From assembly GCF_023375815.1 (NCBI RefSeq), contig NZ_CP067412.1:3224001-3288000 (forward strand): DNA of 64,000 nucleotides, in the 5' to 3' direction. The notes below the pieces were generated by a model. The model did not search any database, was not told the DNA's origin, and was given only the letters and a program-made list of their open reading frames with translations. This DNA is from Pseudomonas sp. HS6 (GTDB taxonomy: Bacteria > Pseudomonadota > Gammaproteobacteria > Pseudomonadales > Pseudomonadaceae). The number at the start of each line of letters is the position of its first letter. The first letter of the stretch is position 1. This document shows positions 1 to 64,000 of this stretch, in pieces. The translations under genes were made by a program, and so were the position numbers.

Positions 1-26
1 GCTATCGGAAATCAAGGATTGTTTAT

Positions 27-62
27 ATCGGCGGCTTAAGCAGTAAAACCGCCGATTTCTTG
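27..62 (+). terminator. Rho-independent terminator-like hairpin
   Basis: Perfect 8-bp arms ATCGGCGG (27-34) and CCGCCGAT (49-56) enclose a 14-nt loop and are followed by TTTCTT on the plus strand. It probably ends a plus-strand gene lying left of the window. It also lies 26 bp past the end of the minus-strand PACE gene, although on that strand the T-run is poor. Confidence 0.55.
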
Positions 63-87
63 CAATATCCGCTTACGGATTAGCGAT

Positions 88-528
88 TCATGCTGCGGGT
101 ACCGGATCCGGCAGCGCCGAGGCCGGCAAGCCGAACACCTTATCGAACAGCCAGTTGAACGCAAAGGTGTAGCAAGGGATGAACACGATCAGCGCCAGGT
201 CCAACAAAAAGGCCTGGATCAGGCTGATGTTCATCCACCAGGCGATCAGCGGAATCAGGAACACGATCAGCGTCAGTTGAAAACCGACGGCGTGGGCGAT
301 GCGGCGTTTGACCGTGCGGGTGCGCGACACCTGACGGCTTTCCCAGTGCTCGAACAGTGATGTGTAGATGAAGTTCCAGGTCACGGCGATGGTGGTGATG
401 ATCACCGCCAGCGGGCCAGTGCTGCCGGGCGAAGTGCCGGACAACAAGGCGAGGCCGAGAGCCGAGAAGGTCATGCCGATCACTTCATAGAGCGACACAT
501 AGACCAGTTTGCGTTTGACGCCTTGCAT
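88..528 (-). CDS. PACE family efflux transporter
   Basis: This 146-residue inner-membrane protein is all hydrophobic helices. Two similar halves, each with a pair of transmembrane segments (about residues 10-30, 37-57, 78-98 and 104-128), form the tandem bacterial transmembrane pair layout of the proteobacterial antimicrobial compound efflux family, whose known members export biocides such as chlorhexidine. Length is typical. The start ATG (526-528) is preceded on the minus strand by a purine-rich GGCAATTCCCC stretch. It is divergent from a LysR gene at 650, the usual arrangement for a LysR-controlled pump. A paralogous pump-regulator pair occurs at 13585-14964. The substrate cannot be told from sequence. 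Confidence 0.85.
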   Translation of the reverse strand: MQGVKRKLVYVSLYEVIGMTFSALGLALLSGTSPGSTGPLAVIITTIAVTWNFIYTSLFEHWESRQVSRTRTVKRRIAHAVGFQLTLIVFLIPLIAWWMNISLIQAFLLDLALIVFIPCYTFAFNWLFDKVFGLPASALPDPVPAA

Positions 529-649
529 GGGGAATTGCCTCTTTCTTGCGACGGGTGGCCAGTGGGGCTGGCGAAGGCGACGAAAGATAGCTTCAATGGA
601 GGTGACAGAAAAAGTCAGTAGCTTTCAGTTTTATTGATAGGTAAATGAT

Positions 650-1522
650 GTGAATTTCAACAGCGAAAGCATCGAGCTGTTTCTCGCAGTGATTGAGCGC
701 GGCTCGTTTTCCGCCGCAGCCAGGGCGTTGGGCAAAGTCCCGTCGGCGGTGAGCATGGCCATCGGCAATCTGGAGGCCGAACTCGGCTATCCGCTGTTCG
801 ACCGCAGCCATCGCGAACCCCAACCTACGGCGATGGCGCTGTCGCTGGTGCCCCATGCGCGACTGATCGCCGATCAGCTCAAGCAATTGCAGGTGCACGC
901 GGTGCAGTTGTCGCTGGGGCTGGAGAGCAAGTTATCGATTGGCGTGGCGGCGGACATTGATCGGCGACGTTTGCTGGCGGCGATCAAGGACATCAGTGAG
1001 CGCCACCCGCTGCTCGACATCGAAGTGCTGACCGCGCCGCAGGATGACGTGCTGGCGATGCTCCACAGTGGGCGGGTCAGCGTGTGCCTGGCGTTCGCCG
1101 GGTTGAGCGTGAACGTGCTGGAGCGCTTTCAGTTTGTCGGCAGTGAACGGATGATCGCCACGCTGGCGGCGGACAGCCCGCTGTTGCAGGGGCAGGATCT
1201 GTTTCTTGAAGATCTGGTGCATGTGCGGCAGATCGTCGTTGGCAGTCGCGACTTGCCGATCAGCGAAACCCGGCCGCTGGTGGCCGAGTCCCACTGGCGC
1301 ACCGACAGCCTGGAGACCGCGCTGGAGATGGTCGAGGCAGGGTTGGGCTGGGGCAATTTCCCGTTGTCGGTGGTGCAGCCGTGGCTCGATAACGGACGGT
1401 TGAAACGGCTGAATTTCCGCAACATCGAAAACGGTCTGGTGCTGCCGGTGCACGCGGTGTGGCTCAAGAGCCAGCCGTTGCAGAAGGGCGCGCTGGCTCT
1501 TGTGGAGTTGCTGGGGAGTTGA
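650..1522 (+). CDS. LysR family transcriptional regulator, probable regulator of the PACE pump
   Basis: 290 residues. An N-terminal winged helix-turn-helix (about 4-62, with SFSAAARALGKVPSAVS as recognition region) is followed by a LysR substrate-binding fold (about 90-285). The start used is GTG at 650, which puts the HTH at the usual distance from the N-terminus; no in-frame ATG fits better. It is transcribed away from the PACE gene with 121 bp between the start codons, where the shared promoter must lie. Ligand unknown. Confidence 0.88.
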   Translation: MNFNSESIELFLAVIERGSFSAAARALGKVPSAVSMAIGNLEAELGYPLFDRSHREPQPTAMALSLVPHARLIADQLKQLQVHAVQLSLGLESKLSIGVAADIDRRRLLAAIKDISERHPLLDIEVLTAPQDDVLAMLHSGRVSVCLAFAGLSVNVLERFQFVGSERMIATLAADSPLLQGQDLFLEDLVHVRQIVVGSRDLPISETRPLVAESHWRTDSLETALEMVEAGLGWGNFPLSVVQPWLDNGRLKRLNFRNIENGLVLPVHAVWLKSQPLQKGALALVELLGS

Positions 1523-1523
1523 G

Positions 1524-2570
1524 TCAGGTGCTCTCGCGGATTTTCAGTTCGAAGCCCATGTCCTCGACCGGCCGCGCCACGCTGTTGCCGGCCATCAGCG
1601 TCAGCATCTGCTCCGCCGCACGCCGGCCGATGGCTTCACGCGGGGTGTTGATGCTGCTCAGGCGCGGCACCATGTGCTCCGACATCGGCAAGTCGTTGAA
1701 ACCGAGGATCGCCACTTGCTCGGGGATCTTGATCCCGTTGCGCAGCGCTTCGAGCAATGCGCCCTGAGCCAGGTCGTCGTTGCCGAAGAAGATCGCGTCG
1801 ACATCCGGATGCGCCGCCAGCAGTTGCAGGAACAGCTCTCCGCCCAGGCCCACGGAGGATGAACGCGGGGTCAGCACTTCCAGATCCGGGTCGTAGCGAC
1901 CGGCCTTCTGTAGTGCTTTGCGAAAGCCTTCACCGCGCAACAGGGTGCGTTGATCGAGTTGCGCGCCGATGTATGCCAAGCGCTTGCGGCCACGGGACAG
2001 CAAATGTTCGGCGGCGGTTTCCCCGGCGCTGAGCTGGGAGAATCCGACGCAGTTCACTCCGGCGGCGCTGTCCAGTTCCATCATGTACACACAGGGAATG
2101 TTGCTGGCCTCGATCATCCGCCGCGAACTTTCAGTGCGGTCGAAACCGGTCAGCAGCAAACCCCGTGGCTGATAGGCCATGTAGTTGCGCAGCAGATTTT
2201 CTTCTTCATCGCGGGAATAGTGGAAGTTGCCGATCAGCACTTCGAAGCCCTTGGGCGTGAGCACCCGATGAATGGCTTCCAGAGTGTCGATGAACAACAG
2301 GTTGGCCAGCGAAGGCACCAGAACCACCACCGAATGGCTCTGGGCCGAGGCCAGGGCGCGGGCGGCGGGGTTGACCACGTAGTTGAGTTCCTGCGCGGCT
2401 TTTTGCACTTTTTCCACCAGTTCGGTAGCGACAGTGCTGACCCCGCGCAAGGCGCGAGAAGCCGTAATCGGACTGACCCCGGCCAGCCGGGCGACTTCAT
2501 TGAGGGTGGGACGGCCGGTGGTGCGGGTGTTTTTATCGTTTTTAGGGGTGGTCATCGGGCGGCTTGCCAA
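1524..2570 (-). CDS. gntR: LacI family repressor of gluconate use, GntR
   Basis: 348 residues. A LacI-type HTH begins near residue 20 (PTLNEVARLAGVSPITASRA) and is followed by a hinge with the paired alanines of the family and a periplasmic-binding-protein-like effector domain (about 75-340). An alternative start six codons in (MTTPKND) is possible. The gene is divergent from gntK-gntP, and operator-like motifs sit just upstream of its own start and in front of gntK and gntP. This supports the pseudomonad gluconate repressor GntR, which is released from DNA by gluconate or 6-phosphogluconate and represses itself and the gluconate genes. Family assignment is firm; the gntR name rests on neighbours and operators. 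Confidence 0.88.
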   Translation of the reverse strand: MASRPMTTPKNDKNTRTTGRPTLNEVARLAGVSPITASRALRGVSTVATELVEKVQKAAQELNYVVNPAARALASAQSHSVVVLVPSLANLLFIDTLEAIHRVLTPKGFEVLIGNFHYSRDEEENLLRNYMAYQPRGLLLTGFDRTESSRRMIEASNIPCVYMMELDSAAGVNCVGFSQLSAGETAAEHLLSRGRKRLAYIGAQLDQRTLLRGEGFRKALQKAGRYDPDLEVLTPRSSSVGLGGELFLQLLAAHPDVDAIFFGNDDLAQGALLEALRNGIKIPEQVAILGFNDLPMSEHMVPRLSSINTPREAIGRRAAEQMLTLMAGNSVARPVEDMGFELKIREST

Positions 2571-2584
2571 ACAAAAATCAAGGC

Positions 2585-2604
2585 ACTAAGGTAGCGCTGT
2601 CCTT
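2585..2604. promoter_or_regulatory. GntR operator, gntR side
   Basis: ACTAAGGTAGCGCT (2585-2598) matches at every fixed position the Pseudomonas GntR operator consensus AC-N-AAG-N-TAGCGCT as I recall it. The site lies 15 bp upstream of the gntR start and extends into a partial palindrome (AAGG...CCTT). Autorepression is inferred. Confidence 0.7.
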
Positions 2605-2736
2605 ATGCAGCTGCAAATGCGTAAGCGAGGTCCTGCCTGATCCTCGCTTTTTGGCGTTGGGACAAAACCTGCTGCAACCCAAAAAAACGACAAGAAGGCG
2701 TCGGCAATTTCTGCCTGTGCACTAGAGTCATAGTTA

Positions 2737-2753
2737 GCAAAGGTAGCGCTGTC
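2737..2753. promoter_or_regulatory. GntR operator, gntK side
   Basis: GCAAAGGTAGCGCT (2737-2750) matches the same motif with one change at the first position and is continued by GTC as in the gntR-side copy. It lies 22 bp before the gntK start codon, where bound repressor would block transcription. Confidence 0.65.
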
Positions 2754-2771
2754 TGCGCGCTGAGGTGTTTC

Positions 2772-3305
2772 ATGAATCATCCCATCACCGCCCTGGTCAT
2801 CATGGGCGTTGCCGGTTGCGGCAAGACGTGCGTCAGCGAGGCCCTGTGCCAATTGAGCGGCGCCACTGCCATTGAAGGCGATACTTTCCATCCGGCCGCG
2901 AACATCGAAAAGATGAGCGCGGGGATCCCCCTGAACGACGAAGACCGTGCCGGCTGGCTCGACAGCCTGTGCGATGAACTGCGTCGCGTCGACGCCCTGG
3001 GCGAACGCCCGGTGCTGACCTGCTCGGCCCTCAAGCACAGTTATCGCGAAGTGTTGCGCAGCGCCTTGCCGGGCCTGGGCTTCGTGTTCCTCGAATTGAC
3101 GCCGGAAGTTGCCGCCGAACGTGTGTCCCACCGTCCGGGCCACTTCATGCCGGCCACCTTGATCGAAAGCCAGTTCGCCACCCTCGAATCGCCCAAGGGC
3201 GAGCCGTTGACCCTGGCCCTGAATGCTTCGATCCACAGCGTTGAAGAGCTTGCCGGACAAGCCCACGTCTGGTGGCAGGCCCATGGCCTGAAGCAGGCGG
3301 TATGA
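2772..3305 (+). CDS. gntK: Gluconokinase
   Basis: 177 residues, the usual length of the GntK/IdnK family. It phosphorylates gluconate with ATP to 6-phosphogluconate, feeding the Entner-Doudoroff pathway in the cytoplasm. A Walker A loop GVAGCGKT sits at about residues 13-20, followed by EGDTFHP, the family substrate-site motif, and the HRPGHFMP segment near residue 118. It is followed after 82 bp by the gluconate permease, and a GntR operator lies in front of the start. A divergent gntR completes the module. Confidence 0.95.
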   Translation: MNHPITALVIMGVAGCGKTCVSEALCQLSGATAIEGDTFHPAANIEKMSAGIPLNDEDRAGWLDSLCDELRRVDALGERPVLTCSALKHSYREVLRSALPGLGFVFLELTPEVAAERVSHRPGHFMPATLIESQFATLESPKGEPLTLALNASIHSVEELAGQAHVWWQAHGLKQAV

Positions 3306-3313
3306 GTGTGTTC

Positions 3314-3330
3314 ATGCAGATAGCGCTGTC
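3314..3330. promoter_or_regulatory. GntR operator, gntP side
   Basis: ATGCAGATAGCGCTGTC keeps the TAGCGCTGTC core of the other two copies and a CAG in place of AAG. It lies between gntK and gntP, 61 bp before the gntP start, so the permease may have its own GntR-controlled promoter besides readthrough from gntK. Confidence 0.55.
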
Positions 3331-3356
3331 CTCACGACTTCTGATTAACCCGCTTT

Positions 3357-3371
3357 AATAACAACAACAAG
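3357..3371 (+). promoter_or_regulatory. Hfq/Crc catabolite repression (CA) motif in the gntP leader
   Basis: Five consecutive A-R-N triplets (AAT AAC AAC AAC AAG) lie directly before the CCAGGAGA ribosome site of gntP. Such runs bind Hfq-Crc on pseudomonad mRNAs and block translation when preferred carbon sources are present. The motif is seen; the control is inferred from family knowledge. Confidence 0.6.
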
Positions 3372-3387
3372 CCAGGAGACACCCCCA

Positions 3388-4740
3388 ATGTTTGGCATGT
3401 CCCACGACGCCTACCTGCTGCTCGATGCAGTGGTCACGGTGATCGGACTCATCGTCCTGATCACCAAGTTCAAGCTCCATCCCTTCATTGCCCTGACCAT
3501 CGCCGCCGCGTTCCTCGGCCTGACGTCCGGCATGCCGATCGGCACCATCATCAAGGCGTTCCAGGACGGTTTCGGTGGCGTGCTCGGTTTCGTCGGCATC
3601 ATCCTTGCGCTGGGCACCATGCTCGGCAAAATGATGGCCGAATCCGGCGGTGCCGATCAGATCGCCCAGACCCTGATTCGCGCGTTCGGCAAAGAGCGCG
3701 TGCAGTGGGCAATGATGTTCGCCGCGTTCCTGGTGGGCATTCCGCTGTTCTTCGAAATCGGCTTTGTATTGCTGATTCCGCTGGTGTTCATCGTCGCTCG
3801 CCGCACCGGTGTGTCGATCATCAAAATCGGTATCCCGCTGCTCGCCGGCCTGTCCGCCGTGCACGGCCTGGTACCGCCACACCCGGGCCCGCTGCTGGCT
3901 ATCGGCGTGTTCGGTGCCGACATCGGCAAGACCATTCTCTACGGTCTGATCGTCGCGCTGCCGACTGCCATCATTGCCGGCCCGATCTTCGGTACGTTCA
4001 TCGCCAAGCACATTCCGGGTCATCCGAACCAGGAATTGGTCGATCAACTGGCCCGTGAAACCGATTCGGCCAAGTTGCCAAGCTTCGGCATCACCCTGGT
4101 CACCGTGCTGCTGCCGGTGTTCCTGATGCTGCTGAAAACCTTCGCCGACGTGGCGCTGCCGGACGGTCATTTCTTCCGTACCTGGATGGACATGATCGGT
4201 CACCCGATCTCGGCGCTGCTGCTGGCATTGCTGCTGTCGCTGTACACCTTCGGTGCCAAGCAGGGCATCGGTTCTCAGCAGATGCTCAAATGGCTCGACG
4301 CCAGCCTGGCGCCAACCGCCGCGATCATCCTGATCATCGGTGCCGGTGGTGGCTTCAAGCAGATGCTGGTGACCAGCGGTGTGGGCGACGTGATCGGCCA
4401 CATGGCGGTCAGCGCACAGATCTCGCCGATCCTGCTGGCATGGCTGGTGGCAGCGGTGATCCGTATCGCGACCGGTTCGGCCACCGTGGCGACCATCACT
4501 GGCGCGGGCATTGTGGTGCCGGTAGTGGGGATGATCCCGGGTGTGAACCGTGAGTTGCTGGTGCTGGCCACCGGCGCCGGTTCCTTGATCCTGTCCCACG
4601 TCAACGATGCCGGTTTCTGGCTGGTGAAGCAGTACTTCAACATGACCGTGGCGGAAACCTTCAAGACCTGGACCGCGATGGAAACCATCCTGTCGGTGGT
4701 TGCGCTGGGCTTTATCCTGCTGCTGTCACTGTTCGTTTAA
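3388..4740 (+). CDS. gntP: Gluconate:H+ symporter, GntP/GntT family
   Basis: 450 residues with about 12-14 hydrophobic segments across the whole length, as in the GntP family. Recognisable family stretches include the GLVPPHPGPL motif near residue 160 and ATGSATVATITGAGI near residue 370. The start follows a good ribosome site (CCAGGAGA, 9 nt upstream). It is co-directional with gntK, and a strong terminator follows at 4769. It brings gluconate across the inner membrane for GntK. Confidence 0.95.
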   Translation: MFGMSHDAYLLLDAVVTVIGLIVLITKFKLHPFIALTIAAAFLGLTSGMPIGTIIKAFQDGFGGVLGFVGIILALGTMLGKMMAESGGADQIAQTLIRAFGKERVQWAMMFAAFLVGIPLFFEIGFVLLIPLVFIVARRTGVSIIKIGIPLLAGLSAVHGLVPPHPGPLLAIGVFGADIGKTILYGLIVALPTAIIAGPIFGTFIAKHIPGHPNQELVDQLARETDSAKLPSFGITLVTVLLPVFLMLLKTFADVALPDGHFFRTWMDMIGHPISALLLALLLSLYTFGAKQGIGSQQMLKWLDASLAPTAAIILIIGAGGGFKQMLVTSGVGDVIGHMAVSAQISPILLAWLVAAVIRIATGSATVATITGAGIVVPVVGMIPGVNRELLVLATGAGSLILSHVNDAGFWLVKQYFNMTVAETFKTWTAMETILSVVALGFILLLSLFV

Positions 4741-4768
4741 GCCTCTCTTCGTTTAAGAAGATGCAGGC

Positions 4769-4800
4769 ACAAAAAAACCGCAGCGATGCGGTTTTTTTGT
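4769..4800. terminator. Symmetric terminator after gntP
   Basis: ACAAAAAAACCGCA, loop GCGA, then TGCGGTTTTTTTGT: a GC stem flanked by A-run and T-run, so it can stop transcription in both directions. It lies between the convergent gntP and alaC. Confidence 0.9.
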
Positions 4801-4817
4801 GGGTGCAATTCGCGAGT

Positions 4818-4865
4818 TGATCGTTCCCACGTCGAGGCGTCGAATCGTCCGCGTGGGAACGATCA
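4818..4865. repeat. Intergenic inverted repeat, TGATCGTTCCCACG arms
   Basis: Perfect 14-bp arms at 4818-4831 and 4852-4865 enclose 20 bp. The TCGTTCCCACG...CGTGGGAACGA pattern resembles a common dispersed hairpin of fluorescent pseudomonads. It sits between the gntP terminator and the end of alaC. Confidence 0.7.
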
Positions 4866-4883
4866 GGTGTGGGGAGGGGGCAG

Positions 4884-6092
4884 TTACTTGGTCGCCAGGC
4901 CATCCGCTCGGAACATCCCGCGAATCCCGCGTACCGCCTGACGAATCCGGTCCTGGTTCTCGATCAGTGCGAAGCGCACGTGATCGTCGCCGTACTCACC
5001 AAATCCGACACCCGGCGAGACGCAGACCTTGGCCTCGGCCAGCAGCTTCTTGGCAAATTCCAGCGAACCCAGATGCGCATAGGCTTCGGGAATTTTCGCC
5101 CAGACGTACATCGAAGCTTTCGGGTTCTCGACCATCCAGCCCAGTTCATGCAGGCCTTTGACCAGCACGTTGCGGCGCTGGCGATATTGCTCGGCGATGT
5201 CGCGTACGCACTGCTGATCGCCTTCCAGCGCAGCAATCGCGGCAACCTGTAGCGGGGTGAAAGTGCCGTAGTCGTGGTAGCTCTTGATCCGCGCCAGGGC
5301 GTTGACCAGTTCCGGGTTGCCGACCATGAAACCGATCCGCCAGCCCGCCATGTTGTAGCTCTTGGACAGGGTGAAAAACTCCACCGCGATGTCCTTGGCG
5401 CCCGGCACCTGCATGATCGACGGGGCTTTCCAGCCGTCGTAGACGATGTCGGCGTAGGCCAGGTCGTGCACCACCAGCACGTCGTACTGTTTGGCGAGGG
5501 CGATCACCCGCTCGAAGAAGTCCAGCTCCACGCACTGCGCGGTAGGGTTGGACGGGAAGCCCAGAATCATCATCTTCGGTTTCGGGATCGAGCCGCGAAT
5601 CGCCCGCTCCAGCTCGGCGAAGAAGTCCACACCCGGCACCAGCGGCACCGACCGTACCTGGGCGCCGGCAATTACGGCACCGTAGATGTGAATCGGGTAG
5701 CTCGGGTTCGGCACCAGCACGGTGTCGCCCTGATCCAGGGTCGCCAGCATCAGGTGGGCCAGGCCTTCCTTGGAACCTATGGTGACGATGGCTTCGCTTT
5801 CCGGGTCGATATCGACCTCGTAGCGTTCCTTGTACCAATTGGAAATCGCCCGACGCAGGCGCGGAATGCCCTTGGACGTGGAGTAACCGTGGGTGTCTTC
5901 GCGTTGTGCAACCTGCACCAGTTTTTCAACGATGTGCGGCGGTGTGGCGCCGTCGGGGTTGCCCATGCTCAAGTCGATGATGTCTTCGCCACGACGTCGG
6001 GCGGCCATCTTCAGCTCGGCAGTGATGTTGAAAACGTAAGGGGGGAGTCGATCTATGCGCGCAAAGCGGCGCGGCGAACCTTGTTCAGCCAT
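4884..6092 (-). CDS. alaC: Alanine transaminase, class I/II aminotransferase
   Basis: 402 residues, fold-type I PLP enzyme of the AlaC/YfdZ group. It transfers the amino group between glutamate and pyruvate, giving alanine. The PLP-lysine region is [15 protein letters not shown] near residue 240. NPSYP (near 130) and FPSNPTAQ (near 178) are cofactor and substrate contacts. The start is preceded by GAGGCAACA on the minus strand and the N-terminus ([11 protein letters not shown]) matches the family. It is divergent from the LysE-type gene at 6231. Other acceptor amino acids are possible. Confidence 0.9.
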
Positions 6093-6230
6093 TGTTGCCT
6101 CGGATAACGTAAGCGCCCGGAACCGTCCGAGCGACGCTGGTCACTGCGGTGACCTGTGGCGGAAGATAAGGGCAGCGATGGCAGACTGTCCAGCGTGTAT
6201 GACAACAATTTTTCCCAAGGAAAACGGTTA

Positions 6231-6893
6231 ATGGAATTCACCAGCGGCTTTTTGCTGAGCCTTTCGCTGTGCCTGGACATCGGCGTAGCCAACATCGCGA
6301 TGATCACCCTGGCCATGCAGCGCGGCTATTTTCAGGGTTTTGCCCTGGGCCTCGGCACCTGCGTCGGCGACCTGATCTACGCCGTTCTGGCGCTGGCCGG
6401 GATGACCGTTCTGCTGCAATACGAAACCGTGCGCTGGGTGCTGTGGATCGGTGGTTCGGCGCTGTTGATCTACTTCGCGGCGAAGATGATCTATTCGGCG
6501 ATCCACCACGAAGCGATGCTGGCGGAGACGGCGGAGGTCGGCCAGAACTCCCATCGCAAGGAATTCTTCCGTGGGATCTTTCTCGCCATGTCGTCGCCGA
6601 GCGCCATCCTCTGGTTCGCGGCAGTGGGCGGTACCTTGATCGCCCGCTCCGGTGGCGGCGGCCCGCTAAGCTCGGCGCTGTTCCTCGGCGGCTTCCTGTG
6701 TGCCGGGCTGTTGTGGTCGGCGGGTCTGTGCTTTGCGGCGAGCCATGGCGGCAAACTGCTGGGCGACAAGCTGCTGCGCTATTCCTACATGGCATCTGCG
6801 GCGATCTTCTGCTATTTCGCGGTCTACGTGATCGTATCCGGTTATAACGAGTTCGTCGGCTCCGGCGCGGCCGAGGCCCTGCATACGCTGTAA
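6231..6893 (+). CDS. LysE/RhtB family amino-acid exporter
   Basis: 220 residues with five or six transmembrane helices. The N-terminal LSLSLCLDIGVANIAMI takes the place of the family PGP signature. The chosen ATG (6231) has AAGGAAAACG upstream; an upstream in-frame start at 6156 would add a polar stretch not seen in this family. It probably exports an amino acid or related metabolite. The substrate cannot be predicted. Confidence 0.85.
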   Translation: MEFTSGFLLSLSLCLDIGVANIAMITLAMQRGYFQGFALGLGTCVGDLIYAVLALAGMTVLLQYETVRWVLWIGGSALLIYFAAKMIYSAIHHEAMLAETAEVGQNSHRKEFFRGIFLAMSSPSAILWFAAVGGTLIARSGGGGPLSSALFLGGFLCAGLLWSAGLCFAASHGGKLLGDKLLRYSYMASAAIFCYFAVYVIVSGYNEFVGSGAAEALHTL

Positions 6894-6962
6894 ATGTGCG
6901 AATCGGGTTTGGCTTCTATACTCCCAGCCGAACCCACTTTTTTCGTTCCAAGGAGTCGAGTC

Positions 6963-7457
6963 ATGGATGAGCAAAAACGCGTCGAAGTGGCTGAACCTCG
7001 CTTCGAACATGGACACTTCCTGCTGATTGCAGGTTTTCGCGATCGTTTCACCAAAGAGACCGTCCAGGACATCCCCGCACTGTGGGAAAAACTGATCCCG
7101 CACATCGGAAATATTCCGGGGCAGAAGGGCGAAGTGACCTACGGCGTCTGCAGCAATTTCGACGGCAACGGCGGTTTCGATTACATGGCCGGGGTCGAGA
7201 TCAGGAAGCTGGATGACTTCCCGCAGGAAAAGTATCCGTGGATCGAAATCCTGCCGCGTCAGTACGCGGTGTTCGAGCACAAGGGTTCGCTGGATCTTCT
7301 GCCGCAGACCATTGAGTACATCTACAAGACCTGGCTGCCGGCCTCCGAATACAAGGGCCTCAACGCCCCGGAGCTGGAACGCTACAGCGCCGATTTCAAT
7401 CCGAAAACCAATGCCGGCACGCTGGAAATCTGCGTCCCGGTCGAAAAGAAAACCTGA
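6963..7457 (+). CDS. GyrI-like / AraC effector-binding domain protein
   Basis: 164 residues forming one small-molecule-binding domain of the SHS2/GyrI type (RFEHGHFLLIAGF near the start, YGVC..FDGNGGFDYMAGVE in the middle, YAVFEHKGSL and NAGTLEICVPV at the end). The start at 6963 follows AAGGAGTCGAGTC, a strong ribosome site. No DNA-binding domain is attached, so it may bind a ligand or, like E. coli SbmC, a protein partner. No operon partner is evident. Confidence 0.8.
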   Translation: MDEQKRVEVAEPRFEHGHFLLIAGFRDRFTKETVQDIPALWEKLIPHIGNIPGQKGEVTYGVCSNFDGNGGFDYMAGVEIRKLDDFPQEKYPWIEILPRQYAVFEHKGSLDLLPQTIEYIYKTWLPASEYKGLNAPELERYSADFNPKTNAGTLEICVPVEKKT

Positions 7458-7502
7458 TGAATGACCGGCAGCGCGAATTCGCTTCGCGCTGCCGATCAAG
7501 CC

Positions 7503-7610
7503 TTACTTGCCCTTGATCCGTCGTGCCCGCAACAGGTCGATGCCCAGGGTGATGAAGCCGAAAAAGCTGATACCCAACACCATCAACAAACCGATTTCCA
7601 CGCTGCTCAT
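7503..7610 (-). CDS. Small single-helix membrane protein, 35 residues
   Basis: A short ORF reads ATG (7610) to TAA with a GAAGGGGAA ribosome site 5 nt before the start. One hydrophobic segment (about residues 6-24, IGLLMVLGISFFGFITLGI) is followed by a very basic tail (LLRARRIKGK), giving a membrane-anchored N-out/C-in prediction. It stands alone between the GyrI-like gene and a GNAT gene. No function is recognised. The good ribosome site and typical small-membrane-protein make-up argue that it is real. Confidence 0.6.
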   Translation of the reverse strand: MSSVEIGLLMVLGISFFGFITLGIDLLRARRIKGK

Positions 7611-7773
7611 AAACTGTTCCCCTTCGGGTGATCAGAGACAGTGGTCAGGAATAGACCGTCCCGAATCCGAAGAAAAGCGCTTATACGCAGGCTTTACGCC
7701 GCCCGTGCGGATCGATATGAACACCTTATTCCTTTATCCTTGGCGGCCCTGTTTTCACTGATTTCGAGCCGCC

Positions 7774-8262
7774 ATGAACACCGTCATCCGCCACGTCACC
7801 GCCGCCGACCTGGACCGCTGCTACGCCATTGAAACCCTCGCCTATGAAGGTGACGAAGCCGCGACCCGCGAGAAGATCGCCACGCGCATCGCCACCTGGC
7901 CGGACGGTTTCATCGTCGCTGAGGTGGACGGGCAGGTGGCCGGGTTCATCAACTCCGGTGCGGCGTTCGAGGTGCAGATGTCCGACGAGGCGTTCAAGGA
8001 ACTGATCGGCCACGACCCGGCGGGGCCGAATGTTGTGATCATGTCGGTGGTGGTGCATCCGGACTATCAAGGCCTGGGCCTGGCCAAACGTCTGCTGGGC
8101 GAATTCATCGAGCGCATGCGCGCCCAAGGCAAGGCGACGATTCACCTGATGTGCAAGGATCGGCACATCCCGCTGTACGCCGGATTCGGTTTTGCCTATA
8201 TCAAGCCGTCCGAGTCCGACCACGGCGGGATGGCGTGGCACGAGATGATCCTGACCCTGTAA
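7774..8262 (+). CDS. GNAT family N-acetyltransferase
   Basis: 162 residues. The acetyl-CoA site is visible as VVHPDYQGLGLAKRLLGEF (about residues 92-110, the Q-x-x-G-x-G/A loop). The C-terminal LMCKDRHIPLYAGFGF completes the fold. Substrate unknown. It converges with the PPOX-like gene, 5 bp from its end. Confidence 0.85.
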   Translation: MNTVIRHVTAADLDRCYAIETLAYEGDEAATREKIATRIATWPDGFIVAEVDGQVAGFINSGAAFEVQMSDEAFKELIGHDPAGPNVVIMSVVVHPDYQGLGLAKRLLGEFIERMRAQGKATIHLMCKDRHIPLYAGFGFAYIKPSESDHGGMAWHEMILTL

Positions 8263-8267
8263 AGACT

Positions 8268-8873
8268 TCAGTAGAGCGTTTCACGCACCCGCGCCGGGGC
8301 TTCGCGATCGTAGGTCTCGGCATCGAACTGGCCGTCGTTCAGACGCTTGTGAAACGCACCCGCCGTCGGCAGCGCCGAGCGCGGCAAGTGAGTTTGCGGA
8401 TTCCACGCATCCGAACGCACAAACGCTTTCGAGCAGTGAAAGAACGCCGCCTCCACCGTCACCAGCAACACCGTGCGCGCCGGTTTGCCGTTGACCGCAA
8501 AGCTTTCCAGTAACTCCGGATCAGCGCTGATGGTCGCGGTGCCGTTGACCCGCAACGTCTCGCCAATCCCCGGAATGATGAACAGCAGCGACACCCGCGG
8601 ATCGTGCAGCACGTTGCGCAAGGTATCGATGCGGTTGTTGCCCGGGCGATCCGGCAGGGCCAGGGTGTGCTCGTCGATGATCCGCACAAACCCCGGTGCA
8701 TCGCCGCGCGGTGAACCGTCGATGCCGTCGGCGCCCACCGAGCTGACGATCACCAGCGGCGAGACCCGGACCATCGCCTGATAGTCCTCGTTGAGAAAAC
8801 CGATCTGCTTGCGTACCGCTCGCTCGTGGGGCAATCCGTAAATAGCTTCCAGTGCTTCGATTGAATCGATCAT
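8268..8873 (-). CDS. Pyridoxamine 5'-phosphate oxidase-like flavoprotein
   Basis: 201 residues with the split-barrel FMN-binding fold. RGDAPGFVRIIDEHTLALPDRPGNNR (about 55-80) is the flavin-contacting region of the MSMEG_1061-type PPOX-like group, and the C-terminal RSDAWNPQTH is also characteristic. Start ATG at 8873 with GAGGGAGC upstream. It lies 17 bp after the next minus-strand gene, so the two may be co-transcribed. It likely reduces or binds a small molecule with FMN or F420-like cofactor; substrate unknown. Confidence 0.82.
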   Translation of the reverse strand: MIDSIEALEAIYGLPHERAVRKQIGFLNEDYQAMVRVSPLVIVSSVGADGIDGSPRGDAPGFVRIIDEHTLALPDRPGNNRIDTLRNVLHDPRVSLLFIIPGIGETLRVNGTATISADPELLESFAVNGKPARTVLLVTVEAAFFHCSKAFVRSDAWNPQTHLPRSALPTAGAFHKRLNDGQFDAETYDREAPARVRETLY

Positions 8874-8890
8874 CGTTGCTCCCTCGACGA

Positions 8891-9376
8891 TTAGAAGAAC
8901 AGACCCATGCGCCGCTCGTAACCAATGCGCCCCTTGTACGCTTCGCCGCTGTCGACGAAGCCATACTTGGCGTACAGCGCAATCGCGGCGTCGTTGTCGG
9001 CATCCACTGACAGTTCCAGCCCTTTGATGTCCGGCCATGCCTGACGCGCAACGTCCGGCAGCGCCAGCAGGCAGGCCTTGCCATAACCCTTGCCCTGGGC
9101 CCGGTGATCGACCTGCAATGCATGCAGGGTGGCGCTGTGTTCATCGGCCCATTCCGGCAGAACGGGCGGGCGCTTGAGCAGCAGGAAGGCCACCGGTACG
9201 TCCTCGGCCAGCAACGCAAAACCCTTCACGCCGGGGCCGGGTTTCGACAGCAGCGTGTGCAGGGCGCCGTGGATGTCGCCGGAGAACTTGATCTGCTCGG
9301 CGTGGATTTCTATGGCCTCGACCTGTTGGCGTTGGGTGGCGTTCAGGTTTTCGTAAGGCACGAGTCGGGCTGACAC
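8891..9376 (-). CDS. GNAT family N-acetyltransferase
   Basis: 161 residues from a GTG start (9376) preceded by AAAGGAAATTCCC. An upstream in-frame ATG at 9520 would add a polar, AT-rich leader that runs across the divergent promoter, so it is not used. Acetyl-CoA motif QVDHRAQGKGYGKACLLAL near residues 90-108; C-terminal DNDAAIALYAKYGF is typical. The substrate is not predictable. Probably in one transcript with the PPOX-like gene downstream. Confidence 0.83.
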   Translation of the reverse strand: MSARLVPYENLNATQRQQVEAIEIHAEQIKFSGDIHGALHTLLSKPGPGVKGFALLAEDVPVAFLLLKRPPVLPEWADEHSATLHALQVDHRAQGKGYGKACLLALPDVARQAWPDIKGLELSVDADNDAAIALYAKYGFVDSGEAYKGRIGYERRMGLFF

Positions 9377-9518
9377 GGGAATTTCCTTTTTCCTACAAAG
9401 ATGAGGCTCGGATTCTAGCGATTTTGTCTTCTTCGGAAATTTTTTGTTTCGGTTGTCGATCCGGCCAATTGCCGAGCGACTAAAGGTGTCTTCACAACAA
9501 AAACCAGGAAGAAAACCC

Positions 9519-9944
9519 ATGAGTACACAAGCGCAGATTCAAGCCGTGATCGACACCTACCGTCAGGCTGTCATGACCAAGGACGTGGAAAAGGTCATGA
9601 CCCTGTACGCCGACGACATCCTCTCGTTCGATGCGATCAAGGCCCTGCAATTCAAGGGCAAAGAGGCCTACCGCGCCCACTGGGTGGCCTGCATGGAAAT
9701 GTGCCCCGGCCCGCACATTTTCGAATTCCATGAAATTGCCATCGAGACCGGGGACAACATCGCCTTCGCCCATTGGGTGGCCAATTGCGGCGGCACCAAT
9801 GAAAAGGGTGAAGCCCAGAGTTGCTGGATGCGCGCCACCGCCTGCTATCGGCTGGTCGGCGGGGTGTGGAAAATTGCCCACGAACACTGGTCGGCGCCGT
9901 TCGATCCGATGACTGGCTCGACCCTGTTCGATGCGAAACCCTGA
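9519..9944 (+). CDS. SnoaL-like / NTF2-fold protein
   Basis: 141 residues with a cone-shaped NTF2 fold (IDTYRQAVMTKDVEKVMTLYADDILSFD at the start, WKIAHEHWSAPFD at the end), as in SnoaL-like, polyketide-cyclase-related small enzymes. Start at 9519 with AGGAAGAAAACCC upstream. It precedes a DGPF protein and an ECF42-type sigma gene on the same strand (40 bp to the next gene), a neighbourhood often seen with ECF42. Confidence 0.8.
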   Translation: MSTQAQIQAVIDTYRQAVMTKDVEKVMTLYADDILSFDAIKALQFKGKEAYRAHWVACMEMCPGPHIFEFHEIAIETGDNIAFAHWVANCGGTNEKGEAQSCWMRATACYRLVGGVWKIAHEHWSAPFDPMTGSTLFDAKP

Positions 9945-9984
9945 TCTTCAGCCATAGTTGATCCGTCCGATTCAGGAGAACGCC

Positions 9985-10329
9985 ATGAAGTATTTATGCC
10001 TGGTCTACAGCGATGAGCGCCTGCTGCATTCGTCCCCCGACAGCCCGGAAGACGCCGAATGCTGGGCCTACGCCGAATCGATCCAGGGCAGCGGCCGGAT
10101 GGTCGCCGCCGAAGCGCTGGAATCGGTGCAGACCGCCACCACGGTGCGCATGCGCAACGGCAAGTTGTCGATCACCGACGGCCCGTTCGCCGAAACCAAG
10201 GAGCAGTTGGCCGGCTTCTACCTGATCGACGCGCGGGATCTCAACGAAGCGATTCAGGTCGCCGGTAACATTCCGGCAGCCCGGGTCGGCAGTGTCGAAG
10301 TGCGTCCCGTGCGGCAGTTGAATGTCTGA
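9985..10329 (+). CDS. YCII-related DGPF-domain protein
   Basis: 114 residues. The hallmark is TDGPFAETKEQLAGFYLID (about 66-84), where the DGPF tetrad and the Lys/Glu following it name the family. Start ATG at 9985 with CAGGAGAACGCC upstream. Its stop overlaps the next start by 8 nt (ATGTCTGA), so translation of the sigma factor is coupled. DGPF proteins are the constant partners of ECF42 sigma factors. Biochemical role unclear. Confidence 0.87.
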   Translation: MKYLCLVYSDERLLHSSPDSPEDAECWAYAESIQGSGRMVAAEALESVQTATTVRMRNGKLSITDGPFAETKEQLAGFYLIDARDLNEAIQVAGNIPAARVGSVEVRPVRQLNV

Positions 10330-11566
10330 GGTCGCGGCCCGGGTCGAGCAGATCTATCGCGAAGACTCGCGGCGGATCCTCGCGACACTGATCCGCTTGC
10401 TTGGCGATTTCGACCTCGCCGAAGAAGCTTTGCATGAGGCGTTCTTTGTCGCGGTCGAGCGTTGGCAGCGCGACGGCGTACCGGACAATCCGCGTGCGTG
10501 GCTGGTGTCCACCGGGCGCTTCAAGGCCATCGACGTGTTGCGTCGGCGCGCACGGTTCAAGGCCTCGCAGCCATTGTTGCTGGCGCAACTGGAAGAATTG
10601 GAACAGTCCGAATGGGACGCTGAAGACGTGGAAGACGATCGTCTGCGCCTGATTTTTACCTGCTGTCACCCGGCACTGGCGGCGGACGCGCAAGTTCCGC
10701 TGACCCTGCGTGAAGTCTGCGACCTCACCACCGAGGAAATCGCCCGCGCATTTCTCTCGGCCCCGGCGGCGATTGCCCAGCGCATCGTGCGCGCCAAGGC
10801 CAAGATCCGCGACGCGAAAATCCCTTATCAAGTGCCGAACCTGAGCGAATTACCCGAACGCCTCGACAGTGTGCTGCGGGTGATTTATCTGGTGTTTAAC
10901 GAAGGTTATTCAGCATCCGGCGGCGCCCAGGTCACCCGTGAAGACCTGACCCGCGAGGCGATCCGCCTCGGGCGGTTGTTGCTGGAGTTGTTGCCGGACC
11001 CGGAAGTCATGGGCTTGCTGGCGTTGATGCTGCTGCACGAATCGCGGCGGTCGGCGCGGTCGACGCCTGATGGTGAACTGATTCTGCTGGATGATCAGGA
11101 TCGCGAATTGTGGAATACCGAGCTGATCGCCGAAGGCTGCGATCTGGTGGAAAAGGCACTGACCACGAGACACTTCGGGCCTTACTGCCTGCAAGCGGCG
11201 ATTGCGGCGGTGCATGCCGAAGCGCCGACGGCGGGGGAGACGGATTGGCAGCAGATCGTTGGGCTGTATGACGTGTTGTTGCGGGCGGTGCCGTCGCCGG
11301 TGATCGAGTTGAACCGGGCGGTGGCGGTGGCCAAGCGTGATGGAGCGCTGGCCGGGTTGACCTTGATTGAGGGGATTCTGGACCGGGGGGAGTTGCAGGA
11401 TTACCACCTGGCGCATTCGGCGCGGGCGGAGTTTTGTCGGCAGTTGGGGCGGGTTGGGGAGGCACGGGCGGCTTATTTGCGGGCGCTGGAGTTGACCCGG
11501 CAAGAGCCGGAACGGCGGTTTATTGAAGGGCGACTTTCGGCTTTGGATCGTTTGCCCTCACCCTAG
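10322..11566 (+). CDS. ECF42-type RNA polymerase sigma factor
   Basis: 414 residues. Sigma region 2 is at about 10-75 (REDSRRILATLIRLLGDFDLAEEALHEAF) and region 4 at about 115-170 (PLTLREVCDLTTEEIARAFLSAPAAIAQRI). A long C-terminal extension of about 200 residues with TPR-like helices and the DUF6596-like segment YLVFNEGYSASGG identifies the ECF42 group. No anti-sigma gene is adjacent; the extension is thought to replace it. The last two codons and the stop lie inside a MITE-like element beginning at 11555, so the native C-terminus may have been altered. Confidence 0.88.
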   Translation: MSEVAARVEQIYREDSRRILATLIRLLGDFDLAEEALHEAFFVAVERWQRDGVPDNPRAWLVSTGRFKAIDVLRRRARFKASQPLLLAQLEELEQSEWDAEDVEDDRLRLIFTCCHPALAADAQVPLTLREVCDLTTEEIARAFLSAPAAIAQRIVRAKAKIRDAKIPYQVPNLSELPERLDSVLRVIYLVFNEGYSASGGAQVTREDLTREAIRLGRLLLELLPDPEVMGLLALMLLHESRRSARSTPDGELILLDDQDRELWNTELIAEGCDLVEKALTTRHFGPYCLQAAIAAVHAEAPTAGETDWQQIVGLYDVLLRAVPSPVIELNRAVAVAKRDGALAGLTLIEGILDRGELQDYHLAHSARAEFCRQLGRVGEARAAYLRALELTRQEPERRFIEGRLSALDRLPSP

Positions 11567-11806
11567 CCCTCTCCCGGGGGGAGAGGGGACCGAATGGGGG
11601 ATATTGGAGAGATACGCCGACGTGAGCGATTTGCTCTGAATCCATAATCGACCAGATTTAAAGATCGGCGTATCGCGTAATACACCTCGGCGCCGACGTG
11701 AACGATTCTCCGTGAATCCATAATCGACTCGGTATTTCAGGTCGATGTATGACGCAAGACACCTCGGTCGGCTCCCTCTCACTCCGGGAGAGGGCTGGGG
11801 TGAGGG
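11555..11806. mobile_element. MITE-like element, copy 1
   Basis: The ends are 21-bp imperfect inverted repeats (11555-11575 and 11786-11806, one mismatch), CCCTCACCCTAGCCCTCTCCC and its partner. The inside holds two tandem imperfect units of 76-77 bp (11615-11690 and 11691-11767), both starting CGCCGACGTGA and ending ACACCTCGG, plus a 10-bp stem GATACGCCGA (11611) / TCGGCGTATC (11665). No coding capacity. The right arm (about 70 bp) is the reverse complement of the left arm of the second copy at 22056. Non-autonomous element inferred; no duplication of target sequence was identified. Confidence 0.7.
11615..11767. repeat. Tandem imperfect 76-bp repeat inside MITE-like copy 1
   Basis: Two units share CGCCGACGTGA(G/A)CGATT, GTGAATCCATAATCGAC or its variant CTGAATCCATAATCGAC, and the ACACCTCGG end, with differences spread between. 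They look like an old internal duplication within the element. Confidence 0.65.
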
Positions 11807-11830
11807 CGCTTTTGCTTTTGCCTCTCGGCT

Positions 11831-12556
11831 TTAGGCCTGCTGGCGCGTAGCCGCCATCACAATCTCGCGAATACAAACCCCTTGCGGCTGCCCATAAGCA
11901 TAAGCAATCGCCGTAGCCACATCCTCGGCACTCAACACCGTCCCGCCCATATCCTGCTTCCAAGCCTGATACCCGGTCTTGATCGCCTCATCCGTGGTGT
12001 GGCTCAGCAATTCGGTTTCCACCGCACCCGGCGCAATCGTAGTCACGCGTACGTTATGCGGCGACAACTCTTCACGCAGGTTCTCCGACAACCCATGCAC
12101 CGCAAACTTGGTCCCGACATACGCCACATGGTTCGGGAAGGTCTTGCGCCCGGCCACCGAGCTGACGTTGATGATCGTGCCGTGCTTGCGCTCGATCATC
12201 CCGGCAACCACCGCGTGCACGCCGTTGAGCAGGCCTTTCACGTTGACGTCGAGCATCTGGTCCCACTGCGCCGGATCCTGTTTGCTCATCTCGCCCAGCA
12301 GCATCACCCCGGCGTTGTTGATCAGTGCATCGGCCGGACCGAACTGCGCTTCCGCCTCGGCCACGGCGGCCAGCAACGTGGCGCGGTCGGTGATGTCGAC
12401 GCGGCGGCTGAGGGTGTTCGGCAGGGCCAGTGCTTCGAGGCGTTCGATGCGTCGCGCCAGCAACAGCAGCGGATGACCGGCAGCGCTCAAGCGGCGGGCG
12501 GTGGCTTCGCCGATGCCCGAGCTGGCGCCGGTGATGATGATCAATGGCTTGCCCAT
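11831..12556 (-). CDS. Short-chain dehydrogenase/reductase (classical SDR)
   Basis: 241 residues. Rossmann motif TGASSGIG at 9-16, NNAG near 80, catalytic Ser in INVSSVAG near 134, and Tyr-x3-Lys as YVGTK near 148. The ARRIER segment after beta-2 suggests NADP(H) preference, and the sequence is of the YdfG-like type. A LysR gene is transcribed divergently from 12668 and is its probable regulator. Substrate unknown. Confidence 0.87.
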   Translation of the reverse strand: MGKPLIIITGASSGIGEATARRLSAAGHPLLLLARRIERLEALALPNTLSRRVDITDRATLLAAVAEAEAQFGPADALINNAGVMLLGEMSKQDPAQWDQMLDVNVKGLLNGVHAVVAGMIERKHGTIINVSSVAGRKTFPNHVAYVGTKFAVHGLSENLREELSPHNVRVTTIAPGAVETELLSHTTDEAIKTGYQAWKQDMGGTVLSAEDVATAIAYAYGQPQGVCIREIVMAATRQQA

Positions 12557-12667
12557 GTTTGAACTCCTGAGATAAGAAAAACAAATAACCAGATTCGTGA
12601 CGCAGTATATTTAGCCCGCTGAAGGCTGAAAAATGCCTTATTCCTCTGTCTGCTATCGGAATCTCCT

Positions 12668-13504
12668 ATGGATATCCGCCATCTCAAAGCCTTCCTCGCG
12701 GTGTTCGAAGAACGCAACATCACCGCCGCCGCGCAACGGCTGTTCATCAGTCAGCCCACGTTGTCGGTGACCATCAAACAGCTGGAAGAAGAACTTGGTG
12801 CAACGCTGTTCGTGCGTCAGCCCCGTGGTGTGGAAGTCAGCGACGAAGCGCGCCTTCTGTACCCACAGGCACGGCGGATGGTGGCCGAATCCGAGGCGCT
12901 GAGCCGGATGTTTCGCGGCCGCGAAAACCGCGCGCCGCTGACCCTCGGCATCGAGGGCGATATTGCCGCCAGTCACATCGAAGCCTTCGTGCGCATGGCC
13001 CATCAGGCGTTGCCCAATCTGCTGCTGACTCTGGAAGAGGGTTGTCACGGCGATGGTCGATTGGCGGTCGAGGAAATGTGCTGCGAAGACGAACTGTTCC
13101 TGCCGCTGTGGGAAGAGTCCTATGTGATGGCGCTGCCCCTCGATCATCCGATGGCCAACGCGCAGGCAGGCTGGGCGCCGATCGAGGACTGGATCACTTG
13201 TCCGCAGCATCCGTCCCATCAGCGATTGATGGCGCTGTACGGGCGCTCGCCGGAAGCGGTGGCGGGACATGCCGGTTCATTGCAGCAAGCGTTGCACATG
13301 GTGGCGGCGGGTGTCGGCGTGGCGATGTTGCCGCAGTCATTGGTGAGCGGACAGACGCGGGTGGTGGTGCGTGCGCTGCACCTGCCGGCGCCGACCCGGC
13401 GGGTGGGGTTGTGTTATGCGGCGCAGGCGCTGGAATTGCCGGCGATGCGCGGGTTGCATGAGTATTTCCAGGTGAACCGCCCGGCTGAAATTGCTGCTGT
13501 CTGA
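12668..13504 (+). CDS. LysR family transcriptional regulator
   Basis: 278 residues. MDIRHLKAFLAVFEERNITAAAQRLFISQPTLS is a textbook LysR N-terminal HTH, followed by an effector domain. Start at ATG 12668. Divergent from the SDR at 11831-12556 with 111 bp between starts, so it probably controls that enzyme. Effector unknown. Confidence 0.87.
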   Translation: MDIRHLKAFLAVFEERNITAAAQRLFISQPTLSVTIKQLEEELGATLFVRQPRGVEVSDEARLLYPQARRMVAESEALSRMFRGRENRAPLTLGIEGDIAASHIEAFVRMAHQALPNLLLTLEEGCHGDGRLAVEEMCCEDELFLPLWEESYVMALPLDHPMANAQAGWAPIEDWITCPQHPSHQRLMALYGRSPEAVAGHAGSLQQALHMVAAGVGVAMLPQSLVSGQTRVVVRALHLPAPTRRVGLCYAAQALELPAMRGLHEYFQVNRPAEIAAV

Positions 13505-13548
13505 TCGGCCGCCATCGCCAGCAGGCGATTTGTGAACGACACAGATCT

Positions 13549-13577
13549 AGTGTGGGCGCGAGCTTGCTCGCGATGGG
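13549..13577. repeat. Single REP-like palindrome
   Basis: AGTGTGGGCGCGAGCTTGCTCGCGATGGG carries the GCGAGC..GCTCGC imperfect palindrome of Pseudomonas REP sequences. A lone unit between two convergent LysR genes. Confidence 0.55.
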
Positions 13578-13584
13578 CACGCCG

Positions 13585-14439
13585 CTATTCCAGCATCTTG
13601 CTAAGCAACCAGCTCCCCGCCGGCCCCGGCGGGTACAGCCGCGACCACAGCGCATCGACGAACACCGGTTTCGGCCAGCCGCGCACCTTCAGTTCAACCA
13701 GCAGATCGTTGCCGAAGCGCTCCACCAGCCAGCGCGGCAACGGCGCCCAGCCGAAACCTTTTTCGGCCATCTCCAGCAGCATCAGATAACTCGGCGCCGA
13801 CCACACCCGGCCTTTACCACGACTGTCATAGGGGTTGACGATGGTTGCCAGGCGCAGCTCGCGATGCTGCTCAAGGACTGTTTGATCGATGGGTTCCTGC
13901 GTCGCCAGCGGATGCCCACGACCCACAAACAAGGCGATTTCGGTACGTTCGGCGACGGTCGAGGTCGCCAAGTCCGGCGGATAGTTTTCCTGCATCTCGG
14001 CGAATGCCAGATGCGCCCGACCGCGTTGCACCAGTTCGATCAGGTCATCGCACTCGGCGATCAGGCATTCCAGCTCCAGATCCGGATAGCGCTGCTCGAA
14101 GCCCACCAATGCGGCTTCGAAACGGTCGGACTGATAAGTGTCGGAAATCGCCACCGTGAGTTTCGGCTCGACGCCCTGGGCCAGTTGTCGGGCGGTCATT
14201 TCCAGGCGGCTGGTGGCCGACAGAATCGCCTCGGCCCGTTGCAGCATCACGTGGCCGGCCGGGGTCAGGGTCGGTTTGCGGCTGCTGCGGTCGAACAGGA
14301 TCAAGTCCAGATCGATCTCAAGACTGGCCACCGCCGCACTCACCGTCGACTGACTGCGCCCGAGTTTGCGCGCCGCCGCTGAAAAAGAGCCTTGAGTCGC
14401 CGCCTGGACAAACGCGAGCAACACTTCCTGAGACGCCAT
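13585..14439 (-). CDS. LysR family transcriptional regulator, probable regulator of PACE pump 2
   Basis: 284 residues. N-terminal HTH (about 5-60, GSFSAAARKLGRSQSTVS), then an effector-binding fold with the pattern TPAGHVMLQRAE. Divergent from the PACE gene at 14527 with 87 bp between starts. This mirrors the first PACE/LysR pair at 88-1522, and both regulators share the GSFSAAAR.LG...S.VS recognition stretch. Confidence 0.86.
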   Translation of the reverse strand: MASQEVLLAFVQAATQGSFSAAARKLGRSQSTVSAAVASLEIDLDLILFDRSSRKPTLTPAGHVMLQRAEAILSATSRLEMTARQLAQGVEPKLTVAISDTYQSDRFEAALVGFEQRYPDLELECLIAECDDLIELVQRGRAHLAFAEMQENYPPDLATSTVAERTEIALFVGRGHPLATQEPIDQTVLEQHRELRLATIVNPYDSRGKGRVWSAPSYLMLLEMAEKGFGWAPLPRWLVERFGNDLLVELKVRGWPKPVFVDALWSRLYPPGPAGSWLLSKMLE

Positions 14440-14526
14440 GAACTATCGCCTTGATCGATGGTTATTGGTTATGAAGTATCGGTGCGGTGCTGGATCATGG
14501 CAACCATCTTCACAGAGGACTCGGCC

Positions 14527-14964
14527 ATGACTGCCAACAAATCCATCACTGAGCGTATCTTCCAGGCCATCGGTTTCGAACTGCTGGCGATCCTGATCTG
14601 TACCCCGTTGCTGGCGTGGATCATGGGCAAACCGCTGGTCGAAATGGGCGCTGTAACCATCGCTGTTGCGTTGCTGGCCCTGGGCTGGAACGTGGTGTTC
14701 AACGGCTTCTTCGACCGGATGCTCAAGCGCTGGAACATCGCCCACAACGCCTGGGTGCGGGTGGCGCACGCGCTGCTGTTCGAGGGCGGGTTGATCGTGA
14801 TGGGCGTGCCGCTGATTGCATGGTGGCTGTCGGTCAGCCTGTGGCAGGCGTTCCTGCTCGACATCGGCGTGCTGCTGTTCTTCCTGCCGTACACCTACGT
14901 CTATCACTGGGGTTATGACGTGGTGCGCGAGCGGCTGGTGATGCGCAACGCTTGCCAGAGCTGA
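14527..14964 (+). CDS. PACE family efflux transporter, second copy
   Basis: 145 residues with four transmembrane segments in two repeated pairs. ERIFQAIGFELLAILICTPLLAW and RVAHALLFEGGLIVMGVPLIAWW are the corresponding first helices of each half. The ATG at 14527 gives the normal family N-terminus; upstream in-frame ATGs add an unlikely leader. It is followed 3 nt later by a strong terminator, so it is monocistronic. Likely exports a biocide-like cation; substrate unknown. Confidence 0.85.
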   Translation: MTANKSITERIFQAIGFELLAILICTPLLAWIMGKPLVEMGAVTIAVALLALGWNVVFNGFFDRMLKRWNIAHNAWVRVAHALLFEGGLIVMGVPLIAWWLSVSLWQAFLLDIGVLLFFLPYTYVYHWGYDVVRERLVMRNACQS

Positions 14965-14967
14965 AAC

Positions 14968-15004
14968 AAAAAATCGCAGCCTGCGAGGGCTGCGATTTTT
15001 TTTG
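14968..15004. terminator. Terminator after PACE gene 2
   Basis: AAAAATCGCAGCC, loop TGCGA, GGGCTGCGATTTTTTTT. It lies between the convergent PACE gene and the SDR gene and can work in both directions. Confidence 0.9.
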
Positions 15005-15021
15005 TCCGGACTTTTTCGGGC

Positions 15022-15777
15022 TTAAAGAAACATCCCGCCTGACGCTTCGATCCGCTGACCGTTGATCCACTGCGCCCCCGGCGACAGCAACAGTGCCAGT
15101 GCACCACCAATGTCATCCGGCTGTCCGGCACGGCCCAGCGCAGTGTTGCTGGCGACCATGGCATTCAGCGCCGAATTGTCGCGCACCGCGCCGCCGCCGA
15201 AGTCGGTTTCGATGGCGCCCGGTGCCAGGATATTCACGGCGATCTGCCGCGCACCCAGCTCCTTGGCCTGATAGCGGGTCAGCACTTCCATCGCGCCTTT
15301 CATCGCCGCGTAGGCGGCATAGCCCGGCAGGGTGAAGCGGGCCAGACCGCTGGAGATGTTGATGATCCGCCCGCCATCGTTGATCAGCGGCAATAGTTGC
15401 TGAGTCAGGAAAAACGGCCCTTTCAACTGCACGTTCATCAGAAGGTCAAACTGCTCCGGCGTGGTTTCGGCGAAGGAAGCGTGTACACCAATCCCGGCGT
15501 TGTTGATCAGGAAGTCGAAGCGCGGTTGCCCGAGCTGTTGCAGCGCTTGCTCCACCCGCACAACGAAATCGGCGAAGCCTTCGCTGCGGCCGACATCCAG
15601 TTGCAGCATCACGGCGTTGGCGCCGAGTGTTTTCAGTTCCTCGACCAGCGATTGCGCTTCATCGGCGCGGCTGTTGTAGGTGCCGATGATGTCCACGCCT
15701 TGCTCGGCGAGGTGCAGGGCGGCGTTCTTGCCGAGGCCACGGCTGGCACCGGTGATCAATGCGATTTTGCGGTTCAT
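15022..15777 (-). CDS. Short-chain dehydrogenase/reductase (SDR), FabG-like
   Basis: 251 residues from ATG 15777; the reading frame stays open far upstream (to 16680) but that part is only antisense to the LysR gene. TGASRGLG at 9-16, NNAG near 92, Ser in INISSG near 143 and YAAMK near 156 form the active site. The C-terminal WINGQRIEASGGMFL is the usual SDR end. A LysR gene starts divergently at 15898. Substrate unknown. Confidence 0.87.
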   Translation of the reverse strand: MNRKIALITGASRGLGKNAALHLAEQGVDIIGTYNSRADEAQSLVEELKTLGANAVMLQLDVGRSEGFADFVVRVEQALQQLGQPRFDFLINNAGIGVHASFAETTPEQFDLLMNVQLKGPFFLTQQLLPLINDGGRIINISSGLARFTLPGYAAYAAMKGAMEVLTRYQAKELGARQIAVNILAPGAIETDFGGGAVRDNSALNAMVASNTALGRAGQPDDIGGALALLLSPGAQWINGQRIEASGGMFL

Positions 15778-15897
15778 GAGTCTTCCTCGAGAGCAGTGAC
15801 GGTTGATGCAGCAAAGTTTATTTATCCGCCATGAGGTGATAAACAGACTGAAACCGGAATCACTGGTCGGAATGTCCGAACAATCAACAGGTGGCCC

Positions 15898-16794
15898 ATG
15901 AACAAACTGGAACTGCTGCGCACCTTCGTCCGGGTCAGCGAATTGTCGAGTTTCACGATGGCGGGGGAGAGTCTGGGGCTGCCGCGCTCGACGGTGTCCG
16001 AGCAAGTGCAGGCGCTGGAGAGCCTGCTCGGCACGCGCCTGCTTCAACGCACCACGCGCAAGGTCCAGGCGACTCAGGACGGACTTGCGCTGTACGAGCG
16101 GAGCAAGGATCTGCTGTCGCACATGGACGAAATCGAGAACCTGTTCCGCCAGGACGAAGCGTCGCTGACCGGGCGGATCCGGGTCGACATGCCGAACATT
16201 CTGTCGCGGCGGCTGATCATGCCGAAGCTGCCGGAATTCATGGCGCGCCATCCCAACCTGGAGCTGGAAATCAGCAGCACCGATCGCCGGGTCGACCTGC
16301 TCGCCGAAGGTTTCGATTGCGTGGTGCGCATCGGCGCGCAGCCCGATCAGTCGGTGGTGGCGCGGCACCTGGGGGACTTCAGCATGATCAACTGCGCCAG
16401 CCCCGCGTATCTCGAGCGCTACGGCGTGCCGCAGACCCTGGAAGATCTGGCACAGCATCGGCTGGTGCATTACGTCGGAGTGCTGGGTTCGCGATCGGAA
16501 GGGTTTGTCTACGAGCAGGACGGGCAGGTCCACCGCGTGCCGATGGCCGGCAGCGTGACGGTCAACAGCACCGATGCCTACGAGTCGGCGTGCCTGGGTG
16601 GATTCGGTCTGATTCAGGTGCCGCGTACCGGGATGAACAGCTATCTGGACACCGGAGAGGTGGTCACGGTGCTGCCGCAATACACTGCGCCGGCGATGGG
16701 CATTTCACTGCTATACGCCCGGCAGCGGCATTTGCCGTTACGGGTGCGGGTGTTCATGGATTGGCTGGGGGAGTTGATTCGTTCGACGCTCTGA
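15898..16794 (+). CDS. LysR family transcriptional regulator
   Basis: 298 residues, CrgA-like subgroup. N-terminal MNKLELLRTFVRVSELSSFTMAGESLGLPRSTVSEQ is the HTH, and the C-terminal half has the GRIRVDMPN and EGFDCVVRIG stretches typical of that subgroup. It is divergent from the SDR at 15022-15777 (120 bp between starts) and is its likely regulator. Confidence 0.87.
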   Translation: MNKLELLRTFVRVSELSSFTMAGESLGLPRSTVSEQVQALESLLGTRLLQRTTRKVQATQDGLALYERSKDLLSHMDEIENLFRQDEASLTGRIRVDMPNILSRRLIMPKLPEFMARHPNLELEISSTDRRVDLLAEGFDCVVRIGAQPDQSVVARHLGDFSMINCASPAYLERYGVPQTLEDLAQHRLVHYVGVLGSRSEGFVYEQDGQVHRVPMAGSVTVNSTDAYESACLGGFGLIQVPRTGMNSYLDTGEVVTVLPQYTAPAMGISLLYARQRHLPLRVRVFMDWLGELIRSTL

Positions 16795-16805
16795 TTCCTG
16801 CCGCA

Positions 16806-16839
16806 AATCCCTGTGGGAGCAAAGGCTCTCACAGGGATT
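16806..16839. terminator. Hairpin between convergent genes
   Basis: Arms AATCCCTGTG (16806-16815) and CACAGGGATT (16830-16839) are perfect. They flank part of a degenerate REP (TGTGGGAGC). The position between the LysR and phosphate transporter ends suggests a bidirectional stop without strong T-runs. Confidence 0.5.
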
Positions 16840-16847
16840 CCGGTTAA

Positions 16848-18461
16848 TCAGAAGATCTGAGTGAATAACCAATACAGGCTGCCCGACAGCAGAATCGCCG
16901 CCGGCAAGGTCAGCACCCACGCCATCAGCAGATTGCGGATGGTCTTCATCTGCAGGCCGCCACCGTTGGCGACCATGGTCCCGGCCACGCCCGAGGACAA
17001 CACATGGGTGGTCGACACCGGCAGACCGAACATGTCGGCGGCGCCGATAGTCAGCATCGCCACGGTTTCCGCCGAGGCGCCTTGGGCGTAGGTCAGGTGG
17101 GTCTTGCCGATCTTCTCGCCGACCGTGACCACAATCCGCTTCCAGCCGACCATGGTGCCCAGCCCCAAGGCAATCGCCACCGCGATCTTCACCCACAGCG
17201 GAATGAACCGGGTGGCGTTGTCGATCTGTTGCTTGAACAGTTGCAGCTTGCCGCTGGTGTCGGCGTCGAAGGTGCCGACCTTGTTCTTGTCCATCAGGCG
17301 AATGGTTTCGCTGGCCAGGTACATGTCGTTGCGCACGTTGCCCATGGCCTCGGCCGGGACTTTCGCCAGCGAGCCGTAGCCTTTGACTTCTTCACCGATG
17401 TGCCCGGTCAGGGAGGCGAGCGCGGGGATCAGTTGCGGCGTGGCTTCCTTGCTACGCACGTAGTCGGAGAGCACTGCGCGTGGATTGGCCGGTGCCGGCA
17501 GTGGCGCACTTTTCACCAGCGCTTGCTGGGTCACTTGGGCAACAGCGGCGAATTGCAGCGACTGCTCTTCCGGCATGGTGCGGTTCAGCGCATAAGCCAT
17601 CGGCAGGGTGCCAACCAGAATCAGCATGATCAGGCCCATGCCTTTCTGGCCGTCGTTGGAACCGTGGGCGAAGGACACGCCGGTGCAAGTCAGGATCAGC
17701 AAACTACGAATCCACCACGGCGGCGGGGTGTTGCCTTCCGGGGCCTTGTACAGCGAACGGTTCTTCACGAACGCGCGCAGCGCCAGCAGCAACAGCGCCG
17801 CACAACCGAAACCCACCAGCGGCGACAGCAGCAGTGCGTAACCAATCTTGGTCGCCTGAGCCCAGTCCACACCGCTGGTGCCGTCGCGACCGTGCATCAG
17901 GGCATTTGCCACGCCAACGCCGATGATCGAACCGATCAGCGTGTGCGACGACGAGGCCGGCAGGCCCAGCCACCAGGTGCCGAGGTTCCACAGGATCGCA
18001 GCGATCAGCAGGGCGAAGATCATCGCGAAACCGGCGGACGAACCGACTTGCAGAATCAGCTCCACCGGCAGCAACGCAATGATGCCGAACGCCACCGCGC
18101 CGCTCGACAGCAGCACCCCGAGGAAGTTGAAGAAACCCGACCACACCACGGCCACATTTGGCGGCAGCGAGTGGGTGTAGATCACTGTGGCCACGGCGTT
18201 GGCGGTGTCGTGGAAACCGTTGACGAACTCAAAGCCCAGCGCAATCAACAGCGCCACGCCGAGCAGCAGGAACGGGGTCCAGGTGGTGACCACCGTGCCG
18301 AGTTCGTGCATGTCGTGCATCAGGCTGTAGGCCGTGAAGAGCATCCCCATGGCCAGCACGGCAAAGAACACCACGTAAGTGAAGGGGCCGGTTTTCTTGT
18401 CGAGCGCCGGCCTGCCGCTGGAGGCAGGGGCCGGGCTGGCGGTCAGGGAGGGAGTAGCCAT
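16848..18461 (-). CDS. Inorganic phosphate transporter, Pit family
   Basis: 537 residues. Two PHO4-type repeats: the first contains GFEFVNGFHDTANAVATVIYT (near 80) and the second GVSFAHGSNDGQKGMGLIMLI (near 270), both with the family G-F/A-x-N-D-x-x-x signature. SSSHTLIGSI and VSTTHVLSSG are the matching helices later in each half. A cytoplasmic loop of about 110 residues separates the halves, and there are about 10 membrane spans. I prefer the start at MATPSLTASP (18461); a start 13 codons earlier (18500) is open too. It imports metal-phosphate by proton symport. Confidence 0.88.
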   Translation of the reverse strand: MATPSLTASPAPASSGRPALDKKTGPFTYVVFFAVLAMGMLFTAYSLMHDMHELGTVVTTWTPFLLLGVALLIALGFEFVNGFHDTANAVATVIYTHSLPPNVAVVWSGFFNFLGVLLSSGAVAFGIIALLPVELILQVGSSAGFAMIFALLIAAILWNLGTWWLGLPASSSHTLIGSIIGVGVANALMHGRDGTSGVDWAQATKIGYALLLSPLVGFGCAALLLLALRAFVKNRSLYKAPEGNTPPPWWIRSLLILTCTGVSFAHGSNDGQKGMGLIMLILVGTLPMAYALNRTMPEEQSLQFAAVAQVTQQALVKSAPLPAPANPRAVLSDYVRSKEATPQLIPALASLTGHIGEEVKGYGSLAKVPAEAMGNVRNDMYLASETIRLMDKNKVGTFDADTSGKLQLFKQQIDNATRFIPLWVKIAVAIALGLGTMVGWKRIVVTVGEKIGKTHLTYAQGASAETVAMLTIGAADMFGLPVSTTHVLSSGVAGTMVANGGGLQMKTIRNLLMAWVLTLPAAILLSGSLYWLFTQIF

Positions 18462-18569
18462 GGGAGGACAATCCTGAGCGGGGGAAGGAGTGTCGCCCAT
18501 GATCGTTGCTAAATATTACAGAGAGACTGCGGCAGGTCAGTGTTTGGCCGATTAGCCGCGCCGCTGGTC

Positions 18570-19592
18570 CTAATAGTCCCCGCGTTTGCGAAACGCCCAG
18601 CGCCCGGCAATCACGGTAAACGTCACCACCAGCGCCACCAGAATCCAGAACCCTTCCGGATCAGTGGCCAGCGGCACGCCGCCGACGTTCATACCGAAGA
18701 AACCGGCAATGATGTTGATCGGCAGCGCCAGCACCGTCACCACGGTCAGGGTGAACAGCGTGCGGTTGCTCTGTTCGTTGAGGTTGGCGGCGATCTCTTC
18801 CTGCAACAGCTTGATCCGCTCGCCGAGGGCCGTGAGGTCGTTGATGATCAGCGCGAACTCTTCGGTGGACTTGCGCAGCTCTTTCACGTCTTCCTTCTGC
18901 AACCAGGGCGGCGGCCGATTGAGCAGGCGCAGCAGCGAACCCGGCTCCAGCGCCAGCAGTCGTTGCAGGCGTACCAGCACCCGACGGTTGGCGCCGAGTT
19001 CGGCGCGGTTGGTCGACAGTCGCGAGGACAGCAACTCGTCCTCGACCTGATCGACGCTCATGCTGGTCTTGCGCACGATCTGGGTCAGCACTTCGCCCTG
19101 GTCGCGCAGCAAGTGCACGAGCAATTCCGAGGGCGAGCGAAAGCGCTCGCCGGCCTTCACCGACGAACGCAGCTTGTCCACCGAGTGCAGCGGTTGCAGG
19201 CGCGCACTGACGATCAGTTTGCTGCGCACGCAGACCCACAGCGTCGACACGTCCGAGGAGACCATGCTGCTGAGGTTGAATACCACGTCGTTGACCACAG
19301 CCAACAACGCCGAATCCACATGCTCGATGCGAGTCGAGCGCGAGCCTTCATGCAGCGCCTCGAAAAACTCCTCGGGCAATTGCAGGTGGCTTTTCATCCA
19401 ACGCTCGCACGCGGCGTGAGCGAGGTTCAGGTGCAGCCAGAGGAATTCGTCGCCATCGGTGTCGTCTTGCAGGTAGCGCAATGCAGTCGCCGAGTCGACT
19501 TCGCGACCGCGCTCGCCGGGGCGGAAACGAAAACCGTAGAGCAAGCCGAACAGGTCTGGATCGCGATGGCTGATATCGAGGCTGTGGTTCAT
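18570..19592 (-). CDS. zntB: CorA family Zn2+ transporter, ZntB type
   Basis: 340 residues. A large soluble domain is followed by two C-terminal helices, with the GMN signature (FFGMNVGGVPL) at the end of the first, about residues 292-302. ZntB members move Zn2+ with protons. The start is taken at MNHSLDISHRD (19592), because the longer open frame to 19760 adds a stretch atypical of the family. Long intergenic space to the divergent chemoreceptor. Cation choice is by family resemblance only. Confidence 0.82.
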   Translation of the reverse strand: MNHSLDISHRDPDLFGLLYGFRFRPGERGREVDSATALRYLQDDTDGDEFLWLHLNLAHAACERWMKSHLQLPEEFFEALHEGSRSTRIEHVDSALLAVVNDVVFNLSSMVSSDVSTLWVCVRSKLIVSARLQPLHSVDKLRSSVKAGERFRSPSELLVHLLRDQGEVLTQIVRKTSMSVDQVEDELLSSRLSTNRAELGANRRVLVRLQRLLALEPGSLLRLLNRPPPWLQKEDVKELRKSTEEFALIINDLTALGERIKLLQEEIAANLNEQSNRTLFTLTVVTVLALPINIIAGFFGMNVGGVPLATDPEGFWILVALVVTFTVIAGRWAFRKRGDY

Positions 19593-19868
19593 GAAGTCTC
19601 GCTGGGAGGAGGGCGTCTGTCGCGGGATTTGCAGATTCACCTGAGCCGCATCATTGCAATGCCGTGTGACGTTTTGGTGACAGGTAAATGACGCCAGAAT
19701 CAATGCCTTACCGGCGGTCGGATATTTCTCAAGAAGCCCTCTGGCACGCCGATCACGCATGAGTTAGGTTGCGCGCCTTCGGCCAAGAGCCAAGGTTCGC
19801 CGACACGGATGTCCGGCCACAATTCACGTCTTACCGGACGTGCCTCATCCCTGTCATGAGTACCTGCG

Positions 19869-21491
19869 ATGTTGCAAAAATCCCTGAGAGCGCAAATTCT
19901 CGCCCTGCTGAGCGGCAGTCTGTTGGCGATGCTGTTGATCGCGCTGGCCTGCTTTCATTTCCTGTCCAACGGCGTGCAGAACTACAGCCAGTTGATTGCC
20001 GGCCCCTTGCACACGTCGCAACTGATCGACGAAGCCAACCTGCAATTCAAGGTGCAGGTGCAGGAGTGGAAAAACGTCCTGCTGCGCGGCAAGCAACCGG
20101 CAGACCTGGCCAAATACTGGGGCCAGTTCGAAGATCGCCAGCGCGATGTGCAGAACATCCTCGGTGAACTGGCCAATCAGAAAGGCCTCGAGCCTTCGCT
20201 GAAAACCCGTATCGAACGGCTGCGTGAAGAGCACCGTCTGCTCGGCAGCGCGTACCAGAAAGGTCGCGATGCCTACGTCGCCGCCGGTGCCGATCCGACC
20301 GCTGGCGACACCGCCGTCAAAGGCGTCGACCGCGCCGCCAGCGATCAGATGAGCGAACTGGTGGCCGAGCTGCGCAAGCAGGGCACCGAACAGTCGGCGC
20401 TGATCAGCGCTGGCGCTGATCGCACTGTAATGCTGGGGATTCTGGTGATGCTCGCGTCCGGCCTGTTGATCGGATTGCTGAGCCTGTGGCTGGTCAACCG
20501 CAACCTGGTCGATCCGATCCGCAAACTCATCGACTACGTCACCCAGTTGAGCAAGGGCCGTCTGGTCGAGCGTGTGTCCAGCGACCGTCAGGACGAGTTG
20601 GGCAACCTGGCCGCAGCAGCCAACACCCTGCGCGATTTCCTCGCCGAAACCTTCAACCATCTGCAGCGCAGCGCCAAGGATCTGGACAGCGCCAGCGGCG
20701 AGTTGAACGCCATCGCCACCGTGATGGCCGGCGGCACCAACGAGCAGTTCAACCGCACCGATCAGGTGGCCACGGCGATGAACGAAATGTCCGCCACCGC
20801 CCAGGAAGTCGCCCGCCATGCGGCCGATGCGGCGCGTGCTGCCGACGATGCCGACCAGTCCGCCCAGCAGGGCGAAAAGGTCATGCAGAGCACCATCCAC
20901 AGCATCACTCAGATGCGCGGCGAAATCGCCAACACCGCCACCGTGATCCGTCGTCTGGAAGCCGACAGCGGCCGCATCGGCAAGGTGCTGGAAGTGATTC
21001 GCGGGATCGCCGAGCAGACCAACCTGCTGGCGCTCAACGCCGCCATCGAAGCGGCCCGTGCCGGTGAAGCCGGGCGTGGTTTTGCGGTGGTGGCTGACGA
21101 AGTGCGTAATCTGGCGCAGCGCACGGCGGAGTCGATCATCGAGATCAACCAGATCATCCAGAGCGTGCAGACCGGCGCGGTGGATGCAGCCCACGCCATC
21201 GACAGCGGCCAGACCCGCAGCGATGAAAGCGTCGAGCAAGTGACCCAGGCCGGCGCCATGCTCGAGCGCATCACCCACGCGGTGGAAGCGATCCGCGACA
21301 TGAACCGCCAGATCGCTACGGCGGCGGAAGAGCAGACCTCGGTGGCCGAGGACATCTCGCGCAACCTGACCGAGATCACCTCGATTGCCAGCACCAACCT
21401 CGACAACGTGCAGCGCACCGAAAGCGCCAGTCAGAACCTGCACGGCCTCTCCGGCCAACTGAACGACGTCACCGCTCGCCTGAGCGTCTGA
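19869..21491 (+). CDS. Methyl-accepting chemotaxis protein
   Basis: 540 residues. TM1 at about 9-30, a periplasmic sensor of about 150 residues, TM2 at about 180-203, HAMP ([24 protein letters not shown]) and the cytoplasmic signalling hairpin with the tip [22 protein letters not shown] near 397. The tip binds CheW/CheA; there is no CheR-docking pentapeptide at the C-terminus. Ligand unknown. Monocistronic. Confidence 0.92.
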
Positions 21492-21603
21492 CCCGCCAGT
21501 GACTGTGTACCGGCCCGGTTACCGAGTCGGTACACAGTCGATCTCAATTCGTGCAGGCCGCCGCCGATGGCCGGTTATTCATAACCGTCATCGGAGATTT
21601 CCC

Positions 21604-22047
21604 ATGGTCAGCATCACGTCTGTTTCGATCAATCAAACCGTCACCACGTCCACCAGCAAAACCTCGATCGCCGACACGGGCGACGACACCTCGACCACGG
21701 CGGCGGCCAGCACCGGTGTGAAAGCTGACACCAGCAAAGTCGCGGCGGGCGGCGGCGCTGCACCTTCGGGGGACAGCAGTTCCAGCAACGAAGAATCGGA
21801 TACCGTGAAAGAACTGCGCAAGCAGATTGCCGAGTTGCAGAAGCAATTGCAGGAACAGCAACAGGCGCTGCAAGCGGCTCAGGCCAAACAGGAAAGTCAG
21901 GATGCCAAGGCTGCGGATGTTGCGGCTGCGCAGACGCAGATCGCGACGACTTCGGCTTCGTTGCAGACGGCGACGGCGGCGTTGTTGGCGGCGTTGCAGG
22001 AGTCGGATTCGAGTACGTCGGGGGCGTTGGTCAGTACTACCGCGTGA
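21604..22047 (+). CDS. FlxA-like coiled-coil protein
   Basis: 147 residues. The Ser/Thr-rich N-terminal half looks disordered. A coiled coil (about 62-100, KELRKQIAELQKQLQEQQQ) is followed by an Ala-rich tail. This composition resembles FlxA-family proteins linked to flagellar regulons. ATG 21604 has GGAGATTTCCC upstream, and it follows the chemoreceptor by 112 bp. Function unknown. The stop lies 9 bp before the second MITE-like element. Confidence 0.7.
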   Translation: MVSITSVSINQTVTTSTSKTSIADTGDDTSTTAAASTGVKADTSKVAAGGGAAPSGDSSSSNEESDTVKELRKQIAELQKQLQEQQQALQAAQAKQESQDAKAADVAAAQTQIATTSASLQTATAALLAALQESDSSTSGALVSTTA

Positions 22048-22055
22048 AGCCGTTC

Positions 22056-22339
22056 CCCTCACCCTAGCCCTCTCCCGGAGGGAGAGGGGACTGACCGAGG
22101 TGTTTTTGCTAGATACATCGACCTGAAAATCCTGTGTCGAACTCAGGTGCGTAAAATCCCCCGATCAGCTCCCTTTCCCTTCGTCCTGGCCCTCCCAATA
22201 CATCGGAAGGGTACAAGCGGAGTTGAATGTTAGAGGTGCGCCGACCTGACAGTTCTAAGTTGACCTCAGTTTTTGAAACCTATGGAGATCTGCTCCCTTT
22301 CCCCCTCGCCCCCCCTGGGGGAGAGGGCTGGGGTGAGGG
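22056..22339. mobile_element. MITE-like element, copy 2
   Basis: Ends are the same 21-bp inverted repeats as copy 1 (22056-22076 and 22319-22339). The left arm to about 22125 is the reverse complement of the right arm of copy 1 (shared AGATACATCGACCTG and GACCGAGGTGT blocks). The middle (about 22130-22290) is diverged and contains GCGCCGACCTGA, related to the unit start of copy 1. No coding capacity. Confidence 0.68.
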
Positions 22340-22383
22340 GGGAAAGATCTATCTGGCGACGAAGTTCTCAAGGCAGACACAAA

Positions 22384-22417
22384 AAAGCCGCACGATCCAA
22401 TAATCGTGCGGCTTTGT
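22384..22417 (-). terminator. Terminator of the PepSY gene
   Basis: AAAGCCGCACGAT, loop of 6 nt, ATCGTGCGGCTTT; read on the minus strand it is followed by TTTTTTGTG. It lies 13 bp past the PepSY stop codon. Confidence 0.9.
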
Positions 22418-22429
22418 TTTAGCAGCCAT

Positions 22430-22735
22430 TCAAGTGTCTTGCTTGTTGCTCAGCACCTTGCCAGTGGTCGCATCGAAGTCCACATCGAACTCTTTGCCAT
22501 CAGCAGTACGCAATTCAACTTCGTACTCATAACCATTGAAGTGATTATCCAGATCCGTGTCGGTGATGGTCGCGCCCGGGTGCAGTTTCAGCGCTTGTTC
22601 GTTCATCGACTCCAGCGACTTGATCTTGCCGGACTTCACCAGCTCAGGAATCTGATCGACGCGAACGTCAGCCTGGGCCAGGCCAGCGGTGAGGGTCAGG
22701 GCGGCAGCGGTAAACAGGGCAGTCAAGGTTTTCAT
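22430..22735 (-). CDS. Secreted PepSY-domain protein
   Basis: 101 residues. Signal peptide (1-22, cleavage after AQA), then one PepSY-type beta-alpha unit (YEYEVELRTADGKEFDVDFDATTGKVL, about 68-95). Small periplasmic PepSY proteins are thought to modulate proteases or bind ions. Downstream terminator at 22384. Single gene. Confidence 0.87.
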   Translation of the reverse strand: MKTLTALFTAAALTLTAGLAQADVRVDQIPELVKSGKIKSLESMNEQALKLHPGATITDTDLDNHFNGYEYEVELRTADGKEFDVDFDATTGKVLSNKQDT

Positions 22736-22889
22736 CGGTTATTCCTTTGGGTGATTCGTTCAAGTGAGTTCAGGTTAGCCACTTCAACTTAATTCACCCT
22801 TAAAAAATGCCGTGGGTGTTTTGCGTCGTTTGTTCAATCGCCGTTCGCGGGCAACTTTCATGCTCAGCCTTCGATTAATGGAGGTGGAC

Positions 22890-23768
22890 ATGAAACGCAT
22901 CTTTTCGTGGTTGTATGCGCCGTTGTTCTGGGGGGGATTTATTGGCGGCGGGATTGGATTGGCGGGGCATTCGCTGCTGTGGTTGTTGCCGTTGTTTGCT
23001 TTGGCATTGGCGGTATCGTTCGCGGCTGAATGGCTGCTGCCTTATGAAGTGAACTGGAATCGCCCGGCCGGTGACCGTCGTCGCGATATGCTCCACGCGC
23101 TGGTCAACGAAGCGCTGAACGCCGTCGGCCTGCTGGCGTTGCCGGGGCTGGTAACGCTGCTGGCGATTGACGGTGCATGGCCGTCGAACTGGCCGCTGTG
23201 GCTGCAAGTCGGCTTGGCGATTTTCATCGCTGATGCGGGCGTGAGCCTGGTGCATTACGCCAGCCATCGCGTGCCGTGGATGTGGCGGCTGCACGCGATT
23301 CATCACAGTGTCGAGCGGCTCTACGGTTTCAACGGTTTGATGAAACATCCGCTGCATCAACTGCTGGAGGCGACGGCGGGGCTGCTGCCGTTGCTGGTGC
23401 TGGGGATTCCGTCCGAGGTGGCGGTGTTGCTGGCGTTCGCCATCGCGATTCAACTGTTACTGCAACATTCGAACGTCGACATGCGCGTCGGTCCGTTGCG
23501 CTGGATCTTCGCCTGGGCGCCGTTGCACCGCTTTCACCACATGAAGTACGGGCGCGCCGGTGACGTCAATTTCGGGCTGTTCTTCACCCTGTGGGACTGG
23601 CTGCTGGGCACCGGTTTTTACACGGAAAACTATCGAATCGGCGAGGGCGACCTGGGCATCGGCAGTCGCCCAGATTTTCCACGGGACTATATGGTGCAGT
23701 TGCTCGATCCGTTCGAACCGGCAGCGCTGAGCAAGGAACCGAAAGTGCCGGACGGCTTGAGACGTTGA
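22890..23768 (+). CDS. Fatty acid hydroxylase / sterol desaturase family membrane enzyme
   Basis: 292 residues with four or five membrane helices. The di-iron histidine boxes are visible: HYASHR (near 122), HAIHHS (near 136) and HRFHH (near 216). Start at ATG 22890 with GGAGGTGGAC upstream; upstream in-frame ATGs add a basic leader. It hydroxylates or desaturates a lipid in the inner membrane using O2. The natural substrate is unknown. Convergent with the AraC gene (1 bp apart). Confidence 0.87.
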   Translation: MKRIFSWLYAPLFWGGFIGGGIGLAGHSLLWLLPLFALALAVSFAAEWLLPYEVNWNRPAGDRRRDMLHALVNEALNAVGLLALPGLVTLLAIDGAWPSNWPLWLQVGLAIFIADAGVSLVHYASHRVPWMWRLHAIHHSVERLYGFNGLMKHPLHQLLEATAGLLPLLVLGIPSEVAVLLAFAIAIQLLLQHSNVDMRVGPLRWIFAWAPLHRFHHMKYGRAGDVNFGLFFTLWDWLLGTGFYTENYRIGEGDLGIGSRPDFPRDYMVQLLDPFEPAALSKEPKVPDGLRR

Positions 23769-23769
23769 G

Positions 23770-24453
23770 TCAGTCCAGCAGGCGCAATTCGATGTGCTGC
23801 AACGCCTGGCGGGCGGTGACGCCGAAGAGTTTTTTCAGGCTGCGGGAGAAGTGCGCAGAGTCTGCAAACCCGGCGGAGTGGGCGGCATCGGTCACCGCAT
23901 TACCTGCCAGAATCGCAGCCATCGCCAGCCGCAATCGTCGCCATAACACCAGTCGCCGCACCGGCAAGCCGACCTGACTGACAAACAAGCGCTGCAACTG
24001 GCTCAGGGAAACATGGGCGGAATCAGCCACGGCGCTGGCGGCGACTTTGCTCGAAAGCGAGGCATCGACAGTGGCGAGGGCGCGTTCGATTCGCGGATCG
24101 CTCAGCTCGCGGCGCGGGCATTGGCCAATGGCGTAATCCAGTGCTGACAACGACAACTCGCTGTCGAACAGCGCATCGCGCAACGTCTGGGCCTCAAACC
24201 GCAACGGTTCGGCGTACACGGTGAACACGGGATCCGGCGCCTCGACAATCGCATGGCGAGTCTGTGACGTAATCAGCAGGCGGGAAGTGGTGACGGTTTC
24301 GCCCTCGACCAGTACAGTCAACGGCCGGTCAGGCGCAAGAATCAGTTGGTGCGCATAGTGGGAGTGGGGCGCAGTGCGCCCCGACATCCCGTGGATCAGG
24401 CCATAGTCGTGCCCCAGCCAGAGGCGGCCTGTCCACGGGGTGTCCGGTTGCAT
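23770..24453 (-). CDS. AraC family transcriptional regulator
   Basis: 227 residues. N-terminal cupin-like sensor (PHSHYAHQLILA near 29) and two C-terminal HTHs (about 135-220, SAHVSLSQLQRLF and GFADSAHFSRSLKKLFGVTAR). Its ATG overlaps the glpQ stop by 1 nt (TGATG), so it is translated with glpQ. Why a regulator follows a phosphodiesterase is unclear. Confidence 0.85.
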   Translation of the reverse strand: MQPDTPWTGRLWLGHDYGLIHGMSGRTAPHSHYAHQLILAPDRPLTVLVEGETVTTSRLLITSQTRHAIVEAPDPVFTVYAEPLRFEAQTLRDALFDSELSLSALDYAIGQCPRRELSDPRIERALATVDASLSSKVAASAVADSAHVSLSQLQRLFVSQVGLPVRRLVLWRRLRLAMAAILAGNAVTDAAHSAGFADSAHFSRSLKKLFGVTARQALQHIELRLLD

Positions 24454-25580
24454 CAGAAACCGTTGTTCTTCAACACCTGATCCACACTGGCGGCGGCCGG
24501 GCGTTTGTAGAACTTCAGCAGCTCGCTGGCGCGGTTGGTAAAGATGCCATCGACGCCGGCAGCCATGACTTTCTCGTAGTCCACCGGCTCATCGACGGTG
24601 TAGACGTGCACCAGCATTCCCTTGTCGTGGGTGTATTTGTTCATCCATGGCTGAACCAGATCCGAATAGCTCTGATCGCCGCCGTGAGTCAGTTTGGCCG
24701 AAGGGCCTGTACCGATGGCGCCCTGAGCCTTGGCGTAGTCTATCCATTGCTTGAATTCAGCTTCGGATTTCGGCTCTTGCTTGCCGTAGAACGTGTTCTT
24801 GTCCTTCTCGCCGGATTCGGCAAAGGTCACTTTCGATTTCGGCTCGATGCTGCCTTCACCGACCCACAGCAACAAGATCTTCGGCACCTGCGGCATTTCC
24901 TTTTGCAGCAGCTCAAGGCTGTTTTTCTCGAAGGTTTGCAGGATCACTTTGCCGTTGCCTGCACCGACGCTGGTGGCGTCTTTTGGCTGTTTGGCGCCGG
25001 CCGGGATCAGCAAACCACGGGCCTGGAGTTTTTCCTTCAGGTCGTGCTCGATGCCAGGGAACAGTTGCGGTTCCTTGGTCTCGATGTACAGGCCCGGCTT
25101 GTGCTGCGGGTTGGCCTGGGCGATGTCGATGATTTCGTCCAGGGTCAGAATCTTCAGGCCGGCGTAGGACGGACGCGCGCGATCCGGGTAGGCTTTGTTG
25201 TACCAGCTGCCGGCATCCAGGGTTTTCAGTTCGGCCATGGTGAAGGCGTTGGCCGGGCTGTCCTTGCGATCCGGGAACTTGCTGGCGACGTCGGTGGTGC
25301 GTTGCAGGTTGTTGTCGTGCAGGGCGAACAGCACGCCGTCCTTGCTGCGCTGTAGGTCCATTTCCAGGTAGTCGGCGCCGAGGTCGCGGGCCAGCTTGTA
25401 GGAGGCTGCGGTGGATTCCGGTGCATCGAAGGACGCGCCACGGTGGGCGATCACCGCCGGGTGCGGAATGCCCTCGGAGGCAGCGAATGCAACAGGGCTT
25501 GGCTGGGCGGCAGCGTGGGCCTGGCCGAGGCCGAGCATCAGGCTCAGCAGCAGAGCGCTTTTGGTAAACGTGGCGGGCAT
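24453..25580 (-). CDS. glpQ: Periplasmic glycerophosphodiester phosphodiesterase
   Basis: 375 residues. Signal peptide 1-23 (AHAAAQ). The GDPD catalytic motif starts at VIAHRGASFDAPESTAASYKLA (about 43-64), with the Glu and Asp metal ligands in YLEMDLQRSKDG and the second His in ALHDNN. It cleaves glycerophosphodiesters to sn-glycerol-3-phosphate in the periplasm, a phosphate and carbon source. The C-terminal VDGIFTNRASELLKFY is the family end. Divergent from the DUF2025 gene. Confidence 0.92.
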   Translation of the reverse strand: MPATFTKSALLLSLMLGLGQAHAAAQPSPVAFAASEGIPHPAVIAHRGASFDAPESTAASYKLARDLGADYLEMDLQRSKDGVLFALHDNNLQRTTDVASKFPDRKDSPANAFTMAELKTLDAGSWYNKAYPDRARPSYAGLKILTLDEIIDIAQANPQHKPGLYIETKEPQLFPGIEHDLKEKLQARGLLIPAGAKQPKDATSVGAGNGKVILQTFEKNSLELLQKEMPQVPKILLLWVGEGSIEPKSKVTFAESGEKDKNTFYGKQEPKSEAEFKQWIDYAKAQGAIGTGPSAKLTHGGDQSYSDLVQPWMNKYTHDKGMLVHVYTVDEPVDYEKVMAAGVDGIFTNRASELLKFYKRPAAASVDQVLKNNGF

Positions 25581-25795
25581 GTCGAGGTCCTTTCGCAGGT
25601 ATTTTCGAAGATGTCCCTTTTAGCAACTCAAACGAAAACGTGCTATCGCAAGACCGACATAAACGTACTGAAAGCGAAAATTTCCGCACTTTTGTGCGTT
25701 TGTTTGCAGTACGCTTGGCCACGGCAACCACCCCGGCAGAGGGTGTGCCTCAATGCCCTGCGTGTAAACCTTCGATCACTCTTGTGAGGTTTACC

Positions 25796-26122
25796 ATGCG
25801 CATCACATCCCAACTCATCTGCCAGGCGGCCGACGACCTCAAGGGTTTTGTCGGCCTCAACCGCAAGACCGGCCAGTACATCGTGCGTTTCAGCGAAGAC
25901 TCGTTTGGCATGGACGTGGCCGATGACGGCATCATTCCCGCCAGCGAATTTGTCTGGTCACCGGCCACCGAGCAAACCATGACCCTCAAGCGCGAACTGA
26001 TCCAGTTGCTGCTCGATCAGCACATCGATGACCGGATCAACATCACCGAACCGTTGCGGGTTTACATGAGCAAGCGTGAAGTGCCGGAGATTGAGGCGGT
26101 GCGCAGTCTGGTGAAGGGCTGA
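25796..26122 (+). CDS. DUF2025 family protein
   Basis: 108 residues, cytoplasmic, no signal or membrane segment. It belongs to a Pseudomonas-restricted family (DUF2025) with no assigned role. Conserved-looking stretches are KGFVGLNRKTGQYIVRFSEDSFGMDVADDG and the C-terminal VYMSKREVPEIEAVRSL. Start at 25796 with GTGAGGTTTACC upstream. Stands alone between glpQ and a REP pair. Confidence 0.8.
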   Translation: MRITSQLICQAADDLKGFVGLNRKTGQYIVRFSEDSFGMDVADDGIIPASEFVWSPATEQTMTLKRELIQLLLDQHIDDRINITEPLRVYMSKREVPEIEAVRSLVKG

Positions 26123-26142
26123 GGTTCTGCTGTGACTGTTCC

Positions 26143-26249
26143 GGCCCCTTCGTCGGAACGCCGCCCGGGGCAAGCCCGCTCCCACAGGTTATGGGTTGTT
26201 CTGAAAATCACGCGGTACCTGTGGGAGCGGGCTTGCCCGCGAAGGGGCC
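26143..26249. repeat. Inverted REP pair
   Basis: Left unit 26143-26189 and right unit 26217-26249 are facing copies of GTGGGAGCGGGCTTGCCCGCGAAGGGGCC. The left unit carries about 14 extra bases (TCGGAACGCCGCCC region) between its two halves. Confidence 0.8.
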
Positions 26250-26268
26250 AGTGAATTCACCTCAATAC

Positions 26269-26583
26269 TCACTGGCCGAACCGATATTCCCGCTCAACCC
26301 GACACACCCGTGTATGAAACGCCGAATACCACTCCGCCCGCCCACGCGCCTGAATCACGCGGTGCTCCGGATGCTCACGCCAAGCCAGAATCGCCGCCTC
26401 GCTCTCCCAGTACGAAACCGTAATCCCCACCCCGTCCGCGCCCCGGATCGAATCGATGCCGAGAAACCCCGGTTGCTCGCCCACCAATTGCATCATGCGC
26501 TCGGAGGCTTCGGCGTAGCCGTTGTCTCCGTCGGTGCGGGTCGAGGTGAAGATCACGGCGAAACATTCAGTGTTCGATTTCAT
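26269..26583 (-). CDS. Antibiotic biosynthesis monooxygenase (ABM) family protein
   Basis: 104 residues, dimeric ferredoxin-like ABM fold. VIFTSTRTDGDNGYAEASERMMQLVGEQPGFLGIDSIRG at the start and YWESEAAILAWREHPEHRVIQARGR near 60 (W-x-H pattern) are typical. Its start overlaps the end of the GATase-like gene by 4 nt (ATGA), so the two form an operon. May oxidise or scavenge a small reactive molecule; substrate unknown. Confidence 0.83.
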   Translation of the reverse strand: MKSNTECFAVIFTSTRTDGDNGYAEASERMMQLVGEQPGFLGIDSIRGADGVGITVSYWESEAAILAWREHPEHRVIQARGRAEWYSAFHTRVCRVEREYRFGQ

Positions 26584-27287
26584 CGACGTTGCTCCGAGCA
26601 GGCTTCTACAAACGCCCGCACCAGTGGTGGCAATAAACCTTTGAGCGCGGCACGTTCCGGCTGGAACAACGTCGCGACAAAGAACACATGGTTTTTCAGT
26701 TCGATGGCGCGCAGATCGCCGGCCGAATCGTGGCCCACGGCGTGCAGGTCATGGGTCAGCAATTCCCGTTCGAACTGCGGATTCACACCAAAACGGCAGC
26801 GATAACCTTCACGAATCTCGGATGTTTCGTACGCCTTGGCGATCAACGAACCGGGCACCAGGTGAATGCTGTCCACCGCTTCCACCAGCGAGCAGGTCAG
26901 CGGCGTGAGCACCGCACGGCTGGACCCGGGCGATGTTTCGCCATGCTCGGCATCGGCCCATCCGAGCACGTTGCGGGAAAACTCCAGCACGGCATGTTGA
27001 AAACCGCCACAGGTGCCGAGGAACGGTCGCTGCTGTTCGCGCGCAAAACGAATGGCCCGCAACGCGCCAGCTTCACTCTTGTAAGGGCTGGCCGGGACAC
27101 ACCAGAAACCGTCGAAACCATCGAACGGTGTATCGACGTGAATCCCGTCCGTGGCCAGCCACTCGAAATTTACGGGACGGCGAATGTGTTCCGCCGCCAG
27201 CCCAAGGGCAACGGGGATGGCTTGGTGGGCGGTGACTTGCGGGTCGTAGTCACCGATCAGGGCGATGCGCAGTGCTCTGGATTCCAT
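26580..27287 (-). CDS. CTP-synthase C-terminal (class I GATase)-like protein
   Basis: 235 residues resembling only the glutaminase half of CTP synthase. The nucleophile elbow GTCGGFQHAVLEF (about 87-99) is present, but the position of the catalytic His in the C-terminal HPE motif is Gln (LFQPE, about 211-215), so ordinary glutaminase chemistry is doubtful. The start MESRALRIALIGDYD (27287) gives the natural first beta-strand; an earlier ATG at 27344 adds a tail overlapping the divergent promoter. Operon with the ABM gene; divergent LysR at 27366. Function unknown. Confidence 0.8.
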   Translation of the reverse strand: MESRALRIALIGDYDPQVTAHQAIPVALGLAAEHIRRPVNFEWLATDGIHVDTPFDGFDGFWCVPASPYKSEAGALRAIRFAREQQRPFLGTCGGFQHAVLEFSRNVLGWADAEHGETSPGSSRAVLTPLTCSLVEAVDSIHLVPGSLIAKAYETSEIREGYRCRFGVNPQFERELLTHDLHAVGHDSAGDLRAIELKNHVFFVATLFQPERAALKGLLPPLVRAFVEACSEQRR

Positions 27288-27365
27288 GAGTGTTCGCTGT
27301 GCTTGTTGATGGATGATGCTCACTATAGATTGGCGTTCACGCACTCAATATGGGCATTTCCCCAA

Positions 27366-28244
27366 GTGATCAATGCAGCGACGCACTATCGACTCGACTT
27401 CCCGGACCTGGCGCTGATTCTCGCCCTGGTGCGCGGCGGCTCTCTGGCCCGGGCCTCGCAGCTGTTGAAGGTCGATGTGTCGACGGTGTTTCGCGCCGTG
27501 CGCAGGCTCGAAGCCGCGCTGGGTCAGCAACTGTTCGAAAAAAGCCGAGCGGGTTACCTGCCCACCAGTCTTGCGCAGACTCTGGCGGAACAGGCAGAAC
27601 GCGCCGAACAGGCACTGGAAGCGGCGCGCATCGGCGTGGAGCAGGGCGGCGAAGTGGTCAGCGGCACGGTGCGCCTGACCTGTACCGATTCGGTGCTGCA
27701 AGGTCTGCTGCTGCCGGCGCTGGCGCAGTTCATGCCGAACTACCCGGCGCTGACCATCGAGTTGAGCACCTCCAACGATTTCGCCAACCTCAGCCGCCGC
27801 GATGCCGACATCGCCCTGCGCCTGACGCGCACACCACCGGAGCATCTGGTCGGACGGGAACTGGCGAAAATTGCCTACCGGGTCTGCGCCAGTGAACGTT
27901 ATCTACAAAATGTTGAAGAGGCCGATCTGACCACGCTGACCTGGATCGCTCCGGACGATTTCCTGCCCGATCACCCGACCGTCGTCTGGCGTCGCCAGCA
28001 CTTGCCGGGCGTGACGCCGGGTTACCGCTGCAACAGCATGCTGTCGGTGACAGAGCTGGTGCGCGCCGGGCTCGGCGTCGCGGCGTTGCCGGACTTTCTG
28101 ATTACCGAAGGCCTGCGAGCCTTGAGCGAACCGCTGCACGGTTATGACACCGCGCTGTGGTTGCTGACCCGCCCGGACTGTCGCGCGTTGCGCTCGGTGG
28201 TCACGCTGTTCGATGAACTCGGGCGGGCGCTGCGTTTGCCGTGA
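27366..28244 (+). CDS. LysR family transcriptional regulator
   Basis: 292 residues from a GTG start at 27366, the closest start that precedes YRLDFPDLALILALVRGGSLARASQLLKVDVSTVF, the HTH. There is no good ribosome site, so the exact start is uncertain; the frame is open back to 26688 only as antisense of the neighbour. Effector domain about 90-285. Divergent from the GATase-like/ABM operon, which it probably regulates. Confidence 0.82.
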   Translation: MINAATHYRLDFPDLALILALVRGGSLARASQLLKVDVSTVFRAVRRLEAALGQQLFEKSRAGYLPTSLAQTLAEQAERAEQALEAARIGVEQGGEVVSGTVRLTCTDSVLQGLLLPALAQFMPNYPALTIELSTSNDFANLSRRDADIALRLTRTPPEHLVGRELAKIAYRVCASERYLQNVEEADLTTLTWIAPDDFLPDHPTVVWRRQHLPGVTPGYRCNSMLSVTELVRAGLGVAALPDFLITEGLRALSEPLHGYDTALWLLTRPDCRALRSVVTLFDELGRALRLP

Positions 28245-28778
28245 TCAGGATTGCGGGTTCTGGCGCATGTGATCGTGCAACTCGCGGGTCAGGCCTTCGA
28301 TGCGCTCGGTCAGGTTCTTGGTCATTTCGGTGAGCCGGGTGTTCTGCTCCAGCAGCTCAAGCAACTGCGCGGTGTTCTTTGCCGCCTGCACCTGACGCTC
28401 GGAATTGGCCACGGCCAAGGCTTCGCGGTGCTGCGCGTCGGCGTCCGATTGCGCCTTGTCCCGTGCGGCCTGACGGGTCTGGGCCAGCAGAATCAGCGGT
28501 GCGGCGTAGGCCGATTGCAGGCTGAACGCCAGGTTCAACAGGATGAACGGATAGACGTCGAAGGTCGTCACGCCAAAGATGTTGAGGCACACCCACAGCA
28601 CCACGATCAGGGTTTGCGCGCCGAGGAAAGTCGGCGTACCGAAGAACCGCGCGAACGCCTCGGCCCGCAAGGCGAACTTGTCGTTGCCGAAGGTTGTGTT
28701 GAGGTGGGCGTGGGGGCGGTGGAAGCGCAGGTGATCGACAGTGGCAGCGGCGGGGGATTCGGTTTTTTCGGTGGTCAT
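28245..28778 (-). CDS. DUF1003 membrane protein
   Basis: 177 residues. Two transmembrane helices (about 50-70 and 75-97: TFLGAQTLIVVLWVCLNIF and PFILLNLAFSLQSAYAAPLILL) form the DUF1003 core, followed by a long coiled coil (about 103-172, heptads rich in Glu, Leu and Thr). Function unknown. Its stop abuts the LysR stop (convergent, no gap). Confidence 0.83.
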   Translation of the reverse strand: MTTEKTESPAAATVDHLRFHRPHAHLNTTFGNDKFALRAEAFARFFGTPTFLGAQTLIVVLWVCLNIFGVTTFDVYPFILLNLAFSLQSAYAAPLILLAQTRQAARDKAQSDADAQHREALAVANSERQVQAAKNTAQLLELLEQNTRLTEMTKNLTERIEGLTRELHDHMRQNPQS

Positions 28779-28839
28779 GACGGACTCGGCAGGGCTTGGG
28801 ACGTTGAGTCACTATAGCCCTGCGTCGCCCGTGTTGGCC

Positions 28840-30159
28840 TTATCCCGGCGTACGCTCGTTGGCAAACATGCTCACCGCGTCCACGGCTTCGCTGGCGCCG
28901 TCGCGAATCTGCAGAATCACCGTCCCGGCCTGATCTGCTAGCTCGACACCTTGCGCCGCGCGCCCACGGGTGCCGTCCATGCTTTTGATCGCCTGGCGGG
29001 TTTCGCTCTGGATCAGGCCGATCATGTTGGAAATCTCCGCCGTCGAACCGCTGGTACGTGCCGCCAGTTGCCGCACTTCATCGGCCACCACGGCAAAACC
29101 GCGACCTTGCTCGCCGGCACGGGCCGCTTCGATCGCGGCGTTCAGGGCCAGCAGATTGGTCTGATCGGCAATCGCACGGATGGTGTTGACGATGGTGGTG
29201 ATCTGCTCGGAGCGTTCGCCGAGCTGTGCGATCAGGTTCGAAGATTCAGCGATGTCGTCGGCGATTTCGCGCATTTCGCTGGCCGTTTGCTGGATCACTT
29301 GCGTGCCTTGCTCGGCGACTTTTCGGGTGGCGACAGAGATGTGATAGGCGGCGCTGGCGCTGCGCGCATCCTGCTCGTGCTGCTCGACCCGGGCGGTGAC
29401 GTCCGAGGCGAATTTCACCACTTTGCACAGCCGGCCGGCGGCGTCGTAGACCGGGTTGTAGTTGGCCTCCAGCCAGACGGTTTGCCCGCGTTTGTCGACG
29501 CGTTCGAACTGCCCGTGAAACAACTCACCCTGATTGAGCCGGCGCCAGAAATCCTGATACTCGCTGCTGCTGACCAGCTCTGCGGTGCAGAACAAGCGGT
29601 GATGTTTGCCTTTGAGTTCGGCAAGCGTGTAACCCATGCGCGTCAGAAAATTCTGATTGGCTGTAAGGACATTGCCATTGAGGTCGAACTCAATCACCGC
29701 CATGGCCCGGTCGATGGCCTGCAACTTGGCGTTGGCTTCACTTTCCTGCTGCACCTTGGCGGTGACGTCCATGGCGTACTTGACCACTTTCACCACGCGG
29801 CCCGAAGCATCCTTGATCGGGTTGTAACTGGCTTCGAGCCAGATCGGCCGGCCCTGGCTGTCGACGCGTTCGAAGGTGCCGGACTGGAATTGACCGTTTT
29901 TCAACTTCGACCAAAGCTCGGTGTACTGGCTGCTGCGGGCAAAATCGGGTGGGCAAAACTGGCGGTGCGACTGGCCAATCACCTGTTCGGCGGTGTAGCC
30001 CATGGTCTTGAGGAAGTTGTCGTTGGCGCGCAATACCACTGCGTCGAGATCGAACTCGATCACCGCCATGGAGCGATTGATAGCTTCGAGCAAACCGGAT
30101 TGCTCGGTGATGGTGTGTTGCAGGTCGTCGATGACGGACTTGTGGCGATTGAAAAACAT
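28840..30159 (-). CDS. Cytoplasmic chemoreceptor with two PAS domains, BdlA-like
   Basis: 439 residues, no transmembrane segment. PAS1 with PAC (about 25-140) and PAS2 with PAC (about 147-262) are near copies, each beginning MAVIEFDL and ending VVK(Y/F)A(M/S)DVTA. A short MCP signalling module follows (about 265-430), with tip [25 protein letters not shown]. This is the layout of P. aeruginosa BdlA, a biofilm-dispersion sensor, and of Aer-like receptors. PAS ligand (haem, FAD or none) unknown. The next upstream gene on this strand encodes a diguanylate cyclase. Confidence 0.88.
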
Positions 30160-30298
30160 GCTGGGTGCGCTCCGGAAATAGGGCTAGAGGTGTTGTCCCT
30201 GTTCCCGCGGCGGCAGGCCGAAGATGCTGGCGACGTTCGGCGTTGACTTCATAGTGCCAGCATCCAGGCTGACGGCTCAATCTTATACAAAGTTTATA

Positions 30299-30340
30299 AA
30301 GTTGTACAAGAAAGTGGTTTGTCCGGATCTTGTACAACTT
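30299..30340. repeat. Paired TTGTACAA palindromes in an inverted repeat
   Basis: AAGTTGTACAAGA (30299-30311) and TCTTGTACAACTT (30328-30340) are perfect reverse complements, and each contains the palindrome TTGTACAA. Centres are 29 bp apart. A related TTATACAAAGTTTATAA precedes them at about 30282-30298. They lie 140 bp upstream of the PAS chemoreceptor start and 4 bp past the cyclase stop. Operator pair or hairpin; factor unknown. Confidence 0.55.
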
Positions 30341-30343
30341 TTG

Positions 30344-31417
30344 TCAGGCGCTGGACCGGCTCAACGCTACGCTGATCGTGTTACGGCCCGTGTGCTTGGC
30401 GGTGTACAACGCTTTGTCGGCGTCATCCAGCCAGTCGAGTGCATCCGCGTAGGTCAGTTGAAAACGCGCCAGCCCAATGCTCAGGCTGACGCGCAACTCG
30501 GGCACCTCGGGATGGCGGTATTGATGCAGAGCCTGGCGCAGTTGCTCCATCAAGGCCTCAGCTTTGCTCAGCGGCAGGTTGGGCAGGATCACGCAGAACT
30601 CGTCGCCGCCGTAACGACCGGCCAGCTCACTTTCATCCAGCACGGATTTCAGTTTGCGACTCAGTTGTTGCAGCACTGCGTCGCCGACGATGTGCCCGTA
30701 ACTGTCGTTGATCACCTTGAAATGATCGATGTCGATCAGTGCCAGCGTGGCTTGGCTGTTGTGGTCGCGGCACTGCTGGAACTTGAGGTGCAGCAGGTCT
30801 TTCCAGGCACCGTGGTTGAGCAGGCCGGTCAGGCTGTCGGTGCGGCTGAGGGCGCTCAAGGTGCGTTTGTGTTCGGCCAGTTTGATCGCCAGTTGGTAAC
30901 AGACCATCCCCAGTGCGAGCGGATAAAGGGTCAGCATCGGCAGGCAGGCCCAGACTTGGGTCTGCGTGGTGGTCAGGTTGAACTTGACCCCGAATACCGA
31001 CCAGCCCAACAGCACGCCGATCACCTGGGCGAGGGCGCCGAGCAGGAACAGCCGCCGGCCACCGGCGGCCACATTGTTCATGGTCATCATCGACAGAATG
31101 GTCACGGCGGTCAGCGGGTTGAACTGGAAACACGCGGTCCAGAAACCACCGAACACCGAGTCATAAAGCAGGTTGCGACGTTCGGCGCGGTAGGGAAAGG
31201 CCGAGCGAGTTGACCATTGATAGGCGACGTGGGGCCAGAGAAAACCATTGAACAGCAGCAGCGCCCAGAGCCAGGCCGGCATGTTCAATGGATACAGAGC
31301 GGCGCCGACACTGAAAAGACCGACGCCCAAACCGATGGCACGTGGCAGGTAAATGCGTCTGGCGAATGACAAGCCTTTGCCGCGTTGGTTATCCATGATG
31401 TTCTTCGCCAGATTCAT
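30344..31417 (-). CDS. MASE2-GGDEF diguanylate cyclase
   Basis: 357 residues. An N-terminal membrane domain with several helices (about 20-180) has the MASE2 look (LPRAIGLGVGLF, FNGFLWPHVAYQW). The GGDEF domain is at about 190-350: TDSLTGLLNHGAW, the metal-binding DIDHFKVINDSYGH, and the intact active site RYGGDEF. It makes cyclic-di-GMP from GTP. The residues in the usual inhibitory-site position before the loop read DESE rather than R-x-x-D, so product inhibition is probably lost. It precedes the BdlA-like receptor on the same strand. Confidence 0.9.
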   Translation of the reverse strand: MNLAKNIMDNQRGKGLSFARRIYLPRAIGLGVGLFSVGAALYPLNMPAWLWALLLFNGFLWPHVAYQWSTRSAFPYRAERRNLLYDSVFGGFWTACFQFNPLTAVTILSMMTMNNVAAGGRRLFLLGALAQVIGVLLGWSVFGVKFNLTTTQTQVWACLPMLTLYPLALGMVCYQLAIKLAEHKRTLSALSRTDSLTGLLNHGAWKDLLHLKFQQCRDHNSQATLALIDIDHFKVINDSYGHIVGDAVLQQLSRKLKSVLDESELAGRYGGDEFCVILPNLPLSKAEALMEQLRQALHQYRHPEVPELRVSLSIGLARFQLTYADALDWLDDADKALYTAKHTGRNTISVALSRSSA

Positions 31418-31543
31418 TCTGAAACACTTTGCAGTGTAATTCTTCAGAGTGACCGTTCATCGGTCAATGACAGACATTGTCATTTATTCCAGCGGGAAAA
31501 TTCAGTGTCCTTGTGAGCCATTTAATCTTGGTGCAGGCACGAT

Positions 31544-32152
31544 CTAGGGCTGATAGCAGGCCAGGAACATATCCAGCGCCGACTCGACCACGGCATTTTG
31601 CGATGCGTTGTCGAGCGCCGGTTGGCCCATGGAAATCTGCGGCCAGAAGGCGAAGGATTTGAGCAGGCCCTGTACCTGATGCGCGGCGAACTCCGGATCG
31701 ACCGGTTTCAATCGACCGTCCGCCTGAGCCGCGCGAATCCACACGGTCACGCTTTCCTCACGTTCGCCCATGCGCGCCACCATATTCTGTGCGCGTTCGG
31801 GCGAGTGGATCGCGGCGGCAATGGCGACACGTGCCAGATTCATGAAATTGTCGTCCGCCATCATCTGCAACTTGGCCAGCAGCATCGTTCGCAGTTGATC
31901 GCGCAACGGCTGATCGGGCAGATACGACACGGCTTGCTCGGTGCTGATCCGTGCCCACAACTGGTTGAGAATTTCGGCGAACAGCTCTTCCTTGCTCGGA
32001 AAATGGTTGTACACCGTACGCTTCGACACCCCGGCGGTGGCCGCAATCTTGTCCATGCTGGTGACTTCGAAACCGTTGGCGCGGAATTCAGTAATGGCCG
32101 CCAGGATGATGGCTTCGCGTTTGCGGTCGGTAAGGCGCGTTGGAGCTGTCAT
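31544..32152 (-). CDS. TetR family transcriptional regulator
   Basis: 202 residues. N-terminal HTH (about 12-58, GFEVTSMDKIAATAGVSKRTVYNHFPSKEELF) and a C-terminal ligand domain of the AefR-like type. It is divergent from a metallo-hydrolase gene, with a 16-bp palindrome at 32231 between them. Probably represses itself and the hydrolase. Ligand unknown. Confidence 0.88.
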   Translation of the reverse strand: MTAPTRLTDRKREAIILAAITEFRANGFEVTSMDKIAATAGVSKRTVYNHFPSKEELFAEILNQLWARISTEQAVSYLPDQPLRDQLRTMLLAKLQMMADDNFMNLARVAIAAAIHSPERAQNMVARMGEREESVTVWIRAAQADGRLKPVDPEFAAHQVQGLLKSFAFWPQISMGQPALDNASQNAVVESALDMFLACYQP

Positions 32153-32230
32153 AAATTCGATTCGGCAGGAAAAAGGAGGAAATTACACTCGGCAGTTTAC
32201 TTGTCATCCGGTTTGATGCAACCTAGAAAG

Positions 32231-32246
32231 TACACCGATCAGTGTA
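32231..32246. promoter_or_regulatory. Candidate TetR operator
   Basis: TACACCGATCAGTGTA is a palindrome with one mismatched pair, 79 bp upstream of the TetR start and 122 bp upstream of the hydrolase start. A partial copy (ATCGGTG) follows at about 32260. Confidence 0.5.
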
Positions 32247-32367
32247 ATGCTGCGTTAATCGGTGCAACCTAAAACCAGATGTCCGGCTGATGCGTGCGTG
32301 CCTTGGCCATTTATCGTCCCACCTTGGAAAACCGTGAGTTGCGCGGTTTTTCTGGAGTCATTCAGTC

Positions 32368-33420
32368 ATGGCCAAATCAATTTCTTCCGCGGTCAGTCCT
32401 GTACCTGAAGCTTCGCGCCAGGCCGAAGGGACTTTCCGCAATCACGCTCCAGTGCAACGCGAAGGTGTGCGAAAGATGCTGCGCATCATGTGGAACATGA
32501 TCTTTCACAAACCGCGCAACACCCGCCCGGCGTCGGCCATTCCCGTGCAGCCTTTGACCCGCGCCGACCTGATCGCTGCGCCGAATCACAGCGTCTATCG
32601 TCTCGGTCACTCGACCCTGCTGCTGAAACTGCAAGACAAGTTCTGGATCACCGACCCGGTGTTCGCCGAGCGCGCCTCGCCCGTGCAATGGGCCGGCCCG
32701 AAACGCTTCCACCAGCCGCCGATCAGCATCGACGAGTTGCCACCAATTGAAGCCGTGATCCTGTCGCACAACCACTACGACCACCTCGACTACGAAGCAG
32801 TGTTGAAACTCGCGGACAAGGTCAATGTGTTCCTGACCCCGCTGGGCGTCGGTGACACGCTGGTGAAATGGGGCATCGATGCCAGCAAGGTCCGCCAGTT
32901 CGACTGGTGGCAGGGCACCGAAGTCGCCGGCATCCGCTTCATCGCCACCCCGTCGCAACACTTCTCCGGCCGTGGCCTGTTTGACGGCAACCAGACCCTT
33001 TGGGCTTCGTGGGTCATCATCGATGGCGATACACGAATCTTCTTCAGCGGCGACAGCGGCTACTTCGATGGCTTCAAGCGCATCGGCGAACAATACGGCC
33101 CGTTTGACCTGACCCTGATGGAAACCGGCGCCTACAACGTCGAATGGCCCCACGTGCACATGCAACCGGAAGAAACCCTGCAAGCCCACATCGACCTTAA
33201 GGGCCGCTGGTTACTCCCGATCCACAACGGCACGTTCGACCTGGCGATGCATGCCTGGCATGAACCCTTTGACCGCATTCTTGCACTGGCCTGGGAGCGC
33301 AGTGTTTCCATTACCACTCCGCAAATGGGCGAGGCGTTCAACCTGGCACAGCCGCAACGCGGGAATGCGTGGTGGTTGGCGGTTGAAGGGGAGAGTGAGG
33401 CGGTGGTGCAAGGGGCGTAG
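32368..33420 (+). CDS. MBL-fold metallo-hydrolase, NAPE-PLD/UlaG-like
   Basis: 350 residues. Metal-binding motif SHNHYDHLD near 131-139, further ligands in TPSQHFSGRG near 195, GDSGYFDGF near 230 and PIHNGTFDLAMHAW near 284. The layout is that of N-acyl-phosphatidylethanolamine phospholipase D-like hydrolases. The first 45 residues are poorly defined; MWNMIFHKPRNTRP may be the start of the true domain. Likely hydrolyses a phosphodiester or lactone. Divergent TetR regulator. Confidence 0.87.
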   Translation: MAKSISSAVSPVPEASRQAEGTFRNHAPVQREGVRKMLRIMWNMIFHKPRNTRPASAIPVQPLTRADLIAAPNHSVYRLGHSTLLLKLQDKFWITDPVFAERASPVQWAGPKRFHQPPISIDELPPIEAVILSHNHYDHLDYEAVLKLADKVNVFLTPLGVGDTLVKWGIDASKVRQFDWWQGTEVAGIRFIATPSQHFSGRGLFDGNQTLWASWVIIDGDTRIFFSGDSGYFDGFKRIGEQYGPFDLTLMETGAYNVEWPHVHMQPEETLQAHIDLKGRWLLPIHNGTFDLAMHAWHEPFDRILALAWERSVSITTPQMGEAFNLAQPQRGNAWWLAVEGESEAVVQGA

Positions 33421-33432
33421 TAGGGTTTCGCG

Positions 33433-33753
33433 TTATGCAAACACCACTTCAATTCGGCCCTCTTTGCGTGAGCGAGGGGCCGACTTGACAACAATTTGGA
33501 CATCTCGCCCAAGATGAGAAAGGCATTCCATCATCTTGGCTTCACTGATGCCGCGGAATTTCCCTCTCAGCATTTCGGATAGCTTGGGTTGTGAGAGCCC
33601 CAAGATTTCAGATGCTTGAGATTGAGTGAGATGACGCGCTTTGATGATTTCGCCAATCTTTGCGGCAAGCTGTGACTTGACCTGCATTTCACTGGCGTTT
33701 GGCAAGCCAAGGTCTTGATAGACGTTTCCGCTGCTTTCTTCGATTTCATTCAT
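33433..33753 (-). CDS. higA: HigA-type antitoxin, XRE family
   Basis: 106 residues. HTH at about 43-75 (LTQSQASEILGLSQPKLSEMLRGKF). The start at 33753 has AAAGGAAC upstream, lying inside the end of the toxin gene, with a gap of 2 bp, so the pair is co-translated. It neutralises the toxin encoded just before it and represses the operon. Toxin-first order is typical of HigBA. Confidence 0.85.
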   Translation of the reverse strand: MNEIEESSGNVYQDLGLPNASEMQVKSQLAAKIGEIIKARHLTQSQASEILGLSQPKLSEMLRGKFRGISEAKMMECLSHLGRDVQIVVKSAPRSRKEGRIEVVFA

Positions 33754-33755
33754 TT

Positions 33756-34109
33756 CTATGTTCCTTTCGCGTGATCCTGAGCGGCTTGAAGTCTCTTTCG
33801 GATCAGATCGACATCGCACTGCGCGGTTTTTATACCGGTGGTCGACTTCTTCTGAAAACAATGCAAGACGTAAATCGCATTGCCAAAACGGACCGTGTAA
33901 ACGGCGCGGTAGGTATTCGTATCAAAGTCCTCAATCAACTCGAGGACACCCGCGCCTCCAAACCCCTTCAGAGGTTTTGCATCTGGATGTTTGAGACCGC
34001 TTTGGGCCAAATCCAGTGCGTGACCAAAAACATCCTGTACATCTGTGGGCATCTGCTTCAGATCTTTCTTGCTACTGCTAACCCACAGGAGTGGCTTCCT
34101 TGTACTCAT
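33756..34109 (-). CDS. higB: HigB/RelE-type toxin (phage Gp49-like)
   Basis: 117 residues. KKDLKQMPTDVQDVFGHALDLAQSG, KPLKGFGGAGVLELIEDF and YRAVYTVRFGNAIYVLHCFQKKS are the segments of the Gp49-like HigB/RelE fold, with K(S/T)T and basic residues expected for mRNA cleavage on the ribosome. First gene of the toxin-antitoxin operon. Confidence 0.87.
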   Translation of the reverse strand: MSTRKPLLWVSSSKKDLKQMPTDVQDVFGHALDLAQSGLKHPDAKPLKGFGGAGVLELIEDFDTNTYRAVYTVRFGNAIYVLHCFQKKSTTGIKTAQCDVDLIRKRLQAAQDHAKGT

Positions 34110-34115
34110 GCGAAA

Positions 34116-34129
34116 AATATACCTATATT
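34116..34129. promoter_or_regulatory. Candidate HigA operator
   Basis: AATATACCTATATT is a perfect inverted repeat (6-bp arms, 2-bp centre) 7 bp upstream of the toxin start, where an antitoxin autorepressor would bind. Confidence 0.5.
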
Positions 34130-34151
34130 GGAATAATCACAATCAGTCCTT

Positions 34152-34469
34152 TCAGTCAGCCATCGCATAATCTCCATGACTCACTGAATCCGGCATAGCA
34201 CCTCTGACATTCCCCCCACGCCCCGGCGTAAACCCCGGAAAGAACACCAGCCCCTGCGCCTCAAACCGATAGGTCAACGCCAGCCGCGCCGAATCCGCCA
34301 CTTCCTGCTGCGCTTCGAACCGTTGGATGTCATTGACCGAAACCCCTGCCTCCCGCGACAGTTGTTCCACGCTCCAGCCCAACATCCCTCGGGCCTGGGC
34401 GCAGTGGGTCGGGGTGAACTGGAAAAGGGCGATACGTTCGAGGATGAGATTCATCGCTGAAGAGGCCAT
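34152..34469 (-). CDS. XRE-like HTH protein
   Basis: 105 residues. HTH at about 22-62 (HCAQARGMLGWSVEQLSREAGVSVNDIQRFEAQ), with a C-terminal GLVFFPGFTPGRGGNVR segment like that of phage-repressor-like orphan regulators. Start with GGAGCACACC upstream. No partner gene; target unknown. Confidence 0.78.
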   Translation of the reverse strand: MASSAMNLILERIALFQFTPTHCAQARGMLGWSVEQLSREAGVSVNDIQRFEAQQEVADSARLALTYRFEAQGLVFFPGFTPGRGGNVRGAMPDSVSHGDYAMAD

Positions 34470-34561
34470 GGTGTGCTCCGGGCTCGAGAGTGCTGATGGA
34501 AATGTACTGTGTTTTTGTACAGTTGTTTTCGGCCGGGATCAAACGCATTTTTTGATTTGCC

Positions 34562-35329
34562 CTAGTTCGCCGCCTCCAACCAGACGGACGGTGCCTGACC
34601 GAGGATCCGACGGAACATCGTCGAGAACGCCGCCGGGCTGTCATAGCCGAAATCCAGGGCAATCCGCGTCACCGCTTCACCCGCCGCCAGCCGTGCCAGC
34701 GCCAACACCACGCAGGCGCGCTGGCGCCATTGGCTGAAACTCAGGCCGGTCTGCTGACGAAACAGTCTGTTGAAGGTGCGTAAGCTTACGTGCAGCTGAT
34801 CGGCCCATTGCTGGGGCGATTGATGGGCATTCGGCTGATGCAGAAAGGTCTGACACAGTTCGAGCAGTCTTCCGTCAGACGGCAGCGGGATATGCAACGG
34901 CAGCGGTGCGCTACGCACCAATTCATGCAGCAGCAAATCGATTAGCACACCGTCGCGTCCGGTCTGGTCATACGTCAGCGGCAACTCCACGGCGTCCATC
35001 AGCAAGTGCCGCATCAACGGCGACACGCTGATCACCTGGCAGCGCTCACCCAGATCCACCGCCCCCGGCTCGATATACAAACTGCGAGTGCTGACCCCCA
35101 GCATCAACACCTCATGCGCCACCCCCGGCGGAATCCACACTGCCCGCTGCGGCGGCACCACCCAGTTGCCGTCATGCGTGCTGACCTGCATCACCCCGGT
35201 CGCGCCATACAACAATTGCGCCCGCCGATGTGTATGACGTGGCAACAGATAGCCGTGGGGATAATCCGTACCGATCGCCACCACAGGGCGCGGCGTGTCA
35301 TCCAGCAGATTGATCGAAACATTGCGCAT
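34562..35329 (-). CDS. AraC family transcriptional regulator with cupin sensor
   Basis: 255 residues from MRNVSINLLDD (35329). N-terminal cupin (YLLPRHTHRRAQLLYGATGVMQV, PPQRAVWIPPGVAHEV) and C-terminal AraC HTHs (about 160-250, LHVSLRTFNRLFRQQTGLSFSQW). The longer open frame to 35365 lacks a ribosome site. Divergent from a TauE/SafE exporter (112 bp between starts), its probable target. Confidence 0.86.
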   Translation of the reverse strand: MRNVSINLLDDTPRPVVAIGTDYPHGYLLPRHTHRRAQLLYGATGVMQVSTHDGNWVVPPQRAVWIPPGVAHEVLMLGVSTRSLYIEPGAVDLGERCQVISVSPLMRHLLMDAVELPLTYDQTGRDGVLIDLLLHELVRSAPLPLHIPLPSDGRLLELCQTFLHQPNAHQSPQQWADQLHVSLRTFNRLFRQQTGLSFSQWRQRACVVLALARLAAGEAVTRIALDFGYDSPAAFSTMFRRILGQAPSVWLEAAN

Positions 35330-35441
35330 CGAGAGGCATCCAGCGATTGGCGTAAACGCAAACATTATTGGCTGACTTGCTGAAGCAGGCCAAGCGTTGC
35401 GGCTCTATCGTCGACCGCTCCCAAACAACGGACGACGCGCC

Positions 35442-36257
35442 ATGTTCTACCTCCTGCTGACACTCTTCGGCTGCCTGACCGGCGTCACCGCCGTACTTTT
35501 TGGTTTCGGCGGCGGCTTCGTCGTCGTGCCGCTGCTGTACCGCATGCTTACCGCCGGCCACGGCGCTGACGACCCGATCAGCCAATCCGCCATGCACATC
35601 GCCGTCGCCACCTCGACTTGCGTGATGATCGTCAACGCCTTGGTCGCCACTGACAAACACCGCCGCGCCGGCAATCTTATTCGTGATTACCTCTGGCCCT
35701 TGGGCGGGTTCATCGGTTTGGGCGCGGTTGTCGGCGCAGTCGCAGCGGTGTGGGTCAGTGGCGAAGTCATTCGTTATGCCTTCATCGCCTACCTCGGTGT
35801 GACGATTGTCGATTGCCTGTTGCGACGCGGCTTTCTCACACAGTCCGAAGGCGTCATCCCACGGCGATTGGGAACGGTGGAAACGTCTGGCGGCGGTGTG
35901 GGGATTGGCGCCATCGCGACGTTTCTCGGTTTAGGAGGAAGCGTCATGACCGTGCCGTTATTGCGGCGTTGCGGGTTGAGCATGTCGCAGGCGACGTCGA
36001 TGGCCAATCCGCTGAGCATGCCGGTAGCTTTGGCGGGGACGCTGACGTACATGGTGATGGCCGGATTTAGCGAGACAGACCTCGGGCCATGGTTTATCGG
36101 GTATGTGGATCTGTTGGCGTTTGCGGTGCTGACGCTGGGCTCGATGCTGGGGATTCGACTGGCGACGCCGTGGATCGGGCGGATACCGGATCGGGTGCAT
36201 GCTTGGGTGTATATCGGGTTGCTGGTGATTGTGATGATCAGCATGTGCGTGAATTGA
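35442..36257 (+). CDS. TauE/SafE family membrane permease
   Basis: 271 residues, 7-8 membrane helices in two repeats. LFGCLTGVTAVLFGFGGGFVVVPLL (start) and GIGAIATFLGLGGSVMTVPLL (second half) are the repeated glycine-rich helices of this anion/sulfonate exporter family. ATG 35442 is chosen because the signature begins at once; ribosome site weak. Substrate unknown. Confidence 0.86.
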   Translation: MFYLLLTLFGCLTGVTAVLFGFGGGFVVVPLLYRMLTAGHGADDPISQSAMHIAVATSTCVMIVNALVATDKHRRAGNLIRDYLWPLGGFIGLGAVVGAVAAVWVSGEVIRYAFIAYLGVTIVDCLLRRGFLTQSEGVIPRRLGTVETSGGGVGIGAIATFLGLGGSVMTVPLLRRCGLSMSQATSMANPLSMPVALAGTLTYMVMAGFSETDLGPWFIGYVDLLAFAVLTLGSMLGIRLATPWIGRIPDRVHAWVYIGLLVIVMISMCVN

Positions 36258-36347
36258 GTCTGAAGTCGCTCGATTCTGCACTGCAACCTCTACATAATCC
36301 GCGGCTACTTTTTGCGAGCAACGGCTCGTTTACTCAAGGATGAAGTG

Positions 36348-37496
36348 ATGTTCCGAGGACTGTTGCGCCTTTTCGGTGTTCTGTTGCTGACGGGGTTGTT
36401 TGTGTCGACTGCGACCTGGGCCGACAGCGGCGCGCAGGTGTACACCGGCACTCTGGGTAAATCGCCCATCGTCCTCGAAATAAATACCCGTACCGGAGAG
36501 GGTCGTTACTTTTATAAGAAGTACCGCAAGGATCTGGCACTCGACGGTGCCATGGATGGGGAAACGCTGGTGCTGGAGGAAGGCTCGCGGATGGAGAACT
36601 CTCGTCCGACCCTTCGCTTGCAGCCAGCACTTGATGGTTGGAGTGGCGAGTGGACAAGTACCGCCGGTAAGACCCTGAAGATCGAGTTGAAGCCAGCCAT
36701 CATTCCCGAAGTACCCGCCGGCTCCTTACCCTATCTGGCCAAGTTGCATGATCATGCAACTTACGAGTACTTGCGGTTGCAGGGCGTCACGCTCAAGAAA
36801 GGCAAAACCGAAACCTTCATGGGCTACACGCTGCAATGGTGGAGCGAGCCGCAGACAAAAACTTCACTCTTCGAAGTGGTCTCGGGTTACTCCCCTGAGG
36901 AGCGTCAGCGTATCAACCAGCAGTTGATGGCGCGTTTGTGGGGCCAAGTGTTGTCGTCATATGGCTGCGGCGGTTATTACGCTCAATCCAGTCAACCGCT
37001 GTGGATGTCATCGGCAGTGATGAGCGTGCGCATTTCAACCGAATACTTCTGTGGCGGAGCCTACCCGGATCAAAACCAGGAAGCGCTCAATATCGATACA
37101 AAGAGCGGCAAGTTACTGACCCTTGAAGATGTTCTGTGGGTCGGGCAGGGCCAGCCAGTACGTCATGAAGAGCGCGACGACTACATCGACACATCATCCG
37201 GTTCATCTGATGTCTGGTCAAAGTACCGCACCACGGAGTTAGCGCCTTGGCTGGTTGCCCAATTGACCAGGCTCTACCCGAAAGACATGACCATCACGCC
37301 GGAAGGCTCAGACGACTGCGGCTACAACGATGAAGGTCCTTGGGACTTCCCTGGTTGGTATTTCACACCGCAAGGCATCAAGCTCGATCCATCGTTTCCG
37401 CATGTCGCAGCGGTATGCGGATTCGTGGACTGGAGTGTTCTGCCGTACAACGTCGTCAAACAACATCCGGGTGGTGTAGCGCTGCAACTGCCATGA
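36348..37496 (+). CDS. Secreted protein with DUF3298/RsiV-like C-terminus, paralogue 1
   Basis: 382 residues. Signal peptide 1-26 (cleavage near TWADS). An unrecognised N-terminal half (VYTGTLGKSPIVLEINTRTGEGRYFYKKYRKDLALDG) is followed by a region with ALNIDTKSGKLLTLEDVLWVG and WYFTPQGIKLDPSFPHV...WSVLPYNVV, the pattern of DUF3298 (RsiV-type) domains. Four cysteines in the second half (CGG, CGGAYP, DDCGYNDE, VCGF) suggest disulfides in the periplasm. The neighbouring gene is a tandem paralogue of the same length. Role unknown. Confidence 0.72.
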   Translation: MFRGLLRLFGVLLLTGLFVSTATWADSGAQVYTGTLGKSPIVLEINTRTGEGRYFYKKYRKDLALDGAMDGETLVLEEGSRMENSRPTLRLQPALDGWSGEWTSTAGKTLKIELKPAIIPEVPAGSLPYLAKLHDHATYEYLRLQGVTLKKGKTETFMGYTLQWWSEPQTKTSLFEVVSGYSPEERQRINQQLMARLWGQVLSSYGCGGYYAQSSQPLWMSSAVMSVRISTEYFCGGAYPDQNQEALNIDTKSGKLLTLEDVLWVGQGQPVRHEERDDYIDTSSGSSDVWSKYRTTELAPWLVAQLTRLYPKDMTITPEGSDDCGYNDEGPWDFPGWYFTPQGIKLDPSFPHVAAVCGFVDWSVLPYNVVKQHPGGVALQLP

Positions 37497-37622
37497 CGCG
37501 TCGTTAGAGCTCGAATTACATATCTCGATTACCGGACACAACCTCGCCATAATTCGCCGCGAATTTTCCAGCGCCGGCCCCCACGTCCCGGCGCAACTTC
37601 CGACTCATTCAGGGATCGATCC

Positions 37623-38771
37623 ATGCTCAAGGGACTGTTACGCCTGGCGCCATATGCCGTGGCGTTGTTCACACTGATTTCCGCCGCCCATGCCGAAGAT
37701 GGTCCGCGCGTGTTCACCGGCACATTGGGCAAGACGCCGATTGTGGTGGAACTCAACACTCAGCAGCCGGATGAAGTGACCGGTCGTTACTTCTACGAGA
37801 AGTATCACCGCGATTTGGCCCTCAGCGGTTCATTACAAGAGAGTGCGTTGACGCTGGCCGAGGGCAACAATCGCTACGGCGATGACAAGCCGCTGCCAAC
37901 CCTCAAACTGAAATCCACCGCCAACGGCTGGCAGGGCGAATGGCAAAACCCGAAGGGCAAAAAGCTGCTGGTGCAACTGGTCGAGGCCAAACTTCCAGCG
38001 CCGACCGCAACGACGTTGCCCTTTATTGCCACGTTGCCGAAAGACGATCCTTACGAATATTTGCGCCTGCAGGGGCTCAAGCTCAAACCGGGGAAGAAAG
38101 AGAACTTCATGGGCTACGACCTGCAATGGTGGGCGGAGCCTGAGTCGAAAATCTCTTTATTCAGTATTGAGTCCGGTTATCCCAAAGAAGAGCAGCAGCG
38201 GATCAACGAGCAATTGTTGGAACGTCTCTGGAAAGAGGTCATCAGTTATCACGCCTGCATGCTGCAAGGTGGCGAAAGTGCCGAGCAATGGCAAAGCGTC
38301 GCGCCCACGTTTCTGTCGTCCGATATCGTCAGCCTGAACATCAACACCGGTTACGACTGCGGCGGCGCGCACCCGGATGTCGGCAACTCCCCAATCAATC
38401 TCAATGCTCATACTGGCCAGGAATTAAAGCTGGAAGACGTTTTGAAAGTGGGGGCGCACGAAGGCACTCCGACGGAGATAAGCAATGGCGAACAGAGAGA
38501 GGTGTTTGTGCAATGGCTTATAAAGCAGTTCACCTCGCTGTATCCCAACGAAATGAAGAAACCAGCCGCAGGTGATGAAGACAGCTGTGATTACACCGAT
38601 GAAAATGTCTGGAGCGCTTTCGATTGGTACTTCACCGCCAAGGGTATTTATCTGGGGCCGTACTTCCCCCGCGTACAACGTGGTTGCGATGAGCCCGAGT
38701 GGTCGATCCTGCCGTACTCCCTGATCATGCAAGACCCCGGCGCCGTCAAACTGCAACTGCCCCAGAACTAA
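37623..38771 (+). CDS. Secreted protein with DUF3298/RsiV-like C-terminus, paralogue 2
   Basis: 382 residues. Signal peptide 1-23 (AHAED). Shares with paralogue 1 the block order VFTGTLGKTPIVVELN, GRYFYEKYHRDLALSG, PYEYLRLQGLKLKPGKKENFMGYDLQWW, SGYPKEEQQRINEQLLERLW, the CGGAHPD region and the WYFTAKGIYLGPYFP end. Four cysteines are at matching places. 126 bp separate the genes, so they may have separate promoters. Function unknown; binding of a cell-wall or surface ligand is only a guess. Confidence 0.72.
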   Translation: MLKGLLRLAPYAVALFTLISAAHAEDGPRVFTGTLGKTPIVVELNTQQPDEVTGRYFYEKYHRDLALSGSLQESALTLAEGNNRYGDDKPLPTLKLKSTANGWQGEWQNPKGKKLLVQLVEAKLPAPTATTLPFIATLPKDDPYEYLRLQGLKLKPGKKENFMGYDLQWWAEPESKISLFSIESGYPKEEQQRINEQLLERLWKEVISYHACMLQGGESAEQWQSVAPTFLSSDIVSLNINTGYDCGGAHPDVGNSPINLNAHTGQELKLEDVLKVGAHEGTPTEISNGEQREVFVQWLIKQFTSLYPNEMKKPAAGDEDSCDYTDENVWSAFDWYFTAKGIYLGPYFPRVQRGCDEPEWSILPYSLIMQDPGAVKLQLPQN

Positions 38772-38774
38772 CCA

Positions 38775-39761
38775 TCACGCCAACCCCGGCGCTTCACGAA
38801 TAATGAAGTGATCCAGGTTCTCGATATTGGCATTGAAGACCTCGAAAGGTTTTTCGGGGTTCTTCTTGCCCGGCACCTGTTTCAACTCCGGCGTCACGCC
38901 ATAAAAGAAGCAAAACAACTCCTTATCGCTGTCGATGGCGTGCTTGATCTCTTCCAGAAACGCCTTGCGCTTGCGGTAGTTGTCGATCAGCTTTTTGTTG
39001 AGATAGACACTGACCGGATAAGGCTTCTTCTTGCTGTCATCCGGCTTCTTGAACCAGACCTTGTCCTCGAAATCGATCCGGAAACTGGCGCTGTGAAAGT
39101 CCTCGATTTTCTTGATCCGGCCCCAGTAAATCAGCCCCTTGTTGTCCATCAAGTACTCGATCTTCTTGAAGAACGAACTGTACGGCGCCGTATGCTCGCC
39201 AATCTTCAACGGCATGCGCTTGAGCAAATCCTTGTCCGCGAAGTTCGACACAAAACACTCCACGGGGTGAGCGAAGACACTGGTCTTGTCCGGCGCCGTC
39301 TCACGACTCGGCGACTCTTTCGAGTTGGTAGCCGCCACCCGCACCGGATCATCCCGCAACACATCCGCCGCCCCCGCAGGCGCGGCAGGCTTGCGCACAT
39401 ACTCACGGCGTGTCAGCAACAATTCCGACGGGAAATGCTCCTCCCGCCCGTCATCCGTTTCCCCATCCGCCGCCTCAACCCCCGGCGCCGACGTCTTCAA
39501 ACTCACATACGGACAACCCGCCACATGCTGCGTACCGGGCAGATTCTTGAAGTGCGGCGTGCGCACGTAATTCACGTTCTTGGCGTTGAACGTACCCAAC
39601 TCGTTGGAAGCATCGAACGCCGAACGACAGGCGTCGTTGGGGCACTGGAAGTGTTCCTTCGCGGAATCGAACGCCACCGTCTCATCGAAATTGAGATCGC
39701 GAACGTCATAGATCGACAGTTTGTCGTCGAGGCTGAGGCAGTAGGCGAGGTCGAATTTCAT
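38775..39761 (-). CDS. Orphan protein with a C4C/HxxxC zinc-like motif
   Basis: 328 residues from MKFDLAYCLSLDD (39761). An N-terminal segment has FQCPNDACRSAFDA (C-x4-C, about residues 39-44) and later PHFKNLPGTQHVAGCPY (H-x3-C), a ligand set reminiscent of the zinc-binding start of CoiA-like proteins. The middle is low-complexity. The C-terminal 170 residues are Lys/Phe-rich with no recognised domain. No signal peptide. It lies next to a phage-type antirepressor gene. Not recognised; nucleic-acid binding is an inference from the zinc-like motif. Confidence 0.65.
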   Translation of the reverse strand: MKFDLAYCLSLDDKLSIYDVRDLNFDETVAFDSAKEHFQCPNDACRSAFDASNELGTFNAKNVNYVRTPHFKNLPGTQHVAGCPYVSLKTSAPGVEAADGETDDGREEHFPSELLLTRREYVRKPAAPAGAADVLRDDPVRVAATNSKESPSRETAPDKTSVFAHPVECFVSNFADKDLLKRMPLKIGEHTAPYSSFFKKIEYLMDNKGLIYWGRIKKIEDFHSASFRIDFEDKVWFKKPDDSKKKPYPVSVYLNKKLIDNYRKRKAFLEEIKHAIDSDKELFCFFYGVTPELKQVPGKKNPEKPFEVFNANIENLDHFIIREAPGLA

Positions 39762-39892
39762 GGTGGGGCTCGGGTCCTTGAGTGGGGGAGGGGTATTAAT
39801 AGCGGGTGATGGGGTGGGTTGCACTGATTGTTTTCAGAATGATGCAGAACCAGTCTGCCGGGGATTGGCTATCCCAGGCACTCTGGGCCATA

Positions 39893-39931
39893 AAAAAACC
39901 GCTGCTTGAGTTTTCAAGCAGCGGTTTTTTG
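39893..39931. terminator. Strong terminator after the BRO gene
   Basis: AAAAAACCGCTGCTTGA, loop GTTT, TCAAGCAGCGGTTTTTT: a 17-bp perfect stem with T-run on both strands. It ends the minus-strand BRO operon 3 bp after its stop. Confidence 0.92.
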
Positions 39932-39934
39932 ATG

Positions 39935-40444
39935 TCAGTAACTACGCAGCATTCGTGAAGCTTTACGCCACCAGGATTCCTGCCGATTGAACGGATCCTC
40001 CGCCAGCAAGCACGGCATGTCCCGCAAACGAATCCACGGCTCATCCTGCCAGTGCAACGTGCTTAGCGACATCTTCGGCCAGCTCAAAACACTCAACGTT
40101 GGACGCTCAACCGAGCGCATCGGACGGGCATCTCGCAGCGCAGGCACAACCTGATGCGTCACCCACTCACGAAGCTGCCGATACTCGGGACAGTAGTGAT
40201 AGATCAACAGCGCATACACACCTGACTCGCTCACCATCAGATGTTCTCCGGGCTCGCCGTAGGTCTCCACGCACATCATCTGCCGCTGATCGGCGTCGAG
40301 TTTGCGCAGCTGTCGCTCATCCAGATATTTACCCATCAGCCGCCCCAGTTCATGGACGCAGAACCAGGCCTGGTTCTCCACCAGAAGGGCATGCAGGTGG
40401 GTTTTGTTGCGGACAAATCGTGTTGGAAGAAGTGGTTCAGACAT
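39935..40444 (-). CDS. BRO-N domain protein, antirepressor-like
   Basis: 169 residues. The N-terminal BRO domain covers about 5-110: AWFCVHELGRLMGKYLDERQLRKLDADQRQMMCVETYGEPGEHLMVSESGVYALLIYH and REWVTHQVVPALR are the characteristic phage antirepressor/BRO segments. The C-terminal 60 residues are unrecognised. Its ATG overlaps the stop of a 32-codon leader ORF by 8 nt (ATGTCTGA), so translation is coupled. An antisense RNA unit resembling phage P1 C4 lies upstream. Probably a domesticated phage antirepressor. Confidence 0.85.
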   Translation of the reverse strand: MSEPLLPTRFVRNKTHLHALLVENQAWFCVHELGRLMGKYLDERQLRKLDADQRQMMCVETYGEPGEHLMVSESGVYALLIYHYCPEYRQLREWVTHQVVPALRDARPMRSVERPTLSVLSWPKMSLSTLHWQDEPWIRLRDMPCLLAEDPFNRQESWWRKASRMLRSY

Positions 40445-40535
40445 GACGTGCCCCCCAAGTCGGGAGCACGGGATTCAAACGGCGGGTACAGCGATTCGCC
40501 TTCATCGTGAAGGCTGAGTAGTCAGGCATTTCCAT
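40437..40535 (-). CDS. icd-like leader peptide, 32 codons
   Basis: ORF from ATG 40535 (or the ATG two codons later, 40529) to TGA 40437-40439. The CCAGAGG ribosome site (40539-40545) is 3 nt from the first and 9 nt from the second ATG, so the second is the likelier start (30 residues). The peptide is basic and unremarkable (contains YSAFTMKANRCTRRLNP). The ribosome site is part of a segment complementary to the C4-like RNA. Its stop overlaps the BRO start, as in phage P1 icd-ant. Confidence 0.6.
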   Translation of the reverse strand: MEMPDYSAFTMKANRCTRRLNPVLPTWGARHV

Positions 40536-40538
40536 TTA

Positions 40539-40557
40539 CCTCTGGCTGCTTTCTTAG
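40539..40557 (-). promoter_or_regulatory. Target segment of the C4-like RNA, over the leader ribosome site
   Basis: Read on the minus strand: CTAAGAAA (40557-40550) and CCAGAGG (40545-40539). Both are complementary to the C4-like RNA segment at 40581-40599. Pairing would hide the AGAGG ribosome site of the leader ORF and stop coupled BRO translation. Confidence 0.65.
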
Positions 40558-40572
40558 GGCATTCGTTAAGGG

Positions 40573-40650
40573 TGTCGGGAGCTAAGAAACCCACCAGAGA
40601 CGGGCCGGACATATTCCCCTTTCGGGTCTTGTATTCGCCCACTCCCGACA
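40573..40650 (-). ncRNA. C4-type (phage P1/P7 C4, P4 CI-like) antisense RNA
   Basis: On the minus strand a 78-nt unit is closed by 9-bp arms TGTCGGGAG (40650-40642) and CTCCCGACA (40581-40573), with an inner CCC-GAAA-GGG hairpin (40626-40617). Near its 3' end it carries CTCTGG and GTTTCTTAG (40599-40582), complementary both to the leader ribosome-site segment at 40539-40557 and to an upstream copy at 40725-40746. The size (P1 C4 is about 77 nt as I recall), order and gene context fit the C4 family. Processing from the longer transcript is inferred. Confidence 0.72.
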
Positions 40651-40724
40651 TAACGGGACTTTTCGCAGGCGTAGAGAAACCGCAGACGAAAAAAAGCCGC
40701 ATGACTGTCGGGTGCGGAGGACCG

Positions 40725-40746
40725 CTCTGGTACAGACGTTTCTTAG
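40725..40746 (-). promoter_or_regulatory. Upstream complementary segment (first copy)
   Basis: On the minus strand CTAAGAAAC (40746-40738) and CCAGAG (40730-40725), a direct repeat of the downstream target segment. It begins only a few nucleotides after the predicted transcription start and can pair with the C4-like RNA, as seqC does in P4. Confidence 0.6.
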
Positions 40747-40758
40747 GCGTCGCCCGTA

Positions 40759-40786
40759 AGTATATTCATGATGTGCGTTAGGTCAA
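40759..40786 (-). promoter_or_regulatory. Sigma-70 promoter for the C4-like RNA / BRO transcript
   Basis: On the minus strand -35 TTGACC (40786-40781), 16-bp spacer, -10 TATACT (40764-40759). Start predicted near 40752, just before the first complementary segment. A near-consensus constitutive promoter is expected for an immunity-type RNA. Confidence 0.65.
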
Positions 40787-40812
40787 GATTAAAGTTTAGT
40801 CAAGAAGTGTGT

Positions 40813-41658
40813 CTAAGTTTGAATTTTTGTGCGTTTTTTTACAAGTTGCTTTAATTCGTTTAAGGATAGAGGTGGATTTTTTCGGTGAATCATCGAATGG
40901 CAATTGCTGCATAAGGGTACTAAGTCTACAACGGGATTGATGATGTAATCTTTCCCGAGTTTTGAAACTGGAGTCAAATGATGAACTTGAATGTAACCCT
41001 CGCCAATTTCTCCGTAGAAAGTGGAAAAATCGAACTCACATGCTTGGCATGCTGTACCGTAGTAAGAAATGCATGCAGCTCTATTTGAAGGGTTTCTTTC
41101 GTATTTGTTAACCTCAATGCGCGTTATTGAACCTTCTGGATATCCTTTATTTATTAAGTGGTCAGAGCTTTCCGCGTCTTCTAATGTTAGTAATGATAAG
41201 GTTAAAGATAGGCAGCAAGTAGTGACATTTAGAGCGTGAGCGAGTATGGAGTCTGTAGTCGTTTCAGAGGTAGAGAGCCTTTGGCATACATCGATATCAA
41301 GCTTTTGCCATGATTTATTGTTTTCAGCTAATGATTCGGTAAAGTTGCCGTCTGTTGCTACGTATATTTGAAGGTTTTCCTGAGTGGTACGAATTCGATC
41401 AAATTGAATTTTTGATTCGCTGTCAGCCTCCGACATTCTCCGGAGCATAGCTCCAGAGAAATTGTCTGCGGAAAAGCACGCTTCGATTTGTCGGTGTGTT
41501 CTTGAAACAATAATGCAGAAGCTATTTCCATCATCTAAGTCGGAAGGTCTTATGACATCAAATTGACCGCCATCGATAGTCTTTTCTCCAGTTGTAAGGC
41601 GTATGCCAAACCTACCTTCAAGACGGCGGCATAATACTTTGATGTCGAGTGCTGCCAT
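40813..41658 (-). CDS. HNH endonuclease, last gene of the restriction operon
   Basis: 281 residues. The C-terminal HNH domain (about 205-270) is complete: ACQACEFDF (C-x2-C), VHHLTPVSKLG (H-H), the N of INPVVDLVPL, then CSNCHSMIHRK (C-x2-C-H-x3-H). The N-terminal 200 residues are unrecognised. The start codon overlaps the GHKL stop by 1 nt (TAATG). The AT-rich base make-up differs from the chromosome. Likely the DNA-cutting subunit of the system, acting with the recognition protein and ATPases upstream. Confidence 0.85.
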   Translation of the reverse strand: MAALDIKVLCRRLEGRFGIRLTTGEKTIDGGQFDVIRPSDLDDGNSFCIIVSRTHRQIEACFSADNFSGAMLRRMSEADSESKIQFDRIRTTQENLQIYVATDGNFTESLAENNKSWQKLDIDVCQRLSTSETTTDSILAHALNVTTCCLSLTLSLLTLEDAESSDHLINKGYPEGSITRIEVNKYERNPSNRAACISYYGTACQACEFDFSTFYGEIGEGYIQVHHLTPVSKLGKDYIINPVVDLVPLCSNCHSMIHRKNPPLSLNELKQLVKKRTKIQT

Positions 41659-43277
41659 TAAGCAATATCTCCATCTACTGCGTCAGGTAAGTCTGCTACA
41701 AGCTTTTTGAGGTTTCTGGATACTTCGATTCGGAACTCTTCGAATGCGTCTTTGTTTGCGTTGTTTACATTGTTAAGTTCTGCTTGGGCGAGAGCCCATA
41801 ATAGATAGTCTAATGCCTGTATTACTGGACTGTTCTCTTTATTCGGTAGATAGGCCTTAGAGTAAAATGGATGTCCAGTGTTAAGCGACACTGCTGCAGC
41901 AGACCCCCTGCCAATACTAGGTTCCCACAATGCACCATGCTCTAGAGTTGGTGCAGTAGTAATGTGTATCGAACCGGTATCCGTAGAGTCGACGATTTTC
42001 ATCGTCGCGGTTGTCGTGCCGGACTTGTTATTGACAGTTACCTCGCCGGTGCCAGCATCAACGATGTTAACTTCTGCCTTTGTGAGTCCTGCTGATTTTT
42101 GGTTTATCACATTGCTTGAGGAAGCATGGAGAAGTGCAGCGGTGCCCGTTGCAGTGCTTGCTACACCTCGGCGATAACGTATTTCCGCTTCTCTTCGAGG
42201 AGCTGCAAGGATTTTATCACGGAGCCATTCATAAAGATCTGAATTGAGATTTATACGAGATTTTTTTATATCAACTTGAAATGCGGTATCTAACGTATGG
42301 TCGAATGATAATTCAACTCGCATTAGAGAATAATGCGGTTCCTGTTTGAACATTCCCATCCAGTCAGGACCATGGATTAGTCGGTTTTCTCTGTAAACGT
42401 AAACGCCTTGTCTTTCATTGGAAACCCGCGCAGCAACTTTTGCTTCCTCGCTACTGAATTCTTCTTTTCGGGGTAAGATAAAGGCTTTAATAATAAAGTT
42501 TGTTTTCGTTCCATCAGGAAGAACTAGGTCTTGAGTAACAAAAGCAACGGGCTCTTTAGTTTCAGCAATGCAGAATGGATCCCAAGCCTCTACCACTTCA
42601 TCATTTACTCGAATGTTTACTGTTCGCTCACGATCATCGTTGGGATCAAGAAAGCGTTGGTAAACAAGGGCTATATGTTCCTGCAAATTTTTTACTAAGC
42701 GTAGTACTGCCTTTTTTAGAGGGGGGGCAGTGGGGTCTTTATAGCCATTGAGTATTCGGTCTACACTTTCCCAGATTACCACTGTGCCGTGATTATTTTT
42801 TGCGGTTATATTCAGTAATTCGAGCTCGCTATCGGATGGTGATGTTATTTCCAAATCCCAGCTATTCCGGGCCGCCATCACATCTAAGTCCCAGGTTGCC
42901 CGAAGAGGATCTACATCGGCTGTAAACTTTGAGACCACGGATAAACGTCTGCAGAATGCAGTTGATGCGGTTTTAAGTCCTAGCCCAAATTTCCCCAAAC
43001 TTTTAGCACTTGGACGTTTGGGGGAACCATATTTCATAGCGTCCATTAAAGCAGGCCTATCCATGCCGTTACCATCGTCTCCTACGGAAATAATTATATT
43101 TCCGGTAAAGTCAACTACGATTCGCACATCGACGAGATTGGCTTCCGCTGCAATGGAATTGTCGATGATGTCAGCAATAGCAGTGTTAAAATCGTACCCA
43201 GTATCTCTTAATCCTTCACTGATACGAGCTACATCGGGTGCTACAGTAAAAAGATTGTCATTCATGATGATGTCCAT
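41658..43277 (-). CDS. GHKL ATPase, MORC/MutL-like
   Basis: 539 residues. Bergerat ATP site: N-box AIADIIDNSIAAEAN (about 33-47), G1 VGDDGNGMD (about 66-74), G2 LGKFGLGLKTAS (about 94-105). A beta-rich second domain holds the conserved RENRLIHGPDWMG and DIKKSRINLNSDLYEWLRDKI, with Lys likely contacting gamma-phosphate. The first ATG (43277) or the fourth-residue one down (43265) could start. Such paraMORC ATPases lie in restriction systems with SNF2 helicases and nucleases (Iyer, Abhiman and Aravind). Possibly a DNA clamp that gates the nuclease. Confidence 0.85.
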   Translation of the reverse strand: MDIIMNDNLFTVAPDVARISEGLRDTGYDFNTAIADIIDNSIAAEANLVDVRIVVDFTGNIIISVGDDGNGMDRPALMDAMKYGSPKRPSAKSLGKFGLGLKTASTAFCRRLSVVSKFTADVDPLRATWDLDVMAARNSWDLEITSPSDSELELLNITAKNNHGTVVIWESVDRILNGYKDPTAPPLKKAVLRLVKNLQEHIALVYQRFLDPNDDRERTVNIRVNDEVVEAWDPFCIAETKEPVAFVTQDLVLPDGTKTNFIIKAFILPRKEEFSSEEAKVAARVSNERQGVYVYRENRLIHGPDWMGMFKQEPHYSLMRVELSFDHTLDTAFQVDIKKSRINLNSDLYEWLRDKILAAPRREAEIRYRRGVASTATGTAALLHASSSNVINQKSAGLTKAEVNIVDAGTGEVTVNNKSGTTTATMKIVDSTDTGSIHITTAPTLEHGALWEPSIGRGSAAAVSLNTGHPFYSKAYLPNKENSPVIQALDYLLWALAQAELNNVNNANKDAFEEFRIEVSRNLKKLVADLPDAVDGDIA

Positions 43278-43280
43278 TTA

Positions 43281-43709
43281 TCACTTGCAGTTGATGATTG
43301 TCCAGCCGCTGGTAAGTATCAGCGTGTCGCATGTTGCGCTGTCATTATTTGAAGTACGGGATCGGATAATTTTTATTTTGTAAGAGAGATCATCATTTTT
43401 TGAGAAGGAAATTATGTCACCTACGTTTGCGTTCGTAGAGCGTAGGTAGTTGGTCATGCCTGTTAATCTATATTCGTTTCGAGTGCCGCCAAAAAGTTTG
43501 TTGTTGTAGTGTATGTAGCAGAACTCCCACCTAGTGTTGTCTTGTTCTTCAAACATTACAATCGTTTGACGCGGGTTTTTGGTTCCCCTTTCAAGAGTTG
43601 GGAAAAAAGTTAGGATTTCACTTTTTTTGGGAACCAGGATGCCGGCTTGATGCGTTCCTGTTTTTCCCGCATCGTTTGGGCTTAGCTTCTTTCTTGCTTC
43701 TCTAGTCAT
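43281..43709 (-). CDS. Stand-alone EcoRII-N (B3-like) DNA-recognition protein
   Basis: 142 residues. RKKLSPNDAGKTGTHQAGI (about 6-24), FPTLERGTKNPR (near 36) and YNNKLFGGTRNEYRLT (near 68) line up closely with the effector DNA-binding domain of EcoRII, which reads LSANDTGATGGHQVG and YNSRHFGKTRNEKRIT there. The nuclease domain of EcoRII is absent. It should recognise CCWGG-like sites and bring the ATPases and HNH nuclease to DNA not methylated by the Dcm-type methylase. 3 bp from the helicase stop. Confidence 0.8.
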   Translation of the reverse strand: MTREARKKLSPNDAGKTGTHQAGILVPKKSEILTFFPTLERGTKNPRQTIVMFEEQDNTRWEFCYIHYNNKLFGGTRNEYRLTGMTNYLRSTNANVGDIISFSKNDDLSYKIKIIRSRTSNNDSATCDTLILTSGWTIINCK

Positions 43710-43712
43710 AAT

Positions 43713-45614
43713 TTAATTCTTAGAGTTTATTGGGGAAATATTTAAGGCGTCAGCGATTACAATCGGTTCTATTTCTCCTTGATGGCCCGTCACAGCCTGT
43801 CCAGCAAGGGTTTGTTTCGATAGTGAGGTATTTCTGATAACTTCTTCAACTGTGTCTGCATAATAAAGATGATGTATTGTGACTGGTTTTTTTTGCTTTC
43901 GTCGATAGGCCCTAGCTGAAGCCTGAGCTGTTAGTGCTGGATTCCATTCTGGATTGAAATGTATGACGTGATTAGCCGCAGTAATATTTAATCCAGAACC
44001 AGCCGCTTTTGGGTTAAGAAACAGTGCACCAGTTCCCTCAAAATTAAAAAACTCATCGACGATTAGTTGTCTTTCCATGACAAGAGTCCTTCCGTCAATT
44101 TTTCTAAAAAAATTAGTTGGAAAGTTTTTTGGTAGATTTTCAATAAACAAATCGGCTACTGATTGATAAGTTGAAAATATCAGTGCTTTTTCATTTCTCG
44201 AAAAAATCTCTGACAGGATTTCAATGAGTCTAATATATTTTGGGGTTTCTTGAATTGGTTCAACTAACCAATCTGGATGCATTGATGGATTTGCGCAAAA
44301 CATTCTAAGCTTCGATGTTGCTACCAGCCCTGCAGCAGCTCCATACTCAGCTAAGATCTCAGTTCTTATAATTTCGTATTTATTTGCCAAGAGAGTGCTC
44401 ATTGGCAGCGCTTGGGGGATATCGATTTTGTTAGGTAAATCATCGGCGACTTCAGAAACCATTCGCCGTAATATTAAAGGCGCAATGATGGGAGCAATGT
44501 TTTCTGCGCCGTAAGCAGAGTCAGAAAAGCGAATGTTGAACTGATCTAGATCACCTAATAAGCCCGGTAAAACAAAATCGCAGATTGACCACAAATCTTC
44601 TAGTTTGTTTTCGAAGGGAGTGCCAGTAACTGCAATAGGGACGCGGCAGGGCAGGCGCTTGATAGCTAAGGTTCGTTGCGCATGAGGGTTCTTTATATTT
44701 TGCGCTTCGTCCAGGGTGATGATATTCCAGTTTATTGATGCGAGTAGAATTTCATCTTTTATTGCAGTTTCGTAGGAGGTAATCGTGATGTCACATAACC
44801 CTAGCTTTTTTGTTATTCCTGCACGATCCGATCCAATGTGCTTTTGTATCTCAAGATTCGGAGCAAATTGAATGATTTCTCTTGCCCAATTCTCTATTAG
44901 TGTTGCAGGAGCAATAATTAGTGATGGACCTCGCAAGGAGTTTTTTTCTTGCTGCAATAGGGCAATGATTTGTAAGGTTTTCCCCAGCCCCATTTCATCA
45001 GCTAGTACACACCCAACACCCTGCTGTGAGTTTTTCTGAAGGTGTAGAACTCCGATGGCTTGATATTCATACAGTTTGGCATTTAAGCCGTCTATTGCAA
45101 TTGCATGGGCGCCATCATAGGTCGGTGTGAAATCTTTTTCTGAAACTGTATCAATTACCTTGAAAGGTTGATCTTCAGAGATGCGTATATCTATAAGTGA
45201 AGCAATATTTAGCCCTGAGTTTATATTTATATTCTTTGAACTTAGCCAAGCTAGCGCGGTGTGGAACTGGCTTTTATGAATTGGATGCCATGTGGAATTT
45301 ATGATCGCTTGATCAGAGTCTGTCGAAATAGCAATAAACTCGGATGTGGAGCTTACACCAAGCTCAGACTTTATATTGTTTGATTCAGAGCTTATGCAAA
45401 GTGTCACTTCTGCGGGTATTTTTGAAAAGGTGACATCCGGCAGATGAAGTTTCGGGTTTTCTACTTCGTAACTTTTGTAGTGAGTGATGCCTTGAAACAC
45501 AATCTGGAAAATTTCCAGCGCGGTAGGTTCTACAGTTTCACCGCATGGAAGGCGGAGGGCTATTTGATTCTCTTGCCGTATCCATTGTGTTTTCTTCATC
45601 CTGAAGACCTTCAT
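43713..45614 (-). CDS. SNF2/SWI2-family superfamily II ATPase
   Basis: 633 residues. Motif I VLADEMGLGKTLQIIAL (about 206-222), Ia LIIAPATLIENWAREI, II TLDEAQNIKNP (near 303), III AVTGTPFENKL, V LNPKAAGSGLNITAANHVIHFNPEWNP and VI QASARAYRRKQKKPV, all of a translocase. The N-terminal 190 residues are unrecognised and may bind partners. Start 45614 overlaps the end of vsr by 77 nt; a second ATG (45599) is nearer to a weak AGG. Likely moves along or remodels DNA for restriction. Confidence 0.9.
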   Translation of the reverse strand: MKVFRMKKTQWIRQENQIALRLPCGETVEPTALEIFQIVFQGITHYKSYEVENPKLHLPDVTFSKIPAEVTLCISSESNNIKSELGVSSTSEFIAISTDSDQAIINSTWHPIHKSQFHTALAWLSSKNININSGLNIASLIDIRISEDQPFKVIDTVSEKDFTPTYDGAHAIAIDGLNAKLYEYQAIGVLHLQKNSQQGVGCVLADEMGLGKTLQIIALLQQEKNSLRGPSLIIAPATLIENWAREIIQFAPNLEIQKHIGSDRAGITKKLGLCDITITSYETAIKDEILLASINWNIITLDEAQNIKNPHAQRTLAIKRLPCRVPIAVTGTPFENKLEDLWSICDFVLPGLLGDLDQFNIRFSDSAYGAENIAPIIAPLILRRMVSEVADDLPNKIDIPQALPMSTLLANKYEIIRTEILAEYGAAAGLVATSKLRMFCANPSMHPDWLVEPIQETPKYIRLIEILSEIFSRNEKALIFSTYQSVADLFIENLPKNFPTNFFRKIDGRTLVMERQLIVDEFFNFEGTGALFLNPKAAGSGLNITAANHVIHFNPEWNPALTAQASARAYRRKQKKPVTIHHLYYADTVEEVIRNTSLSKQTLAGQAVTGHQGEIEPIVIADALNISPINSKN

Positions 45615-46095
45615 TTTTTGGAGTGTTGGAAACTTTTTCAGCAGTAAAGCTTGCTCGCGAAATTTCGAGATTGGATGAACCTCCCCTTATCCATCGACTC
45701 AGCTCCACAATTACGTTGCTTACGGTGATGCCATTACCTCTGATGGCACACTCCCATACTTTACAAACTCTCCAACCATTGTCTAGCAGTTTTTTTTCTG
45801 TGAGGTGGTCGTTTTCTCTATTTCGACCTATTTTTTTTTGCCAGAATTCTGGACGCGTTTTGGGCCACTTGAATAATGGACAGTTGTGGCCATGCCAGAA
45901 ACAACCATGGACGAATATGACCACATTGTACTTTGGTAAAACTAGATCAGGTTTCCCAGGCAGTTTTTTTTCATGAAGCTTATATCTGAACCCAAGTTTA
46001 TGAAGGGACCTACGAATTGTTAGCTCCGGTTTTGTATTCTTGGCTCTAATGCCGGACATCATCCGGCTTCGAGTTGAGGGGGAAACGATATCCAT
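45538..46095 (-). CDS. vsr: Very short patch repair endonuclease
   Basis: 185 residues. Family motifs MSGIRAKNTKPELTIRRSLHKLGFRYKLHEKKLPGKPDLVLP (catalytic Asp in GKPDLV near 50), FVHGCFWHGHNCPLF (zinc and catalytic His near 63-68), and WECAI. It nicks the T strand of T:G mismatches that arise by deamination of 5-methylcytosine in Dcm-methylated sites. It begins 2 bp after the methylase stop. The last 40 residues beyond the usual end overlap the SNF2 gene and look unconserved. Confidence 0.92.
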   Translation of the reverse strand: MDIVSPSTRSRMMSGIRAKNTKPELTIRRSLHKLGFRYKLHEKKLPGKPDLVLPKYNVVIFVHGCFWHGHNCPLFKWPKTRPEFWQKKIGRNRENDHLTEKKLLDNGWRVCKVWECAIRGNGITVSNVIVELSRWIRGGSSNLEISRASFTAEKVSNTPKNEGLQDEENTMDTARESNSPPPSMR

Positions 46096-46097
46096 AG

Positions 46098-47357
46098 TTA
46101 AGCGTGCAAAAGGTCCGATTTTTTTTCTACGGTTTGAGTATGACCTTCTAGATGGGGGAGCATAATTCTAGCTACCTCTTTAATTACAGGCATCACTACA
46201 CTATTACCAAATTGGCGATATGCTTGTGTGTCACTTACTGGAATTCTGAAAGTATCTGGAAATCCCATAAGTCTTGCGCACTCTCGGGGAGTTAATCTCC
46301 TTGGATTTTTAAGAGTGCCTTGGTATACCAATATTTCCGAGCCGTCCTTATGATATCTAGCCGACAACGTCCTGGTGATGCTGTCAGGGTATGCTAGGCC
46401 GAAACCAAAGCCATTTCCTGCGGCGCTATGCTTCAACTTATATGCTTGTAAGTAATTCCACAATTTTGGGGTGAGGGTATACTTTTCCTGCACTGCCCAA
46501 CGGCTATGGTCAAAGTATTTGTCGCCGTCCCAAGGCAGCATTGGTTCGCTACCATCATCTTTATGTAAAATGCTAGAAAGACGGTAAGGGGTTGGAGGAA
46601 GACATAATTCATCCCAAGTGAAATTTGTACTTTCTTTAAATCCAATAATTATAATTCGCTCGCGATGCTGAGGTGTAAAGTGCTGTCCGTCTATTACTTT
46701 GTAATGGACTTCGTAACCAAGCTCGTCTTTGAGCGTTCTTATAATTTCCCTAAAAGTATTTCCTTTGTCATGTGATATTAAATTTTTGACGTTTTCTAAA
46801 AGAAATGCTTTCGGCCTTTTTGCTTCGATAATTCGCGCCACATCAAAAAAAAGAGTCCCTTGGGTTGTACATTCAAACCCGTGCGGGCGTCCCAGCGAAT
46901 TTTTTTTACTGACACCTGCAAGGGAAAAAGGTTGGCATGGGAAGCCACCTAAAAGAATGTCATGGTCGGGAATATCGCTGCTGGGGAATGGAGTTATGTC
47001 GCCAACAAATAGATGGTTGTCGCCATAATTTTCAATGTATGTTTTTTTTGAGTACGTATTCCACTCGCTCGTAAATACGCATTCACCACCATGTGCCTCA
47101 AAGCCCATCCGAATTCCACCGATTCCGGCGAAAAGGTCAATAAACTTAAATTTCGGTTGAGAACTCATGACTTCCTTGGTTTCAGGGTGCGTTAGTAGTG
47201 ATTTCAGCGCTGGTTCAAGCATGACGGGGCATGGAGACTCTCCCTTTTCCCATCTGCGGATAGTCTTTGCATCCTTACCGACGTGTTCGGCGATCTCACG
47301 TTGGGTGTATCGACTTCTTGCTTGTTTTAGAAGTTCGAGTGATTGAGCGGACGGCAT
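46098..47357 (-). CDS. dcm: Dcm/EcoRII-type DNA cytosine-5 methyltransferase with N-terminal HTH
   Basis: 419 residues. An XRE-like HTH (about 6-45, [25 protein letters not shown]) is followed by a C5-methylase: motif [16 protein letters not shown] (about 72-86), [22 protein letters not shown] (Cys nucleophile), [39 protein letters not shown] and YRQFGNSVV. It resembles E. coli Dcm strongly, including its specificity part near [20 protein letters not shown] residues, so CCWGG methylation is likely. The HTH may autoregulate the operon, as in EcoRII and SsoII methylases. First gene of the six-gene operon. Confidence 0.92.
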
Positions 47358-47474
47358 ACGAAAGGCTCGGCGGGAATTTTGTGGGACATTATGACCTATG
47401 GCTTTCCCATTCGCGAGGATTTTGATGCTTGCGATTATTCAGTGGTATGGGTGGAAAATTGATGACGCTATCGT

Positions 47475-47498
47475 GAAAAAGGCCGCCTATTGGCAGCC
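47475..47498 (-). terminator. Terminator of nrdB
   Basis: On the minus strand GGCTGCC, loop AATA, GGCGGCC, TTTTT. It lies 30 bp beyond the nrdB stop and marks the right border of core sequence next to the restriction island. Confidence 0.75.
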
Positions 47499-47529
47499 TC
47501 ATTTTCGGTTTTGCTAGCGTTTCAGGGAA

Positions 47530-48780
47530 TTAGTCCCAGCTCAACGCCCCACCAGTCTGATACTCAATAACTCTCGTCTCAAAGAAATTCTTCTCTTTCT
47601 TCAAGTCCATAATCTCGCTCATCCAAGGGAACGGGTTAGTCGTCCCTGGATATTCTTCTTTAAGGCCGATCTGCGACAGGCGACGGTTAGCGATGAACTT
47701 CAGGTAGTCCTCCATCATCGCCGCGTTCATGCCCAGTACGCCGCGAGGCATGGTGTCGCGGGCGTATTCGATTTCCAGTTGGGTGCCCTGCAGGATCATC
47801 TGGGTCGCTTCTTCCTTCATTTCGGCATCCCACAGGTGTGGGTTTTCGATTTTGATCTGGTTGATCACGTCGATGCCGAAGTTCAGGTGCATGGATTCGT
47901 CGCGCAGGATGTACTGGAACTGCTCGGCGACGCCGGTCATTTTGTTGCGGCGGCCCATGGAGAGGATCTGGGTGAAGCCGCAGTAGAAGAAGATGCCTTC
48001 CAGAACGCAGTAGTAGGCGATCAGGTTGCGCAGCAGTTCTTTGTCGGTGTCCGGGGTGCCGGTTTCGAACTTCGGATCGGAGATCGAACGGGTGTATTTC
48101 AGGCCCCAGGCGGCTTTTTTCGCGACCGACGGGATCTCGTGGTACATGTTGAAGATCTCGCCTTCATCCATGGCCAGCGATTCGATGCAGTACTGGTAGG
48201 CGTGGGTGTGGATCGCCTCTTCGAACGCCTGGCGCAGGATGTACTGGCGGCATTCCGGGTTGGTGATCAGGCGGTACACGGCCAGCACCAGGTTGTTGGC
48301 AACCAGGGAGTCGGCGGTGGAGAAGAAGCCGAGGTTGCGCATCACGATGCGGCGCTCGTCGTCGGTCAGGCCTTCCGGGTCTTTCCAGAGGGCGATGTCG
48401 GCGGTCATGTTGACTTCTTGCGGCATCCAGTGGTTTGCGCAACCGTCCAGATACTTCTGCCAGGCCCAGTCGTACTTGAATGGCACGAGTTGGTTGAGGT
48501 CGGCGCGGCAGTTGATCATGCGCTTTTCGTCAACGGCGACACGGGCGGAGGCGCCTTCGAGTTCGGCGAGGCCTTCGGCGACGTCGAGGGAGTTCAGTGC
48601 AGCCTTGGCGCGGGCCACGGCGGCCGAGTCAGCGGCGGTCACGGCGCGGGCTTCGAGAGCAGCGGCACCGCCAGCGTTGTCGAGGCGGTCCATGTTGGCT
48701 TCAGTAGCGTGGCCGGCGTTGGCGCCTTTCACTGCTGCTACTTCACTGTCTTCTTTGTCGAATTCGTCCCAGCTCAGCAT
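47530..48780 (-). CDS. nrdB: Class Ia ribonucleotide reductase, beta subunit
   Basis: 416 residues. Diiron/tyrosyl-radical protein that supplies the radical for ribonucleotide reduction. Metal ligands and radical region are visible in [17 protein letters not shown] and [15 protein letters not shown]. An N-terminal 80-residue extension (Ala-rich) precedes [21 protein letters not shown]. The C-terminal tail ends in [10 protein letters not shown], which docks in NrdA. nrdA is not next to it in this window. Confidence 0.95.
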
Positions 48781-49332
48781 GACGTGTCGTCTCCTGCGTG
48801 AGGGCCAGATGCCCGTGTGAAAACTGATGGTTGGTTTTTCACACGACCGTACTGGCCGCGTTGGATCTTAAGGAATCGTTTTTTGCAGCAGCTAAGGCAG
48901 GCAATAAAACAGAATTTAGTACGGGGTTCCGAGAGCCTCTGATGGGCGCAGGCAACGTTGGACGCTGCTGCGGGGCTTCAGACTGGCTATTCATCCCTGT
49001 AAGGGAATATTGCAGGCCCGTTATAGGGCGGCATTATAGGGAAATTTTCGCGCGCGTGGTGCGGCGAATCGGCTCATGGCGCGGCCGAGGAGGGTGGTTT
49101 TTCGGTCGGAGCGAGGGTTTATGGGGCTTTGCCCGGTATAGATTTTTTTTCGGAAAAATTCTACGAATGACGATTTGTTCAAGAAATGAACAAAAAAACG
49201 CGGTTTTCACTACATCTTGTGTTTTGCAACCCTTTTACGTCTCTTCAAACACAACTGAGCCCGACCGAAGCCGGGCTGGAATCGACCCTCGATGTTGCGC
49301 TGAGTGATCCGATTCGGTGCAGTCTCAAACCA
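48781..49332. other. Long intergenic region upstream of nrdB
   Basis: No gene seen in 552 bp. It should hold the nrdB promoter. ACACAAGATGTAGTGA on the minus strand (49206-49221) resembles an NrdR box at about 13 of 16 positions. A GC hairpin AGCCCG..CGGGCT (about 49258-49277) may end the DUF2790 transcript. The rest shows no structure that I can name. Confidence 0.5.
49206..49221 (-). promoter_or_regulatory. Candidate NrdR box
   Basis: ACACAAGATGTAGTGA against the recalled pattern acaCwAtATaTwGtgt. Only one box is clear, whereas NrdR sites usually come in pairs. It lies 426 bp before the nrdB start. Confidence 0.4.
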
Positions 49333-49593
49333 TCAATTGGTGCAGCCGTTACCCATCACGCTGTAACGCAGGATGTGGCGCTGGCCGGTGGAGTCGTCGT
49401 ACTCCATTTTCATCGGAACCACTTCGCAGACATTCGGAACTTCGCTCATCGATACAACGTTGGCGATGTCCAGGTGAGTGGAGTAAGTGTATTCCTCGAT
49501 AGCCGGTTGTTGCTGTGCGACATCAGTCGGGACCTCGTCTGCCATGGCGGTTGCGCACAGACTGCTGAGGGCCAGAACCAATAAAGCTTTCAT
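49333..49593 (-). CDS. DUF2790 small secreted protein
   Basis: 86 residues. Signal peptide 1-18 (cleavage after AMA). The mature part contains YTYSTHLDIANVVSMSEVPNVCEVVPMKMEYDDSTGQRHILRYSVMGNGC, the DUF2790 core with two cysteines that may pair. It is a Pseudomonas family of unknown role. ATG 49593 has AAGAAGG upstream. An inverted repeat lies in its leader. Confidence 0.83.
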   Translation of the reverse strand: MKALLVLALSSLCATAMADEVPTDVAQQQPAIEEYTYSTHLDIANVVSMSEVPNVCEVVPMKMEYDDSTGQRHILRYSVMGNGCTN

Positions 49594-49625
49594 TTGAAAT
49601 TTACCTTCTTGAGGTCGAGTGGGGT

Positions 49626-49650
49626 CACGCAACCTTTTTGGGGTTGCGTG
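49626..49650. promoter_or_regulatory. Inverted repeat upstream of the DUF2790 gene
   Basis: CACGCAACC (49626-49634) and GGTTGCGTG (49642-49650) are perfect arms with a 7-bp T-rich centre, 33 bp upstream of the start codon. Operator or leader hairpin; no factor known to me. Confidence 0.45.
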
Positions 49651-49873
49651 TGGAACTTCATCGTTTTGGTTTGTTACTTCAGAACTGGATTAACGGCCTT
49701 CGTGGGGGCTGTAACGTTGTTAATCGCTTTGCCTTGTCGGCGAGGTGAATTCTAGGGAGGCGGGGTAGGGGTAAACAGACCCGGTTTTGATAAACACCTT
49801 TGGCAGATTTGGTAACAATCGCTGGATATCGTGTTATCAGCGCTGCGGCTTTCCTTGGAAACCGGGTCGTCTG

Positions 49874-49902
49874 AATCGCTGGAAAGCCAGCTCCCACAAG
49901 GG
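49874..49902. repeat. Single REP-like unit
   Basis: AATCGCTGGAAAGCCAGCTCCCACAAGGG, one unit of the TCGCTGGCAAGCCAGCTCCCAC type. It is the only repeat in the 452-bp gap between the DUF2790 and acsA starts. The rest of the gap shows no ORF. Confidence 0.6.
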
Positions 49903-50015
49903 TTGCGTGGTTTGCTTCAGAGGTGCTTTGGTCATTTCTGGATGTTTTGTAGGGGCTTGTTACTACCATCGTCGAATGGTTCTATACGGTCGCCCCGGCT
50001 ACAACAGGGTCATAC

Positions 50016-50024
50016 AAAAACAAC
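50016..50024 (+). promoter_or_regulatory. Possible Hfq/Crc motif in the acsA leader
   Basis: AAAAACAAC gives three A-R-N triplets 12 nt before the GAGGTAGGAAAG ribosome site. It is shorter than the gntP motif. acsA is known to be under catabolite repression in pseudomonads. Confidence 0.4.
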
Positions 50025-50045
50025 TATTACACCGAGGTAGGAAAG

Positions 50046-52001
<1,956 letters not shown>

Positions 52002-52019
52002 GCGGCGGGTCTGAAGGCT

Positions 52020-52059
52020 GAAAAGCCCCGTCCGGCATTGCGCCGGACGGGGCTTTTTA
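52020..52059 (+). terminator. Terminator of acsA
   Basis: AAAAGCCCCGTCCGG, loop, CCGGACGGGGCTTTTT. Long GC stem with T-run, 19 bp past the stop. Confidence 0.93.
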
Positions 52060-52088
52060 TTGTCTGTAGTTTATGGGTTGCTAAGGTC

Positions 52089-52206
52089 GGCCCCTTCGCT
52101 GGCAAGTCGAAACGTCGCACCGCAGCTCCCACAGGTTCTGTGGTGTGTTGGAGGTTGCGCGAGCAGCGTAGATCCTTGTGGGAGCTGGCTTGCCAGCGAA
52201 AGCGGT
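52089..52206. repeat. Inverted REP pair
   Basis: Left 52089-52135 and right 52174-52206 face each other (GCTGGCAAG...CTCCCACAGG and TGTGGGAGCTGGCTTGCCAGCGAAAGCGG). The left unit is again interrupted by about 17 bases, like the one at 26143. Confidence 0.75.
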
Positions 52207-52290
52207 TTGTCATGCAAAGGTGCAATCCTTTGATGGAACACAAAACCTGCAGCCAATAATTATCGAATTGCTCTGTCAGCTCATTCCCAC

Positions 52291-52316
52291 TGTTACCCGT
52301 CCGCCTTCAAGTAACT
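52291..52316 (+). promoter_or_regulatory. CbrB-type upstream activating site
   Basis: TGTTAC (52291-52296), 14 bp, GTAACT (52311-52316). This fits the CbrB enhancer pattern TGTTAC-N14-GTAACA as I recall it, with one change. A further GTAAC follows at about 52323. It lies 129 bp upstream of the sigma-54 promoter, the usual enhancer distance. Confidence 0.6.
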
Positions 52317-52444
52317 GAATGTGTAACCGCCTGCTCCGCAACGGGGCGATGGGAAACGCCGCGCCCTGTTTCAGGGCCTCAAAACACCCGGTGAAAAATA
52401 AGACATCACCCCGCGCTTGCCGGATTAGAAGGGTTTGCGAATAA

Positions 52445-52461
52445 TAGGCCCGCAATTTGCA
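52445..52461 (+). promoter_or_regulatory. Sigma-54 (-24/-12) promoter of the aot operon
   Basis: TAGGCCCGCAATTTGCA has GG-N10-GC spacing and matches TTGGCACR-N4-TTGCW at all but two fixed positions. Start of transcription predicted near 52473, 278 bp before aotJ. Confidence 0.65.
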
Positions 52462-52552
52462 GCATAGATCGGTTCACTGTCTTTCGCTCTTGCATGAAAT
52501 TGCGGAGCTGTCAATGTGCTCAAGCGGGTTTCTCGGTGCATCTGTAATTAGT

Positions 52553-52568
52553 TGTCGCATTGAAGAAA
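52553..52568 (+). promoter_or_regulatory. ArgR half-site upstream of aotJ
   Basis: TGTCGC-ATTGAAGA-AA fits TGTCGC-N8-AA, the Pseudomonas ArgR half-site. A weaker TGTCGT copy follows at 52584. Suggests a second, arginine-induced promoter downstream of the sigma-54 promoter. Confidence 0.55.
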
Positions 52569-52750
52569 TATCGGCTTCGGGCCTGTCGTTAGAATGCCGA
52601 TCACTCGCTCGTCGTGGCTCGTGTTGAAATCGCTGACGGTTTCAATGGGAAATTTCCCACAGATGCAGCACCGCTTTCCCGATTCACCCATTCGCATATT
52701 GGGCTGTCGCTCACTCTGCCGTTTTTGCCCTTTACCGATGGAGTCCCAAG

Positions 52751-53524
52751 ATGAAGAAACTTGTGCTGCTTGGCGCCCTGGCACTGTCCGTGCTGTCCCT
52801 GCCGACATTCGCCGATGAAAAGCCTCTGAAGATCGGTATCGAAGCGGCTTACCCTCCATTTGCTTCCAAAGCGCCGGACGGCAGCATCGTCGGTTTCGAC
52901 TACGACATCGGCAACGCGCTGTGCGAAGAAATGAAGGTCAAGTGCCAGTGGGTCGAGCAAGAATTCGACGGTCTGATCCCGGCACTGAAAGTGCGCAAGA
53001 TCGACGCGATCCTGTCGTCCATGTCGATCACTGACGACCGCAAGAAGTCCGTGGACTTCACCAACAAGTACTACAACACCCCGGCCCGCCTCGTGATGAA
53101 GGAAGGCACTCAGGTCAGCGAAGGTCTGGCTGAGCTGAAGGGCAAGAACATCGGCGTGCAGCGTGGTTCGATCCACGAGCGTTTCGCCCGCGAAGTCCTG
53201 GCCCCGCTGGGTGCCGAGATCAAGCCGTACGGCTCGCAGAACGAAATCTACCTCGACGTGGCCGCCGGCCGCCTCGACGGTACTGTGGCGGACGCTACGC
53301 TGTTGAATGACGGCTTCCTGAAAACCGACGCCGGCAAAGGCTTCGCGTTCGTAGGCCCTGCCTTCACCGACGTCAAATACTTCGGCGACGGCGTAGGTAT
53401 CGCCGTGCGCAAGGGCGACGCCCTGAAAGACAAGATCAATACTGCCATCGCGGCCATTCGCGAAAACGGCAAGTACAAGCAAATCCAGGACAAGTACTTC
53501 GACTTCGACATTTACGGCAAGTAA
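52751..53524 (+). CDS. aotJ: Arginine/ornithine-binding periplasmic protein
   Basis: 257 residues. Signal peptide 1-21 (TFADE). The binding-protein fold has [34 protein letters not shown] at the start and [24 protein letters not shown], the amino-acid clamp. It delivers arginine and ornithine to AotQM-AotP. First gene of the aot operon, followed after 91 bp by aotQ, with a 749-bp regulatory gap upstream. Confidence 0.94.
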
Positions 53525-53615
53525 AGACGTCGCTCGACCCGTCCGAAATGGCGCAAGCAACAGGATCTCTGCGGTTTGCGCCATTTTTTCATCCCAACTT
53601 TCGAGGACCTGAATC

Positions 53616-54305
53616 ATGTTGAAAGGCTACGGGGCTGTCATCCTCGATGGCGCTTGGCTGACGCTTCAGCTCGCCTTGTCGTCCATGGCCCTGGCCATCG
53701 TTCTCGGGCTGATCGGTGTCGCATTGCGCCTGTCGCCAGTGCGCTGGCTGGCCTGGCTGGGCGATCTGTATTCCACGGTGATCCGCGGGATTCCCGATCT
53801 GGTGCTGATCCTGCTGATCTTCTACGGCGGCCAGGACTTGCTCAACCGCGTCGCACCAATGCTCGGCTATGACGACTACATCGACCTGAATCCGCTGGCC
53901 GCCGGTATCGGCACCCTCGGCTTCATCTTCGGTGCGTACCTGTCGGAAACCTTCCGCGGCGCGTTCATGGCGATCCCCAAAGGTCAGGCCGAAGCGGGCA
54001 TGGCGTACGGCATGAGCAGCTTCCAGGTGTTCTTCCGGGTGCTGGTGCCGCAGATGATTCGTCTGGCGATTCCGGGCTTCACCAACAACTGGCTGGTGTT
54101 GACCAAGGCCACCGCACTGATTTCCGTGGTCGGTCTGCAAGACATGATGTTCAAGGCCAAGCAGGCGGCCGACGCCACCCGCGAGCCTTTCACCTTCTTC
54201 CTCGCAGTGGCGGCGATGTACCTGGTCATCACCAGTGTCTCGTTGCTGGCGCTGCGTCACCTTGAGAAGCGCTACTCGGTAGGCGTAAGGGCGGCTGATC
54301 TATGA
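53616..54305 (+). CDS. aotQ: Arginine/ornithine ABC permease AotQ
   Basis: 229 residues, five membrane helices. The HisMQ-type N-terminus GAWLTLQLALSSMALAIVLGLIG and the EAA loop EAGMAYGMSSFQVFFRVLVPQMIRLAIPG (about 126-154) bind the ATPase. Overlaps aotM by 4 nt (ATGA). Forms the membrane channel with AotM. Confidence 0.93.
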   Translation: MLKGYGAVILDGAWLTLQLALSSMALAIVLGLIGVALRLSPVRWLAWLGDLYSTVIRGIPDLVLILLIFYGGQDLLNRVAPMLGYDDYIDLNPLAAGIGTLGFIFGAYLSETFRGAFMAIPKGQAEAGMAYGMSSFQVFFRVLVPQMIRLAIPGFTNNWLVLTKATALISVVGLQDMMFKAKQAADATREPFTFFLAVAAMYLVITSVSLLALRHLEKRYSVGVRAADL

Positions 54306-55000
54306 TCTTCGACTACAACGTCATTTGGGAGGCCCTGCCGCTGTACCTCGGCGGTCTGGTGACCACCCTCAAGTTGCTCGCGCTGTCGCTGTTCTTCGGT
54401 CTGCTCGCGGCGCTGCCGCTGGGGCTGATGCGTGTATCCAAGAACGCTGTTGTCAACGGCGCGGCGTGGCTCTTCACTTACGTGATTCGCGGCACGCCGA
54501 TGCTGGTTCAACTGTTCCTGATCTACTACGGTCTGGCCCAGTTCGAAGCGGTGCGTGAAAGCTTCCTGTGGCCGTGGCTGTCCAGCGCAACGTTCTGTGC
54601 GTGCCTGGCGTTCGCGATCAACACCAGCGCCTACACCGCCGAAATCATCGCCGGCAGCCTGAAGGCCACGCCGAACGGCGAGATCGAAGCGGCCAAGGCC
54701 ATGGGCATGTCGCGCTTCAAGATGTACCAGCGCATCCTGCTGCCATCGGCCCTGCGCCGGGCGCTGCCGCAGTACAGCAACGAAGTGATCATGATGCTGC
54801 AGACCACCAGTCTGGCGTCCATCGTGACCCTGATCGATATCACCGGCGCGGCCCGTACCGTCAACGCGCAGTTTTACTTGCCGTTCGAGGCGTACATCAC
54901 CGCCGGCGTGTTCTACCTGTGCCTGACCTTCATTCTGGTGCGCCTGTTCAAGCTGGCCGAGCGTCGCTGGCTGAGCTATCTGGCTCCGAGGAAGCACTGA
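54302..55000 (+). CDS. aotM: Arginine/ornithine ABC permease AotM
   Basis: 232 residues. LGGLVTTLKLLALSLFFGLLAALPLG at the start, RGTPMLVQLFLIYYG, and EAA loop EIEAAKAMGMSRFKMYQRILLPSALRRALP (about 126-155). Start overlaps aotQ by 4 nt. The next gene begins 1 nt after its stop. Confidence 0.93.
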   Translation: MIFDYNVIWEALPLYLGGLVTTLKLLALSLFFGLLAALPLGLMRVSKNAVVNGAAWLFTYVIRGTPMLVQLFLIYYGLAQFEAVRESFLWPWLSSATFCACLAFAINTSAYTAEIIAGSLKATPNGEIEAAKAMGMSRFKMYQRILLPSALRRALPQYSNEVIMMLQTTSLASIVTLIDITGAARTVNAQFYLPFEAYITAGVFYLCLTFILVRLFKLAERRWLSYLAPRKH

Positions 55001-55001
55001 T

Positions 55002-56114
55002 ATGGAACGCATCGACCACGTTCTGCCGTGGAGCCACCTGGGCAGCGAGCGCCGGATTTCGGTGTTTCGCTTCGGGAGTGGTGAGCGCAAGGCCTACATC
55101 CAGGCGAGCCTCCACGCTGACGAATTGCCCGGCATGCGTACTGCCTGGGAACTGAAAAAACGCCTCGGCGAACTCGAAGCCAAGGGCTTGCTCAACGGCG
55201 TCATCGAGCTGGTTCCCGTGGCCAACCCTCTGGGTCTTGGCCAGTTGCTGCAAGGCAACCATCAGGGGCGTTTCGAGGCCGGCAGCGGCAAGAATTTCAA
55301 CCGTGATTTCGTCGAGCTCAGCGCCCCCGTGGCCGCTAAGCTTCAAGGACAACTCGGTGATGATCCGCACGCCAACATCCGTCTGATCCGTCAGGCGATG
55401 GCCGATCACCTGGCCGCATTACCTGAGGCCAACAGCCAGTTGCAAGGCATGCAGCGCACCTTGCTGCAACATGCCGCCACCGCCGATGTGGTGCTGGATC
55501 TGCATTGCGACTGTGAAGCCGCGCTGCACATGTATGCCTTGCCGCAGCACTGGCCGCAGTGGCGTTCGCTCGCCGCGCACCTGGATGTGAAAGTCGGCCT
55601 GCTGGCGGAAGATTCCGGCGGCAGCTCGTTCGACGAAGCCTGTTCGCTACCGTGGCTGCGTCTGTCGCGCCTGTTCCCGGACGCACAGATTCCACTGGCG
55701 TGCCTGGCGACCACCGTTGAACTGGGTGGTCAGGCTGACACCACACCTGCGCAGGCTGAGGCTTGGGCGGAAGGTATTCTGGCGTTCCTCGCCGAGCAAG
55801 GCCTGATCCGTGGCGAGTGGCCGAGCGCCGTGCGCGAACCGTGCGAAGGCATGCCGTTCGAAGGCACGGAACTGCTCCTGCCGCCGCATCCGGGCGTGGT
55901 GAGTTTTCTGCGCAAGCCCGGCGAGTGGGTTGAAGCCGGTGACAAGATTTTTGAAGTGATCGATCCGCTGTCGGATCGGGTCAGCACGGTGTGTGCTGGT
56001 ACGTCCGGGGTGCTGTTTGCCATTGAGCGGCTGCGTTACGCCCAACCCGGTTTCTGGCTGGCCAAAGTGGCGGGGCGCGATGCGCTGCGCGACGGCCCTT
56101 TGCTCAACGACTGA
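55002..56114 (+). CDS. aotO: Succinylglutamate desuccinylase/aspartoacylase-like protein AotO
   Basis: 370 residues. Zinc carboxypeptidase-like: QASLHADELPGMRTAWEL (H-x2-E, about 32-49) and VVLDLHCDCEAALHMY (third zinc His, about 165-180). GVVSFLRKPGEWVEAGDKIFEVIDPL near 300 is a lipoyl-like C-terminal barrel. Known as aotO in P. aeruginosa, where transport does not require it as I recall. Substrate unproven; may deacylate N-acyl amino acids. Confidence 0.88.
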   Translation: MERIDHVLPWSHLGSERRISVFRFGSGERKAYIQASLHADELPGMRTAWELKKRLGELEAKGLLNGVIELVPVANPLGLGQLLQGNHQGRFEAGSGKNFNRDFVELSAPVAAKLQGQLGDDPHANIRLIRQAMADHLAALPEANSQLQGMQRTLLQHAATADVVLDLHCDCEAALHMYALPQHWPQWRSLAAHLDVKVGLLAEDSGGSSFDEACSLPWLRLSRLFPDAQIPLACLATTVELGGQADTTPAQAEAWAEGILAFLAEQGLIRGEWPSAVREPCEGMPFEGTELLLPPHPGVVSFLRKPGEWVEAGDKIFEVIDPLSDRVSTVCAGTSGVLFAIERLRYAQPGFWLAKVAGRDALRDGPLLND

Positions 56115-56137
56115 CTGTTTTTGTGAGAACCGACCGC

Positions 56138-56902
56138 ATGTACAAACTTGAAGTCCAAGACCTGCATAAACGCTATGGCAGTCACGAAGTGCTCAAGGGC
56201 GTTTCCCTGAAAGCGGCCGCTGGCGATGTGATCAGCATCATCGGCTCCAGTGGCTCCGGCAAAAGTACTTTCCTGCGCTGCATCAACCTGCTCGAGCAGC
56301 CGCACGCGGGCAAGATCCTGCTCAACAACGAAGAGTTGAAGCTGGTGGCAAACAAGGACGGCGCGCTGAAAGCCGCTGATCCGAAACAGCTGCAACGCAT
56401 GCGTTCGCGCCTGTCGATGGTGTTCCAGCACTTCAACCTGTGGTCGCACATGACCGCGCTGGAAAACATCATGGAAGCGCCGGTTCACGTGCTGGGCGTG
56501 TCCAAGGCCGAAGCCCGCGAGAAAGCCGAGCACTACCTGAATAAGGTCGGCGTGGCTCATCGCAAGGACGCGTTCCCGGGGCACATGTCCGGTGGTGAAC
56601 AACAGCGAGTGGCAATCGCCCGTGCGCTGGCGATGGAGCCGGAAGTGATGCTGTTCGACGAACCGACTTCGGCCCTCGACCCGGAACTGGTCGGCGACGT
56701 GCTGAAGGTCATGCAGGCCCTCGCTCAGGAAGGCCGCACCATGGTGGTGGTGACTCACGAAATGGGCTTCGCCCGTGAAGTGTCGAACCAGTTGGTGTTC
56801 CTGCACAAAGGCGTCGTTGAAGAGAGCGGCAACCCGCGTGAAGTGCTGGTCAATCCGCAGTCGGAACGTTTGCAACAATTCCTCTCGGGCAGCCTCAAGT
56901 AA
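56138..56902 (+). CDS. aotP: Arginine/ornithine ABC transporter ATPase
   Basis: 254 residues from ATG 56138; a GTG five codons up (56123) is possible. Walker A GSSGSGKST (about 37-45), Q-loop FQHFNLWSHMT, signature MSGGEQQRVAIARALA (about 152-167), Walker B VMLFDEPTSALDPE, and the H-loop VVTHEMGFA. Energises AotJQM uptake. Confidence 0.94.
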   Translation: MYKLEVQDLHKRYGSHEVLKGVSLKAAAGDVISIIGSSGSGKSTFLRCINLLEQPHAGKILLNNEELKLVANKDGALKAADPKQLQRMRSRLSMVFQHFNLWSHMTALENIMEAPVHVLGVSKAEAREKAEHYLNKVGVAHRKDAFPGHMSGGEQQRVAIARALAMEPEVMLFDEPTSALDPELVGDVLKVMQALAQEGRTMVVVTHEMGFAREVSNQLVFLHKGVVEESGNPREVLVNPQSERLQQFLSGSLK

Positions 56903-56961
56903 TCGCTCCCGTTATGCACCAAATTAGGTCATGCTTCGCGACCTAGAGATCGACTCCAATT

Positions 56962-57052
56962 CCTGTGGGAGCTGGCTTGCCAGCGAAAGCGGTGAGCCAG
57001 CTTGCATTTCTGGTGCAGACCCACCGCCATCGCTGGCAAGCCAGCTCCCACA
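56962..57052. repeat. Inverted REP pair between aotP and argR
   Basis: CCTGTGGGAGCTGGCTTGCCAGCGAAAGCGG (56962-) faces a matching unit ending in CAAGCCAGCTCCCACA (about 57031-57052). The hairpin may set the relative levels of aotP and argR mRNA. Confidence 0.78.
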
Positions 57053-57145
57053 TTGGAACTCAGCCGATTTCAGGATTTGTGTTCATTTTCGGGCTAGCAT
57101 TGGCCCTTGCCTTCATCACCGTTCTTCGCTTCGGATTGCCCGCCC

Positions 57146-58126
57146 ATGACTGCCCATCGAATTGGTTTCCTGATTTGGCCCAGCACTAAAGCTCTGACTT
57201 TGGCGCTGGCAGAGGAGGCCTTGCGTGTTGCCCAGCGTGTGCATCCGGACGTGGTTTACGAGTTGTCGTTCCTGCAGGCTGAAGCACCGACCGAAGGTGA
57301 ATGGCAACTGCCCGGCGAACCCTGGGCCGGCAAGCTCGAAAACTTCCAGAAACTGTTCCTGCTCGCTGACGAGCCACCGACGACTTTGGCGCCGGTGCTC
57401 AGCAGCGCGTTGAAACAACTGGTGCGCGCCGGTTGTGTGATCGGCGGTCTGTCGGCCGGTGTGTATCCGTTGGCGCAACTCGGTTTGCTCGACGGCTACC
57501 GCGCGGCGGTGCACTGGCGCTGGCAGGACGATTTCGCCGAACGCTTCCCCAAAGTCATCGCCACCAGTCACCTGTTCGACTGGGATCGCGATCGTCTGAC
57601 CGCGTGTGGTGGCATGTCGGTGCTCGACTTGTTGCTCGCAGTTCTGGCCCGTGATCACGGTGCTGAACTGGCCGGTGCGGTCTCCGAAGAACTGGTGGTC
57701 GAGCGCATCCGCGAAGGCGGCGAGCGTCAGCGCATTCCGTTGCAGAACCGTCTCGGCTCCAGCCATCCGAAGCTCACCCAGGCGGTGCTGTTGATGGAAG
57801 CCAACATCGAAGAGCCGCTGACCACCGACGAAATCGCTCAGCACGTGTGCGTATCCCGTCGCCAACTGGAGCGGATCTTCAAGCAATACCTCAACCGCGT
57901 GCCGAGCCAGTACTACCTGGAATTGCGCCTGAACAAGGCCCGGCAGATGTTGATGCAGACCAGCAAGTCGATCATCCAGATCGGCCTGTCGTGCGGATTC
58001 TCCTCGGGGCCGCATTTCTCCAGCGCCTATCGCAACTTTTTCGGCGCCACGCCGCGGGAAGACCGCAACCAGCGGCGCAGCAGCAGTCCGTTCGAACTGT
58101 CATCGGTGCCGCCCGAGCGCGGTTGA
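57146..58126 (+). CDS. argR: Arginine-responsive AraC-type regulator ArgR
   Basis: 326 residues from ATG 57146; the earlier in-frame ATG (57107) gives an odd leader. N-terminal DJ-1/GATase-like sensor (HRIGFLIWPSTKALTLALAEEAL, CVIGGLSAGVYPLA) and C-terminal AraC HTHs (about 225-310, EPLTTDEIAQHVCVSRRQLERIFKQYLNRVPSQYYLELRL). In Pseudomonas it activates aot and aru operons and represses biosynthesis with arginine. Lies at the end of the aot operon, before the aru genes it controls. Confidence 0.93.
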   Translation: MTAHRIGFLIWPSTKALTLALAEEALRVAQRVHPDVVYELSFLQAEAPTEGEWQLPGEPWAGKLENFQKLFLLADEPPTTLAPVLSSALKQLVRAGCVIGGLSAGVYPLAQLGLLDGYRAAVHWRWQDDFAERFPKVIATSHLFDWDRDRLTACGGMSVLDLLLAVLARDHGAELAGAVSEELVVERIREGGERQRIPLQNRLGSSHPKLTQAVLLMEANIEEPLTTDEIAQHVCVSRRQLERIFKQYLNRVPSQYYLELRLNKARQMLMQTSKSIIQIGLSCGFSSGPHFSSAYRNFFGATPREDRNQRRSSSPFELSSVPPERG

Positions 58127-58140
58127 AAGACGGGTCTTGA

Positions 58141-58179
58141 AAAGACGCCATGGAACTCATTTCCGTGGCGTTTTTTTTG
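58141..58179 (+). terminator. Terminator of argR
   Basis: ACGCCATGGAA, loop, TTTCCGTGGCGTTTTTTTT, 14 bp after the stop. Separates the aot-argR and aru transcripts. Confidence 0.85.
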
Positions 58180-58345
58180 CGCTGTTTAAGTGTTTTTTCA
58201 AAGCGCCTCGAGCGCGTACTTATCAAGTGCCCGTCAAAGGTGTGCGGTACATAGATATGACAGGCCTGCCCATTCCGATTGATATGCTCGCAAGGCGTGC
58301 TGCAATTGGCGGCGACAGTTTAAACTGCGCCTTTGCGACGCTATA

Positions 58346-58361
58346 TGTCGCATTGCCGTAA
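58346..58361 (+). promoter_or_regulatory. ArgR half-site upstream of aruC (1)
   Basis: TGTCGC-ATTGCCGT-AA fits the ArgR half-site TGTCGC-N8-AA, 130 bp before the aruC start. It lies within GCGAC...GTCGC dyad symmetry (about 58334-58351). Confidence 0.55.
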
Positions 58362-58391
58362 ACCCGGGAAAATCCGGGGTTTGCGCTATAA

Positions 58392-59711
<1,320 letters not shown>

Positions 59712-59842
59712 TTCATGCAAGACCGCCCGGCGTCTGTCGTTATCGACCGACGTCGGGACCATTTTCCTGTGCCGGGCCTGCCCGGCATTTTTTTCCCGAG
59801 TCGGCGCTTTCGCCGACCTGAAGTAGAGAAAGGAGTGACACC

Positions 59843-60862
59843 ATGCTGGTGATGCGCCCCGCGCAAATGGCTGATCTGGGCGAGGTACAGCGTCTGGCTG
59901 CGGACAGCCCGATTGGTGTCACTTCCTTGCCGGATGATGTTGAACGCCTGAGCGACAAGATCGCCGCGAGCGAAGCCTCGTTTGCCGCCGAAGTGAGCTT
60001 CAACGGCGAGGAGAGTTACTTCTTCGTCCTCGAAGACACCGCCACCGGCAAGCTGGTGGGCTGCTCGGCGATCGTCGCGTCGGCCGGTTATTCCGAGCCG
60101 TTCTACAGCTTTCGCAACGAGACCTTCGTGCACGCTTCCCGCGAGCTGAAGATCCACAACAAGATCCACGTGCTCTCGCAATGCCACGACCTGACCGGCA
60201 ACAGCTTGCTGACCAGTTTCTACGTGCAGCGCGAGCTGGTGGGTTCGCCGTTCTCGGAGCTCAACTCCCGGGGCCGTCTGTTGTTCGTTGCCAGCCATCC
60301 AGAGCGCTTCGCTGATTCGGTGGTGACCGAGATCGTCGGTTACAGCGATGAAAACGGCGATTCGCCGTTCTGGGACGCCATCGGTCGCAACTTCTTCGAC
60401 CTGAACTACGCCGAGGCCGAGCGTCTGTGTGGCCTGAAAAGCCGTACGTTCCTCGCCGAGCTGATGCCGCATTACCCGATCTACGTGCCGCTGCTGCCGG
60501 ATTCCGCTCAAGAAGCGATGGGCCAGGTGCATCCGCGTGCGCAGATCACCTTCGACATCCTGATGCGCGAAGGCTTCGAGACCGATCACTACATCGACAT
60601 TTTCGACGGTGGCCCGACCCTGCATGCGCGCGTTTCGGGGATCCGTTCGATCGCCCAGAGCCGTGTGGTACCGGTGAAAATCGGCGAGCCGGTCAAAGGT
60701 GCCGGGCGCCAGTATCTGGTGGCCAATGCCCAGTTGCAGGATTACCGCGCGGTATTGCTGGAACTGGATTACGCGCCGGGCAAACCGGTGACCCTGGATC
60801 TGGAAGCGGCCGAAGCCCTGGGCGTCGGTGAAGGTGCCAGCGTGCGCCTGGTGGCGGTTTAA
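59843..60862 (+). CDS. aruF: Arginine/ornithine N-succinyltransferase, subunit alpha
   Basis: 339 residues. AstA-type GNAT-like fold with VMRPAQMADLGEVQRLAADSPIGVTSLPDD at the start, NSLLTSFYVQREL, and GQVHPRAQITFDILMREGFE near 229. It succinylates arginine and ornithine with succinyl-CoA, together with AruG. 131 bp after aruC. Confidence 0.94.
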   Translation: MLVMRPAQMADLGEVQRLAADSPIGVTSLPDDVERLSDKIAASEASFAAEVSFNGEESYFFVLEDTATGKLVGCSAIVASAGYSEPFYSFRNETFVHASRELKIHNKIHVLSQCHDLTGNSLLTSFYVQRELVGSPFSELNSRGRLLFVASHPERFADSVVTEIVGYSDENGDSPFWDAIGRNFFDLNYAEAERLCGLKSRTFLAELMPHYPIYVPLLPDSAQEAMGQVHPRAQITFDILMREGFETDHYIDIFDGGPTLHARVSGIRSIAQSRVVPVKIGEPVKGAGRQYLVANAQLQDYRAVLLELDYAPGKPVTLDLEAAEALGVGEGASVRLVAV

Positions 60863-60913
60863 CGCCTTAGCGAGTTTCACGGGTGGCCACGGCGGCCCGT
60901 TTGAGGAGATAGC

Positions 60914-63405
<2,492 letters not shown>

Positions 63406-63408
63406 TGC

Positions 63409-63506
63409 CCATCGCTGGCGAGCCAGCTCCCACAAGGTCCGAGTCGAACACAAAATTTGTGAACACTGCTGAACCTGTGGGAGCTGGCTTGCCAGCGAAG
63501 GCCGCG
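63409..63506. repeat. Inverted REP pair between aruD and aruB
   Basis: CCATCGCTGGCGAGCCAGCTCCCACAAGG faces CCTGTGGGAGCTGGCTTGCCAGCGAAGGCCGCG. It stands in the operon and may lower or stabilise mRNA at this point. Confidence 0.78.
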
Positions 63507-63568
63507 ACTCGGTCTTATTGAATTGTTACCCGATGCCTATAACAACAGATTCTCGTGGAGCCTCGCTG

Positions 63569-64000
63569 ATGAAATCCTATGAAGTCAATTTTGACGGTCT
63601 AGTGGGGCCGACCCATAACTACGGTGGTCTGTCCTACGGCAACGTTGCGTCCCAGAGCAACAGCCAGCAGTCCTCGAACCCGAAGGAAGCGGCGCTGCAA
63701 GGGCTGGCGAAAATGAAAGCGCTGATGGAAATGGGCTTTCAGCAGGGCGTTCTCGCACCGCAGGAGCGTCCGGACGTGGCCGCTTTGCGCCGTCTGGGTT
63801 TCAGTGGCACCGACGCGCAGGTCATCGAGCGCGCCGCGAAAGACGCGATGCCGCTGCTGGTTGCCAGTTGCTCGGCGTCGAGCATGTGGGTGGCCAACGC
63901 CGCCACGGTCAGCCCGAGTGCCGACACCGCTGACGGTCGCGTGCATTTCACCGCCGCCAACCTGAACTGCAAATACCACCGCAGCATCGAGCACCCGACC
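63569..64000 (+). CDS. aruB: N-succinylarginine dihydrolase, N-terminal part
   Basis: 144 codons are inside the window and the frame runs off the end; the full family length is about 445-448. [25 protein letters not shown] and [31 protein letters not shown] are the typical AstB start, including the GPTHNYGG active-site stretch. It converts succinylarginine to succinylornithine, CO2 and ammonia. Start ATG 63569 with GTGGAG upstream. Confidence 0.94.

Follow-up and report, generated by a model that had tools for sequence, protein, structure and literature searches.

A C4-like self-antisense leader of the sRNA-Xcc1 family that may silence a BRO gene at a conserved chromosomal site in Pseudomonas

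Our analysis points to a BRO gene on a Pseudomonas chromosome whose own leader RNA would silence it, in the manner of the C4-icd-ant unit of phage P1. In the 64,000-nucleotide stretch of Pseudomonas sp. HS6 DNA that we analysed (the window), an RNA of the Rfam family RF02221 (sRNA-Xcc1) lies between two sense segments of its own leader, and these are followed by a short open reading frame (ORF) that overlaps the BRO start. Judged by sequence comparison, RF02221 loci have the layout of phage P1 C4, and the gene behind this one, at a site conserved on the chromosome, looks like an antirepressor that has been domesticated. We put the probability of the whole model, in which a self-antisense leader silences a domesticated BRO gene at such a site, at about 0.7. 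The leader reads as follows:

40786-40759, minus strand: sigma-70-like promoter, TTGACC-16-TATACT, 10/12 matches
40751-40735, minus strand: hairpin seen in the sequence, GACG - CCTAAGAAA loop - CGTC, which displays the a1 block
40746-40725, minus strand: sense copy 1 (target 1), made of a1 CTAAGAAAC (from 40746) and b1 CCAGAG (40730-40725); seen in the sequence and covarying with the antisense RNA
40725-40714, minus strand: putative antiterminator hairpin GCGG-TCCT-CCGC, from folding, overlapping the end of b1
40717-40689, minus strand: putative intrinsic terminator CCGCA-N11-TGCGG-C-TTTTTTT, between sense copy 1 and the RNA
40650-40642 and 40581-40573, minus strand: perfect 9-bp arms, seen in the sequence
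40649-40566, minus strand: RF02221 (sRNA-Xcc1) RNA, 84 nt, C4-like, matched over its full length at 68.9 bits (gathering score 53)
40599-40582, minus strand: antisense segment CTCTGGTGGGTTTCTTAG, from a genome-wide pattern scan
40557-40539, minus strand: sense copy 2 (target 2, a2/b2), seen in the sequence and holding the Shine-Dalgarno sequence of the leader ORF
40529-40437, minus strand: leader ORF, 30 codons, icd/orf45-like, its ATG kept in relatives
40444-39935, minus strand: BRO gene, 169 aa, with a Bro-N domain, antirepressor-like (PF02498; PHROG anti-repressors)

A plausible scenario is that one transcript from the promoter at 40786-40759, with an expected start near 40752, just 5' of sense copy 1, would carry target 1, an attenuator, the RF02221 RNA, target 2, the 30-codon ORF and BRO. 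The RF02221 RNA would be cut out of read-through transcripts and would pair, both in trans and in cis, with targets 1 and 2. Pairing at target 1 would free the terminator and stop transcription, and pairing at target 2 would block the leader ORF, to which translation of BRO would be coupled. BRO would be released when the antisense RNA is titrated or fails; the terminated short sense RNA may itself titrate, as IsrK does.

Much of this anatomy had been read from the DNA in the original prediction, and on inspection it holds: (i) the three related segments lie on the minus strand; (ii) the 78-nt unit closed by perfect 9-bp arms is present; (iii) a strong -35/-10 pair precedes everything, with one such promoter here where shuffled sequence gave 0.1 on average; (iv) the second sense copy contains the ribosome site of the short ORF and (v) that ORF, with 32 codons from its first ATG and 30 from the conserved one, overlaps the BRO start by 8 nt. 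The RNA itself consists of a closing stem, a hairpin 1, a hairpin 2 with the anti-b segment in its loop, and a linker with anti-a, and the predicted energy of the antisense duplex is -28.1 kcal/mol with sense copy 1 and -23.8 kcal/mol with sense copy 2. The stem of the a1 hairpin appears in an alignment of relatives as GGTG/CACC, GGCG/CGCC or GAG/CTC. Across the 6,547,752-base genome the paired motif CTAAGAAA-N2..14-CCAGAG occurs three times, all in this leader, twice as sense and once as antisense copy, with no further site of the exact sense pattern, and the reversed CTAAGAAA/CCAGAG pattern occurs once. The folding energy of the 78-nt unit beats shuffled sequence only modestly (z -1.47; 21 of 200 shuffles were equally good), and the case therefore rests on comparison.

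For that comparison RF02221 was searched in 199 same-genus genomes, where 42 had a match and every match passed the cut-off, and in 369 genomes of the class, where 26 had a match and 12 of these passed it; our own genome is counted in both sets. The 59 loci from these scans, some of them below the cut-off, together with contigs carrying the exact scaffold pattern, gave 173 usable loci with 152 distinct RNAs. Two RF02221-type scaffold patterns lie on each of three contig stretches (L153, L289 and L322). Across the 152 RNAs, the longest exact match was greater to the RNA's own flank than to swapped flanks in all four comparisons, and own flanks beat all 2000 permutations. A 7-mer test covered the 130 loci with a definable block before GCGG, which hold 61 distinct antisense 7-mers: the upstream target 1 was identical for 40 of the 61 and agreed at six or more positions for 49, the downstream target 2 was identical for 20 and agreed to that extent for 40, and loci with a misplaced b1 (L016, L017, L132, L133 and similar) were counted as failures. 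Among 1199 swapped RNAs, a control from which relatedness is not fully removed, 7/7 was reached in 0.3% and 6/7 in 8%. The scaffold pattern also occurs in at least 120 stretches of viral contigs, and in 103 distinct viral RNAs, for the b segment only, at least seven nucleotides were matched upstream in 76 and downstream in 66 (swapped, 9.8% and 5.1%). The expected co-variation of the three segments across related genomes is thus seen in both the 7-mer and the longest-match tests, and together with the whole-genome pattern count it rules out a chance inverted repeat. In Xanthomonas/Dyella-type loci target 2 mostly agrees at only 4-5 of 7 positions and is not recognisable, and action at two sites is therefore not universal. 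It had further been suggested that a phage with a matching target could be silenced, or that its own C4-like RNA could derepress BRO; no phage with the matching target emerged, the exact sense copy 1 pattern being present in a single stretch among the viral contigs, without the remaining layout.

With respect to family membership, the unit is a C4 unit by anatomy and not a C4 member by model. The C4 antisense RNA model RF01695, which the original prediction had named as a check, gave no hit at E<=10 across 40300-40900, although the same model library scored P1 C4 at 68.8 bits; the RNA belongs to RF02221, whose sole match in its own genome it is. The c4-a1b1 model RF03163, which gives 51 bits on P1, likewise had no match at E<=10 in the window leader. 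Conversely, RF02221 had no match on the P1 stretch at E<=1, RF01695 matched none of the 15 RF02221 loci searched alongside P1, and Rfam gives no clan for RF02221. What the window does share with C4-type units is the sense-antisense-sense order with targets matching the antisense loops, and a short ORF overlapping a downstream antirepressor-type gene; a C4-type switch also implies RNase P processing from the leader and repression of the downstream gene.

The likeness to P1, which had been proposed from the layout, is borne out in detail. The P1 record annotates putative a1/b1 targets, C4, a2/b2, icd and ant, and P1/P7 C4 (RF01695, RF03163) share with the window the order a1 b1, antisense RNA, a2 b2, short ORF, antirepressor. 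P1 C4 also has the closing stem, a hairpin 1, a hairpin 2 with anti-b and a linker with anti-a, and P1 carries GTGCGG-ACAA-CCGCA followed by TGCGG-TATTTTTG with its T-run after b1. The window unit differs in that it is chromosomal, stands before a Bro-N gene and shows no model cross-match with P1. This GCGG/CCGC/GCGG-T element of P1 (L061:656-715) is not discussed in the passages that were available.

Two further systems resemble the window by description. In phage P4 the CI RNA with seqA/seqC likewise lies between two complementary segments of its own transcript and, in the parts of PMC4825925 available, is described as acting on termination; P4 differs in controlling replication genes rather than a BRO gene. 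The excerpts of PMC5320573 describe chromosomal C4-like sRNAs in Acinetobacter baumannii, apparently processed from longer transcripts, and so a case of C4-type RNAs kept in a bacterial chromosome; those RNAs match C4, unlike ours, and these excerpts say nothing of a BRO gene coupled to them at a conserved site.

Between target 1 and the RNA lies the putative attenuator, whose terminator-like hairpin at 40717-40689 the original prediction had missed. Its loop is 11 nt long, and a terminator scan limited to loops of 3-8 nt does not list it. Of 152 loci, 125 have a terminator-like hairpin in the 115 nt upstream of the RNA (13 of 453 shuffles), and at least 55 of these 125 contain a copied arm, a lower bound in view of stems that the terminator finder misframed (e.g. 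L002, L009). In the window, GCGG-TCCT-CCGC and CCGCA-N11-TGCGG compete, and b1 extends into the first GCGG. Equilibrium folding gave the terminator a probability of 0.003 in the free leader, 0.255 with b1 masked and 0.826 with b1 and GCGG masked; masking a1 alone had no effect. Over 126 leaders, P1 included, the median probability rose from 0.288 free to 0.771 bound, with a rise of more than 0.1 in 56 leaders and a fall of that size in two, and exceeded 0.9 when bound in only 28. No antiterminator effect appeared in the equilibrium folds of three Xanthomonadales loci (0.72-0.78 free, 0.77-0.78 bound), and in P1 the value hardly moves (0.157 to 0.224). Because target 1 abuts the antiterminator/terminator pair, we favor the possibility that antisense pairing there may stop transcription, besides the ribosome block. 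In the RF02221 family the better conserved target is the upstream one, which the P1 record annotates as no more than 'putative', and this argues for control by termination.

A related arrangement is found in Salmonella Gifsy-1, where IsrK/STnc1160 - orf45 - anrP offers a terminated short sense RNA, a read-through mRNA with a complementary segment, and a coupled short ORF and antirepressor; according to the portions of PMC4825925 available, the layout is the same and coupling through orf45 was shown by experiment. The short terminated sense RNA might accordingly be the main regulator in the window as well, binding the antisense part of the read-through mRNA and so opening the leader ORF while the antisense RNA serves chiefly as a cis lock. 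We regard this as quite possible, if short of probable, and it is compatible with the main model. IsrK is an activator of this kind in a similar layout, the terminator-like hairpin in 125 of 152 loci would yield such a short RNA, and identity is more often preserved at target 1 (40 of 61) than at target 2 (20 of 61). Against it, the isrK model RF01394 has no match at E<=10 in the window leader (the P1 leader reaches 35.1 bits with it, under the cut-off of 50), and the RF02221 RNA of X. campestris was found as a discrete species, 88 nt by RACE and ~100 nt by northern in the sections of PMC2996969 available, as a processed C4-like RNA would be. In the same portions of PMC4825925 the authors raise action of the C4-like RNA STnc1160 on the terminator as a possibility; co-expression of STnc1160 strengthened the IsrK effect rather than weakening it, which is a misfit with a simple termination role there.

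Returning to the self-antisense model, the overlap through which the two genes would be coupled recurs in relatives: of 21 loci, 20 have a leader ORF of 30 codons and 19 a BRO overlap of 8 nt, the remaining two for the overlap being one where BRO was not found (L007) and one where its start was mis-called by the script (L008). Among ten close relatives the median dN/dS was 0.79 for the leader ORF (45 pairs) and 0.09 for BRO (33 pairs). BRO is, by this comparison of sequences, under purifying selection, and the leader ORF seems to be kept for its length and translation rather than for its peptide, as is likewise said of orf45. The protein carries a Bro-N domain (PF02498, 34 bits against a cut-off of 25.6, E 4.8e-08) and falls in the PHROG anti-repressors; as an antirepressor it would antagonise a phage repressor. 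No solved relative was found by sequence at E<=0.1, and the AlphaFold model is poor after residue 107. The N-terminal part of that model resembles Ski/Dachshund domains (Foldseek probability 0.97), with a best match at E 0.072 that is not significant, and we rejected kinship with Ski-like proteins on that ground.

The gene sits at a chromosomal site whose parts are:

39824-38775, minus strand: conserved gene of unknown function on the far side of the site, in 98/199 same-genus genomes
47357-40813, minus strand: cargo between nrdB and BRO, comprising a dcm-type methylase, Vsr, a SNF2 helicase, an EcoRII-N protein, an MzaB-like ATPase and an HNH protein (domain scans)
48780-47530, minus strand: nrdB on the near side of the site, in 9/14 related stretches

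The far-side gene has no Pfam, PHROG or NCBIfam match. In all 14 same-genus regions compared BRO is followed by this gene, and nrdB stands on the other side in nine, the other five stretches ending before it. The cargo differs among relatives, restriction and Vsr genes included, and is partly absent or diverged, so that 38775-48780 has the appearance of an insertion site with varying restriction- or defence-type cargo. Among the BRO matches listed, at least 52 of 97 marker genes have a BRO gene within 15 kb upstream; the complementary figure of 45 sites without BRO is unsafe, being based on the best 150 BRO matches. Also among the BRO matches listed, RF02221 lies within 600 nt upstream of BRO for 40 of 46 same-genus matches.

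It could be argued that switch and BRO are leftovers of a decaying prophage without present function: BRO and C4-type switches originate from phages, the RF02221 scaffold pattern is common in viral contigs (at least 120 stretches), and G128, among the 52 BRO genes of the site, shows an internal stop in the search listing. We consider this improbable given (i) the dN/dS of 0.09 for BRO as against 0.79 for the leader peptide, (ii) the recurrence of BRO at the site in at least 52 of 97 cases with the marker gene and (iii) the ten window proteins around BRO, none of which belongs to a phage structural family. The last result agrees with the earlier remark that no other phage genes lie nearby, and the conserved order nrdB - BRO - unknown gene, with the low dN/dS, fits the view that BRO looks domesticated.

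The same site has a second kind of leader. Of its 52 BRO genes 21 have an RF02221 leader and 31 do not, and 30 of these 31 carry a different one of 143-169 nt (L227-L254, L256, L257); L255 has neither. Rfam gave two sub-threshold matches at E<=0.1 and none above threshold on the 31 loci. The second leader has the same target 1 (CCTAAGAAAC.CCCAACGTAG), an anti-target GTTGG..TTTCTTA and then CTCTACGT[C/T]GGG, whose possible partners are target 1 and the ribosome site CGTAGAG. When the 30 leaders are folded singly, 28 have the ribosome site bound to the anti-SD at P>0.5 and two have the alternative pairing, which spans up to 10 nt. These folds suggest a lock in which sense copy 1 pairs with anti-sense 1 and the ribosome site with the anti-SD, and which the alternative pairing could open. 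No covariation was seen in the complementary segments of the second leader; these hardly vary and therefore cannot be tested by covariation. Its inner rod was compared in four subgroups, where changes on both sides affect 6 of 49, 4 of 48, 1 of 37 and 0 of 26 pairs. R1, a model built from the 30 second leaders, matches 45 of 199 same-genus genomes (35 at >50 bits), these 30 included, nine of its ten weak matches are RF02221 loci, and it had no match in 274 class genomes, our own among them; the exact sense copy 1 of the second leader was found in no viral contig. On a tree of 58 BRO proteins (the 52 site proteins and six others) the distribution of leader types takes 9-10 changes to explain, well supported branches forcing at least six, and leaders or site segments have therefore been exchanged or recombined several times. 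It is conceivable, although we would call it doubtful, that the site BRO under two interchangeable RNA devices, the RF02221 attenuator and the self-locked leader, serves as a permanent RNA-gated sensor, perhaps for matching segments in phage or mobile RNAs, beside an insertion point for defence genes.

Elsewhere RF02221 precedes a recurrent set of genes. Ten representative ORFs behind it, each the longest ORF and not always the true next gene, comprise two Bro-N, two Rha-like (one below the Pfam cut-off), one KilA-N, one SymE and one HTH protein and three without a Pfam match, one of which represents a 23-member Xanthomonadales-type cluster; the cluster containing BRO accounts for 48 of 147 such ORFs. 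SymE genes, assigned by Pfam, follow in all six of a further set (L031, L033, L056, L057, L152, L206), with b1 matching at 7/7 in three of them and at 6/7, 5/7 and 4/7 in one each, the poor ones being L031 and L206; the available part of PMC12444791 also places sRNA-Xcc1 upstream of symE. In viral contigs 85 of 105 ORFs form one single-linkage cluster with a Rha-like representative, and in phages Aaphi23 and Rac-SA53 similar DNA (78-79% over the RNA part) lies just before genes annotated ant. A P. aeruginosa plasmid (NZ_CP093017; L226:4001-4739) also carries leader-like DNA, 72% similar across 64% of the query, which stands in front of a BRO gene and adjoins a mercury-resistance/Tn3 region.

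C4 units proper are also present in this genome: RF01695 has 28 matches, 27 above the cut-off, dispersed and all outside the window (L408, L411-L437), whose b segments match at least 7 nt of the upstream flank in 27 of 28 and of the downstream flank in 26 (swapped, 15.5% and 11.1%). An ORF follows in 25 of 28, with a KPTPNPP-like start in 19 of these 25 (at L421 a script error put the start out of frame). Ten of these ORFs were scanned, five being DUF6124 and five without a Pfam match; an assignment of these small genes to DUF3077 was discarded in favor of Pfam's DUF6124, of which the literature searched made no mention.

sRNA-Xcc1 is reportedly, by the title of Chen 2011, an integron-encoded trans-acting sRNA under HrpG/HrpX. 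The disfavoured reading that it acts in trans on unlinked genes, its place before BRO being incidental, follows the sections seen of Xanthomonas and Xylella papers that describe or discuss it as trans-acting, and is the least probable of all, as changes in the antisense segment are accompanied by changes in the targets on either side, the exact paired pattern has no other site in its own genome and the genes downstream are repeatedly Bro-N, Rha, KilA-N or SymE. The available parts of the sRNA-Xcc1 literature describe no flanking targets, and among the largely open-access papers searched no title or abstract opening describes this layout for RF02221.

The model thus offers a testable function for sRNA-Xcc1, discussed in the accessible parts of plant-pathogen papers as a virulence-linked trans-acting sRNA: it would be a self-antisense switch for the next gene, be it BRO, Rha, KilA-N or SymE. 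For the organism, a phage-type RNA switch is kept at a conserved chromosomal site where two RNA leaders have repeatedly been exchanged in front of a single conserved gene, while 28 C4 matches lie elsewhere in the genome, and a type of switch already familiar from phages seems to have been recruited to a set place in the chromosome.
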